37,584 bases of DNA from Pyrinomonadaceae bacterium (GTDB taxonomy: Bacteria; Acidobacteriota; Blastocatellia; Pyrinomonadales; Pyrinomonadaceae): positions 1-37,584 of the forward strand of contig JACCSP010000271.1 of NCBI GenBank assembly GCA_013812905.1, in the 5' to 3' direction. A program made the translations under genes and the position numbers. This document shows, one piece after another, positions 1-37,584 of this stretch; position 1 is the stretch's first letter, and every line of letters begins with the position of its first letter. The notes under the pieces are model-generated. The model made no database searches, was not told the origin of the DNA, and saw only the letters and a program-made list of their open reading frames with translations.

Positions 1-115
1 GATGACGAGTGTTTACACTCATCAGACGCCGGCGAATTTGTGCCACGCAGTGAATACGCTTGGACAGACTAAACCGGGGAAGGTAGTGCAATGTGGAAGG
101 AAGACTCGCGTGAAT

Positions 116-134
116 CACGGGCGAGACGCCCGTG
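116..134. repeat. Perfect short palindromic hairpin (REP-like)
   Basis: An 8-bp perfect inverted repeat, CACGGGCG and CGCCCGTG, is separated by the 3-nt loop AGA. It lies in non-coding DNA downstream of the tRNA gene. GC-rich hairpins of this kind are often dispersed repeats in soil bacterial genomes, but only this copy is seen here. There is no T-run, so it is not an obvious terminator. Confidence 0.5.
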
Positions 135-239
135 CCACCGAGACCGAACAAATCGCGCCATCTTCGCGCCATCGTGAGTTTGAGGACGCACCTAACAAGG
201 ACTCACACGATGTAAACGTAAGAACACTCGCCAGTTGAT

Positions 240-315
240 TGGTGCCCCCGCAGGGATTCGAACCCCGAACCAACAGATTATGAGTCTGCTGCTCTAACCG
301 TTGAGCTACAGGGGC
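240..315 (-). tRNA. tRNA with CAT anticodon (elongator Met or Ile2)
   Basis: The minus strand folds as a complete cloverleaf. The acceptor GCCCCTG pairs with CGGGGGC (one G-T pair), followed by discriminator A and an encoded CCA at 242-240. The D arm is GCTC/GAGC. The anticodon loop is CTCATAA on a GCAGA/TCTGT stem, and the T arm contains GTTCGAATC. The anticodon is CAT. It lacks the CC/GGG stem pattern expected for initiator tRNA, so it is either elongator Met or the lysidine-modified tRNA-Ile2. The TTAGAGCAG and TTGGT segments resemble the Ile2 type, but sequence alone does not settle it. Confidence 0.93.
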
Positions 316-823
316 ACAACAACTTACAGGTGGTCGCTTTAGAACTGTAGCGGAAATTGTAGCGACTCGGTGTCGTTTCCGCCTTTCAACCGCCTCTTGG
401 TTCAGATTATTGAAACGCTCAAAGGCGCGTTCCTTCTTCCGGCGTCGGGTGAATGTAGCGTTCCCATCCACGCTGCTATAATCGCGACCTTACTTAATCG
501 TGAAGGCATCTGCGCCAGCTTCACTTAACCTCATAAAAAATTCGCGTAAGGACTGTATAACGCAATCCTTGGGAAGCTGTAAACCCTCCTTCCGTCTGAT
601 GCGGGTCTTATATCGCGCGCGTCCTGCCATGCGAAAACGCCAAAAACGCCCACGAGGAAACTGAACGATGATTCGCGAATGGTCGCGCGCCTTCAGACAA
701 CGGCTAATGACCTATGTAGCAACGGGTCGTGAACTGCGCGACGATGATCATGCCCCTCTCTTGTAGTCGCACTTCGCGGAGACTGATACCATGTCGCTGT
801 TAGAATTTTATGAGCAGTTACCA
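316..823. other. Gene-free stretch between tRNA and kinase relic
   Basis: About 500 bp in which I recognise no protein-coding gene on either strand. The open frames here have no recognisable protein content. A TATAAT hexamer sits at 477-482 but has no convincing -35 partner. The right-hand part may be decayed sequence of the lost kinase gene whose tail survives from about 824. Confidence 0.5.
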
Positions 824-1007
824 TCGGCAGCTTAATGTTGGGGCTGAGTTCCAGGCCGGCACGCCACAACCGCTCTTCGAGATCGAAGGAATCAACTACG
901 CGCCGGGCAGAGACGGCCAGCGCTTTCTGACGAGCGTGGCGACGGAGAAGGCGCCCTCGCCGCCAATCAACGTGGTGCTGAACTGGGCGGCGGGGTTGAA
1001 GCGATGA
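824..1007 (+). pseudogene. Relic: C-terminal tail of a PD40-type Ser/Thr kinase
   Basis: This frame encodes about 60 residues that read like the extreme C-terminus of acidobacterial protein kinases with PD40 (TolB-like beta-propeller) sensor domains. The recognisable parts are [25 protein letters not shown] and [11 protein letters not shown], the usual last propeller blade and ending. No kinase or propeller sequence is found upstream; the ATG at 810 is only a chance start. The stop codon overlaps the ATG of the next gene (ATGA at 1004-1007). This implies that two kinase genes once stood in tandem with coupled translation, and that the first was almost wholly deleted. Family recognition is from memory of the motif. 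Confidence 0.6.
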
Positions 1008-3493
1008 GTATCGATGCGGGCGCACGCCTCGGTCGCTACGAAATCCGGTCCAAGCTGGGCGAGGGCGGGATGGGTGAAGTCTATCTCGCGCTTGATACGG
1101 AGCTGGATAGAACAGTCGCGATCAAAATTCTTCCTGCCGCTTTAGCCGCGGACCAGCAGCGGTTGCAGCGCTTTATTCAGGAAGCAAAAGCAGCTTCGGC
1201 TCTGAATCATCCGCACATCCTCACAATCTATGAGATCGGCACAACTGGAACTTCGCGTTTCATCGCCACTGAGTTTATCGACGGAGAGACCTTACGTCAG
1301 CGCGTCAGTTCAGGGATGAAGCTGGAAGAGATTCTTGAAATCTCGATTCAGATCGCCAGCGCGCTTGCGGCTGCACATGCTGCCGGCATTGTCCATCGCG
1401 ACATCAAACCAGAGAACGTCATGGTCAGGCGCGACGGTTACGCCAAAGTTCTCGATTTCGGCCTCGCCAAGTTGAGTCAGCCGCCAGGTTCCACGGCCGA
1501 CACAGAGGCTCCGACTAAAGCTATGGTCAATACAGGCGCCGGCACGGTGATGGGTACTGCGAATTACATGTCACCCGAACAGGCCAAGGGGATCCACGTA
1601 GATGCCCGCACGGATTTGTGGAGCGTCGGCGCGCTGCTGTACGAAATGATAACCGGCCACCTGCCATTCACCGGCGAGACCCCGACGGAAACTATTTCTC
1701 TGATCCTGCAGAAAGAGCCCGCGCCCCTGACGCGCTTTACGCATGAGGTGCCGACAGAGCTCGAGCGCATCGTGACAAAGGCACTGACGAAAGATCGGGA
1801 ACAGCGCTATCAAACGGCGAAAGACCTGCTCATCGATCTGCGCAACTTGAAACGAAAGCTCGAGGTTGACGCTGAGATCGATCGCACGTCGCCGCCGGAG
1901 TTTCGCGCTGGATCCTCAACAGCAAGCGACCACGGTGCATTATCGACTGCTTCCGGGGTGAGAGCTGCGACGGCCCCCGGCGATCCCATGCATACCGCGT
2001 CGAGCGCTGAGTACATAGTTTCTGGAATCAGTCGCCACAAGCTCCCAACGGCCATCGTTTCCCTGGTGCTCGTTATTGCTGTCGTCGGTCTCAGCATTTT
2101 TTATTACGCGCGCAAAGCGAAACCCGCAATCGAGTCCATCGCAGTGCTTCCGTTCGTCAACACGAACGGCGATGTCAACTCGGAATATCTGTCGGACGGT
2201 ATCTCCGAAACCCTGATTAACAGCCTGACGCAGCTCCATCATTTGCGTGTTGTCGCGCGCGCCACAGCCTTTCGTTACAAAGGCAAAGAAATTGATCCCC
2301 AGGCTGTTGGCCGCGAGTTGAATGTTCATGTTGTGTTGATGGGACGAGTGCGGCACGCCGGAGACGCCCTGAACGTTCAGGTTGATCTGGTTGATGCCGG
2401 TACGGGAGCGCAGCTCTGGGGCCAGGAGTATGAGCGAAAAGTTGCTGATGTTCTGGCCGTCAAACAAGACATCGCGCGAGAAATTACAGAGAAACTGCGG
2501 CTCCGGATATCGGGTGAGGAGCAGATACGACTTGTCGGGCGGGATTCGAAGAATGCCGAGGCTTACCAGCTATACCTAAAAGGCCGCTTTCATTGGAATA
2601 AGCGAACTGACGAGGCACTCAAGAAGTCAGTTGAGTATTTCAATCAGGCAATCGAACACGACCCAAATTACGCCCTGGCTTACGCGGGTCTGGCTGACTC
2701 CTGGTTTACGATGGGGTGGTATAGGTATGAAGTCCCGAAGGACGCATATCAAAGAGCGAAGTCAGCCGCGGTAAAGGCCCTGGAGCTGGATGAGAAGCTT
2801 GCCGAGGCACACACCACGCTGGCGACGATCAAGGCGAATTATGATCGGGACTGGGCTGGGGCCGAGCGAGAATTCAAGCTGGCTATCGAGCTGAACCCTA
2901 ACTATGCCACCGCACACCAGCGGTATTCCCTGCACCTGCCCGTCTTCGGCCGGTTAGAGGAAGCTGTTGCCGAGGCGAAGAGGGCGAAGGAGCTCGATCC
3001 GCTATCCCTGATCATAAACGAAAACGTCGGGGACATGCTCTTTCTCGCGCGGCGCTATGACGAGGCGGAGCGACAACTTCGCAAGACACTCGAACTGGAC
3101 CCGGATTTCCGTGTGGCTCACCGCACGCTGGCAAACGTTTACGACGCGAGAGGGATGTATGAAAAATCTCTCGACGAAGGGCTGACAGGGGCGCCGCCGG
3201 AAATGGTCGCCCGGGTGAAGAAGATTTACGCGGTATCCGGCATTAAGGGCGTCTGGCGAGATCGTCTTGAGGGGCTTCTTGAGGACTCAAAACGCGAGTA
3301 CGTCGCGCCATATGCTATTGCCATGCTGTACGCTCGCCTTGACGACAATGACAAGGCCTTCGAGTGGCTGGAGAAGGCCGTGGAGGGGCGCTCAATTCAA
3401 TTCACTTACCTGATGGCCGATCCCCGCTACGACAATCTTCGTGCCGATCCCCGCTTCGCAGACCTGTTGCGGAAGGTCGGTCTACGGCAATGA
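1004..3493 (+). CDS. Ser/Thr protein kinase with TM, TolB-N-like domain and TPRs
   Basis: An 829-aa Hanks-type kinase, probably a membrane receptor. The cytoplasmic kinase domain spans about residues 11-280. It has the glycine loop GEGGMGEV (19-26), catalytic Lys41, HRDIKPEN (131-138), DFG (151-153) and SPE (190-192), so it should be active. A linker leads to one transmembrane helix (about 348-367). An extracytoplasmic TolB N-terminal/FlgO-like domain follows (about 376-505, IAVLPFVN start), then TPR-type helical repeats to the C-terminus. The architecture suggests signal sensing outside and phosphorylation inside; substrate and ligand are unknown. Its ATG overlaps the stop of the kinase relic by 4 nt. 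YihY follows after about 90 bp, so co-transcription is possible. Confidence 0.93.
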
Positions 3494-3581
3494 CTTCGCT
3501 AATAAATTGATAACAAGTAGGTGCCCTCGAAACGCAACCAAGATCTTATTGGGGGAATCGAACGCAAATCGGCGAGAAAGC

Positions 3582-4523
3582 ATGATGTTGATGACACGGG
3601 GTTGGAGAATCAGAGGCTGGCGATGGAACACGTTCGGTAAGCATCTCTGGGCGAAACTCAATTCGGACGATGTGCTAAACCGTGCCGCGATTCTTTCTTT
3701 CTACTTCCTGCTCGCGCTTTTTCCGCTACTGCTTTTCCTGACGGCGCTCTTGGGTTACTTCGCCGACGCCGGAACGGAGTTGGGCCGCAATCTGCTCACT
3801 TATCTGAGAGCGATTGTACCCGTCTCCGCTTCTGACCTCATCAACACGACGGTTGATGAAATCAGTCAAAACAGCAGCGGCGGCAAACTGTCGTTAGGTC
3901 TACTGACATCACTGTGGTTCGCTTCCTCCGGCATGGGCGCGATCATGGAGGCGTTGAACGTCGCCTACGACGTGAAGGAGACACGCGCTTGGTGGAGAAG
4001 AACTCTGCTCGCCATACTTTTGACCATTGCGCTCGCCCTGCTGATTATCAGTGCGTTGGCGTTGATGTTCTACGGCAGCCACCTCGCCGAAGAGATCGCG
4101 AGCCGCTACGGTTTCGGCCCGACATTTACCGCCGCATGGACAACTTTGCGATGGCTGGCCGTGCTCGTTTTTGTCTTTTTAGCCTTTGAGTTCATCTACT
4201 ACTTTGCGCCCGACCTGCATGAACAACAACTACGCTGGCTCGCTCCGGGAGCCATAATCGGCGTTTTTCTGTGGCTGCTCGTCTCCTTTCTCTTCGGCTC
4301 GTATCTCAATTTCTATAACACCTACAGCGTGATCTATGGCTCATTGGGAGCAGTCATCATACTGATGCTCTGGTTTTATTTGACTGGGGTGACGATTCTC
4401 ATCGGAGGCGAGATCAACGCCATCATCGAGCAAGCGGCAGCTCGCGCGGGAGACCCTGAGGCTAAAGCAGCCGGCGAAAAACTTCCAGATGAACGCGCGA
4501 GGGTGCGCGCCGCAGGAGCGTAG
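3582..4523 (+). CDS. YihY/BrkB family inner-membrane protein
   Basis: A 313-aa polytopic protein of the YihY/BrkB (UPF0761) family. Six hydrophobic segments are visible at about 34-58, 105-125, 143-165, 188-208, 222-242 and 252-275. Family landmarks include SFYFLLALFP near the first helix, YYFAPD before the fifth, and GGEINAIIEQ at the end of the sixth. The frame stays open upstream to 3441, inside the kinase gene. The ATG at 3582, preceded by GGCGAGAAAG, is the better start because the conserved part begins soon after it; 3585 and 3591 are alternatives. The family was once mis-assigned as ribonuclease BN; its transported substrate, if any, is not established. Confidence 0.88.
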   Translation: MMLMTRGWRIRGWRWNTFGKHLWAKLNSDDVLNRAAILSFYFLLALFPLLLFLTALLGYFADAGTELGRNLLTYLRAIVPVSASDLINTTVDEISQNSSGGKLSLGLLTSLWFASSGMGAIMEALNVAYDVKETRAWWRRTLLAILLTIALALLIISALALMFYGSHLAEEIASRYGFGPTFTAAWTTLRWLAVLVFVFLAFEFIYYFAPDLHEQQLRWLAPGAIIGVFLWLLVSFLFGSYLNFYNTYSVIYGSLGAVIILMLWFYLTGVTILIGGEINAIIEQAAARAGDPEAKAAGEKLPDERARVRAAGA

Positions 4524-4569
4524 CTCCTCAGTTAAGTTGTATGCTTCATGACAGGACCAAATAGAATAG

Positions 4570-5517
4570 ATGAATTCCAGGTCAAGCTCTCCAGCTTGTA
4601 AAACTTTCATGGACCAACTTCAAGATGATTCGAAAGGCAAGACTGAGACTCTACAGGGGACAAGACTATCGTTTATCGGTTGCGGAGCAATGGCCGAAGC
4701 GATCATCGCCGGCCTGTTGAAGAAGAATCTGGTGAGGACTGAGCAGGTGGTGGGAAGTCATCCGCGCAAAGATCGTCGAGAAGAACTTCAAAAGAAATAC
4801 TGGATTCGGATTTTTGAGCGCAACCAGGATGCGGTCGCTTTCGGACACAAGCCAGCAACTGTCAACGAAGGTAATCAGTCTTTCTCGATTGTAATCTTGA
4901 CGGTCAAGCCACAACGGCTGAGCATGATCCTCCGCGAATTGAAGGAAACGGTTCAGGCGGACCAGTTGGTGATTTCCATTGTCGCCGGAGCTAGAATCGA
5001 GACGATTGCCGACGATCTGCAACACAAATCAATAGTTCGAGCAATGCCAAATACACCCGCTCAAATTGGACAGGGAATGACGGTTTGGACGGCGACGCCT
5101 GAAGTCACTGAAGCTGAGAAGCGTCAGATTCACCTGATCTTCGGGGCGCTCGGTCGCGAGCTGCAAGTCGAAGAAGAAAAAATGATCGATATGGCGACGG
5201 CGCTTTCGGCCACCGGGCCCACGTACACCTTCCTGGTGATGGAAGCTCTGATTGATGCGGGGGTCCATATGGGATTCTCCCGGCACGTGGCGCAAGAGTT
5301 GGTCCTGCAGACGATGCTCGGCAGCGTGCTCTTTGCTCGTGAATCACACAAGCATCCTGCCGAACTACGTAACATGGTTACTTCACCCGGCGGCACATCG
5401 GCTGAAGCGATTTATCAAATGGAGAAAGGTACCTTGCGTACCGTCCTCTCGAAGGCAGTTTGGGCTGCCTATCAGCGTGCTAACTCTTTGGGTCGCAAAG
5501 CTAAACAGGACAGTTGA
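4570..5517 (+). CDS. proC: Pyrroline-5-carboxylate reductase
   Basis: ProC reduces pyrroline-5-carboxylate to L-proline with NAD(P)H, the last step of proline synthesis. The Rossmann motif is FIGCGAMAEAI (about 35-45). VKPQ (112-115), RAMPNTPA (157-164), the ALSATGPTY segment (211-219) and the TSPGGTSAEAI signature (271-281) are all present. Most family members have SGSGPAY where this has SATGPTY. At 315 aa it is longer than the usual ~270, because of about 30 extra N-terminal residues and a short insertion near 90-105. The start could instead be the ATG at 4609; neither has a strong ribosome-binding site. Confidence 0.93.
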   Translation: MNSRSSSPACKTFMDQLQDDSKGKTETLQGTRLSFIGCGAMAEAIIAGLLKKNLVRTEQVVGSHPRKDRREELQKKYWIRIFERNQDAVAFGHKPATVNEGNQSFSIVILTVKPQRLSMILRELKETVQADQLVISIVAGARIETIADDLQHKSIVRAMPNTPAQIGQGMTVWTATPEVTEAEKRQIHLIFGALGRELQVEEEKMIDMATALSATGPTYTFLVMEALIDAGVHMGFSRHVAQELVLQTMLGSVLFARESHKHPAELRNMVTSPGGTSAEAIYQMEKGTLRTVLSKAVWAAYQRANSLGRKAKQDS

Positions 5518-5552
5518 AAGTCGATTCTTTGCCGCTGGCATTTCCCGATGAT

Positions 5553-5615
5553 TGCCGCCATCAGATCCCACCATTGAAGTACTCTCTGGTCACTACTCAA
5601 TTCCCGATGGCGGCA
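5553..5615. terminator. Inverted repeat between convergent genes, possible terminator
   Basis: TGCCGCCAT (5553-5561) and ATGGCGGCA (5607-5615) form a perfect 9-bp inverted repeat with a 45-nt loop. It lies between the convergent ends of proC and hiuH. The word TTCCCGATG also occurs directly repeated at 5542 and 5601. There is no T-run, so termination is inferred only from position. Confidence 0.25.
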
Positions 5616-5635
5616 CAGGTTGAAAACTGGGCTAC

Positions 5636-5980
5636 TCAGGTGCCGCGATATGTTGAATACCCAAACGGACTAATCAACAGTGGAAGGTGATAGTGCTGAG
5701 GTTCTTCCCTAATAGTAAACACCACGCAGACTTGCGGATAGAAGCAACCAATATCGAGCGCTGAGAAATAGGCCTCTATGTCAAAGACCAGTCGGTAGGT
5801 TCCTGCCGGTAATGGTTCTTCGAGGAGAAAAAAGGGTTTCACTCTCCCTTCTTCGTCAGTCCAGGCATGGGCGAGTTGTTCCCAGCTCTCATCATTGTTT
5901 TGGCTTTCAAGATAGACAGCTACTCCATTCGCAGGCTTGCCATGAGCCGTGTCAAGAATGTGGGTTGATATGGTACTCAT
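5636..5980 (-). CDS. hiuH: 5-hydroxyisourate hydrolase (transthyretin-like)
   Basis: A 114-aa protein of standard family length. It hydrolyses 5-hydroxyisourate, the product of urate oxidation, to OHCU. The N-terminal signature STHILDTAHGKPA carries catalytic His7. Arg46 (EEGRV) and His98 (HYHLPLL) complete the usual His-Arg-His active site. It ends in YRGT, a variant of the YRGS C-terminus that separates these enzymes from true transthyretin. It is the last gene of alc-uraD-hiuH: its ATG overlaps the uraD stop by 4 nt (ATGA), so the two are probably translationally coupled and act in successive steps. Confidence 0.95.
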   Translation of the reverse strand: MSTISTHILDTAHGKPANGVAVYLESQNNDESWEQLAHAWTDEEGRVKPFFLLEEPLPAGTYRLVFDIEAYFSALDIGCFYPQVCVVFTIREEPQHYHLPLLISPFGYSTYRGT

Positions 5981-6528
5981 AAGTTTATCAGTTTCCCGAG
6001 TCGTAATTTGGTTATGCGAAATTGCTCACGGGCGGCAATCCGTAATTCCGTTTCAGCATCGTTCGGCAGCCGTTTTTGAAGGACTGTGAGCATCTCTTCG
6101 GAACTCTTTCCGGTCGCGCAAACTATGTAGATGTAGCCAAACTTCTCTTCATAGTCCCGGTTGAGTTCAGCCAGTGAGCGCGCTGTTTTTTCTGTGGCGT
6201 TCTGCGCGCCGGACTGTTCCTGGGCGGCCCAATTTTCCGGGGTCCCCGCGCGGTCAGCCCGGGCGACGTGGTTGGGAGCTTCATCCGTGATCGCACCAGA
6301 GGCCTGGATTTCTCCGATCTTGGGGTGGCTGGCAAACGCCTGCAGCCAGTCGTCTGGTTCCAGGGAGCACCAGATGCGATCCGCGATCGTGACTAACTGG
6401 TTTAGATTCGCGAAGGGGCGCTCGGCAGCCATGCGTCGAGCCCAATTGGTTGAGCCGCAGCATTTGCCAAGCTCCGCTTCTGCTTCGTCTGCCGGCAGCG
6501 AATTCAGACGCTCAAGACCAGGCTCCAA
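5977..6528 (-). CDS. uraD: OHCU decarboxylase
   Basis: A 183-aa cytosolic enzyme converting 2-oxo-4-hydroxy-4-carboxy-5-ureidoimidazoline to S-allantoin. The core motif HPKIGE (68-73) holds catalytic His68. The EQSGA segment (104-108) and FGYIYIVCATGKS (130-142), which close the active site in this family, are both present. The predicted start is TTG at 6528. It is supported by a GGAGAA Shine-Dalgarno about 8 nt upstream, placed just after the alc stop. It sits between alc and hiuH in a tight operon. The three genes act on consecutive or near-consecutive intermediates. Confidence 0.94.
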   Translation of the reverse strand: MEPGLERLNSLPADEAEAELGKCCGSTNWARRMAAERPFANLNQLVTIADRIWCSLEPDDWLQAFASHPKIGEIQASGAITDEAPNHVARADRAGTPENWAAQEQSGAQNATEKTARSLAELNRDYEEKFGYIYIVCATGKSSEEMLTVLQKRLPNDAETELRIAAREQFRITKLRLGKLINL

Positions 6529-6542
6529 TTCGATTCTCCGAA

Positions 6543-7529
6543 CTAGCCTTCTTCAGTTCTTCCAAGCAGCCGGAGCCGGCTGACCCCGCCATCCGGAAAG
6601 ATATTGAACCTCACGCGCGAGATGGTTCCCGCATCGAGAATTTCATCTTCAAAAAAATGACGCGTGTGCGCCTGTAATTTCGTTCGCGGCAGCAAGGGTT
6701 TCCAGTCGACTTGTTCAGGCAGCACATTCCCGCTCGTCTTGCTCGCTTCAAGCGAGCAGCTATCGGGAAAGTTGCCCTTGAAGAAGGACGTATCAACCTC
6801 GACGCAACGAACCCTTCCGGGCTTGCCGAGCTTGATTATTACCCAGTCGTGCCCGGGACCACGGCGTCGCTTCGTCTCCCATCCATCACTCATGTTCATG
6901 GCGCGCCCCGGCATAATCAAGTTGTGTTTGTGGCCAAAAAACATATCGCTGCATGAGAGCACCAGGCCTCCATTCTCGACTGCCGCCAGGTCGATCTCGC
7001 CACTCCGTTTGAGGCTGGCCCAATGCGGCATGACCTCGCCATAGACTCTCAATCTCGCGACGCCACCGTCCGGATAAATCTTCAAGCGCAGGTGTGTGAA
7101 CCTATTGTTTGTTTCAATCTTAAAGAGATTCGGCGAATCGCCAGCGAGTTCGGAAGGGGGCAGGATCGCGATCCATTCGGTGGCTTCCTCTGTAAGTTGC
7201 GGTACGGTTGGTTGACCATCGTTCGTACAGCCTTCAAGCGAACACTGCTCGGGGTAATTTCCACGGAAGTGAGTCGTGTCGACGATGACGCCTCGGATTA
7301 TGCCCGGCAATCCCAGTCGAATGATGCACCAATCATAACCTGGAGTGCGCCGGCGGCGCGTTTCCCATCCGTCCATCCATTTGCCCAGATCGGTATATTT
7401 GCTCTCGATAAATATTGGCGCATCGGGTTTGACCAGGTTTTCTTTGGGCGCAAAGAACTCATCATTGGCGACGAGCACGGCGCCACCCAATCTCTCTGTT
7501 GCCAGATCTATTAGTTCAGTGAAGTCCAT
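6543..7529 (-). CDS. alc: Allantoicase
   Basis: A 328-aa allantoicase, hydrolysing allantoate to ureidoglycolate and urea. The protein shows the duplicated fold of the family. The first half has MDGWETRRRRTPGYDW and the second half DGWETKRRRGPGHDW. Each is followed by a D(T)xxF(R/K)GN(Y/F)P segment and a YPDGG or FPDGG turn. The frame opens upstream at 7625. The ATG at 7529 is preferred because GAAGAGGG lies directly upstream and the conserved MDFTELIDLA start follows. It is the first gene of alc-uraD-hiuH, with 14 nt to uraD. A MITE-like element lies in the gap upstream. Confidence 0.94.
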   Translation of the reverse strand: MDFTELIDLATERLGGAVLVANDEFFAPKENLVKPDAPIFIESKYTDLGKWMDGWETRRRRTPGYDWCIIRLGLPGIIRGVIVDTTHFRGNYPEQCSLEGCTNDGQPTVPQLTEEATEWIAILPPSELAGDSPNLFKIETNNRFTHLRLKIYPDGGVARLRVYGEVMPHWASLKRSGEIDLAAVENGGLVLSCSDMFFGHKHNLIMPGRAMNMSDGWETKRRRGPGHDWVIIKLGKPGRVRCVEVDTSFFKGNFPDSCSLEASKTSGNVLPEQVDWKPLLPRTKLQAHTRHFFEDEILDAGTISRVRFNIFPDGGVSRLRLLGRTEEG

Positions 7530-7596
7530 TCCCTCTTCCCATCTTGGGTGATTAAGAACCCAAAGGGACAGCTCAGGTGCTGATAATTTACCGGCA

Positions 7597-7792
7597 AGGA
7601 AGGGGGGCAAAGCGCAGCGCGCCACCGCTCAAGCTGGAAAGTTATTCAACTCTGCTAGCCGCAAAACCTTCTCAACTCACCTGTCCGAATCTAGTTAATC
7701 TTGTGCTAGATCATCCAACCGCGCCAAAAAGAAAATCTAGGTATGAGAGACTGCGCATCTTGAGCGGGGGCGCGCTCCGCTGCCCCCTTCCT
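7597..7792. mobile_element. MITE-like element with ~35-bp imperfect inverted ends
   Basis: The left arm (7597-7633) and the reverse complement of the right arm (7759-7792) align over about 35 bp. Both begin AGGAAGGGGG, share a GCGGAGCGCGCC-like core, and end CGCTCAAG, with a few mismatches and small indels. A core of about 125 bp with no ORF separates them. The trinucleotide GCA abuts both outer ends (7594-7596 and 7793-7795), a possible short target duplication. An 18-nt part of the arm recurs at 32124-32141 with 17 matches. The whole occupies most of the 297-bp gap between allB and alc. It could alternatively be a long REP/BIME pair. Confidence 0.5.
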
Positions 7793-7826
7793 GCACCTGC
7801 AAATTACAGTCGGCCCTTTTTGGGTT

Positions 7827-9227
7827 TCACTCAGCATTTACTTGCAGTAGCAATCCTCTTGGCTCGGTCGCCAATTCCCCCGCATCATATATCTTCTGGC
7901 CGCGAAGAAAAGTCTTTTCAACTACGCCCGAAAGAGTTCGTCCAGCGTACGGGGTTAATTTGTGGCGATGATGGAGCATATCAGGCTCAACTAGGAACTC
8001 TTTCTGGGGATTCCAGATAACGATATCTGCGTCGCCGCCGATTCTGATGGCGCCTTTACGTCCCGCCAAGCCGACCAATACCCCCGGTGCCTGGCATAGC
8101 CATCGGGCCAGATCTCCGATTGAGTGCCCCCGCTGTTGCGCATCGGTCCAGGTTGCGGGCAGGCGAAGCTGCAAGGAAGAGATCCCGCCCCAGGCTTTAA
8201 GAAAATCTCCGCTATCCCGCAATTTCATATCGGGAGGGCAGGGGGAATGATCGGAAACTACCATGTCTATCGTTCCCTCACCCAACGCCTGCCATAGCTG
8301 CTCACGGTTTTCTCGCTCGCGAATAGGAGGGCAACATTTGAATTCAGTTGCTCCATCGCTGATTTCTTCCGCCGCGAAGACGAGATAGTGGGGACAAGTC
8401 TCTACGGTAATGCTGACACCGTTCGCCCGGGCTTCGCGCAGCATTGACAGAGCATCGGCCGAGGAAAGATGAACGATGTGGATGCGCGCGCCAAATTCCC
8501 GGCCCAACTTGATCATTAACTTGACGGCCTCGTTCTCAGCAGCGCGTGGGCGTGATTCAAGAAAAGTCTTATATGCAGAGGGATAGAAATTCCCGTCGTC
8601 CAATGTTCCGCCCGCCGGGCAGTGACAGGCAGGAACCGCGGCGCGTTTAATCGGTGCCGGCATTTCGGCATGAACAATCAAGACGGCTCCCAGACTTGTC
8701 AATTCGGGCATGGCCATGCGGAGATCCTGTTCGGTAACATTCGGAAACTCGTCGACACCCGAGTGAATCAAAAAACACTTGAAACCCACCACGCCCGCCT
8801 CAATCAAGGCGGCGATCTCGTGGGTGTTCCCGGGAATGACGCCGCCCCAGAAACCAACGTCGACGTAGCACTGGCCGCGAGCAGCTTCGACCTTCGCTTT
8901 TAAACCTTCAACAGAGGTAGTAGGTGGAACACTGTTGAGCGGCATGTCAACCAGAGTGGTTACGCCACCTGCTGCTGCCGCTCTCGTGGCTGTCGCGAAA
9001 CCTTCCCAATCGGTGCGTCCTGGCTCGTTAATGTGCACGTGAGTGTCCACCAGTCCTGGCATCACGATCGATGCGTCACCAGCTTCTACGATCTCGCAGT
9101 TTGAATTCACATCGTCGAACGAACTGATCTTCGTAATAATGCCGGTGTGAATATGAATTGAGGCCGGAGCTGTCGAGTCTGGAAGGACAATTCTTTGGCC
9201 GCGAATGATAAGTTGCGGAAAGGGCAT
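7827..9227 (-). CDS. allB: Allantoinase
   Basis: A 466-aa amidohydrolase that opens the allantoin ring to allantoate. All metal-centre residues are present: HVH within DTHVHINEPGRTDW (His63, His65), carbamylated Lys150 (GFKCFL), His186 (HAEMP), His253 (HIVHLSS) and Asp326 (VVSDHSPCPPDMK). The NEPGR and SDHSPCP segments favour allantoinase over dihydroorotase or hydantoinase, as does the company of alc, uraD and hiuH. Its ATG lies 12 nt downstream of the membrane-protein stop, so the two are probably co-transcribed. Confidence 0.93.
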   Translation of the reverse strand: MPFPQLIIRGQRIVLPDSTAPASIHIHTGIITKISSFDDVNSNCEIVEAGDASIVMPGLVDTHVHINEPGRTDWEGFATATRAAAAGGVTTLVDMPLNSVPPTTSVEGLKAKVEAARGQCYVDVGFWGGVIPGNTHEIAALIEAGVVGFKCFLIHSGVDEFPNVTEQDLRMAMPELTSLGAVLIVHAEMPAPIKRAAVPACHCPAGGTLDDGNFYPSAYKTFLESRPRAAENEAVKLMIKLGREFGARIHIVHLSSADALSMLREARANGVSITVETCPHYLVFAAEEISDGATEFKCCPPIRERENREQLWQALGEGTIDMVVSDHSPCPPDMKLRDSGDFLKAWGGISSLQLRLPATWTDAQQRGHSIGDLARWLCQAPGVLVGLAGRKGAIRIGGDADIVIWNPQKEFLVEPDMLHHRHKLTPYAGRTLSGVVEKTFLRGQKIYDAGELATEPRGLLLQVNAE

Positions 9228-9239
9228 CGCAAGACAAGC

Positions 9240-9986
9240 TCAGGTGAAGGACGGAGGCGGAGGCGGCAGAATCGGACCTGGAACCTCGCCCAGACCGAAC
9301 ACTTGTTCGTAGGCGACGGCGATGGCGGCCAAAGTGACCGGAAGTGCCAGAAATATCCCCACATAACAAAGCAGCACGCCGGCAAATCCTATCAGTCCAT
9401 TGAGCAGCAGCAGCCCAAGCAAGGGCCAGAAATTTGCGAGAGCACCCCTGGCGCTCAGCTTGACGGCGTCAATACCTGACATCTTGCGGTCAACTATTAG
9501 CGGATAAGAAAACGTGAATATGACGGAAAGGAGGATTATTAAGACCATCATAATCAGGCCAAACACTACCAGCACAGCGAAGAAACCGATGAGAGTCGAC
9601 GGGTCAGGGTCGCGGCCTTGCCGCGGCATGATCAAGAAGAGCCCGCCATAAAGCGCGATGTAGAACGGAATGATAATTATTACGATGGGAAGGTAATGTA
9701 CGAGGGTGGCCACGACGCTCTCACCGAAGAAGTCGAAACCTTTGAAGAGAGCTCCAAACTCCACCGTTTGGCCGCGCCGACGCTGGAAGACTGAGAGATA
9801 AATTCCACACATCATTGGACCAAACATAATGCCGAAAGGCACCAGGCTGCCCAGGATAATCGCCACGGCAGACATCCCAACAAAGAGCCAGTACTGATCC
9901 CTCACCAGGATCCAGCCGGTTTTAAGACAGTAAATTGGCTGAACGGCGCCGCGCTTGCTTGGAGTTGCAGGTGAGAAGTTCTGCAT
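9240..9986 (-). CDS. Polytopic membrane protein of unknown function
   Basis: A 248-aa integral membrane protein that I cannot assign to a function. A cytosolic N-terminal segment (FSPATPSKRGAVQPIYCLKTGW) precedes about five to six hydrophobic stretches. The most obvious are near 35-60, 88-115, 130-165 and 185-225. The C-terminus is a proline tract ending PPPPPSF. It resembles small uncharacterised membrane families of the DUF975/DUF2189 type by general layout only. It lies 13 nt after the SGNH gene and 12 nt before allB. A role in purine uptake is conceivable but unproven. It lacks the cytochrome c domain and size of the membrane urate oxidase PuuD. Confidence 0.85.
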   Translation of the reverse strand: MQNFSPATPSKRGAVQPIYCLKTGWILVRDQYWLFVGMSAVAIILGSLVPFGIMFGPMMCGIYLSVFQRRRGQTVEFGALFKGFDFFGESVVATLVHYLPIVIIIIPFYIALYGGLFLIMPRQGRDPDPSTLIGFFAVLVVFGLIMMVLIILLSVIFTFSYPLIVDRKMSGIDAVKLSARGALANFWPLLGLLLLNGLIGFAGVLLCYVGIFLALPVTLAAIAVAYEQVFGLGEVPGPILPPPPPSFT

Positions 9987-9999
9987 CTTTGAAGTTCTT

Positions 10000-11214
10000 C
10001 TAGTTTGCGGGCTTCGCTTTCAAGGAAGTTGCATTTCTTACCCAACCCGCTGTTTTGACTAGCCAATGTAGTTGACCTTTGATTGCTTCCGTATAGATCA
10101 GGGCGCCCATCTTATTAGGGTGTCCCAATGAGGCGTAGCGACAAGCCAGTTGCTTAGCCTCTCGACGTTCTTTTTGCACCTTGTCTTCCTTCTTGTCTTT
10201 CGGTCGTTTGTAGGTCTCCTTACAACTCTTGCTGCGCCGGTCCCTTACCTGATCATTGGGCTTATAAGCTGCGGTACCTAACGTCAACACCACAATCGCG
10301 TGTCGCAAGCCTGAGTAATTTGTGGATCCGAACATGAAATTCCAGAGTAGCGTATCAGGCGCGGAAAAAGCGTGCTCAGGCGAAAACTGAATCTCAGCGA
10401 ATAGGACTCTCGGTTCTACCGCGCTTTGCCCTAGATCCGAGTTTACTGCCTCGACTGCACGGGCGAGATTCCGGGTTGAAACCCGGTGCCAGAGCTCTGA
10501 AATCGCCACCAGGTTTGCGCGCATTTGCTTATCGCTCATCCGCTTGGATTCAGGTTTTTGCGTCGTAAGGCTTTTAACCAGCAGTCGCGCGAAACTATTA
10601 TCGTCGCTCAGTGGCGAGATAATATTGTAGTAACCGGAAACCACGACATATGCATTGGGAAACTCCCGAATAATCCGCTGTAGGAGGGATTGCATCCGAC
10701 CACCGCACTTCTCTCTAATGCTGGCCTCTAGTCGATCCAACGCGGTTGCAGCGTCCAAAAGATTTCGCACATCCACGTCGTTAATACAGCCATTGACCAA
10801 TACGAGATCCACTTGGGCAGGATCGCCGTAATACTTCCTAGCGGCATCAACCTGCTCGTTGATGGTGGGCCTCAATAGGTTTACTTCACCATCCTTAGAG
10901 GTGAACATTTCCGACCCGAGGGTGGCTTCGATTGCAGCTCCGGAATGCGCTTCAATTCTCTCCCTCACGTCTCTTCCGGTCTTCTCCTGAAGCCAGTTTT
11001 TGAGTCGCCACCAGGCCTTGTCCGGCGTCTTCAATCCCTGACCCCACATTATCGAATCGCCCAGCACCAACATGTGTAACGGATCGCCCGCGATCGAATT
11101 GCTGCGGACAGCTGCGGGCTGCTGGCCGAAGCTTGAATTGACCGCCGCCAGCACAAGTATGCAGATCACCATCGCAGCGCTGCTCGAGCTGACAATAGAC
11201 CTTCGAATTAACAT
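10000..11214 (-). CDS. Exported SGNH/GDSL-type hydrolase
   Basis: A 404-aa protein with an N-terminal signal peptide (hydrophobic 12-28, likely cut after SSFG-Q). SGNH block I is LGDSIMWGQG, with nucleophile Ser54. NGCINDVD (141-148) fits block III, and GHPN (364-367) carries the catalytic His365 of block V. These enzymes are esterases, lipases or carbohydrate acetyl-esterases; the substrate is not predictable. An unusually basic, Lys/Arg-rich stretch (about 323-355) lies just before block V and may be a surface insertion. The gene interrupts the purine-catabolism series and has no obvious catalytic place in it. Confidence 0.85.
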   Translation of the reverse strand: MLIRRSIVSSSSAAMVICILVLAAVNSSFGQQPAAVRSNSIAGDPLHMLVLGDSIMWGQGLKTPDKAWWRLKNWLQEKTGRDVRERIEAHSGAAIEATLGSEMFTSKDGEVNLLRPTINEQVDAARKYYGDPAQVDLVLVNGCINDVDVRNLLDAATALDRLEASIREKCGGRMQSLLQRIIREFPNAYVVVSGYYNIISPLSDDNSFARLLVKSLTTQKPESKRMSDKQMRANLVAISELWHRVSTRNLARAVEAVNSDLGQSAVEPRVLFAEIQFSPEHAFSAPDTLLWNFMFGSTNYSGLRHAIVVLTLGTAAYKPNDQVRDRRSKSCKETYKRPKDKKEDKVQKERREAKQLACRYASLGHPNKMGALIYTEAIKGQLHWLVKTAGWVRNATSLKAKPAN

Positions 11215-11294
11215 GCAAGTCTCATGGACCGTTTAGAGTTAACACCAGAATCATTGGTCTGTCCACAAAGACTTGCGGCAACTCTATCAGGCTA

Positions 11295-12161
11295 TTAGGG
11301 AGTTGACTGGAGGCTGTAGAGGAAGTCGTTAAGCAGGTTAAGGCTCACTCTAATTCGATAGTTGGCCGTTGATCGAATGTCGTCAATTGGCACGATCTCG
11401 CGGGCCAGTGTGGCCTTGCCGATTTCGGGCAATTGGTCGATTGCCTGGCCGCGCAGGGCGGCTTCTGTTTTGACGCAACGGATCGGAATCGGCGCAACAC
11501 TTCCCAAGGCAATTCGGACATCCGCCAGACGCTCATCGTCGGTCGCGGCAGTTGCGGCAAAGCACACTTTTGAGATGGCCTGCGCTTTTCGGGTGCCGAC
11601 CTTACGATAGTACTGCGTCAGATTTTTGGTCGATCGTGGCAGACGAATGCGCGCCAACAGTTCGTGAGGCTGGATGTTCATCTGTTTGTAGCCCGTGTGA
11701 AAGCCGTGATATGGAACCCGGCGCGAACCTAGGGTGGAGATCAGTTCCAACTCCGCGTCGTAAACCAGCAAGGCAGGGGGCGAGTCAGCAGCCGGTGAAG
11801 CGTTGGCAATGTTCCCCCCGAGCGTGCCGCGGTTCTGAATCGCCAGACCACCAGTTTCGCTCGCGGCCTGGCAAAGCATGGGAAATTCCGCGCGCAGAAC
11901 GGCATGCGACTGAATCTCGGTGTAGGTTGTCAGGGCGCCGATGATTACCTGACTGTTGGCCACCTCAATCCCGCGCAGCTCTTTCAGGTTCAAAATGTTG
12001 ACGTAGTTTCTGTGGGCAAGCTTGCCGGCTTCCAGCAGCACCATTAGATCAGTGCCCCCGGCGAAGGGCTTCCAGACGCCGGGCTCACGCGCGAGGAATT
12101 CCAGCGTCTCAGGCAGGGAACCCGGCGTGAACAGTTGAAAATGGGGAATATAGGCCCGCAA
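11295..12161 (-). CDS. xdhB: Xanthine dehydrogenase, FAD-binding subunit
   Basis: A 288-aa flavin subunit of a molybdo-flavo dehydrogenase. It passes electrons from the 2Fe-2S subunit to NAD+ or another acceptor. FAD-binding motifs are PFAGGTD (32-38) and TLGGNIANASPAADSPPA (113-130), followed by the CO-dehydrogenase flavoprotein C-terminal domain. The start is TTG at 12161, giving the family-typical MRAY opening, with AAGGA upstream. It is separated from the 2Fe-2S subunit gene by the NTase/small-ORF pair plus a 182-bp gap, so it may be transcribed or translated less tightly with its partners. Confidence 0.92.
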   Translation of the reverse strand: MRAYIPHFQLFTPGSLPETLEFLAREPGVWKPFAGGTDLMVLLEAGKLAHRNYVNILNLKELRGIEVANSQVIIGALTTYTEIQSHAVLRAEFPMLCQAASETGGLAIQNRGTLGGNIANASPAADSPPALLVYDAELELISTLGSRRVPYHGFHTGYKQMNIQPHELLARIRLPRSTKNLTQYYRKVGTRKAQAISKVCFAATAATDDERLADVRIALGSVAPIPIRCVKTEAALRGQAIDQLPEIGKATLAREIVPIDDIRSTANYRIRVSLNLLNDFLYSLQSTP

Positions 12162-12220
12162 CGACTAGTGTCCTTAATTTGCAGGGACACGATCCACTAA
12201 ATCCGACTAAATGAACAAAT

Positions 12221-12250
12221 TTTCGTGCTAGTTCGCGTAGTTTCGTGGAT
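12221..12250. repeat. Three tandem TTTCGTG-type 9-11-mers
   Basis: Three near-identical words follow each other: TTTCGTGCTAG, TTCGCGTAG and TTTCGTGGAT. They lie in the 182-bp gap upstream of the FAD-subunit gene. Similar 'TTTCGTG...TTTCGTGGAT' strings are, from general memory, dispersed in many environmental bacterial genomes. Their function is unknown. Confidence 0.4.
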
Positions 12251-12343
12251 CGCATGTGTCAACCCAACCCTTGCACAAGCCGGAAGAAACTGCGGACTTG
12301 TTTCCAAAGCACAAAGAAAGACTAAAATAATGACACTGCCCTC

Positions 12344-12538
12344 TCATTTGTTTTCGCGCTTGTCATACTTTGAAATGTCAGGGGCCTTTGAAATGATGGC
12401 GGCGTTCTTGACCTCGGTCTTTCTTGGCTCTGCGCCAAGGATTTTTGCTGTCGCCAGGGACAAACAAAGTCTGCGTAGCTGAGACACCCGCTTAAGGCGA
12501 GTGGTAACTGCCCCGGACGACATGTCAACTTTCAACAT
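12344..12538 (-). CDS. Small conserved-looking protein overlapping the NTase
   Basis: A 64-codon ORF not assignable to a known function. The ATG at 12538 has a strong Shine-Dalgarno, AGGAG, 6 nt upstream. It overlaps the last 14 nt of the NTase gene in another frame, typical of coupled genes. The N-terminal half has a pattern I recall from small hypothetical proteins of soil bacteria: KVDMSSGAVTTRLKRVSQ followed by LRRLCLSLA. The C-terminal half is lysine-rich and polar. A longer reading from 12577 has no such start signal. It could be the partner (antitoxin, toxin or regulator) of the NTase. The coding call rests on the start signal and the overlap. Confidence 0.6.
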   Translation of the reverse strand: MLKVDMSSGAVTTRLKRVSQLRRLCLSLATAKILGAEPRKTEVKNAAIISKAPDISKYDKRENK

Positions 12539-12998
12539 CAGAGTCTCCTGATTGCAGGACTCTGATGTCGTCCTCATCCTGTCCGCTACCTCGCAACCTT
12601 TTTAGGGAAATCAGCCCGCTACGCGAAACAACTGATAATTTGCCACCTTCCCAATCCGCTACAGTTCGCGACTCCCATAGCGGGAAAATCTCGGGTGTTA
12701 CCAGCAGAAAATCCAGTGAGAGAAGATCGCCCGACTCCGGGTCCATCTTTGAAATCCGTCGTATCTCAATTACTCCGTTCGCAAAGCTTAAATCCTTTCC
12801 GCGAATGTTGTAACCGAGCGTGAGCGCAGCGCTTAACGACTTCTCCAGTGATTCGGAAAGGATCAGCATGTCGATATCGATAGTTGCTCGCGGTCGCGCG
12901 TGAATGGCCATGGCCAATCCCCCGCACAAGGCGTAATCGATGCCATGCTCATCGAATAGACGGATCAGCTTACTAAGTTCGTCGTATAGGTCGAGCAT
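12525..12998 (-). CDS. Minimal nucleotidyltransferase (AbiEii/MNT-like)
   Basis: A 157-aa protein with the Pol-beta-like nucleotidyltransferase signature. YALCGGLAMAIHARPR contains the GG of the nucleotide-binding helix (26-27), and TIDIDMLI supplies the metal-binding Asp41 and Asp43. Such stand-alone NTases often work in two-gene toxin-antitoxin or abortive-infection systems, adding nucleotides to RNA or protein. Its ATG overlaps the xdhC stop by one base (TGATG), so it is translated with the 2Fe-2S subunit. The small ORF behind it overlaps by 14 nt. It has no known role in purine oxidation. The subfamily cannot be set by eye. Confidence 0.8.
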   Translation of the reverse strand: MLDLYDELSKLIRLFDEHGIDYALCGGLAMAIHARPRATIDIDMLILSESLEKSLSAALTLGYNIRGKDLSFANGVIEIRRISKMDPESGDLLSLDFLLVTPEIFPLWESRTVADWEGGKLSVVSRSGLISLKRLRGSGQDEDDIRVLQSGDSDVES

Positions 12999-13486
12999 CA
13001 GGCATCAACCTGTTTGCTGCAGGCGCGTACAATTGAGTCGAAGATCTTCGTATAGCCAGTGCAGCGGCAGAGATTGCCGGCAAGTCCGGTGCGAATGTCA
13101 CTTTCAGTCGGATTAGGATTTCGTTCCAGCAGATCTACCGCGGCCATCACCATGCCCGGCGTGCAGATGCCACATTGCGCTCCGCCGTACTCGATAAAAG
13201 CCTGTTGCACAGCATGCAATTGATCAGCGCCGGCAACGCCTTCGATCGTTTTGATCGATGCGCCTTCGACTTGCGCCATCGGCACCAGGCAACTGTTCAC
13301 GATTCGACCGTTGATGAAGACTGCACAGGCGCCACACTCACCCTCCCCGCAACCTTCCTTTGATCCGGTCAGCTGTAACTTCTCACGAAGCACGTCGAGC
13401 AGACGCTCCATCGGAAAGGCCTGAAGAGTTCTCGGCTCCTCGTTCACAATGCAGTGAAGGTGAATCTTCCCAGGTGTCTCGGACAT
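12998..13486 (-). CDS. xdhC: Xanthine dehydrogenase, 2Fe-2S subunit
   Basis: A 162-aa iron-sulfur subunit carrying two 2Fe-2S clusters. The N-terminal plant-type ferredoxin cluster uses Cys46, Cys51, Cys54 and Cys66 (GCGEGECGAC). The C-terminal cluster uses Cys105, Cys108, Cys140 and Cys142 (CGICTPG and CRCTGY). All eight ligands are present. It relays electrons from the molybdenum centre to FAD. The ATG at 13486 lies 208 bp after the large-subunit gene, and a hairpin precedes it. Its stop overlaps the NTase start. A CO-dehydrogenase or other hydroxylase small subunit looks similar; xanthine is chosen from the purine neighbours. Confidence 0.93.
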   Translation of the reverse strand: MSETPGKIHLHCIVNEEPRTLQAFPMERLLDVLREKLQLTGSKEGCGEGECGACAVFINGRIVNSCLVPMAQVEGASIKTIEGVAGADQLHAVQQAFIEYGGAQCGICTPGMVMAAVDLLERNPNPTESDIRTGLAGNLCRCTGYTKIFDSIVRACSKQVDA

Positions 13487-13500
13487 TGGTCTCAGCTATA

Positions 13501-13528
13501 GGGAAACTTTCAGTGCCAATAGTTTCCT
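13501..13528 (-). promoter_or_regulatory. Leader hairpin ahead of the 2Fe-2S subunit gene
   Basis: GGAAACT (13502-13508) and AGTTTCC (13521-13527) form a perfect 7-bp stem with a 12-nt loop. It sits 15-40 nt upstream of the xdhC ATG in the mRNA. A second GC-rich stem (GGGGC 13550-13554, GCCCC 13564-13568) lies further upstream. They may affect translation or processing between xdhA and xdhC; there is no T-run. Confidence 0.3.
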
Positions 13529-13694
13529 AGCGACGTCCTTCTGCTCGGAGGGGCCGCCTGATAGCCCCATCGAGGTTAACAACTTGAGAAGGCGTAGTCG
13601 CTTCTTACATCGGGCGGCGAAGCCGTAGCGAGGATCGACTGGTTACCTTGCACAGTTAGGGAGAAACTGAAGCCGGTGCCCGCATCTCTCACCC

Positions 13695-15935
13695 TCAAGC
13701 AACTCCCAACTCCTCCATCAGCGATTCCGGCATTAGCGGCACATGACTGATGCTCACTCCAGTGGCGTTCTCAATAGCACTGAGAATTGCAGGCGCAGCA
13801 CCGTCCATCGGCAGCTCACCAATCCCTTTCGCGCCGGCGGGTCCGTAGCTGTATGGGTTCTCTTCAAAATAAACTCGAATCGGCGGAATGTCGGCCGGAG
13901 TGGGAATGATGTAGTTGGTCATCTGGTTGTTGGCCATGCGGCCGTTTGCCCAAACCACGTTTTCAAAAAGCGTGAATCCAATCCCTTGCGCTACACCACC
14001 CTCGATCTGTCCGGCTGCCAGAACCGGATTGATAACTTTGCCAACTTCCTGCACCGCCACAAAATCCTGCACGTGAGCTTCATAAGTGAGCATGTCAACC
14101 GTGACTTCCGCCACGTAAACCGCCCAGGCGTAGGTGCCATAAGCGTCGCCCTGATACTTCTGATCGTCCCAGAAGACATTGGGAGGCGGCTGATATTTGC
14201 TGTAAGACTTCAGCGGCCCGTGAGCCTTGATGTATTCATAGCATGCTCTTTGAAACTCTGACCGCGTGTAGCCTTCCTTCAGATATCCACTGGCGATCAA
14301 TGCCTGCTTTAAACCGAGCACTGCTGATTCGACCAGCTTGCCCACCACCATGCAAGTGCGAGACGCGACCGTGGGTCCGCTATTGGGAACGTTTGCGGTG
14401 TCCGGCTGGGTGACTTCGAACAGCTGGTGGTCCAAACCCAAGGCGTCCGCGGCGATTTGCGCGAAGATCGTATTGGTGCCCTGCCCTATCTCCGTGCTCG
14501 CCGCGAGAATCTTTACCCGGCCTTCGGCCGTAGCCTCGGCTCCCACTACTGATGCCAAATAGACCTCGCCGGAGCCGGTAAATCCTGCACCGTGCATGAA
14601 GGACGCGAAGCCGATGCCTTTCTTAACGCGGGCTGCAGGATTATCTGCGGCAAATCTTTCTTTCTTCGCATGGTAATCCGTTAAATCAAGGGCGCGATCC
14701 AGCAACGCTTCCATTTCCACCTTCTCGCGAATCACCTGACTGGTCGCGGTGGTTTGTCCCTCCCGAACGAAGTTTCGCCGGCGAAACTCTTCGGGCGTCA
14801 ACCCGACAGCGTGGGCAACCTTATCCATCTGCCGCTCGAGCGCGAAAATACTCTGGGGCGCGCCGAAACCGCGAAAAGCGCCATGCGGAGGTACGTTGGT
14901 CGCGACTGCCTGGCTGCGGATCCGCACGTTCGGACACGAGTAAGGCCCGGCCGCGTGGATCGTTCCGCGAGATAGAACTACCGGAGAAAGCGTGCAGTAG
15001 GCGCCACCATCGATGACAAAAATGATTTCCATCGCGAGCAGTTTGCCGTCTTTCGTGACCGCCGTTTTGTGTCTCGTGCTTGAGGGGTGACGTTTGGTGG
15101 TGGCCACCATATCTTCCGCACGGTCGTAAATAATCTTGACGGGTCTACCAGACTTCCAGGCCAGCAGCCCCGCGTGGCCCGCAATCAGCGAAGGATACTC
15201 TTCCTTGCCGCCAAAGCCGCCGCCGGTTTCAGTCTGAATCACTCGAATCTTATCCTCCGGTAATGCAAAAAGTTTAACAAGGGCTTTGTGCACATAATAA
15301 GGACACTGCATGGAACCCCAAACCATTACGCCCTGATCGGGGTTCGCGATGGCGATCACTCCATTGTTTTCGATGTAAAGCTGCTCCTGCGCGCCAGTGT
15401 GATACTCCGCTTCGACGATATGATCGGCCAGCGCCCAGACATCGTCTACGTTGCCCTTATCTACCAGAAATGATTTGAAAACGTTGTCATCTCCCCAGAC
15501 GATCTGCTTACGCGCTAACGAATCTTCGAGGGAGAAGATCGCCGGCCACTCTTCAGTCTCGATGCGCACATTGCGGAGCGCTTCCTGGAGCAGGTACTTA
15601 TCAGGATGCGCGAGGAGAACTATTGGTTCTTGCGGGTGATTAATAAGCTCCCCTGCAAGATAAGGCTGGTCATTGAGAATGAGGGCGACGTAATTCTCCC
15701 CAGGAATATCCGTAGCGGTGACGATCGTGAATTCATCCCAGGGAATCTCACCTTCGAACAAAATGTTTTTGATCCGGCCCCGGGCAATCGTGCTGCGTAC
15801 AGTCGCGCCATGAAGCATTCCGGGAAAAGCTAGATCGTCAACATACAGCGCCTGTCCGGTAACTTTCTTTCGGCCTTCCTTGCGAGGAACCGATTTGCCA
15901 ACAAACTGATTATCTGTTTTCGTGTTGACAGACAT
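13695..15935 (-). CDS. xdhA: Xanthine dehydrogenase, molybdopterin-binding subunit
   Basis: A 746-aa catalytic subunit that hydroxylates hypoxanthine and xanthine to urate at a molybdenum cofactor. The N-terminal part begins SVPRKEGRKKVTG and the ald-Xan-dh hammerhead domain follows. Cofactor motifs are ETGGGFGGKEE (236-246), GAFRGFGAPQ (352-361) and EIGQGTNT. GAKGIGELPMDG near the C-terminus contains the catalytic Glu. The ATG at 15935 has AAGG upstream. It is the first gene of the minus-strand purine series. Substrate assignment rests on family plus the allB-alc-uraD-hiuH neighbours; aldehyde or nicotinate oxidases share these motifs. Confidence 0.92.
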   Translation of the reverse strand: MSVNTKTDNQFVGKSVPRKEGRKKVTGQALYVDDLAFPGMLHGATVRSTIARGRIKNILFEGEIPWDEFTIVTATDIPGENYVALILNDQPYLAGELINHPQEPIVLLAHPDKYLLQEALRNVRIETEEWPAIFSLEDSLARKQIVWGDDNVFKSFLVDKGNVDDVWALADHIVEAEYHTGAQEQLYIENNGVIAIANPDQGVMVWGSMQCPYYVHKALVKLFALPEDKIRVIQTETGGGFGGKEEYPSLIAGHAGLLAWKSGRPVKIIYDRAEDMVATTKRHPSSTRHKTAVTKDGKLLAMEIIFVIDGGAYCTLSPVVLSRGTIHAAGPYSCPNVRIRSQAVATNVPPHGAFRGFGAPQSIFALERQMDKVAHAVGLTPEEFRRRNFVREGQTTATSQVIREKVEMEALLDRALDLTDYHAKKERFAADNPAARVKKGIGFASFMHGAGFTGSGEVYLASVVGAEATAEGRVKILAASTEIGQGTNTIFAQIAADALGLDHQLFEVTQPDTANVPNSGPTVASRTCMVVGKLVESAVLGLKQALIASGYLKEGYTRSEFQRACYEYIKAHGPLKSYSKYQPPPNVFWDDQKYQGDAYGTYAWAVYVAEVTVDMLTYEAHVQDFVAVQEVGKVINPVLAAGQIEGGVAQGIGFTLFENVVWANGRMANNQMTNYIIPTPADIPPIRVYFEENPYSYGPAGAKGIGELPMDGAAPAILSAIENATGVSISHVPLMPESLMEELGVA

Positions 15936-16049
15936 TACCTTACAACTTCATTCAAGTCGGACAATTTCATTCACCCTTGGCTTCTGAGAAGTGCTCTCAC
16001 TCTTCTGAAGTGGGATAGCTGCGGCGGCACCTTGGAATTGACCGATGAT

Positions 16050-19000
16050 TCACGGTTTGGCGATTACGAGTGGATTAGCTTCCAGTTCTCTCCGGTAGAA
16101 GACGCGCGGGCGTTGGAGCGAACGTTTCTGCGGGTCTGCAATATTCTGCTCTCCCTCAGTAAAGGCAATCGCCAACCCCACGCCTCGCGTCTCTTTCATC
16201 TTTTCTTCCTGCATCTGTGGCACGCGCTCAGTGGCGAAGTCGAGCCACTCTCTCGCGCTCAGCAGTCCGTCCTTCGGTTCAATGTCTGCGATCGGCGTCT
16301 TAAGGCCTTCCTCAACCAATGCGTAGGTGAGGAGTCCGTGACCGAGTTGCGCAGCTTCGAGAGCAGCTTGATAGCTTTGCGCCGCGGTTAGGATGTACAT
16401 GCCCTTTTCGTAGGCCAGCTGGGCCAAACCTTTGGAGTTCATTGGCCCACGGCGTTTCTCTTCGGCCTCGAGCGCCTGCCCAGAGTTGCACGCATCGATG
16501 ACCATTAACAAGTGACCGGCGTCCAAGCCCTCGACCGCTTCCTCCAACTCGATGTCGGAGATGCTGTGCGAGAGTATGCTCTCGAGCCCCTGCTCATTAA
16601 CCTTGGTCCTATCGCCGGTGTAGCTCAAGTCATACGGGATCAGGTAGAAGCGTTGCGCCTGCGCCGTTCCGTGACCAGCAAAGTAGATGATTACGGTATC
16701 TTCCGGCTCCGCTCGTTTGACTCGATCCAGAAAGCCTGCCTTCAAGCTGGGAGGTTCGGCTGCGCCGGCTAATCGCTTCAGCGCCAGCAATATGTTCGCT
16801 TTAGTAGCGTTCTCGTTCAGCAGGGGAACCACTTCTACACGCTCAAACCGCCCAACCTTGGTTTGCCGGGCGCGCACTTCATCACCGAAGCTCTGCGCGT
16901 CAGCCACGGCATACTTCAAGTTGTACTGCGGGTTGGCGTATTCATTCAAGCCCACCGCGATAACATAAGCCGTGCCGGGGCGCTTCAGACTCTCAGCGCC
17001 CACGAGCAGCAACTGAGCGTCTTTGCTCTTGACGTTATCTCTATTGAAAGCGTAAGCCGTCAGCCCGTTCAGTCCCGCAGCGACGGTTAGTTCTTCCTCA
17101 AGCGTGACGGCGGGTTGCCCCTTCAAAATATCGCCGCGCCACACTTTCACTAATGAACCATTTCGAAACAGGCGTAGGTCACGCGCCCCCGTGCCCTGCG
17201 GATGATCTTTGTCCGAAGGTGCGTCGGTAACTTCGAGCCTTACTTTTACACGACGTAACTCTGTGCCCGTAGCTGGTGCTGGCTCGCCGGCCAGTGACAA
17301 CCTAACAACTGGCTGGCGGCGGTCCTTGCGGGAAACATCCTGCGCCGCGCGCGGTCGCTTTCCAGCGAGAATCTCGCTGAGCAGTCCAGGATAATAGAAC
17401 TCGTTAAAGAACCATTCGATGGGGGCGACGTTGAAAGTGTCCTGGTTGTAGCGCCAGAGGATCTGGCTCCACGAAACGGGCGTGCCATCGAACAGACCCT
17501 GGGGGGTGACTACCATCCACTCGCCGCCGTCGTCGAGCGAGATCAGCGTCGCCAGGTGTTCGCCGGTGGTTGTATCCCACACGAAGGTGCCTCCGTCATC
17601 GGCTGCCGATGCGAGCAAACGGGAATCTGGACTAAAGTCTAGCGACTCGATGTTCGATGTGTGGCCCGTTAGAGTTCGCGTCTCACGCTTGGTCGCAAGG
17701 TCCCAAATCCGTATTGTGTTGTCGGTACTACCGGAAGCGAGTAACCGGCCGTCCCGACTAAAAGCAACTTCGGTAACGCCTTTGCCATGGCCTTTGAGAT
17801 CTCCCACCTGGCTTCCGCTGGCCACATCCCAGAGCCTTACCTGGCCGGTCGTCTCAACTTTCAAACTCTTCATGAAATCCTGAGGATCGGGAGTTGGCTG
17901 CTTTTTGGCTTTTTTCCCCTGGTTCATGGCGCCGCTCATCATTGTGGCCATATCGAAATTCGACTTCGTCTCGACGCCGCCCGTCGCCAGGGTCCGGCCG
18001 TCGGGACTAAATGCGACCGAAGTAACGGTCTGACCCATGGTACCGGCTGACATCGCGCCCATCATGTTTGTCATCATGGCACTCATATCCGTCATGTTGG
18101 GCATTGCTATTGACCCGGATTTTGTCGAGCCGGGATTCATGATCGCTCCGGGGTTGATCGAACTGGGCATTGAGCCGGTATTACCAAGCGATCCGAGGTT
18201 CCCCAAAGGTGAGGAAGTCAAATCGCGTATCCGGCTGCCTGATTCAGTGTCCCAGAGCGAGATTTGGCCCATCATGCCGAGTGTCGCCAGCGTGCGCCCA
18301 TCGGAGCTGAAACCAGCCTTGGATGCTCCCAGGCCAAGCGTTATCGACCGCAGCTCACGTCCTGACTTTACTTCCCAGATCTTCAACTGGTTCTCAAGGT
18401 TCACCATACCGCTGTTCGAGGGCTTCTGCTGTTGCTGCTGATCTGGGCCATACATCGTGAGCAGCAGTGTCCCATCAGGACTGAAATTGGCGCGATTAAC
18501 AACGCCCCCACCAGACGCCGGCACTAGACGCTGCAATTGCCGCCCGCCTGGTATTTCCAGAATCGTGAGTACATTACTGTTCATTGTGAATGTGGCAAGC
18601 AATTTTCCATCGGGGCTAGGCAGACCGAATACGCCTTCAGAAGGCGCAGCCGTAAGGCGCGAGCCGCGGCCCGCCCGGAGATCCCAGCGCGTGCGCCCAC
18701 CAGAAGAGAGCCGAGTGCCGTCGGCGCTGAAGGCGACCTCGTACGCCATGTTAGTGCGTCCGCTCATCTTGACGAGTTGTTTTAAGGTTTCGGTTTCCCA
18801 GAGGATCGTTGGTGTTCCGAACCCTCCGGTGGCAAGCTTCTTCCCGTCCTCACTGAAATTCGCGAAGAACCCCCCCGAGGAGGCCGGCAAGCCGGAGTTG
18901 GGCGCTTTCAATGGCGGCAATTCTCGCATGGCAGCAACGTCCCACAGTTTGACCGTGTAGCCTTCTGCGAGTGCAAGCAGGCGACCGTCGCCGCTGAACT

Positions 19001-19973
19001 TTATGTGACCGTAATCGGTCGCGGTCGGAGTAAGTTCCCGCTCATCTCCTTTTCCACTCAGGTCCCAGAGTCTTAAGCGCTTGTCGATGATCCCGGCGAC
19101 CAGCAAACGCCCGTCCGACGTAAACGTCAGCTCGATACTATCGATCTCTTTGTCCGGCAAATCCAACGCGCGAGTTTCGCGTCCAGTTGCGAGGTCCCAA
19201 AACTTAACTTGTGGTCTCGATCCATGGGAAACAACCAAGGCCAGTTGGCCTCCGTCCGGAGCAATTGCCGCGCCGCCTCCAACACCCATGAAAGCCGAGG
19301 TGCTCAAGTTTGTCTCCATGCTAATCGAACGCAGCGCTTGCCCGGAAGCGACGTCCCAAACCCTGATCGCGTCGCTGATTGTCACCACGCGACCGTCCGG
19401 CGTAAATGCGATGAAGGAGACGCCCGCGATCGCGGAGGTCATAGACCCCTGAGTGCCGGCGAGCGTTTGCAGTTCTCGTCCCGAAGTTACATCCCAGATT
19501 TTTACTGAGTTGTCCCCCGCGGCGGCCGCTACTAACCGGCTGTCCCGGCTGAAGGCGATGAAAGGGGACATCCCCATCGAGCTGTGAGTGCCACTTGACA
19601 AGTTGCGTAACTCGCGTCCGCTCGTCGTCTCCCATAGTTTGACCGTGCTGCTGCGAAACGTCGCAGTTGCCAAAAGCCGACCGTCGGGACTAAAAACAAA
19701 TCTCGTCGCCCCGAAAAGATTGTTGTAGCCGGTCTGTAATACCAGTTCTGGCTTGGCCTCTCTGGCACCTTGGTCGGATTGCGAAGTATTAGTGACGCTG
19801 GAAGTCTGGACGCCGATGCCTCGTTTGTCCGGGGCGCCGGGGGGCGGCGTGGCAGATGGTGCTTGTGCGAATGCGCGGCTTGAAACGGTTGCAGCAATAA
19901 GGATTACCAAAACAAAACGTGGCGCAGTCACGACGGCCAAGGCGTTGCGCTCACTCTCAACGGTTTTTCCCAT
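16050..19973 (-). CDS. Exported WD40-repeat protein with C-terminal caspase domain
   Basis: A 1307-aa protein. A signal peptide (hydrophobic 18-34, AFAQ-A cleavage) sends it out of the cytoplasm. Residues about 75-805 hold some 14 WD40 blades, each with a FSPDGR-type turn and a W(D/E) ending (KLWETTS, KIWDVTS, RIWDLAT and others), enough for two seven-bladed propellers. A methionine- and glycine-rich insertion spans about 585-705, and there is a five-Gln run at 512-516. After a linker, residues about 1000-1290 are a peptidase C14 (caspase/metacaspase-like) domain. Its dyad is His1101 in YFAGHG and Cys1162 in VIDACNSG. The ATG at 19973 follows GGGAGGGG. Probably a protease gated by the propellers; substrate unknown. 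Confidence 0.93.
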   Translation of the reverse strand: MGKTVESERNALAVVTAPRFVLVILIAATVSSRAFAQAPSATPPPGAPDKRGIGVQTSSVTNTSQSDQGAREAKPELVLQTGYNNLFGATRFVFSPDGRLLATATFRSSTVKLWETTSGRELRNLSSGTHSSMGMSPFIAFSRDSRLVAAAAGDNSVKIWDVTSGRELQTLAGTQGSMTSAIAGVSFIAFTPDGRVVTISDAIRVWDVASGQALRSISMETNLSTSAFMGVGGGAAIAPDGGQLALVVSHGSRPQVKFWDLATGRETRALDLPDKEIDSIELTFTSDGRLLVAGIIDKRLRLWDLSGKGDERELTPTATDYGHIKFSGDGRLLALAEGYTVKLWDVAAMRELPPLKAPNSGLPASSGGFFANFSEDGKKLATGGFGTPTILWETETLKQLVKMSGRTNMAYEVAFSADGTRLSSGGRTRWDLRAGRGSRLTAAPSEGVFGLPSPDGKLLATFTMNSNVLTILEIPGGRQLQRLVPASGGGVVNRANFSPDGTLLLTMYGPDQQQQQKPSNSGMVNLENQLKIWEVKSGRELRSITLGLGASKAGFSSDGRTLATLGMMGQISLWDTESGSRIRDLTSSPLGNLGSLGNTGSMPSSINPGAIMNPGSTKSGSIAMPNMTDMSAMMTNMMGAMSAGTMGQTVTSVAFSPDGRTLATGGVETKSNFDMATMMSGAMNQGKKAKKQPTPDPQDFMKSLKVETTGQVRLWDVASGSQVGDLKGHGKGVTEVAFSRDGRLLASGSTDNTIRIWDLATKRETRTLTGHTSNIESLDFSPDSRLLASAADDGGTFVWDTTTGEHLATLISLDDGGEWMVVTPQGLFDGTPVSWSQILWRYNQDTFNVAPIEWFFNEFYYPGLLSEILAGKRPRAAQDVSRKDRRQPVVRLSLAGEPAPATGTELRRVKVRLEVTDAPSDKDHPQGTGARDLRLFRNGSLVKVWRGDILKGQPAVTLEEELTVAAGLNGLTAYAFNRDNVKSKDAQLLLVGAESLKRPGTAYVIAVGLNEYANPQYNLKYAVADAQSFGDEVRARQTKVGRFERVEVVPLLNENATKANILLALKRLAGAAEPPSLKAGFLDRVKRAEPEDTVIIYFAGHGTAQAQRFYLIPYDLSYTGDRTKVNEQGLESILSHSISDIELEEAVEGLDAGHLLMVIDACNSGQALEAEEKRRGPMNSKGLAQLAYEKGMYILTAAQSYQAALEAAQLGHGLLTYALVEEGLKTPIADIEPKDGLLSAREWLDFATERVPQMQEEKMKETRGVGLAIAFTEGEQNIADPQKRSLQRPRVFYRRELEANPLVIAKP

Positions 19974-20006
19974 ATCAGTAGCCCCTCCCGGCTAGTACGT
20001 GTGCAG

Positions 20007-20034
20007 AGTCTAATCTTCCACCTAATTAGCTCAA
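20007..20034 (-). promoter_or_regulatory. Candidate promoter of the WD40-caspase gene
   Basis: On the minus strand TTGAGC (20034-20029) and TAGACT (20012-20007) are separated by 16 bp. They lie about 35 nt upstream of the start codon. Both hexamers match the sigma-70 consensus only partly, so this is tentative. Confidence 0.28.
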
Positions 20035-20170
20035 AGCGCTATAACATCCTCACATGTTCGAGTAGCAGCAATCCGACAGAGCGCTAAACACACACATTAC
20101 CCGATCAATCTCGCGCCGACGAGTTCAAACCCACCGTATTTCGGGCCGTCATGCGCGAACCGCCGGACTA

Positions 20171-20199
20171 TTGACACAAGTATGGAACTATCATACAAG
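20171..20199 (+). promoter_or_regulatory. Candidate sigma-70 promoter of the TPR gene
   Basis: A perfect -35 TTGACA (20171-20176) is followed after 17 bp by TACAAG (20194-20199) as the -10. It would give a leader of about 65 nt before the ATG at 20271. It lies in the divergent gap shared with the WD40-caspase gene. Confidence 0.42.
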
Positions 20200-20270
20200 C
20201 GCTGCGGGTAGCGAGCCGCATTAGATTCAAAACTCCCGGTCCGCTTCCCCTGTGCGCACTCCAAAAAAAT

Positions 20271-21212
20271 ATGGTCCACTCACTAGTACTCGCCATCCTG
20301 CTCGTGGTGTTTGCCAGCCCTGCCTTGGTCCTTACGGCCGAAGTCGGGAACACCCAGGATAGAAGGCCTCGACCGGAATTTGTCGATCGGCCCACACCTC
20401 AAATTTCAGCCGAAACACGAAAAGAAATGGAAGCGCGGCTTGAGGAGGCGCGCCGGAGTTTCGAAGCCAAACCAAACGAACCCGGCGCGACAATTTGGCT
20501 GGGACGACGGCTCGCGTACCTCGGCCGCTTTGCTGATGCGATTGCGGTTTATAGCGAAGGGATAAAGAAGTTTCCATGGGATGCCCGGTTTTATCGCCAC
20601 CGCGGACACCGCTACCTTACGCTCCGCAAATTCCATCTTGCGATCGCCGATTTCGAGAAAGCTGCAAAACTGATCCAGGGGAAGCCTGACGAAGTTGAGG
20701 CAGACGGCCAGCCTAATGTCCGCAACATACCCACCAGCACGTTGCACTTTAATATCTGGTATCACCTGGGTCTGGGTCATTACTTAACCGGTCAGAATCA
20801 GCGGGCGCTGAATAGTTATCGCGAGTGCCTTGAGGTTTCAAAGAATCCTGATGCACTCGTCGCCACTAGTCACTGGCTCTATATGACGCTAAGGAGAATG
20901 AATCGTCCGCGCGAAGCAGCCCAAGTGCTTGAGCCAATCCGCGAAGGCATGGAGATCATTGAAAACGACGGTTACTACCGGCTGCTGCTGATGTACAAAG
21001 GGACGGTCTCACTCGAAAATCTCCTAGCGGAAACCTCGAAACAGGCCGACTCGCCGGGTTCAAATAGCATCCTCTACGGCATTGGAAATTGGTACCTCTA
21101 CAATGGACGCCGCGATGAGGCCCTGAAAATTTTTCGGCAGATGGTTGAGCGAGACCAGTGGACCAGCTTTGGATATATTGCCGCAGAAGCTGATCTGAAG
21201 CGACTTGCTTGA
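20271..21212 (+). CDS. Exported TPR-repeat protein
   Basis: A 313-aa protein with an N-terminal signal peptide (hydrophobic 4-22, likely cut near VLTA-E). A charged helical region (QISAETRKEMEARLEEAR) leads into several tetratricopeptide-type repeats. Among them are WLGRRLAYLGRFADAIAVYSEG, YRHRGHRYLTLRKFHLAIADF and YHLGLGHYLTGQNQRALNSY (abbreviated segments), and one near the C-terminus (NWYLYNGRRDEALKIF). It is probably periplasmic and binds another protein. It is divergent from the exported WD40-caspase gene, 297 bp apart, which may hint at shared control. No catalytic motif is seen. Confidence 0.85.
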   Translation: MVHSLVLAILLVVFASPALVLTAEVGNTQDRRPRPEFVDRPTPQISAETRKEMEARLEEARRSFEAKPNEPGATIWLGRRLAYLGRFADAIAVYSEGIKKFPWDARFYRHRGHRYLTLRKFHLAIADFEKAAKLIQGKPDEVEADGQPNVRNIPTSTLHFNIWYHLGLGHYLTGQNQRALNSYRECLEVSKNPDALVATSHWLYMTLRRMNRPREAAQVLEPIREGMEIIENDGYYRLLLMYKGTVSLENLLAETSKQADSPGSNSILYGIGNWYLYNGRRDEALKIFRQMVERDQWTSFGYIAAEADLKRLA

Positions 21213-21237
21213 CTGATTGAAGAGAATGTTGACCTCT

Positions 21238-21390
21238 AGGCTGTGTTGAAAACTAAGCGATCCGCACGAGGGCTCAAGCTCTGCTAATTTGCAGGTCGCG
21301 AAGGTCGACCTGTCCCCGCTTCAAGTCTCTCTCGATCCGTGCGGCTCGCGCGCCTTCATCGACAACCTTCCGGGCATTGAGTGCTATTAT
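21238..21390 (-). mobile_element. Possible IS-end fragment with transposase C-terminal frame
   Basis: On the plus strand GGCTGTGTTGAAAAC (21239-21253) resembles the outer end of some IS5/IS1182-type elements. About 20 nt further in, the minus strand carries the end of an open frame, with ALNARKVVDEGARAARIERD and KRGQVDLRDLQ, stopping at 21274. It reads like the C-terminus of a truncated transposase. The layout (stop codon about 35 nt from the end) fits an insertion-sequence terminus. The rest of the element is absent. The family is not certain; the call is from pattern only. Confidence 0.35.
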
Positions 21391-21859
21391 CGCCGGCACG
21401 CCGCTCAACCGTCTGCTGCACACATCACAGCTGAGCGTGACCTCTGATGCTGGCACAGTGGAACAGTTCGTGGATAGAAACAACGACTTAATGGCAGACG
21501 AGCGCACTACCTTCGAATCCGCAGGGGGCGCGTTCGATGTCGCCGTGGGCCAGTCAGGCGCTCGCTACGAAGTCTACGGAGCTACGCTCAACAACACTTC
21601 TGTGGGGGTGGTGATCGTCGCATTAGACACTAATGGCGACTACCGCATCGATACTTCTAATAGCTCAACAAAGCATTCTGTGCTCATGCAGTACTTCGGT
21701 TACCTGCGTCGCAATCCAAACGATTTGCCCGACTCAAATTTCAATGGCTACGACTTTTGGCTGGTGAAACTTAATCAATTCAATGGGAATTTCGTCGAGG
21801 CCGAGACGGTCAAAGCTTTCCTCACCTCAGGAGAGTACAAACGGAGGTTTGGTCCGTGA
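21377..21859 (+). pseudogene. Relic of a large surface protein with DUF4214-like tail
   Basis: A 160-codon frame (TTG at 21377) that joins two pieces. The first contains TVEQFVDRNNDLMADERTTF, GGAFDVAVGQSGARYEVYGA and VALDTNGDYRIDTSN. It resembles an N-terminal region of large acidobacterial exported proteins. The second, YFGYLRRNPNDLPDSNFNGY and KAFLTSGEYKRRFGP, resembles the C-terminal DUF4214-type ending of such proteins. The middle (usually several hundred residues) is missing, and no signal peptide is present because the 5' side abuts the putative IS fragment. It is most likely a decayed gene, though a short expressed product cannot be excluded. Confidence 0.55.
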
Positions 21860-22316
21860 TGGGGGCCGGCGGACATCATCCGCAGTTGGCGAGCAAATTC
21901 CGAAAGCCCGGGTAGCGCGACGGCAGCGTAAAGTTTGGAGCGAAGCAGAGGAACCCCCAGGCACGAACCCAACAAGAGATAGAGTCGCTTGATTAGTGGT
22001 CCCTTTAGTCTGTACTGAATAAAACTCAAACCCACCGACTAAAGTCTCTGCTACTAGATTATCAATGGACCATATCGCTGCGATGCGCAACTTGCATCAG
22101 TTTCTTGGGCCAGTTGACCAAAACGTAGGGCATATAGCTGCGCGCAAGTGGTCGCAGCAATGAGGCCGTGGAGCGTGCGCAATCGAAGATAAAGCAATGG
22201 CCGTCCCCTCGACATACTAACGGAGCGACAATTGTCGAAAAGCTTACGTTTATTCAAGCGTTGATCTTGGAAATGGGTTAAAAAAGCAGTCTTCCGATTT
22301 GAACTTAGCTGGAAAC
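21860..22316. other. Gene-free stretch before the polysaccharide locus
   Basis: About 450 bp with no recognisable gene. It contains one clear inverted repeat, CTTTAGTC (22003-22010) and GACTAAAG (22037-22044), 8 bp perfect with a 26-nt loop. GACTAAAGTC-type words are, from memory, common in dispersed palindromes of acidobacterial genomes. The promoter of the downstream O-antigen ligase gene should lie here, but no convincing -35/-10 pair was found. Confidence 0.45.
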
Positions 22317-23882
22317 ATGAACATATCCAGAAGCGCCGCCGGTGACAACAAGGAAAATAGCGAGGCTGCCCAATGGATTGATAGGGCCATCATTGTTTGC
22401 CTGTTCATGTTCGCCGCCGCTGCCCCTCATTCGATTGCCGCTACTCAGACTGCGTGGCTGATAGGCATGCTGCTTTGGGTATCTCGATTTGCCTTCTATC
22501 CTGTTTCCGTCTTACATAAGTCACCGCTTGATTACGCATTGCTCGGCTTCTTTATCCTCACTGGACTTTCCGCATTTCTCTCTTACGAGCCGATGGTTTC
22601 AATCGGAAAACTTCGGGCCGCAAGCCTCTTCACTATCGTCTATCTGTTTGCTCAGAATATCCCGTCTCGTCGTGTTCTTCGCCTGCTGGCGCTAACCCTG
22701 GTCGCTTCTTGCACGATCAATGTGCTCTACACTGCCGGGCAGCGACTAGTCGGCAGAGGTGTAAAGATCCAGAGCTTGACAGTTGAAAGCCCTCTTTACG
22801 CGTCGGGTGTGAGAGCCGGTGATACATTGCTGGAAATTAACGGTACGAGAGTTAACGATCCCGAGGACTTGATCAATGTGCTTGACATTCCTGACAAGAA
22901 GCCAGCCACGGTCAAAGCCTACCGGCACGAGCTGTTGCCGACGTTTAAGGTGCAGCGAGGGAAACTCTTGGCCGGCAGTGACGCCCCCCAAAGACTAGGC
23001 GTCGAGGGTTGGTCCAAAGGTCGCGACTGGCGCGCGCCAGGCTTCTATGGTCATTACGTCTCCTATGCAGAAGTCTTGCAGTTGATCCTGGCTCTGACCG
23101 TCGGGTTGTTTGTTGCGTTGCCTTCAAAGCGCAGCTGGGTTGGTTCCCTGCTGAGCATTGCGTTCGTGGGCTTCTGTTTCTCATTAATGTTGACAGTAAC
23201 GCGCGCTTCCTGGGCAGCGTTCCTGATCTCTTCCACCGTCATATTGCTTCTGGGATCAAGCCGGCGGGCGATTTTAATCGTAGGACTGCTGGCAATTCCA
23301 CTGGTTCTAGCTGGTCTCTTCTTTCTTCAGCAGAAACGCAACGTCTCATTCTTCGATCAAACGGATCAGTCGACTACTTGGAGGCAGACCGTTTGGCGAG
23401 AAGGTTTTGACCTACTCGTAAGTAGACCACGCCATCTGATTTTTGGCATTGGGATGGATTCGATTAAGGGACACTGGCGCGAGTGGGGCATGTTTGACAA
23501 CGGCCGCTTGCCCCGGGGCCACATGCACTCAAACTTGTTGCAGCTTGCTCTCGAGCGCGGCGTTCTGGCGTTGGTTCTTTGGCTGGTCCTACTCGGGCTG
23601 TATGCAGTCATGCTGCTAAGGCTTGCGCGCGACCTAAGAGAATCGAACGACGGTGGAGGAAATGAACAACGTTTTGGGCCTTGGATCGATCGAGGGATCG
23701 TATTTGGTGCATTGGGAGGAATGATTGGTTTCTTTGCAAGCGGCCTGGTCCACTACAACTGGGGCGACTCAGAAGTTGTAATGGTGTTTTATTTCAACAT
23801 GGGATTAATTCTGGCTCTGAAGCGATTGAGTGATGCCCGGGAAACACGAAAAACCACCAGTCTGTTGAGGATCGAAATTTAG
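22317..23882 (+). CDS. O-antigen ligase/polymerase family protein with PDZ-like insert
   Basis: A 521-aa polytopic membrane protein of the Wzy/WaaL (O-antigen ligase) family, which joins or polymerises surface polysaccharide on the periplasmic side. About 10 or more hydrophobic helices flank two soluble regions. The long C-terminal loop has GHMHSNLLQLALERG, the family His motif (His404), and TRASW holds a candidate Arg (296). Unusually, the loop after the fourth or fifth helix (about 149-214) reads as a PDZ domain: SPLYASGVRAGDTLLEING followed by TRVNDPEDLINVL. The ATG at 22317 is preferred over an upstream TTG at 22299 because GGAAAC precedes it. It is the first gene of the polysaccharide locus and converges with the GT4 gene. 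Confidence 0.88.
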   Translation: MNISRSAAGDNKENSEAAQWIDRAIIVCLFMFAAAAPHSIAATQTAWLIGMLLWVSRFAFYPVSVLHKSPLDYALLGFFILTGLSAFLSYEPMVSIGKLRAASLFTIVYLFAQNIPSRRVLRLLALTLVASCTINVLYTAGQRLVGRGVKIQSLTVESPLYASGVRAGDTLLEINGTRVNDPEDLINVLDIPDKKPATVKAYRHELLPTFKVQRGKLLAGSDAPQRLGVEGWSKGRDWRAPGFYGHYVSYAEVLQLILALTVGLFVALPSKRSWVGSLLSIAFVGFCFSLMLTVTRASWAAFLISSTVILLLGSSRRAILIVGLLAIPLVLAGLFFLQQKRNVSFFDQTDQSTTWRQTVWREGFDLLVSRPRHLIFGIGMDSIKGHWREWGMFDNGRLPRGHMHSNLLQLALERGVLALVLWLVLLGLYAVMLLRLARDLRESNDGGGNEQRFGPWIDRGIVFGALGGMIGFFASGLVHYNWGDSEVVMVFYFNMGLILALKRLSDARETRKTTSLLRIEI

Positions 23883-23916
23883 ATAGCCCTGTGTAAGGGT
23901 GCAAAAGATCGCCGAA

Positions 23917-25122
23917 CTAGCCTGACGCCCTTTCGTATACCTTGAGGTATTCTTCCGTCACGATCTCTGCGGAGAAGTGCGATGACAGTTGCTTATTGCT
24001 TGAGTTTGCTGTCGCTCTCACTTCGGCGCTCCCTAATACTTCAATGATCCTGTCGGCAAGCAAATCTGGCCTTCGTGGTTCCACCCAAAGACAGTTGTTC
24101 GGTTCCTTTAGGTAATCAGCAGCAGCTCGAATACGGGTGGTGATAATTGGCAGTCCGGCTGCGGTCGCATTGAAAATGACCATCGGAAAACCTTCGTAGT
24201 GATAAGTCGGAAATAGGAGGATCGTGCTGTTGACGTAAAACGCCGCCGTCTGTTCTTCGGGGACGTAACCGAAGAAGCGCACGTTTGATTCGAGTCCGAG
24301 TCGATCGACCTCTACTTCGGCCCCCTCACGTGCGGGACCGTCACCAACACAGAGCAGCATGAACGGCTGATTGCACTCGCGTAGTAATTTGCAGGCGCTT
24401 ATCACATCCATCAGACCCTTTGTCTCGATAAAGCGGCCGATGAACAACAGCAGAGGCACATCCTCTGGCAGGTTCATCTTCGCCCTGAATTGTGGGTCAG
24501 GAGCTTCCAGTTTATTCTGCACCACGTTCTTAATGAGGAAAATCTTTTTCTCCGGTACGCCAGAATTCAGAAAATTGTCGCGTTCCTCAGAAGACAAGAC
24601 TCCGATGCCCTGGGCCTGCTTGAGGAGATAGCGACCCAGATAGCGCAGAACGGAATTATTAGTTTCCAGGAGACGCCCATCCGATCCGTGGAACTTCAAA
24701 AAGATCTTTGTTCCGGCCGCTGGAAGACTGCTGATTATGACGAAGTCTCTCAGGAGTGCCCTGCTGTCGAATGACGTGTTGATATGGAGCAAGTCGAACT
24801 TTCCTGTTCGGATCCGTTGCCGAAAGCGCCGGGCAGTTTGGATTACTCTCAGGATCCTCCTAATCAAGCCCAATTGCGTTTCGGCATAGGCATAGACTTC
24901 TTCCTCAACCTCATTACCCAGCCGGCGTAATTCGTCAATGAACGGCGGCTCGCACGCGGCCGGCCCACCTTGTGAGCCCTTCTCCGGCATTCCAACTAAT
25001 ATGCGCACGCTAGTGGGTTCCCGAGTCTGGATGGATTTCTTGAGCGGTTCTGATCCATAAACTTTGGCAAATGATAGAGAGTGGCGCACAAAATGCGCAG
25101 CCGAAAACCTTAAGCTATTCAA
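23917..25122 (-). CDS. Glycosyltransferase family 4 protein
   Basis: A 401-aa GT-B fold retaining glycosyltransferase. The N-terminal Rossmann part has RILVGMPEKGSQGGP with the glycine-rich acceptor loop. The C-terminal donor domain has LLFIGRFIETKG and the E-x7-E type motif YHYEGFPMVIFNATAAG, which binds the nucleotide sugar. It should add a sugar to a lipid-linked glycan on the cytoplasmic face. The predicted TTG start at 25122 has AAGGGA upstream but gives a 38-residue leader not typical of the family; a GTG at 25008 would start right at the first strand. It is the only minus-strand gene in the locus and is divergent from the flippase gene. Confidence 0.9.
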   Translation of the reverse strand: MNSLRFSAAHFVRHSLSFAKVYGSEPLKKSIQTREPTSVRILVGMPEKGSQGGPAACEPPFIDELRRLGNEVEEEVYAYAETQLGLIRRILRVIQTARRFRQRIRTGKFDLLHINTSFDSRALLRDFVIISSLPAAGTKIFLKFHGSDGRLLETNNSVLRYLGRYLLKQAQGIGVLSSEERDNFLNSGVPEKKIFLIKNVVQNKLEAPDPQFRAKMNLPEDVPLLLFIGRFIETKGLMDVISACKLLRECNQPFMLLCVGDGPAREGAEVEVDRLGLESNVRFFGYVPEEQTAAFYVNSTILLFPTYHYEGFPMVIFNATAAGLPIITTRIRAAADYLKEPNNCLWVEPRRPDLLADRIIEVLGSAEVRATANSSNKQLSSHFSAEIVTEEYLKVYERASG

Positions 25123-25197
25123 GCAAATCCCTTACTTTCGCTCGGCAACGCCTTCGCCTTCCTCTTAAGGTTAAGCGGATTATCTACTTCTCGAGGT

Positions 25198-25225
25198 TTG
25201 AAATAAACTGATTATCAAATATAAG
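25198..25225 (+). promoter_or_regulatory. Candidate sigma-70 promoter of the flippase operon
   Basis: TTGAAA (25198-25203) and TATAAG (25220-25225) are spaced by 16 bp, each one base from consensus. The surrounding sequence is AT-rich against a GC-rich background. It would start transcription about 30 nt before the ATG at 25262 and could serve the whole run to asnB. Confidence 0.5.
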
Positions 25226-25261
25226 TTCTTAGGGTTCGTCTGCCTACTAGCTCGCCATCTT

Positions 25262-26542
25262 ATGAAACAAACGGTAACTCTTGCCTTTCTGGCCGGCGCC
25301 AATATTCTCGTCATCTTGTTGCTTCAGTGGTACGTGATAACACAACTGGGCGTCGGATCTGAAACCGATGCGCTGTTTGCCGGAATGGTATTGCCGCAGT
25401 TGATCCTCAGTGTTGTGAGCAGCTCGCTAACACATGTGCTTGTTCCTCTACTCACTACGGCAGACAAGGGCACATTCCATGAAAATGGCTGGGGATTCTT
25501 TTTAGCCATCAGTGCCATATTCACGATCCTGGCGCTGGTTTTGAGTGCTGGCGCTGGTTATTGGGTGCCATGGCTGTTCCCCGGATTTACAAAAGCCGAA
25601 GCAGCGCTGGCTGTCACACTGACTAGAATCCAATTAGCCAGCATGGTTTTCACGGCTTCTGTGTCGGTGCTTTGGTCTCTTTACCACGCGCAGCAGAAAT
25701 TCATCTGGACGGAGCTATCAGCCGTGCTCGCAGGGGGTGTTGCTCTCTTTGTAATGACTCTGACACTGCCTCGGTTCGGCGTTGCCGCGGCTGCCTGGGC
25801 AATCGTAGTGCGCACAGCATTGCAAGTGGTTCTCTTGTTGCCCGCCCTGGGTCGACCTAAGCGTCCTAGCTGGCGCGCGCCCGCCATGAAGGCTGCTTGG
25901 AAACGGCTGGCACCATTGTTGCTCGGCGCCTCCTATTATCGAACGGATTTGTTAATTGATAGATTCCTTTCGTCCCTGGCTGGACCAGGTGGCCTTTCGC
26001 TCCTCTACCTCGGCCAACAAATCTACAGTGTGGCAAACTTCGGGCTTGAGAAGGCGATCTCGGCGCCCATGGTACCCTTGCTGGCAAACAAGGCGCACGC
26101 GGGCGAGTGGCTCTCTTTTCGCGAGAGTTTTCGCCGCCGCCTGATTTGGATGGGGTTGCTAACCACCGCGGGCTACGTAGTCGTCCTATTGACGGGAGAA
26201 TGGATCCTGACGTTGCTCATCGGTCACGGCGGCGTGACCAGGGACAACGTTCACTCTTTGTGGCTCATTATGGTAGCGCTGGTGGGACTCCTGATCGGCG
26301 GTGGGATGGGCCAAATCTCAGCCACGACGTTCTACGCAAAGGGAGATACGCGTACGCCGACAAGATTGGGAATCTGGACCTACAGCGTTTGCATTCCGGT
26401 CAAGGTCCTGCTTTTCCTGCGCTACGGCTTGATTGGTCTGGCGGTCTCAACCAGCATTTTTGTGTTGGTGAATCTTGCGCTCCAAGTGGTCGTTCTTGAA
26501 AAGCGACTTTCGTTACAATCCGCAAAAGAGTGCAATGGTTAA
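25262..26542 (+). CDS. MurJ/Wzx-like polysaccharide flippase
   Basis: A 426-aa membrane protein with about 12 hydrophobic helices in the MOP (multidrug/oligosaccharidyl-lipid/polysaccharide) superfamily, closest in feel to MurJ/MviN. Landmarks are SETDALFAGMVLPQ near the first helices, YYRTDLLIDRFLSSLAGPG mid-protein and TTFYAKGDTRTPTRLGIW in the second half. It is shorter than housekeeping MurJ (about 510 aa), and its position among glycosyltransferases suggests it flips a lipid-linked surface glycan instead. The start ATG at 25262 follows a good promoter. Its stop overlaps the next methyltransferase by 8 nt. Confidence 0.87.
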   Translation: MKQTVTLAFLAGANILVILLLQWYVITQLGVGSETDALFAGMVLPQLILSVVSSSLTHVLVPLLTTADKGTFHENGWGFFLAISAIFTILALVLSAGAGYWVPWLFPGFTKAEAALAVTLTRIQLASMVFTASVSVLWSLYHAQQKFIWTELSAVLAGGVALFVMTLTLPRFGVAAAAWAIVVRTALQVVLLLPALGRPKRPSWRAPAMKAAWKRLAPLLLGASYYRTDLLIDRFLSSLAGPGGLSLLYLGQQIYSVANFGLEKAISAPMVPLLANKAHAGEWLSFRESFRRRLIWMGLLTTAGYVVVLLTGEWILTLLIGHGGVTRDNVHSLWLIMVALVGLLIGGGMGQISATTFYAKGDTRTPTRLGIWTYSVCIPVKVLLFLRYGLIGLAVSTSIFVLVNLALQVVVLEKRLSLQSAKECNG

Positions 26543-27254
26543 CTACGACTTCACGAGCGCTTCTAGACTTGGCGACCTCGGCCGCTGGTTCGTTAATGGC
26601 TTTGTCCGAGAGGTAGGGCGCGAAGAGCCAGCTGGCTCCTTGATTCTTGATGCTGGCGCGGGAGAAGCTGTTTACAGGAAATATTTCTCACGCTGTCGTT
26701 ACGAGTCGGTTGATTTGGCAGTTGGTGACGAGGAGTGGAATTACAACGAGCTCGATTACGTGGCGCCGCTCGACGATCTTCCCATGGCGAACGAAAGGTA
26801 TGATGCGGTCTTGTGCACGCAGGTGCTGGAACACCTTGAGCGACCCCGCGAAAGCGTGTGCGAGTTTCATCGCGTACTGAAACCCGGGGGGCGGCTCTAT
26901 CTGACTGCGCCGATGGCCCATGTCGAGCACCAGGTTCCCTTTGATTTCTTTCGTTACACGTCCTTTGGTTTACGATCGATCGTGGCGGAGGCGGGATTCG
27001 AAGAAATTGAGATAGCCCCCTTCGGAGGGATGTTCACGAGGTGGGCTTACGAGTTGCCTCGGGCCCTGGCCATCTTCCCACCGCTGCGTTCTCCAAGCGG
27101 CAGGATTCAATTCAGCGGTCTTTGCCTTTTGCCGGCAAAGCTTTTCGCATTGATCCTGGTGCGAGTCTGTCAGGCAGTGTTGTTGCTGCTTGAACCGTTC
27201 GACAAGGTCAAGAACGATCCTTTTGGCTGGTCTCTCAGGGCCGTCAGGAAGTGA
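26535..27254 (+). CDS. Class I SAM-dependent methyltransferase
   Basis: A 239-aa methyltransferase of the Methyltransf_11 type. SAM motif I is LILDAGAGE (37-45), the acidic residue ending strand 2 is in YESVDLA, motif II is YDAVLCTQVLEHLERP, and motif III is LKPGGRLYLTAP. A hydrophobic segment near the C-terminus (AKLFALILVRVCQAVLLLL) may bind membrane. The ATG at 26535 overlaps the flippase stop by 8 nt; an upstream non-ATG start at 26475 lies inside the flippase gene and is unlikely. It probably modifies a glycan or its lipid carrier; substrate unknown. Confidence 0.9.
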   Translation: MVNYDFTSASRLGDLGRWFVNGFVREVGREEPAGSLILDAGAGEAVYRKYFSRCRYESVDLAVGDEEWNYNELDYVAPLDDLPMANERYDAVLCTQVLEHLERPRESVCEFHRVLKPGGRLYLTAPMAHVEHQVPFDFFRYTSFGLRSIVAEAGFEEIEIAPFGGMFTRWAYELPRALAIFPPLRSPSGRIQFSGLCLLPAKLFALILVRVCQAVLLLLEPFDKVKNDPFGWSLRAVRK

Positions 27255-27260
27255 GCTCTG

Positions 27261-28214
27261 ATGCAATTCGTGGATGTCGTATTAGAGCATGCTCCCTGCC
27301 CGCTTGGTTGCCGAGACGCTGATACTATAGTGCTCAAGGGGCGCGATCGGCTTCACGGTTTGCCGGGCGAGTTCAATGTTGTCCGATGCGGTGGATGTGG
27401 GTTGATGCGCACAAACCCGCGGCCCACGCCAGAGACAATCGGCTTCTATTACCCCGAAGATTACGGACCGTATCTGACTACCACGGTGCTACCAGGCAAA
27501 GACCTGCGTTCGAGCGCACTGAAGGACCGAGCGAGAGAATTGCTGAGGCTCAATCTAAATGCGGTGCCTCCACTTCCGGCCGGCCGCATGCTGGAGGTAG
27601 GCTGCGCCTCAGGGGCTTTCCTGCATGTGATGGCGCGAAAAGGTTGGCAAGTGCAGGGTATTGAATTCTCAGAAGCCGCGGCCAGCCGCGGTCGCAAGCT
27701 GGGCTATCCTGTTTACGCCGGCCAATTGGAAACCGCCCCCTCCCCCCGCGAGCCGTTTGATTTGGTGGTTGGCTGGATGGTGCTTGAGCACCTCCACAAT
27801 CCAGTGAAGGCGTTGAGCCAGGTACACGCCTGGACGCGGCCGGATGGGTGGCTGGCTCTTTCAATTCCAAATCTCGATTCGCGTCAGTTCGCACTTTTTG
27901 GAAATGCCTGGTTCCCCTTGCACCTGCCCAATCATCTGTTTCATTTCACGCGTGACTCCCTGGTCCGCGTTCTGAAAGCCGGGGGCTGGAAAGTTGAACG
28001 GATCCTATACCATCGAGACGTCAGCCAGCTAATAGCCAGCCTGGGTCACAAACTACAAGATATGCGGCGGCCTCCGAGCTGCGCCGACAAAATCGCTCAG
28101 TTTCCCGACTGGCAGGGGAAATTGTTGCTGCCTCTTTATCCGCTCTCGAGTTTGTTCGCGTTGCTCAGACAATCGAGTGCCATGACGGTGTGGGCCCGCC
28201 GAGAAGATGATTAA
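27261..28214 (+). CDS. SAM methyltransferase with N-terminal zinc-binding Cys motif
   Basis: A 317-aa protein. The N-terminal part has a four-cysteine site, Cys13-x3-Cys17 and Cys43-x2-Cys46 (RCGGCGLMRTNPRP). It is typical of the zinc-ribbon C-methyltransferase-like group seen in sugar and polysaccharide clusters. The SAM fold follows with MLEVGCASGAF (110-120), the acidic GIEFS, and DLVVGWMVLEHLHNP. A C-terminal hydrophobic stretch (LLLPLYPLSSLFALL) is present. It starts 6 nt after the previous methyltransferase, and its last 8 nt overlap the next glycosyltransferase. Probably a glycan or sugar-nucleotide methyltransferase. Confidence 0.9.
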   Translation: MQFVDVVLEHAPCPLGCRDADTIVLKGRDRLHGLPGEFNVVRCGGCGLMRTNPRPTPETIGFYYPEDYGPYLTTTVLPGKDLRSSALKDRARELLRLNLNAVPPLPAGRMLEVGCASGAFLHVMARKGWQVQGIEFSEAAASRGRKLGYPVYAGQLETAPSPREPFDLVVGWMVLEHLHNPVKALSQVHAWTRPDGWLALSIPNLDSRQFALFGNAWFPLHLPNHLFHFTRDSLVRVLKAGGWKVERILYHRDVSQLIASLGHKLQDMRRPPSCADKIAQFPDWQGKLLLPLYPLSSLFALLRQSSAMTVWARREDD

Positions 28215-29208
28215 GGTAACAGCGCTAACAGCGAATCGCGACGACCCGGCCAGCAGGTTTCGTATACGACAGTTCATCCGACCGTTGACGCATTTCGGGA
28301 TCGATGTGCGGGAACACTACCTGCCGATCACGCGCTACCGCAGGCAGCCACTGGCGTCGCTAGCGCTGCTCATGCGTTTGCCGGGAGTTGCGGCATCTCG
28401 CACCGGGGACATCACTTGGTTTCGGCGTGAGCTAATCCCCGAGCGCTTTACGCTGGAGCAATTTACCGGTGGGCGGCGAATCTTTGATGTAGACGATGCG
28501 ATTTGGCTGCTTAGCGACTCAGGGTTTTCTGAAAAGATCGTTGCTATGTGCGATGGAGTGACTGCCGGGAACCATTGGCTTGCAGAGCATTACGAAAGGC
28601 TCGGCAAGCAAGTTTGGGTAGTTCCCACTTCGGTGGACACCGATGTGTGGAAACCAGCCGGCACCGCTGCAACGGGCCATTGGATTGTCGGTTGGATTGG
28701 TACGGCCTCTAACCTTCGCTATCTTCAACTGATTGAAGAGCCGCTTGCCCAGTTTCTTACACAGCATCCCAGCGCGCGACTGCGTGTCGTCTGTGATCGC
28801 CGGCCGGCGCTGAGGTTGATACCTCCCCGACTTTGGGAATTCGCCAAGTGGTCACGGCAAAGCGAAGTAGAAAATATGCAAACGATGAATGTGGGCCTGA
28901 TGCCTTTGGAAGACTCGGAATGGGCCCGCGGTAAGTGTGCTTTCAAAATGCTTTTGTACATGGCCTGCGGTCTTCCAGTGGTAGTCAGTCCCGTGGGCGT
29001 GAACCGAGAACTGCTTCAGCGTGACGAGGTAGGGTTTGCGGCAACAGAACCTAACGACTGGTTTGAATCACTGTGCCGCTTGTTCGACGATCATGCTCTG
29101 TCAGCTCGGCTGGGTGCAGCTGGCCGGAAGGTAGTTGAAGCGGAATACTCGGTGGAGGCGAACGTGCCATGCATCGCAAAGATCTTTCAGCAGGTTTGCA
29201 GGCAGTGA
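28207..29208 (+). CDS. GT4-like glycosyltransferase
   Basis: A 333-aa GT-B type glycosyltransferase. The first half has an ASRFRIRQF segment and FDVDDAIW (93-100), often seen in GT4-related enzymes of polysaccharide loci. The second half has WIVGWIGTASNL, VGLMPLEDSEWARGKCAFK and LLYMACGLPVVVSPVGVN, the donor-site region in which an acidic/Lys pattern replaces the classic E-x7-E. It overlaps the upstream methyltransferase gene by 8 nt, with GAGAAG before the ATG. asnB begins 31 nt downstream. Sugar specificity is unknown. Confidence 0.88.
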   Translation: MIKVTALTANRDDPASRFRIRQFIRPLTHFGIDVREHYLPITRYRRQPLASLALLMRLPGVAASRTGDITWFRRELIPERFTLEQFTGGRRIFDVDDAIWLLSDSGFSEKIVAMCDGVTAGNHWLAEHYERLGKQVWVVPTSVDTDVWKPAGTAATGHWIVGWIGTASNLRYLQLIEEPLAQFLTQHPSARLRVVCDRRPALRLIPPRLWEFAKWSRQSEVENMQTMNVGLMPLEDSEWARGKCAFKMLLYMACGLPVVVSPVGVNRELLQRDEVGFAATEPNDWFESLCRLFDDHALSARLGAAGRKVVEAEYSVEANVPCIAKIFQQVCRQ

Positions 29209-29239
29209 AGTCTCGATGAACGCGTGGTATCCTAAATTT

Positions 29240-31177
29240 ATGTGCGGTATTTCCGGACTCGTTACGACTGAGCCAGACAAACACATCGGGAGGATGCTTA
29301 AGACCATAGAGCATCGCGGCCGCGACGATCAGGGCGTCTGGACTTCTGAAGCAATAGACGCAACGGGACGGCGTGTGTGTTTGGGCCACCGCCGTTTAGC
29401 CATCATCGACATCTCCAGCGCCGGCCATCAGCCGATGTTATCTGCCGAGGGTCGCTACATCATAACGTTCAACGGCGAGATCTATAACTACCGTGAACTG
29501 CGTGAAGAGCTGAGACCTAAAGGCCACCAATTCCGTACCGACTCCGACACCGAAGTCTTGCTGGCAGCGTTTGCTGAATGGGGAGTTGGCTGCTTACGTC
29601 GGTTAAACGGCATGTTTGCTTTCGCGGTCTGGGACAATCAGGAGCGAACGCTAACAATTGCGCGCGACCACGTTGGCATTAAGCCGCTTTACTACGCCCA
29701 TCTGCCCTCAAGAAATGGCAGGGGAAGCTCTTTTATCTTCGCCTCGGAAAGCAAAGCAATTCTGGCGACCGGATTCATTGAGCGCGCTCTGGACCCCGAA
29801 GGGTTGCACCAGTTTCTGACCTTCCTCTGGGTCCCGGATCCCAACACTTTAATTAAAGGGATCAAGACTCTCCCCCCCGCTCACACGCTCACATTTCACG
29901 ACGACGAAATCACAGTCAACGAGTGGTGGGATGTTTCATTTGACAAGATTCAAGAAGGACGCAGCCAGACCTGGTGGCAGGAACGCGTGTTGGAAACGCT
30001 CGATCGGGTGGTGCACATGGAAATGGTAGCTGATGTACCACTCGGATCATTTCTGTCCGGAGGTGTCGACTCTTCCTCGATCGTCGCCTTGATGAAAAAT
30101 CATAACAACGGGCGGCGGATCGCAACCTATACCGTCGGTATCGAGAGCGAGGACCTGCGCTACGACATTATCCCGGATGATGTCAGATGGGCGCGCCAAG
30201 TCAATCAGCATCTGGACACCGATTATCACGAGATCAAGCTCAAGCCCGCGGTCGCGGACTTGCTTCCGAAACTCGTCTATCACATGGATGAGCCGGCTAT
30301 AGACATGGCCATTCCCAGCTACCTTATTTCCCAGGCCGCCCGAGAGACATTAACTGTCATGTTGTCAGGAATGGGGGGTGACGAAGTTTTTGCAGGTTAT
30401 CCGCGCCAGCTCGCGATGAAGATCGCCGGAGCGTTTGATCCGGTGCCTCAACTTTTGCGGCGGCCATTGATGAAGACTCTCGAGCGAGCGCTCCCGGGAG
30501 GCCTGGCAGGAAAACTTACCGCACCTTTGCGCAATGCAAAGAAATTTGCCCGCAGCGCCGCTCTGGATTTCGAGAATCGTTATCTGGGTTATGGTACTTA
30601 TTTCACCGACTTGGAGAAGCGTCGCCTATACACGGAGGATCTCCGTCGGGCTACTCATGAGTTGGATGCCTATGCCGCACATCGTCGCTATTTCGCTCGG
30701 GTGCAAAATGCCGCTCCGCTAAACCGCCTGCTCTACGTCGATCTAAAAACGTTCTTGCCTTGTCTGAACCTGATCACCACCGACAAGACTTCCATGGCCG
30801 CCAATCTTGAGGTGCGAGTGCCATTCCTGAATCGGCACATGATTGAACTCGCCGCCGGCATGCCGCCCGGCCTAAAACTGCACGGCTTGAAACGAAAGTA
30901 TGTTCTCAAGCGGGCCGTCGAAACGCTGCTGCCGAGGGAGGTTGTGTGGCGAAAGAAGGCCGGTTTTGGGGCGCCGATCCGCTCCTGGCTGCGAGGGCCG
31001 CTGCGTCCGTTGGTTGAAGATTTCATGTCTGACCAAACCGTAAAACGCCGTGGACTCTTTCGACCTGCCGAAGTGAAACGGATTGTGAAAGCAAATCTTT
31101 CGGGGCGCGAAGACTACAACCTCCAAGTTTTCCAGCTGCTCAACCTGGAACTGTGGCATCGGCAGTTTATTGACTAG
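29240..31177 (+). CDS. asnB: Glutamine-dependent asparagine synthase-type amidotransferase
   Basis: A 645-aa AsnB-like enzyme. The class II glutaminase domain must begin with Cys2, so the start is fixed at the ATG of 29240 (MCGISGLV); upstream in-frame starts at 29216 or 29135 would bury the nucleophile. HRGRDD (25-30; the usual Pro is Arg here) and NGEIYNY (78-84) follow. The synthetase domain has the pyrophosphate loop SGGVDSS (273-279) and GMGGDEVFAGYPR. In polysaccharide loci such paralogues may amidate sugar acids or precursors instead of making asparagine; sequence alone cannot decide. It is the last gene of the plus-strand run, followed by a REP-like hairpin. Confidence 0.93.
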   Translation: MCGISGLVTTEPDKHIGRMLKTIEHRGRDDQGVWTSEAIDATGRRVCLGHRRLAIIDISSAGHQPMLSAEGRYIITFNGEIYNYRELREELRPKGHQFRTDSDTEVLLAAFAEWGVGCLRRLNGMFAFAVWDNQERTLTIARDHVGIKPLYYAHLPSRNGRGSSFIFASESKAILATGFIERALDPEGLHQFLTFLWVPDPNTLIKGIKTLPPAHTLTFHDDEITVNEWWDVSFDKIQEGRSQTWWQERVLETLDRVVHMEMVADVPLGSFLSGGVDSSSIVALMKNHNNGRRIATYTVGIESEDLRYDIIPDDVRWARQVNQHLDTDYHEIKLKPAVADLLPKLVYHMDEPAIDMAIPSYLISQAARETLTVMLSGMGGDEVFAGYPRQLAMKIAGAFDPVPQLLRRPLMKTLERALPGGLAGKLTAPLRNAKKFARSAALDFENRYLGYGTYFTDLEKRRLYTEDLRRATHELDAYAAHRRYFARVQNAAPLNRLLYVDLKTFLPCLNLITTDKTSMAANLEVRVPFLNRHMIELAAGMPPGLKLHGLKRKYVLKRAVETLLPREVVWRKKAGFGAPIRSWLRGPLRPLVEDFMSDQTVKRRGLFRPAEVKRIVKANLSGREDYNLQVFQLLNLELWHRQFID

Positions 31178-31189
31178 AAAGTGTAGCGG

Positions 31190-31241
31190 TGTCCCTCCGC
31201 ACCCCGCGGCGGCGGTGGCAGCGGGCGCCCACGGAGGGACA
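31190..31241. repeat. GC-rich REP-like hairpin after asnB
   Basis: TGTCCCTCCG (31190-31199) and CGGAGGGACA (31232-31241) form a perfect 10-bp stem, with a GC-rich interior that can pair further. It begins 13 nt after the asnB stop. No T-run follows, so it may be a REP element, a 3'-end stabiliser or a Rho-type boundary, not a classic terminator. Confidence 0.55.
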
Positions 31242-31330
31242 GCCCCACAATTATCCACCCTTGCCGCCACAACCGGAGGTCTGTTCGCACTGCGTACTGG
31301 GAACTAACCAGTATCGACCAGATGGAAATG

Positions 31331-31358
31331 TTGACAAGGCGTCGGCTCCGACTTTACT
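31331..31358 (+). promoter_or_regulatory. Candidate promoter of the response-regulator gene
   Basis: TTGACA (31331-31336) is perfect; TTTACT (31353-31358) after 16 bp is a weak -10. A 6-bp perfect hairpin with a TTTC loop, AGCCCG/CGGGCT (31369-31384), would lie at the very start of the leader. The ATG is at 31431. Confidence 0.35.
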
Positions 31359-31430
31359 CTGCCTGTATAGCCCGTTTCCGGGCTGACTCCTTCAAGCCCC
31401 TCTCACTGGCTTTCCGAAGTTCTTCTTCAA

Positions 31431-31889
31431 ATGGCAACCGTGAAAGAGTTCGCAAAGTATACCGAGAACGAGATCGTGCCGCTGGAATCGCTCCAAGTAG
31501 CGACGCAGGGTGACGTGCATGCCCGTGCCCGAGTTTTGCTGGTCGAGGACGACAATGCTCTGCGGCGTTATGTCGAAGTAACCCTGCAGCGGGCAGGCTA
31601 CGAGGTGCTTTCGGCGGCGGACGGACTCGAGGCCATGAAGTTAGCGCTGACCTCGGCCGTAGACATAGTGATAACGGATGCCATGATGCCTAATCTCAGC
31701 GGCCATGAGCTGAGCCGGTTTTTGCGCAACAGCCCGCAACTTTCTCATATCCCGATCATCTTTCTGAGCGGAATGGAAGTAAAGGAAGACAGCCGTGAAG
31801 AAGAATACGCCGATGCGGTGTTTTCAAAGCCTGTGGCCGCTGAGGACCTAACGGAATGCGTGGCTGAGCTGCTGCTAGGGAGGAAGTAG
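31431..31889 (+). CDS. Single-domain response regulator (CheY-like)
   Basis: A 152-aa protein with one receiver domain (about 33-150) and no output domain. VLLVEDD holds the acidic pocket (Glu39, Asp40, Asp41), TDAMMP the phospho-acceptor Asp83, FLSG the conserved Ser113, and SKPV the Lys133. An approximately 30-residue N-terminal leader (MATVKEFAKYTENEIVPLES) has no match I recognise. No histidine kinase is in the window. It probably relays phosphate to an unlinked partner or binds another protein when phosphorylated. It may be separately transcribed from its own promoter. Confidence 0.92.
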   Translation: MATVKEFAKYTENEIVPLESLQVATQGDVHARARVLLVEDDNALRRYVEVTLQRAGYEVLSAADGLEAMKLALTSAVDIVITDAMMPNLSGHELSRFLRNSPQLSHIPIIFLSGMEVKEDSREEEYADAVFSKPVAAEDLTECVAELLLGRK

Positions 31890-32172
31890 GGAGCGGAGCA
31901 ACCGCTAGCGTCCGGATGCTGAGTCCCCAGAATTGATCTAGGAGGAATAACTCAACCAGCGCAGAAGGCGCGGTAGAAGGTAGCCACAACCGCCCCCGAA
32001 AGGGCGCACCAAGCTCATCAAACGTAACGTCATCGCACCCAGCCGGGCTGAGTTTCAAAATAGCGCGAAGGCAACGATCAGGTTTCCGAAAGATTCTGTG
32101 CGCCCTTAGGAGGGCTTGGTCGAGCGCGCTCCGCTTTGCCCGATCCCACCCTGCAACTTTGCATGGCTTAAT
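31890..32172. other. Convergent gap with inverted repeat and MITE-arm fragment
   Basis: This 283-bp gap lies between the convergent response-regulator and ald genes. AAGGGCGCAC (32000-32009) and GTGCGCCCTT (32098-32107) are a perfect 10-bp inverted repeat 88 bp apart. The segment 32124-32141, read on the minus strand, matches the arm of the element at 7597-7792 in 17 of 18 bases. A strong AGGAGGA at 31940 has no start codon behind it. No gene is seen. Confidence 0.4.
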
Positions 32173-33309
32173 TCAGGCCGTCTTAGCGGTCCTCGTTCCA
32201 ATCAATTCGTCCAGCGGCGTGTGTTTCAACCCCTGTGAAGTAGCGACGGCTTCATAAGTACAATGGCCAGCATAAGTGTTCACTCCGGCCTTCAAACCCG
32301 AGTCGCTGGAAATTGCCTCGAAGAATCCTCTATTAGCCAGTCTGAGCGCATAAGGAAGAGTTGCATTGGTGAGCGCGAAGGTGGAAGTGCGCGGCACTGC
32401 ACCTGGCATGTTCGCTACGCAATAATGCAAGACGCCTTCGACGTAGTAGGTGGGATCCGAGTGCGTTGTGGGGTGTGTGGTTTCGATGCAGCCACCCTGA
32501 TCCACTGCCACGTCGACGATGACGGCGCCGTTGGGAACATCTTTCAGCATGCCACGGGTAACTAGCCTGGGGGCGGAGGCGCCCGGCACTAGCACTGCGC
32601 CCACGATCAGATCGGCTTGTGAGACGGCATCGTGGATCATGTAGGCGCTGGAAGCCAGCGTTGAGATCTTTGAGAGGAATATATCGTCAAGTTCCCGCAA
32701 GCGGTCGAGGTTGTTGTCGATCATGGTTACATGCGCGCCCATGCCGACGGCAATCTTGGCAGCGTTTGTTCCCACCACCCCGCCGCCAATAATCACAACG
32801 CGGGCTGCGGGCACACCGGGAACTCCCCCCAGCAGTATGCCCCGGCCGCCACTCATTTTCTCGAGATAGTGCGCCCCAACCTGTATGGCCATGCGGCCGG
32901 CGACCTCAGACATGGGCGTTAGGAGGGGCAAGCCGCCACGCCGATCGGTAATGGTTTCGTAAGCGATACCGTTAACCTTGCGTTTGAGAAGCTGTTCAGT
33001 GAGTTGTTTATCTGGAGCCAGGTGAAGATAGGTAAAGAGCACCTGGCCTTCCCGCATTCTGGGGTACTCCGGCTTAATCGGCTCCTTCACTTTTACAATC
33101 ATCTCGCCCTGAGCCCAAACCTCATCGGGGGAGCCAAGAATCTGCGCCCCCGCCTTCTGATAAAGGCCATCCTCGAACCCTGAGCCTTCGCCCGCGGTCC
33201 GTTCGACAACCACCTGGTGGCCGGCGTCAGTTAGGGCACGCACGCCCGCCGGTGTTAAGCCCACCCGGTACTCATTGTCTTTGATCTCTTTCGGCAGACC
33301 GACGATCAC
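32173..33309 (-). CDS. ald: Alanine dehydrogenase
   Basis: A 378-aa NAD-dependent enzyme interconverting L-alanine and pyruvate plus ammonia. It begins [19 protein letters not shown], the standard N-terminus, from a GTG at 33309. Known active-site positions are all present: Arg15, Lys75 (VKVKEP), His96 (YLHLAPD) and Asp270 (VDVAVDQGG). The NAD-binding motif is [12 protein letters not shown] (173-184). The C-terminal 10 residues or so extend slightly past the ~371 aa typical length. It is 58 bp downstream of the aldehyde dehydrogenase gene on the same strand, so they may be co-transcribed. Confidence 0.95.
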
Positions 33310-33367
33310 GTCGTTGTTACTCCAATCACTGATGGGATTTTAGACAATAGATCGTTGATCGGGTTTC

Positions 33368-34933
33368 TTACAGCTTTACTTCGTCAATCTGAGCTCGCTG
33401 AAGCTTTCCGCTGTAATCAACGTAAATGGACTTCCATTCGGAAAAGATTTCAAGTACCTGTGTTCCGGCTTCGCGATGCCCATTGCCAGTGGCCTTCGTT
33501 CCGCCAAACGGCAGATGAACTTCGGCACCTATTGTCGATGCGTTGACGTAGCAGATGCCGGTGTACAGCTCATTCATTGCGTGGAACGCCCGATTAACGT
33601 CGCGGGTGTAGATTGCCGCGGACAAGCCGTAGCGCACTCCATTGGCAATCTTTACCGCGTCATCCAGGGAGTTGGCAGGGATCACCGAAGTGACTGGTCC
33701 AAAAATCTCTTCCTGAGCAATACGCATGTCGGGAGCTACGTCGGTGAACACAGTTGGCTCAATGAAATAACCGTGTGCGTAATCGCTCCGGGTGAGTCGT
33801 TTGCCACCCCAGGCCAGAGTGGCGCCATCTTCATTCCGGCCGATATCGATGTACCCCATGATCTTCTCGACCGCGGCGGCATTGATCACCGGACCCACGT
33901 CAGTCTTCGGATCCGCGCCATTTCCGATTCTGAGTTCCTCCGTGCGCTCAACCAGCCTCTGCGAAAATTTCTTGTAAACCTTCTTGTGAACAATCAGCCG
34001 CGACGACGCGGTGCAGCGTTGACCCGACGTACCAAACGCTCCCCACACCGCTCCCTCGATCGCCAGATCGATATCGGCGTCGTCCATTATGATGATTGCG
34101 TTCTTGCCGCCCATCTCCAATGAACAGATTGCGTTACGTTCGGCACAGGCCGAGGCTACCAGTCGTCCGGTTTCCGTCGATCCGGTGAACGAAATAAGCC
34201 GCAAGGCTGGGTGGGTTGTCATCGCGGCCCCTGCCGGCTCGCCATATCCCGTCACGAGGTTTACAACCCCTGGCGGAATACCGGCTTCTTCACAAGCTTT
34301 CACAAGGTTGTAACTGGAGAGCGGGGTGTCTTCAGCAGGTTTTAAGACAACGGTGTTGCCGCAGATAAGGGCAGGAATGAGTTTCCACGAAGGAATGGCC
34401 ATCGGGAAATTCCACGGTGTGATCAAGCCGCAGAGTCCCACCGGTTGACGCACACACATAGCAAACTTGTCGGGCATCTCGGCTGGTGTAGTAAATCCGT
34501 GCAGACGCCGGCCTTCGCCCGCCGTGTAGTAAGTGCAATCAATCGCTTCCTGAACATCACCGCCCGCTTCTTTTAATACCTTGCCCATCTCACGAGTCAT
34601 GTCGGCGGTGAATGTTTCTTTATTTCGAATCAGGATCTCACCCAGGCGGAAAAGAGTTTCCGCTCGACGTGGGGCGGGCGTATGGCGCCAACGATCAAAT
34701 GCTTCCTGAGCTGCATTGACTGCGGCGTTTACGTCAGCACTGGTTGACAGCGGGAAACGACCGATGGTGTCACGAGTGTCAGCGGGATTGATGTTTTCGA
34801 ATACCTCGCCCGACTCACTCGGAACCCATTCGCCGCCGATATAGTTGTTGTAGGATTTTACGGAAGCGCGAGGCGCACTGCGTCCATTTTGTTTCCGAGA
34901 GTTTTTTGCGAGAGCCTTTTTTGCTTGAGCCAT
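33368..34933 (-). CDS. NAD(P)-dependent aldehyde dehydrogenase
   Basis: A 521-aa ALDH superfamily enzyme oxidising an aldehyde to its acid. TPWNFP holds Asn175, FTGSTETG (249-256) is the nucleotide loop, LEMGGKN holds the general base Glu273, and GQRCTAS holds the nucleophile Cys307. EEIFGPV and [15 protein letters not shown] are standard C-terminal signatures. A lysine- and arginine-rich N-terminal leader of about 25 residues precedes the fold. The substrate is unsure: semialdehydes from amino-acid or sugar catabolism (alpha-ketoglutarate or aminoadipate semialdehyde types) are plausible, and the neighbour ald points to amino-acid breakdown. A strong hairpin lies between it and htrA. Confidence 0.93.
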
Positions 34934-34943
34934 AGATTAGGTT

Positions 34944-35010
34944 TCGGGTGTCAGGTATCGGGTGCCGGCTGAACCGGGCCTTTCCGGCACCCGATATCCG
35001 ACACCCAATA
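34944..35010 (-). repeat. Long imperfect hairpin between htrA and the ALDH gene
   Basis: The left arm (34942-34968) and right arm (34984-35010) are ~27-bp inverted repeats with about 4 mismatches. Their inner 13 bases (TATCGGGTGCCGG and its complement) are perfect. The words CGGGTGTC and ATCGGGTG are also directly repeated. It starts 10 nt after the htrA stop and ends 10 nt before the ALDH ATG. It may stabilise or terminate the htrA message, or be a dispersed intergenic repeat. There is no T-run. Confidence 0.6.
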
Positions 35011-35019
35011 CCCGTTTCT

Positions 35020-36621
35020 TTATTGGTAAGTGAACTGTAATATTCGCTGCGCTACACGATCGACTTCGCGTCGATAAGTAGAAACGTTCAACACGATGGG
35101 ATCGCCGGGTTTTAGTCCGTTTAAGACGCGCTGAAAATCCGCGAGCGTGGTCACCTGAACCCGATTGATGCGCGTGATTACGTCACCTTCACTCAACGCC
35201 GGCTGGCCGCCCGCCAGTCGCACATCGGCCGCGAGGCCATTAGGATCGACGGTTTTGACGTAGAGACCGCGCACCCCGGTCAGGTGTTTTTCCGCGACTA
35301 GTTGTTGCGTGATTTCCGCGAGGGTAATTCCGAGCTGCGGTCCATTTCCTTTGGCGTCTCCTTTGGTGTCAGACTCTTTCCTTTTTCCGCTGGGCTCCTC
35401 GGTTATCGGTATCACCTGGGGGGGAGGTCTCTCACCTAGCACAACATTCGCTGTGTTTTTTTCCAGTTTGCCATCGACGTCGCGCAGATATGTCAAAGCC
35501 ACGGACTGGCCCACCGGACTGCTCGCAACTTTTTGAATCAAATCTTGAGCGTGAGCAACGGACTGTCCATTAAACTCGACAATGATGTCGTTCGACTGAA
35601 TACCGGCCTTGGCCGCGGGTGTTAACTGCCCATCCTTAGTCTGTGTAACATCCATCACAATCGCGCCTTTGGCCTCTGGTAAACCATAGACCCTGGCAAA
35701 CTCATCTTTGACTGAGTCGAGCGTTATACCCAGAAAGCCGCGACTCACCTTTCCCTGGGACACCAACTGGCGATAGACGAAGTTGGCTTCGTTAGCCGGA
35801 AGCGCAAACCCAATACCGTTATAGTCGCCAGTGGAAGTGGCAATCTGCGAATTCACTCCAATCACTTCACCTCGCATATTCACCAACGGTCCACCGCTGT
35901 TGCCGCGATTGATCGCCGCATCGGTTTGCAGGAAACGCTGGAAACTTGTGAAGTAGGGAGTTTCTCTCTCTTTCTTGGAGATAATGCCGGCCGTGACGGT
36001 CTGGTCCAGTCCGAAGGGAGAACCCATTGCCAGCACCCAGTCGCCCACCTCTGCCGAATTGGAATCGCCCAAGGTGACGGTAGGCAAGTCCTGCGAAGCC
36101 TCGATCTTGATTACCGCAACATCCGTCTCTTCATCGATGCCCACAATCTTGCCGCGATATTTTTCGCCGGATTGAAGTCCGACAGTAATTCTAGTCGCTC
36201 CTTCAATGACATGTTCATTGGTAAGAATGTAGCCTTTCGGGCTGACGATAAATCCGCTTCCCACACCGCGAGAGGGGCGGCGCGCCTGACGCCGAAACAT
36301 GTCAAGTAAGGGGTTCGACGCCTGAGGGTCTATTTCAGCATCGTCTTTAGCAGCCGTCTCAGGAGCGGCGGTCATGGTTTCAATATTTACCACTGCGGGC
36401 TCGACTCGTCGGGCAATCTCGGCAAACGAGGCGGACAAGGCTTCCGGCGCGCGGGCAATCTGCGCTTCGTTTTGCGCTACGGTTGGTTGGCCAGAAAGCA
36501 TCGCGCCAATGCCAATACCGGCGACAAGACATGCTACTGCGAGAGCGGCAATCCAGAGCCGCAGCTTTCGCAAAATGGCCCACTCTTGAACTGTTGTTTG
36601 GTCTTGGGGACGCTCGAACAT
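35020..36621 (-). CDS. htrA: HtrA/Deg family serine protease with two PDZ domains
   Basis: A 533-aa envelope protease/chaperone. An N-terminal anchor helix (22-43) is followed by a trypsin-like domain with catalytic His137 (TNEHVIEG), Asp167 (EETDVAVIK) and Ser242 (RGNSGGPL). PDZ1 follows (RGFLGITLD through AAKAGIQSNDIIVEFNG). A charged, Gly/Lys-rich linker leads to PDZ2 (LGITLAEITQQL through LSEGDVITRINRVQV). It degrades or refolds damaged periplasmic proteins. The ATG at 36621 with AAGGCGGTGGG upstream is preferred; the ATG at 36654 lies inside a terminator-like hairpin. It is an isolated gene or the first of htrA-ALDH-ald. Confidence 0.94.
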   Translation of the reverse strand: MFERPQDQTTVQEWAILRKLRLWIAALAVACLVAGIGIGAMLSGQPTVAQNEAQIARAPEALSASFAEIARRVEPAVVNIETMTAAPETAAKDDAEIDPQASNPLLDMFRRQARRPSRGVGSGFIVSPKGYILTNEHVIEGATRITVGLQSGEKYRGKIVGIDEETDVAVIKIEASQDLPTVTLGDSNSAEVGDWVLAMGSPFGLDQTVTAGIISKKERETPYFTSFQRFLQTDAAINRGNSGGPLVNMRGEVIGVNSQIATSTGDYNGIGFALPANEANFVYRQLVSQGKVSRGFLGITLDSVKDEFARVYGLPEAKGAIVMDVTQTKDGQLTPAAKAGIQSNDIIVEFNGQSVAHAQDLIQKVASSPVGQSVALTYLRDVDGKLEKNTANVVLGERPPPQVIPITEEPSGKRKESDTKGDAKGNGPQLGITLAEITQQLVAEKHLTGVRGLYVKTVDPNGLAADVRLAGGQPALSEGDVITRINRVQVTTLADFQRVLNGLKPGDPIVLNVSTYRREVDRVAQRILQFTYQ

Positions 36622-36641
36622 AACCCACCGCCTTTTTGGGG

Positions 36642-36671
36642 AAAAAACCGACATCGGGCGCCCGATAGCGG
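36642..36671 (-). terminator. Terminator- or attenuator-like hairpin upstream of htrA
   Basis: On the minus strand the palindrome ATCGGGCGCCCGAT (36666-36653) is the centre of a CCGCT...GTCGG stem with one mismatch. It is followed at once by six T residues (36647-36642). This is the form of an intrinsic terminator. It lies downstream of the MDR gene and about 20-50 nt before the htrA start, so it may end MDR transcription or attenuate htrA. Confidence 0.5.
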
Positions 36672-36830
36672 CACCCAGGCGACTGGGAGCACGGTCGGGC
36701 GCTTATTGGAGAGTTCAGAGTATAACCAAAGCCGAAGCCAGGGGCAAAAGAAGGCTGGGGCAGGAGGCGGGGGCAGCGGGACGAGGTCTTGTTTTCCTGC
36801 CGTCTGTTTCCTGCTCCTGCCTCCTTCTCC

Positions 36831-37584
36831 TTACGGCCGGAGAAGTACCTTCAATATTCCCTTCTTAGCGCCGCGCTCCATAGCCAACAATCCATCTCGC
36901 AGCGGGTATTCTTCGCTGATCAGGCTATCCACATCAATGGCGCCTTTCTTCAGCAGATCGAGCGCAGGTGCCAATCGCCCGCAGCGTGACCCGATAATGC
37001 TGATTTCATTCACTACAATCGTCGCCGCATTTATCTCCGATGTGCCATGAAACGTAGACTTGAGAACCAGCACCCCGCGGGGCCGCAAAAGACAGACGGC
37101 TGTGTCAAAGGCAGACGCCGAGCCCGAGGCTTCGACGACCACATCAAATTCATGTCTTTTCCCAGCTGCGTTTTTGGCAGTAGCTGTTTCAATTCCGCGG
37201 CGTTCTGCGATGCGCATTTTTTCCGGGTGATGACCGATAAGCAGAACCGGCGCACCTGTTAAAGCCATCGCCTGCGCACAGAGCAAACCCAGCTTGCCAT
37301 CACCGATCACGGCCACCTTCTTATCTTTCGTAACTGGGGTGCGTTCCATAATTCCACAGGCTGCGGCCAGGGGCTCGGCGAATACAGCGTGTTCGTCAGC
37401 AATTTTCTCCGGCACTGGCAAAAGGTTCATGAGGGGAAGCCGTAGGAATTCTGCATGGGCCCCATCACGTCCTACGATTCCGAGCACGGTCCGTTTGGAA
37501 CAGTGGCGGGGATCGCCCGTACGACAGAGTTCACATTCACCGCAGCCGACATTGATTTCACCCACCACCCTTTGACCGACCAGC
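36831..37584 (-). CDS. Zinc-type MDR alcohol/polyol dehydrogenase (partial)
   Basis: The 5' end of this gene is beyond the window; the frame stays open to the edge (GQRVVGEINVGCG). The structural zinc lobe has four cysteines in CGECELCRTGDPRHC. The GroES-like domain continues (FAEPLAAACGIME). The Rossmann NAD(P) motif is VIGDGKLGLLCAQ, and the fold runs to the C-terminus (KGILKVLLRP). At least 250 residues are seen of an expected ~340. It belongs to the medium-chain dehydrogenase group of threonine, sorbitol and glucose dehydrogenases; the substrate cannot be told. A GC-rich region with GGCAGGAG repeats follows its stop. Confidence 0.9.
   Translation of the reverse strand, partial: LVGQRVVGEINVGCGECELCRTGDPRHCSKRTVLGIVGRDGAHAEFLRLPLMNLLPVPEKIADEHAVFAEPLAAACGIMERTPVTKDKKVAVIGDGKLGLLCAQAMALTGAPVLLIGHHPEKMRIAERRGIETATAKNAAGKRHEFDVVVEASGSASAFDTAVCLLRPRGVLVLKSTFHGTSEINAATIVVNEISIIGSRCGRLAPALDLLKKGAIDVDSLISEEYPLRDGLLAMERGAKKGILKVLLRP

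What the first reader, a model, noticed from the sequence alone, without database searches (positions are those of the whole stretch)
22749..23000. PDZ-like domain inserted in an O-antigen ligase/polymerase
The periplasmic loop of this WaaL/Wzy family protein contains a segment that reads as a PDZ carboxylate-binding core (SPLYASGVRAGDTLLEING) and the following helix. O-antigen ligases normally have no PDZ. It could dock a protein C-terminus, linking glycan attachment to a protein target or to an envelope protease such as the HtrA type.
Basis: partly seen in the sequence, partly recalled or inferred. Interest (0 to 1): 0.66.

Follow-up and report, generated by a model that had tools for sequence, protein, structure and literature searches.

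The report
PDZ domain inside an O-antigen ligase
A whole class of soil bacteria (Blastocatellia) builds a protein-docking module, a PDZ domain of an unusual permuted type, into the outer face of a membrane enzyme that joins surface sugar chains, right beside its catalytic residues, which suggests that sugar-chain joining there is positioned or switched by another protein.

Summary
Confirmed, and stronger than first stated. The 527-aa protein at 22299-23882 is a WaaL-type glycan ligase/polymerase (Wzy_C; fold match to solved WaaL, Z 26) with a real PDZ domain (residues ~152-243) in the periplasmic loop before invariant Arg245. The domain alone passes Pfam's PDZ cut-offs and folds with pLDDT 85. 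That is the permuted layout of GRASP55 and RseP PDZ-N, not HtrA's, and the groove strand runs straight into Arg245. The insertion is not a one-off: 86 of 86 Blastocatellia homologues examined carry it (loop 111-138 aa), against 0 of 31 homologues from the rest of Acidobacteriota (27-35 aa). It arose once, is shared by two paralogues, and evolves under purifying selection with all catalytic residues kept; 89 of 101 good genomes of the class have a relative. No paper I could search, including a survey of microbial PDZ families, describes it. Likely role: docking a periplasmic protein partner to gate or place glycan transfer (inferred). Ligand, glycan and acceptor are unknown. Other phyla were not systematically surveyed.

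The parts
22299..23882 (+). Gene for the PDZ-bearing WaaL/Wzy_C-family glycan ligase/polymerase, 527 aa from TTG (an ATG at 22317, residue 7, is an alternative start)
   Evidence: fold match to WaaL 7tpg Z 26.2 over 365 residues
22362..22751 (+). N-terminal transmembrane helices (residues ~22-151), the last (124-151) running into the PDZ domain
   Evidence: AlphaFold helices
22752..23027 (+). Circularly permuted PDZ domain (residues 152-243): strand 155-160, helix 165-168, strand 176-180, helix 188-195 (alpha2), strand 203-209, strand 215-218, helix 229-233, groove strand ~235-243
22788..22844 (+).
   Evidence: S164-P165-L166 and G174-D175 strongly kept in 86 homologues
22992..23003 (+). [quoted passage not shown]
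   Evidence: G234 in 81 of 86 homologues, position 235 mostly I/V/F/L; strand order as in GRASP55 / RseP PDZ-N
23031..23033 (+). Arg245, invariant in 117 of 117 homologues with or without PDZ, two residues after the groove strand
23160..23585 (+). Wzy_C (O-antigen ligase) domain, residues 288-429
23202..23204 (+). Arg302, aligned with Arg of the T-R motif of solved WaaL (equivalent by spacing to E. coli WaaL R215)
   Evidence: PMC3643930
23382..23384 (+). Arg362, aligned with Arg of VRLKIW of solved WaaL (equivalent by spacing to E. coli WaaL R288)
   Evidence: PMC3643930
23526..23528 (+). His410, catalytic-type His of the HxHS/HxHN motif (equivalent by spacing to E. coli WaaL H338)
   Evidence: PMC3643930
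25262..26542 (+). Neighbouring MurJ-superfamily flippase gene, candidate flippase for the same glycan
   Evidence: Pfam MurJ E 3e-36; NCBIfam murJ 129 bits, below the 235.6 cut-off

Best explanation
This is a WaaL-type (GT-C) membrane enzyme that transfers an undecaprenyl-diphosphate-linked glycan in the periplasm, with a circularly permuted PDZ domain inserted once, at the base of the class Blastocatellia, between TM5 and the loop carrying an invariant arginine. Shown: the domain, its permuted strand order (from models), its place beside the active-site loop, its single origin among the homologues compared, its retention and the intact catalytic residues. Inferred: the groove, whose last strand leads straight into Arg245, binds the C-terminus or an internal peptide of a periplasmic partner, so that partner binding places the enzyme or opens the active site for glycan transfer.
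For: PDZ profile hits; domain model pLDDT 84.7 with a full-length match to peptide-bound permuted PDZ domains such as GRASP55-Golgin45 (5h3j, Z 9.9, 91 aligned) and GRASP65-GM130 (4rey, Z 9.7), and to RseP PDZ-N (2zpl, Z 10.0). PMC3976055 and PMC7138185 describe this permutation, in which the groove is formed by the final strand. Full-length match to WaaL 7tpg, Z 26.2. Arg245, Arg302, Arg362 and His410 are invariant in all 117 homologues. PDZ in 86 of 86 in-class homologues and 0 of 31 outside, one change on the tree with support 100/99. X-phi-G-phi glycine kept in 81 of 86 and PDZ dN/dS 0.08-0.34. In five relatives the gene lies just downstream of what reads as the priming sugar transferase (Pfam-confirmed in L006) and a DUF354 gene, as expected for a lipid-linked glycan pathway.
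Against: No ligand or partner is identified. The groove is inferred from fold and motif, not from a bound structure. In paralogue B the second motif residue is mostly Ser, not hydrophobic (SGI), and five homologues lack the Gly. PDZ tandems in RseP act largely as a size filter, so a conserved PDZ need not bind peptides. The PDZ evolves somewhat faster than the rest of the protein.
Confidence: 0.52

Rival explanations
1. The PDZ domain is a steric filter or structural cap over the active site, as proposed for RseP's PDZ tandem, restricting which acceptor glycans or proteins reach it, without binding a specific peptide.
For: [quoted passage not shown]). The domain is tethered at both ends, close to Arg245. 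The size of its inner loops varies between homologues.
Against: The X-phi-G-phi motif and groove strand are kept across the class, more than a pure cap needs.
Confidence: 0.27
2. A protein O-glycosylation ligase: the PDZ domain captures acceptor proteins by their C-termini and the enzyme attaches the glycan to them.
For: The Wzy_C family includes the PglL/PglS protein ligases, and PDZ domains bind protein C-termini (established knowledge). The genome also has an exosortase.
Against: No PglL-type Pfam domains besides Wzy_C. NCBIfam O-glycosylation ligase models do not match this protein; the genome's best match to TIGR03097 is another Wzy_C protein, C343. Lipid A genes lpxC and waaA are present, so a lipid A acceptor is possible.
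Confidence: 0.11
3. A degenerate PDZ relic with no function beyond linking two transmembrane helices.
For: Paralogue B and some deep members have weak PDZ scores.
Against: Retained in 86 of 86 members of a class-wide family, dN/dS 0.08-0.34, and invariant or strongly kept residues G152, G154, S164-P165-L166, G174-D175, acidic 211 and G234.
Confidence: 0.06

Closest known systems
WaaL O-antigen ligase (Cupriavidus metallidurans, PDB 7TPG/7TPJ)
   Same: Overall GT-C fold (Z 26.2, 365 residues), Wzy_C domain, the two Arg and the HxH motif of the active site
   Different: No PDZ; in PDZ-less homologues of the phylum the stretch from TM5 to the invariant Arg is 27-35 aa rather than ~118 aa; 16% identity in the structural alignment
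GRASP55/GRASP65 PDZ domains (e.g. 5H3J, 4REY)
   Same: Permuted PDZ whose last strand forms the peptide groove; full-domain alignment, Z ~10, 19-24% identity
   Different: Eukaryotic Golgi tethers in the cytosol; here a single domain inside a bacterial membrane enzyme
RseP/MucP site-2 protease PDZ-N and PDZ-C
   Same: Periplasmic PDZ inserted between transmembrane helices of a membrane enzyme; same strand order, Z ~8-10
   Different: Host enzyme is an intramembrane protease with tandem PDZ; here a glycan transferase with one PDZ
DegP/DegQ/HtrA PDZ domains
   Same: Related bacterial PDZ core (profile E down to ~1e-6)
   Different: Structural alignment stops before the C-terminal groove strand (~residues 219-227); different permutation, and a protease
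PglL/PglS and TIGR03097 O-glycosylation ligases
   Same: Wzy_C fold and catalytic residues
   Different: Their family-specific domains or models are not matched; no PDZ known to me in them

Membership tests
Wzy_C / WaaL-type ligase-polymerase | Match to Pfam PF04932 above the curated cut-off | tested here: met
   61.7 bits against 31.7
Wzy_C / WaaL-type ligase-polymerase | Overall fold of solved WaaL | tested here: met
   7tpg_B Z 26.2, rmsd 4.6, 365 aligned; next SEDS proteins Z 11-16
Wzy_C / WaaL-type ligase-polymerase | Active-site Arg, Arg, His (E. coli WaaL R215, R288, H338) | tested here: met
   R302, R362 and H410 align in profile to 7tpg and are invariant in 117 homologues; residue list from PMC3643930
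Wzy_C / WaaL-type ligase-polymerase | Transfers O-antigen to lipid A-core (ligase, rather than Wzy polymerase) | not testable with these tools
   lpxC and waaA are in the genome, which allows but does not show it
PDZ domain | Profile match | tested here: met
   Loop alone: PDZ_6 29.9 and PDZ_2 29.1 bits, cut-off 27; whole protein 26.7, just under
PDZ domain | PDZ fold | tested here: met
   AlphaFold domain model, Foldseek E 3.6e-5 and VIA Z ~10 to PDZ structures
PDZ domain | X-phi-G-phi carboxylate-binding motif before the groove strand | tested here: met
   RLGV 232-235, Gly in 81 of 86
PDZ domain | Binds protein C-termini | not testable with these tools
   needs binding assays
GRASP/RseP-type permuted PDZ | Groove strand is the last strand of the domain | tested here: met
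   Strand order; end-to-end alignment to GRASP55 and RseP PDZ-N; description in PMC3976055
HtrA-type PDZ | Groove strand and carboxylate loop at the N-terminal end | tested here: not met
   HtrA/Deg alignments end at residues 219-227 of the model and the motif lies after them
PglL protein O-oligosaccharyltransferase | PglL-specific domains beside Wzy_C | tested here: not met
   Only Wzy_C and PDZ models hit in Pfam
TIGR03097 exosortase-associated O-glycosylation ligase | NCBIfam model match over the cut-off | tested here: not met
   No hit for this protein; another genome protein scores 134.5 of 188.1

The most novel reading that the evidence does not exclude
A peptide-switched glycan ligase: occupation of the permuted PDZ groove by a periplasmic protein C-terminus moves the strand joined to Arg245 and so turns surface-glycan transfer on or off, coupling polysaccharide attachment to envelope assembly or stress across a whole bacterial class.
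Probability: 0.25. Interest if true: 0.82.

Novelty: new variant of a known kind. Interest (0 to 1): 0.62.

Why it matters
Bacterial PDZ domains are known chiefly from proteases; the survey of microbial PDZ proteins in PMC6411480 sorted 93% of them into 12 families, with PDZ-protease combinations in 88% of the classified ones, and its text never mentions O-antigen, Wzy, glycosyl or polysaccharide. Here a PDZ is built into a glycan-transfer enzyme next to its catalytic residues and kept across a bacterial class. If it binds peptides, it would show how a WaaL/Wzy-type enzyme can be recruited or gated by a protein partner, and it gives a small soluble domain with which to fish that partner out.

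Tried and rejected
Link to the HtrA gene in the window: tblastn of 15 window genes against ten related loci found only the ligase itself and an AsnB-like gene within reach. Most of those loci hold at most 8 kb per side, so linkage at 11 kb was not tested. Plasmid records: no match by tblastn. Viral contigs: no relative. Centring a genome survey on another phylum was not possible with the tool, so Wzy_C-PDZ fusions outside Acidobacteriota are not excluded; the one scan of 84,980 species' genomes found only Acidobacteriota, but it reaches close relatives only. The WaaL structure paper is not in the library, so active-site residues were taken from PMC3643930 and PMC12800693. Literature searches for PDZ with O-antigen ligase, WaaL or Wzy gave no description of this architecture.

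Full report
WHAT IS THERE. The finding's interval 22749-23000 codes for residues 151-234 of an ORF at 22299-23882 on the + strand (527 aa from TTG; an ATG at residue 7 is an alternative start). Pfam finds Wzy_C (O-antigen ligase) at residues 288-429, E 8.8e-17, and PDZ models at 152-206. In the whole protein PDZ_6 scores 26.7 bits, a hair under its cut-off of 27. With the loop alone PDZ_6 scores 29.9 and PDZ_2 29.1 bits, both above 27. A profile of 11 homologues finds PDZ domains of site-2 proteases (E 2e-7) and Deg/HtrA proteases among all PDB sequences. A comparison with the window's own HtrA protein is weaker but points the same way (probability 74%, E 2.8e-5).

STRUCTURE. AlphaFold with 11 homologues gives a polytopic helical membrane protein with a PDZ-like domain between the helix 124-151 and the helix 257-273 (mean pLDDT 71.7; most 10-residue blocks of the domain 77-91; residues 243-255 are poorly modelled). 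The domain alone, residues 147-250, gives pLDDT 84.7 and pTM 0.74. The whole model matches the solved WaaL O-antigen ligase 7tpg (Z 26.2, 365 residues); SEDS glycosyltransferases follow at Z 11-16. Four transmembrane helices lie between the insertion and the Wzy_C catalytic loop, so both are on the same, periplasmic side (inference from the model and from WaaL).

SPLYASGVRAGDTLLEING is the first helix and following strand of the PDZ core. The carboxylate-loop motif X-phi-G-phi is RLGV at residues 232-235, after which comes the last strand (~235-243). The order is therefore strand-helix-strand-(strand)-helix-strand-strand-(helix)-groove strand. [quoted passage not shown] PMC7138185). The structural alignments agree: GRASP55/65 (several with bound peptides) and RseP/MucP PDZ-N align from end to end (model 151-246 or 153-240, Z ~9-10), while HtrA-type PDZ domains align only as far as residues 219-227. 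The groove strand ends two residues before Arg245.

CATALYTIC RESIDUES. A profile of PDZ-bearing and PDZ-less homologues aligns to WaaL 7tpg at E 5.8e-15 and places Arg302, Arg362 and His410 on its T-R, VR and HxH residues; the spacings fit E. coli WaaL R215, R288 and H338 (PMC3643930). Arg245, Arg302, Arg362 and His410 are invariant in all 117 homologues compared. The enzyme is thus expected to be active.

DISTRIBUTION AND ORIGIN. The genome is a member of Blastocatellia (Acidobacteriota): the near relatives are Pyrinomonadaceae. It has five Wzy_C proteins. Two carry the PDZ (this one and C312) and three do not. In the class, 89 of 101 genomes at least 90% complete and at most 5% contaminated have a relative; by genus 39 of 41. 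Across 297 genomes of the phylum, full-length matches are confined to the class; outside it every listed match begins at profile position 199 or later, after the PDZ core (the list is cut at its weak end). In the sequences I read, the stretch from TM5 to Arg245 is 111-138 aa in all 86 in-class proteins and 27-35 aa in all 31 others, with nothing between. A PDZ model built from in-class proteins hits 86 and 0; Pfam, independent of it, finds a PDZ in 3 of the 10 members of a mixed alignment that held three in-class proteins and seven others. A tree made without the PDZ needs one change only, branch support 100/99. Caveat: homologues were gathered with a PDZ-bearing query, so this concerns the orthologous subfamily and not every Wzy_C protein of the class.

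CONSTRAINT. Among 86 homologues G152 is invariant, G154, D175 and G174 nearly so, S164-P165-L166 strongly kept, position 211 acidic in 86 of 86, and the motif Gly234 kept in 81. dN/dS of the PDZ in 15 close pairs is 0.08-0.34, generally a little above the rest of the protein. The domain is under purifying selection. The second position of the motif is mostly Leu but Ser in paralogue B, so the two paralogues may prefer different ligands (inference).

SURROUNDINGS. In the window the gene is followed by glycosyltransferases, a MurJ-superfamily flippase, methyltransferases and an asparagine-synthase-like amidotransferase resembling the XrtA-system enzyme but below its cut-off. In five related loci (L004, L005, L006, L008, L009) it stands directly or one gene downstream of a ~520-aa protein; the L006 copy is a priming sugar transferase by Pfam, and the others are assigned by their similar length and start. 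This fits an undecaprenyl-diphosphate-linked glycan. The genome also has lpxC, waaA, a Wzz protein, two priming transferases and an exosortase on other contigs. The exosortase-associated O-glycosylation ligase is better matched by another Wzy_C protein of the genome.

HOW IT MOST LIKELY WORKS. Shown by sequence and models: a WaaL-type enzyme with intact active site and a permuted PDZ whose groove strand leads into an invariant active-site-loop arginine. Inferred: the PDZ docks a periplasmic protein and thereby places the enzyme or gates transfer. The main rival is a steric filter without specific ligand, as described for RseP (PMC7728848). Protein glycosylation is possible but has no direct support. 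The acceptor and the question of ligase versus polymerase cannot be settled here.

NOVELTY. The PDZ type and the enzyme type are each known; their union is not described in the papers I could search, including a survey of microbial PDZ families (PMC6411480). I rate it a new variant of a known kind. Absence from other phyla was not tested thoroughly.

Noticed in passing
window 16050-19973 (-): 1307-aa protein with many WD40 repeats; the C-terminal part reads like a caspase/metacaspase domain (HGTA...DACNSG), though only the WD40 part was confirmed by profile.
   Followed up: no
window 35020-36654 (-): HtrA/DegP-type protease with its own PDZ domains, 412 bits to TIGR02037 (cut-off 416).
   Followed up: partly
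L009, L010, L011 (PDZ region) and L015, L018, L021-L024: Some orthologues carry extra loops of roughly 10-20 aa inside the PDZ, either after helix alpha2 (with Cys residues, possibly a disulphide) or after SPL near the first helix.
   Followed up: partly
L002 and L100-L119: A second paralogue of the PDZ ligase, found in the window's family, with motif SGI in place of LGI; it forms its own clade.
   Followed up: partly
L004 6926-7696: A RelA/SpoT-type synthetase-domain protein lies immediately upstream of the ligase in one Pyrinomonadaceae genome.
   Followed up: no
L073 580-2703 (-) of the same genome: A 708-aa Wzy_C protein with a weak TPR match in its C-terminal part, possibly another ligase fused to a protein-interaction module.
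   Followed up: no
window 21377-21859: ORF of 160 aa with no convincing family match, between the TPR protein and the ligase.
   Followed up: no
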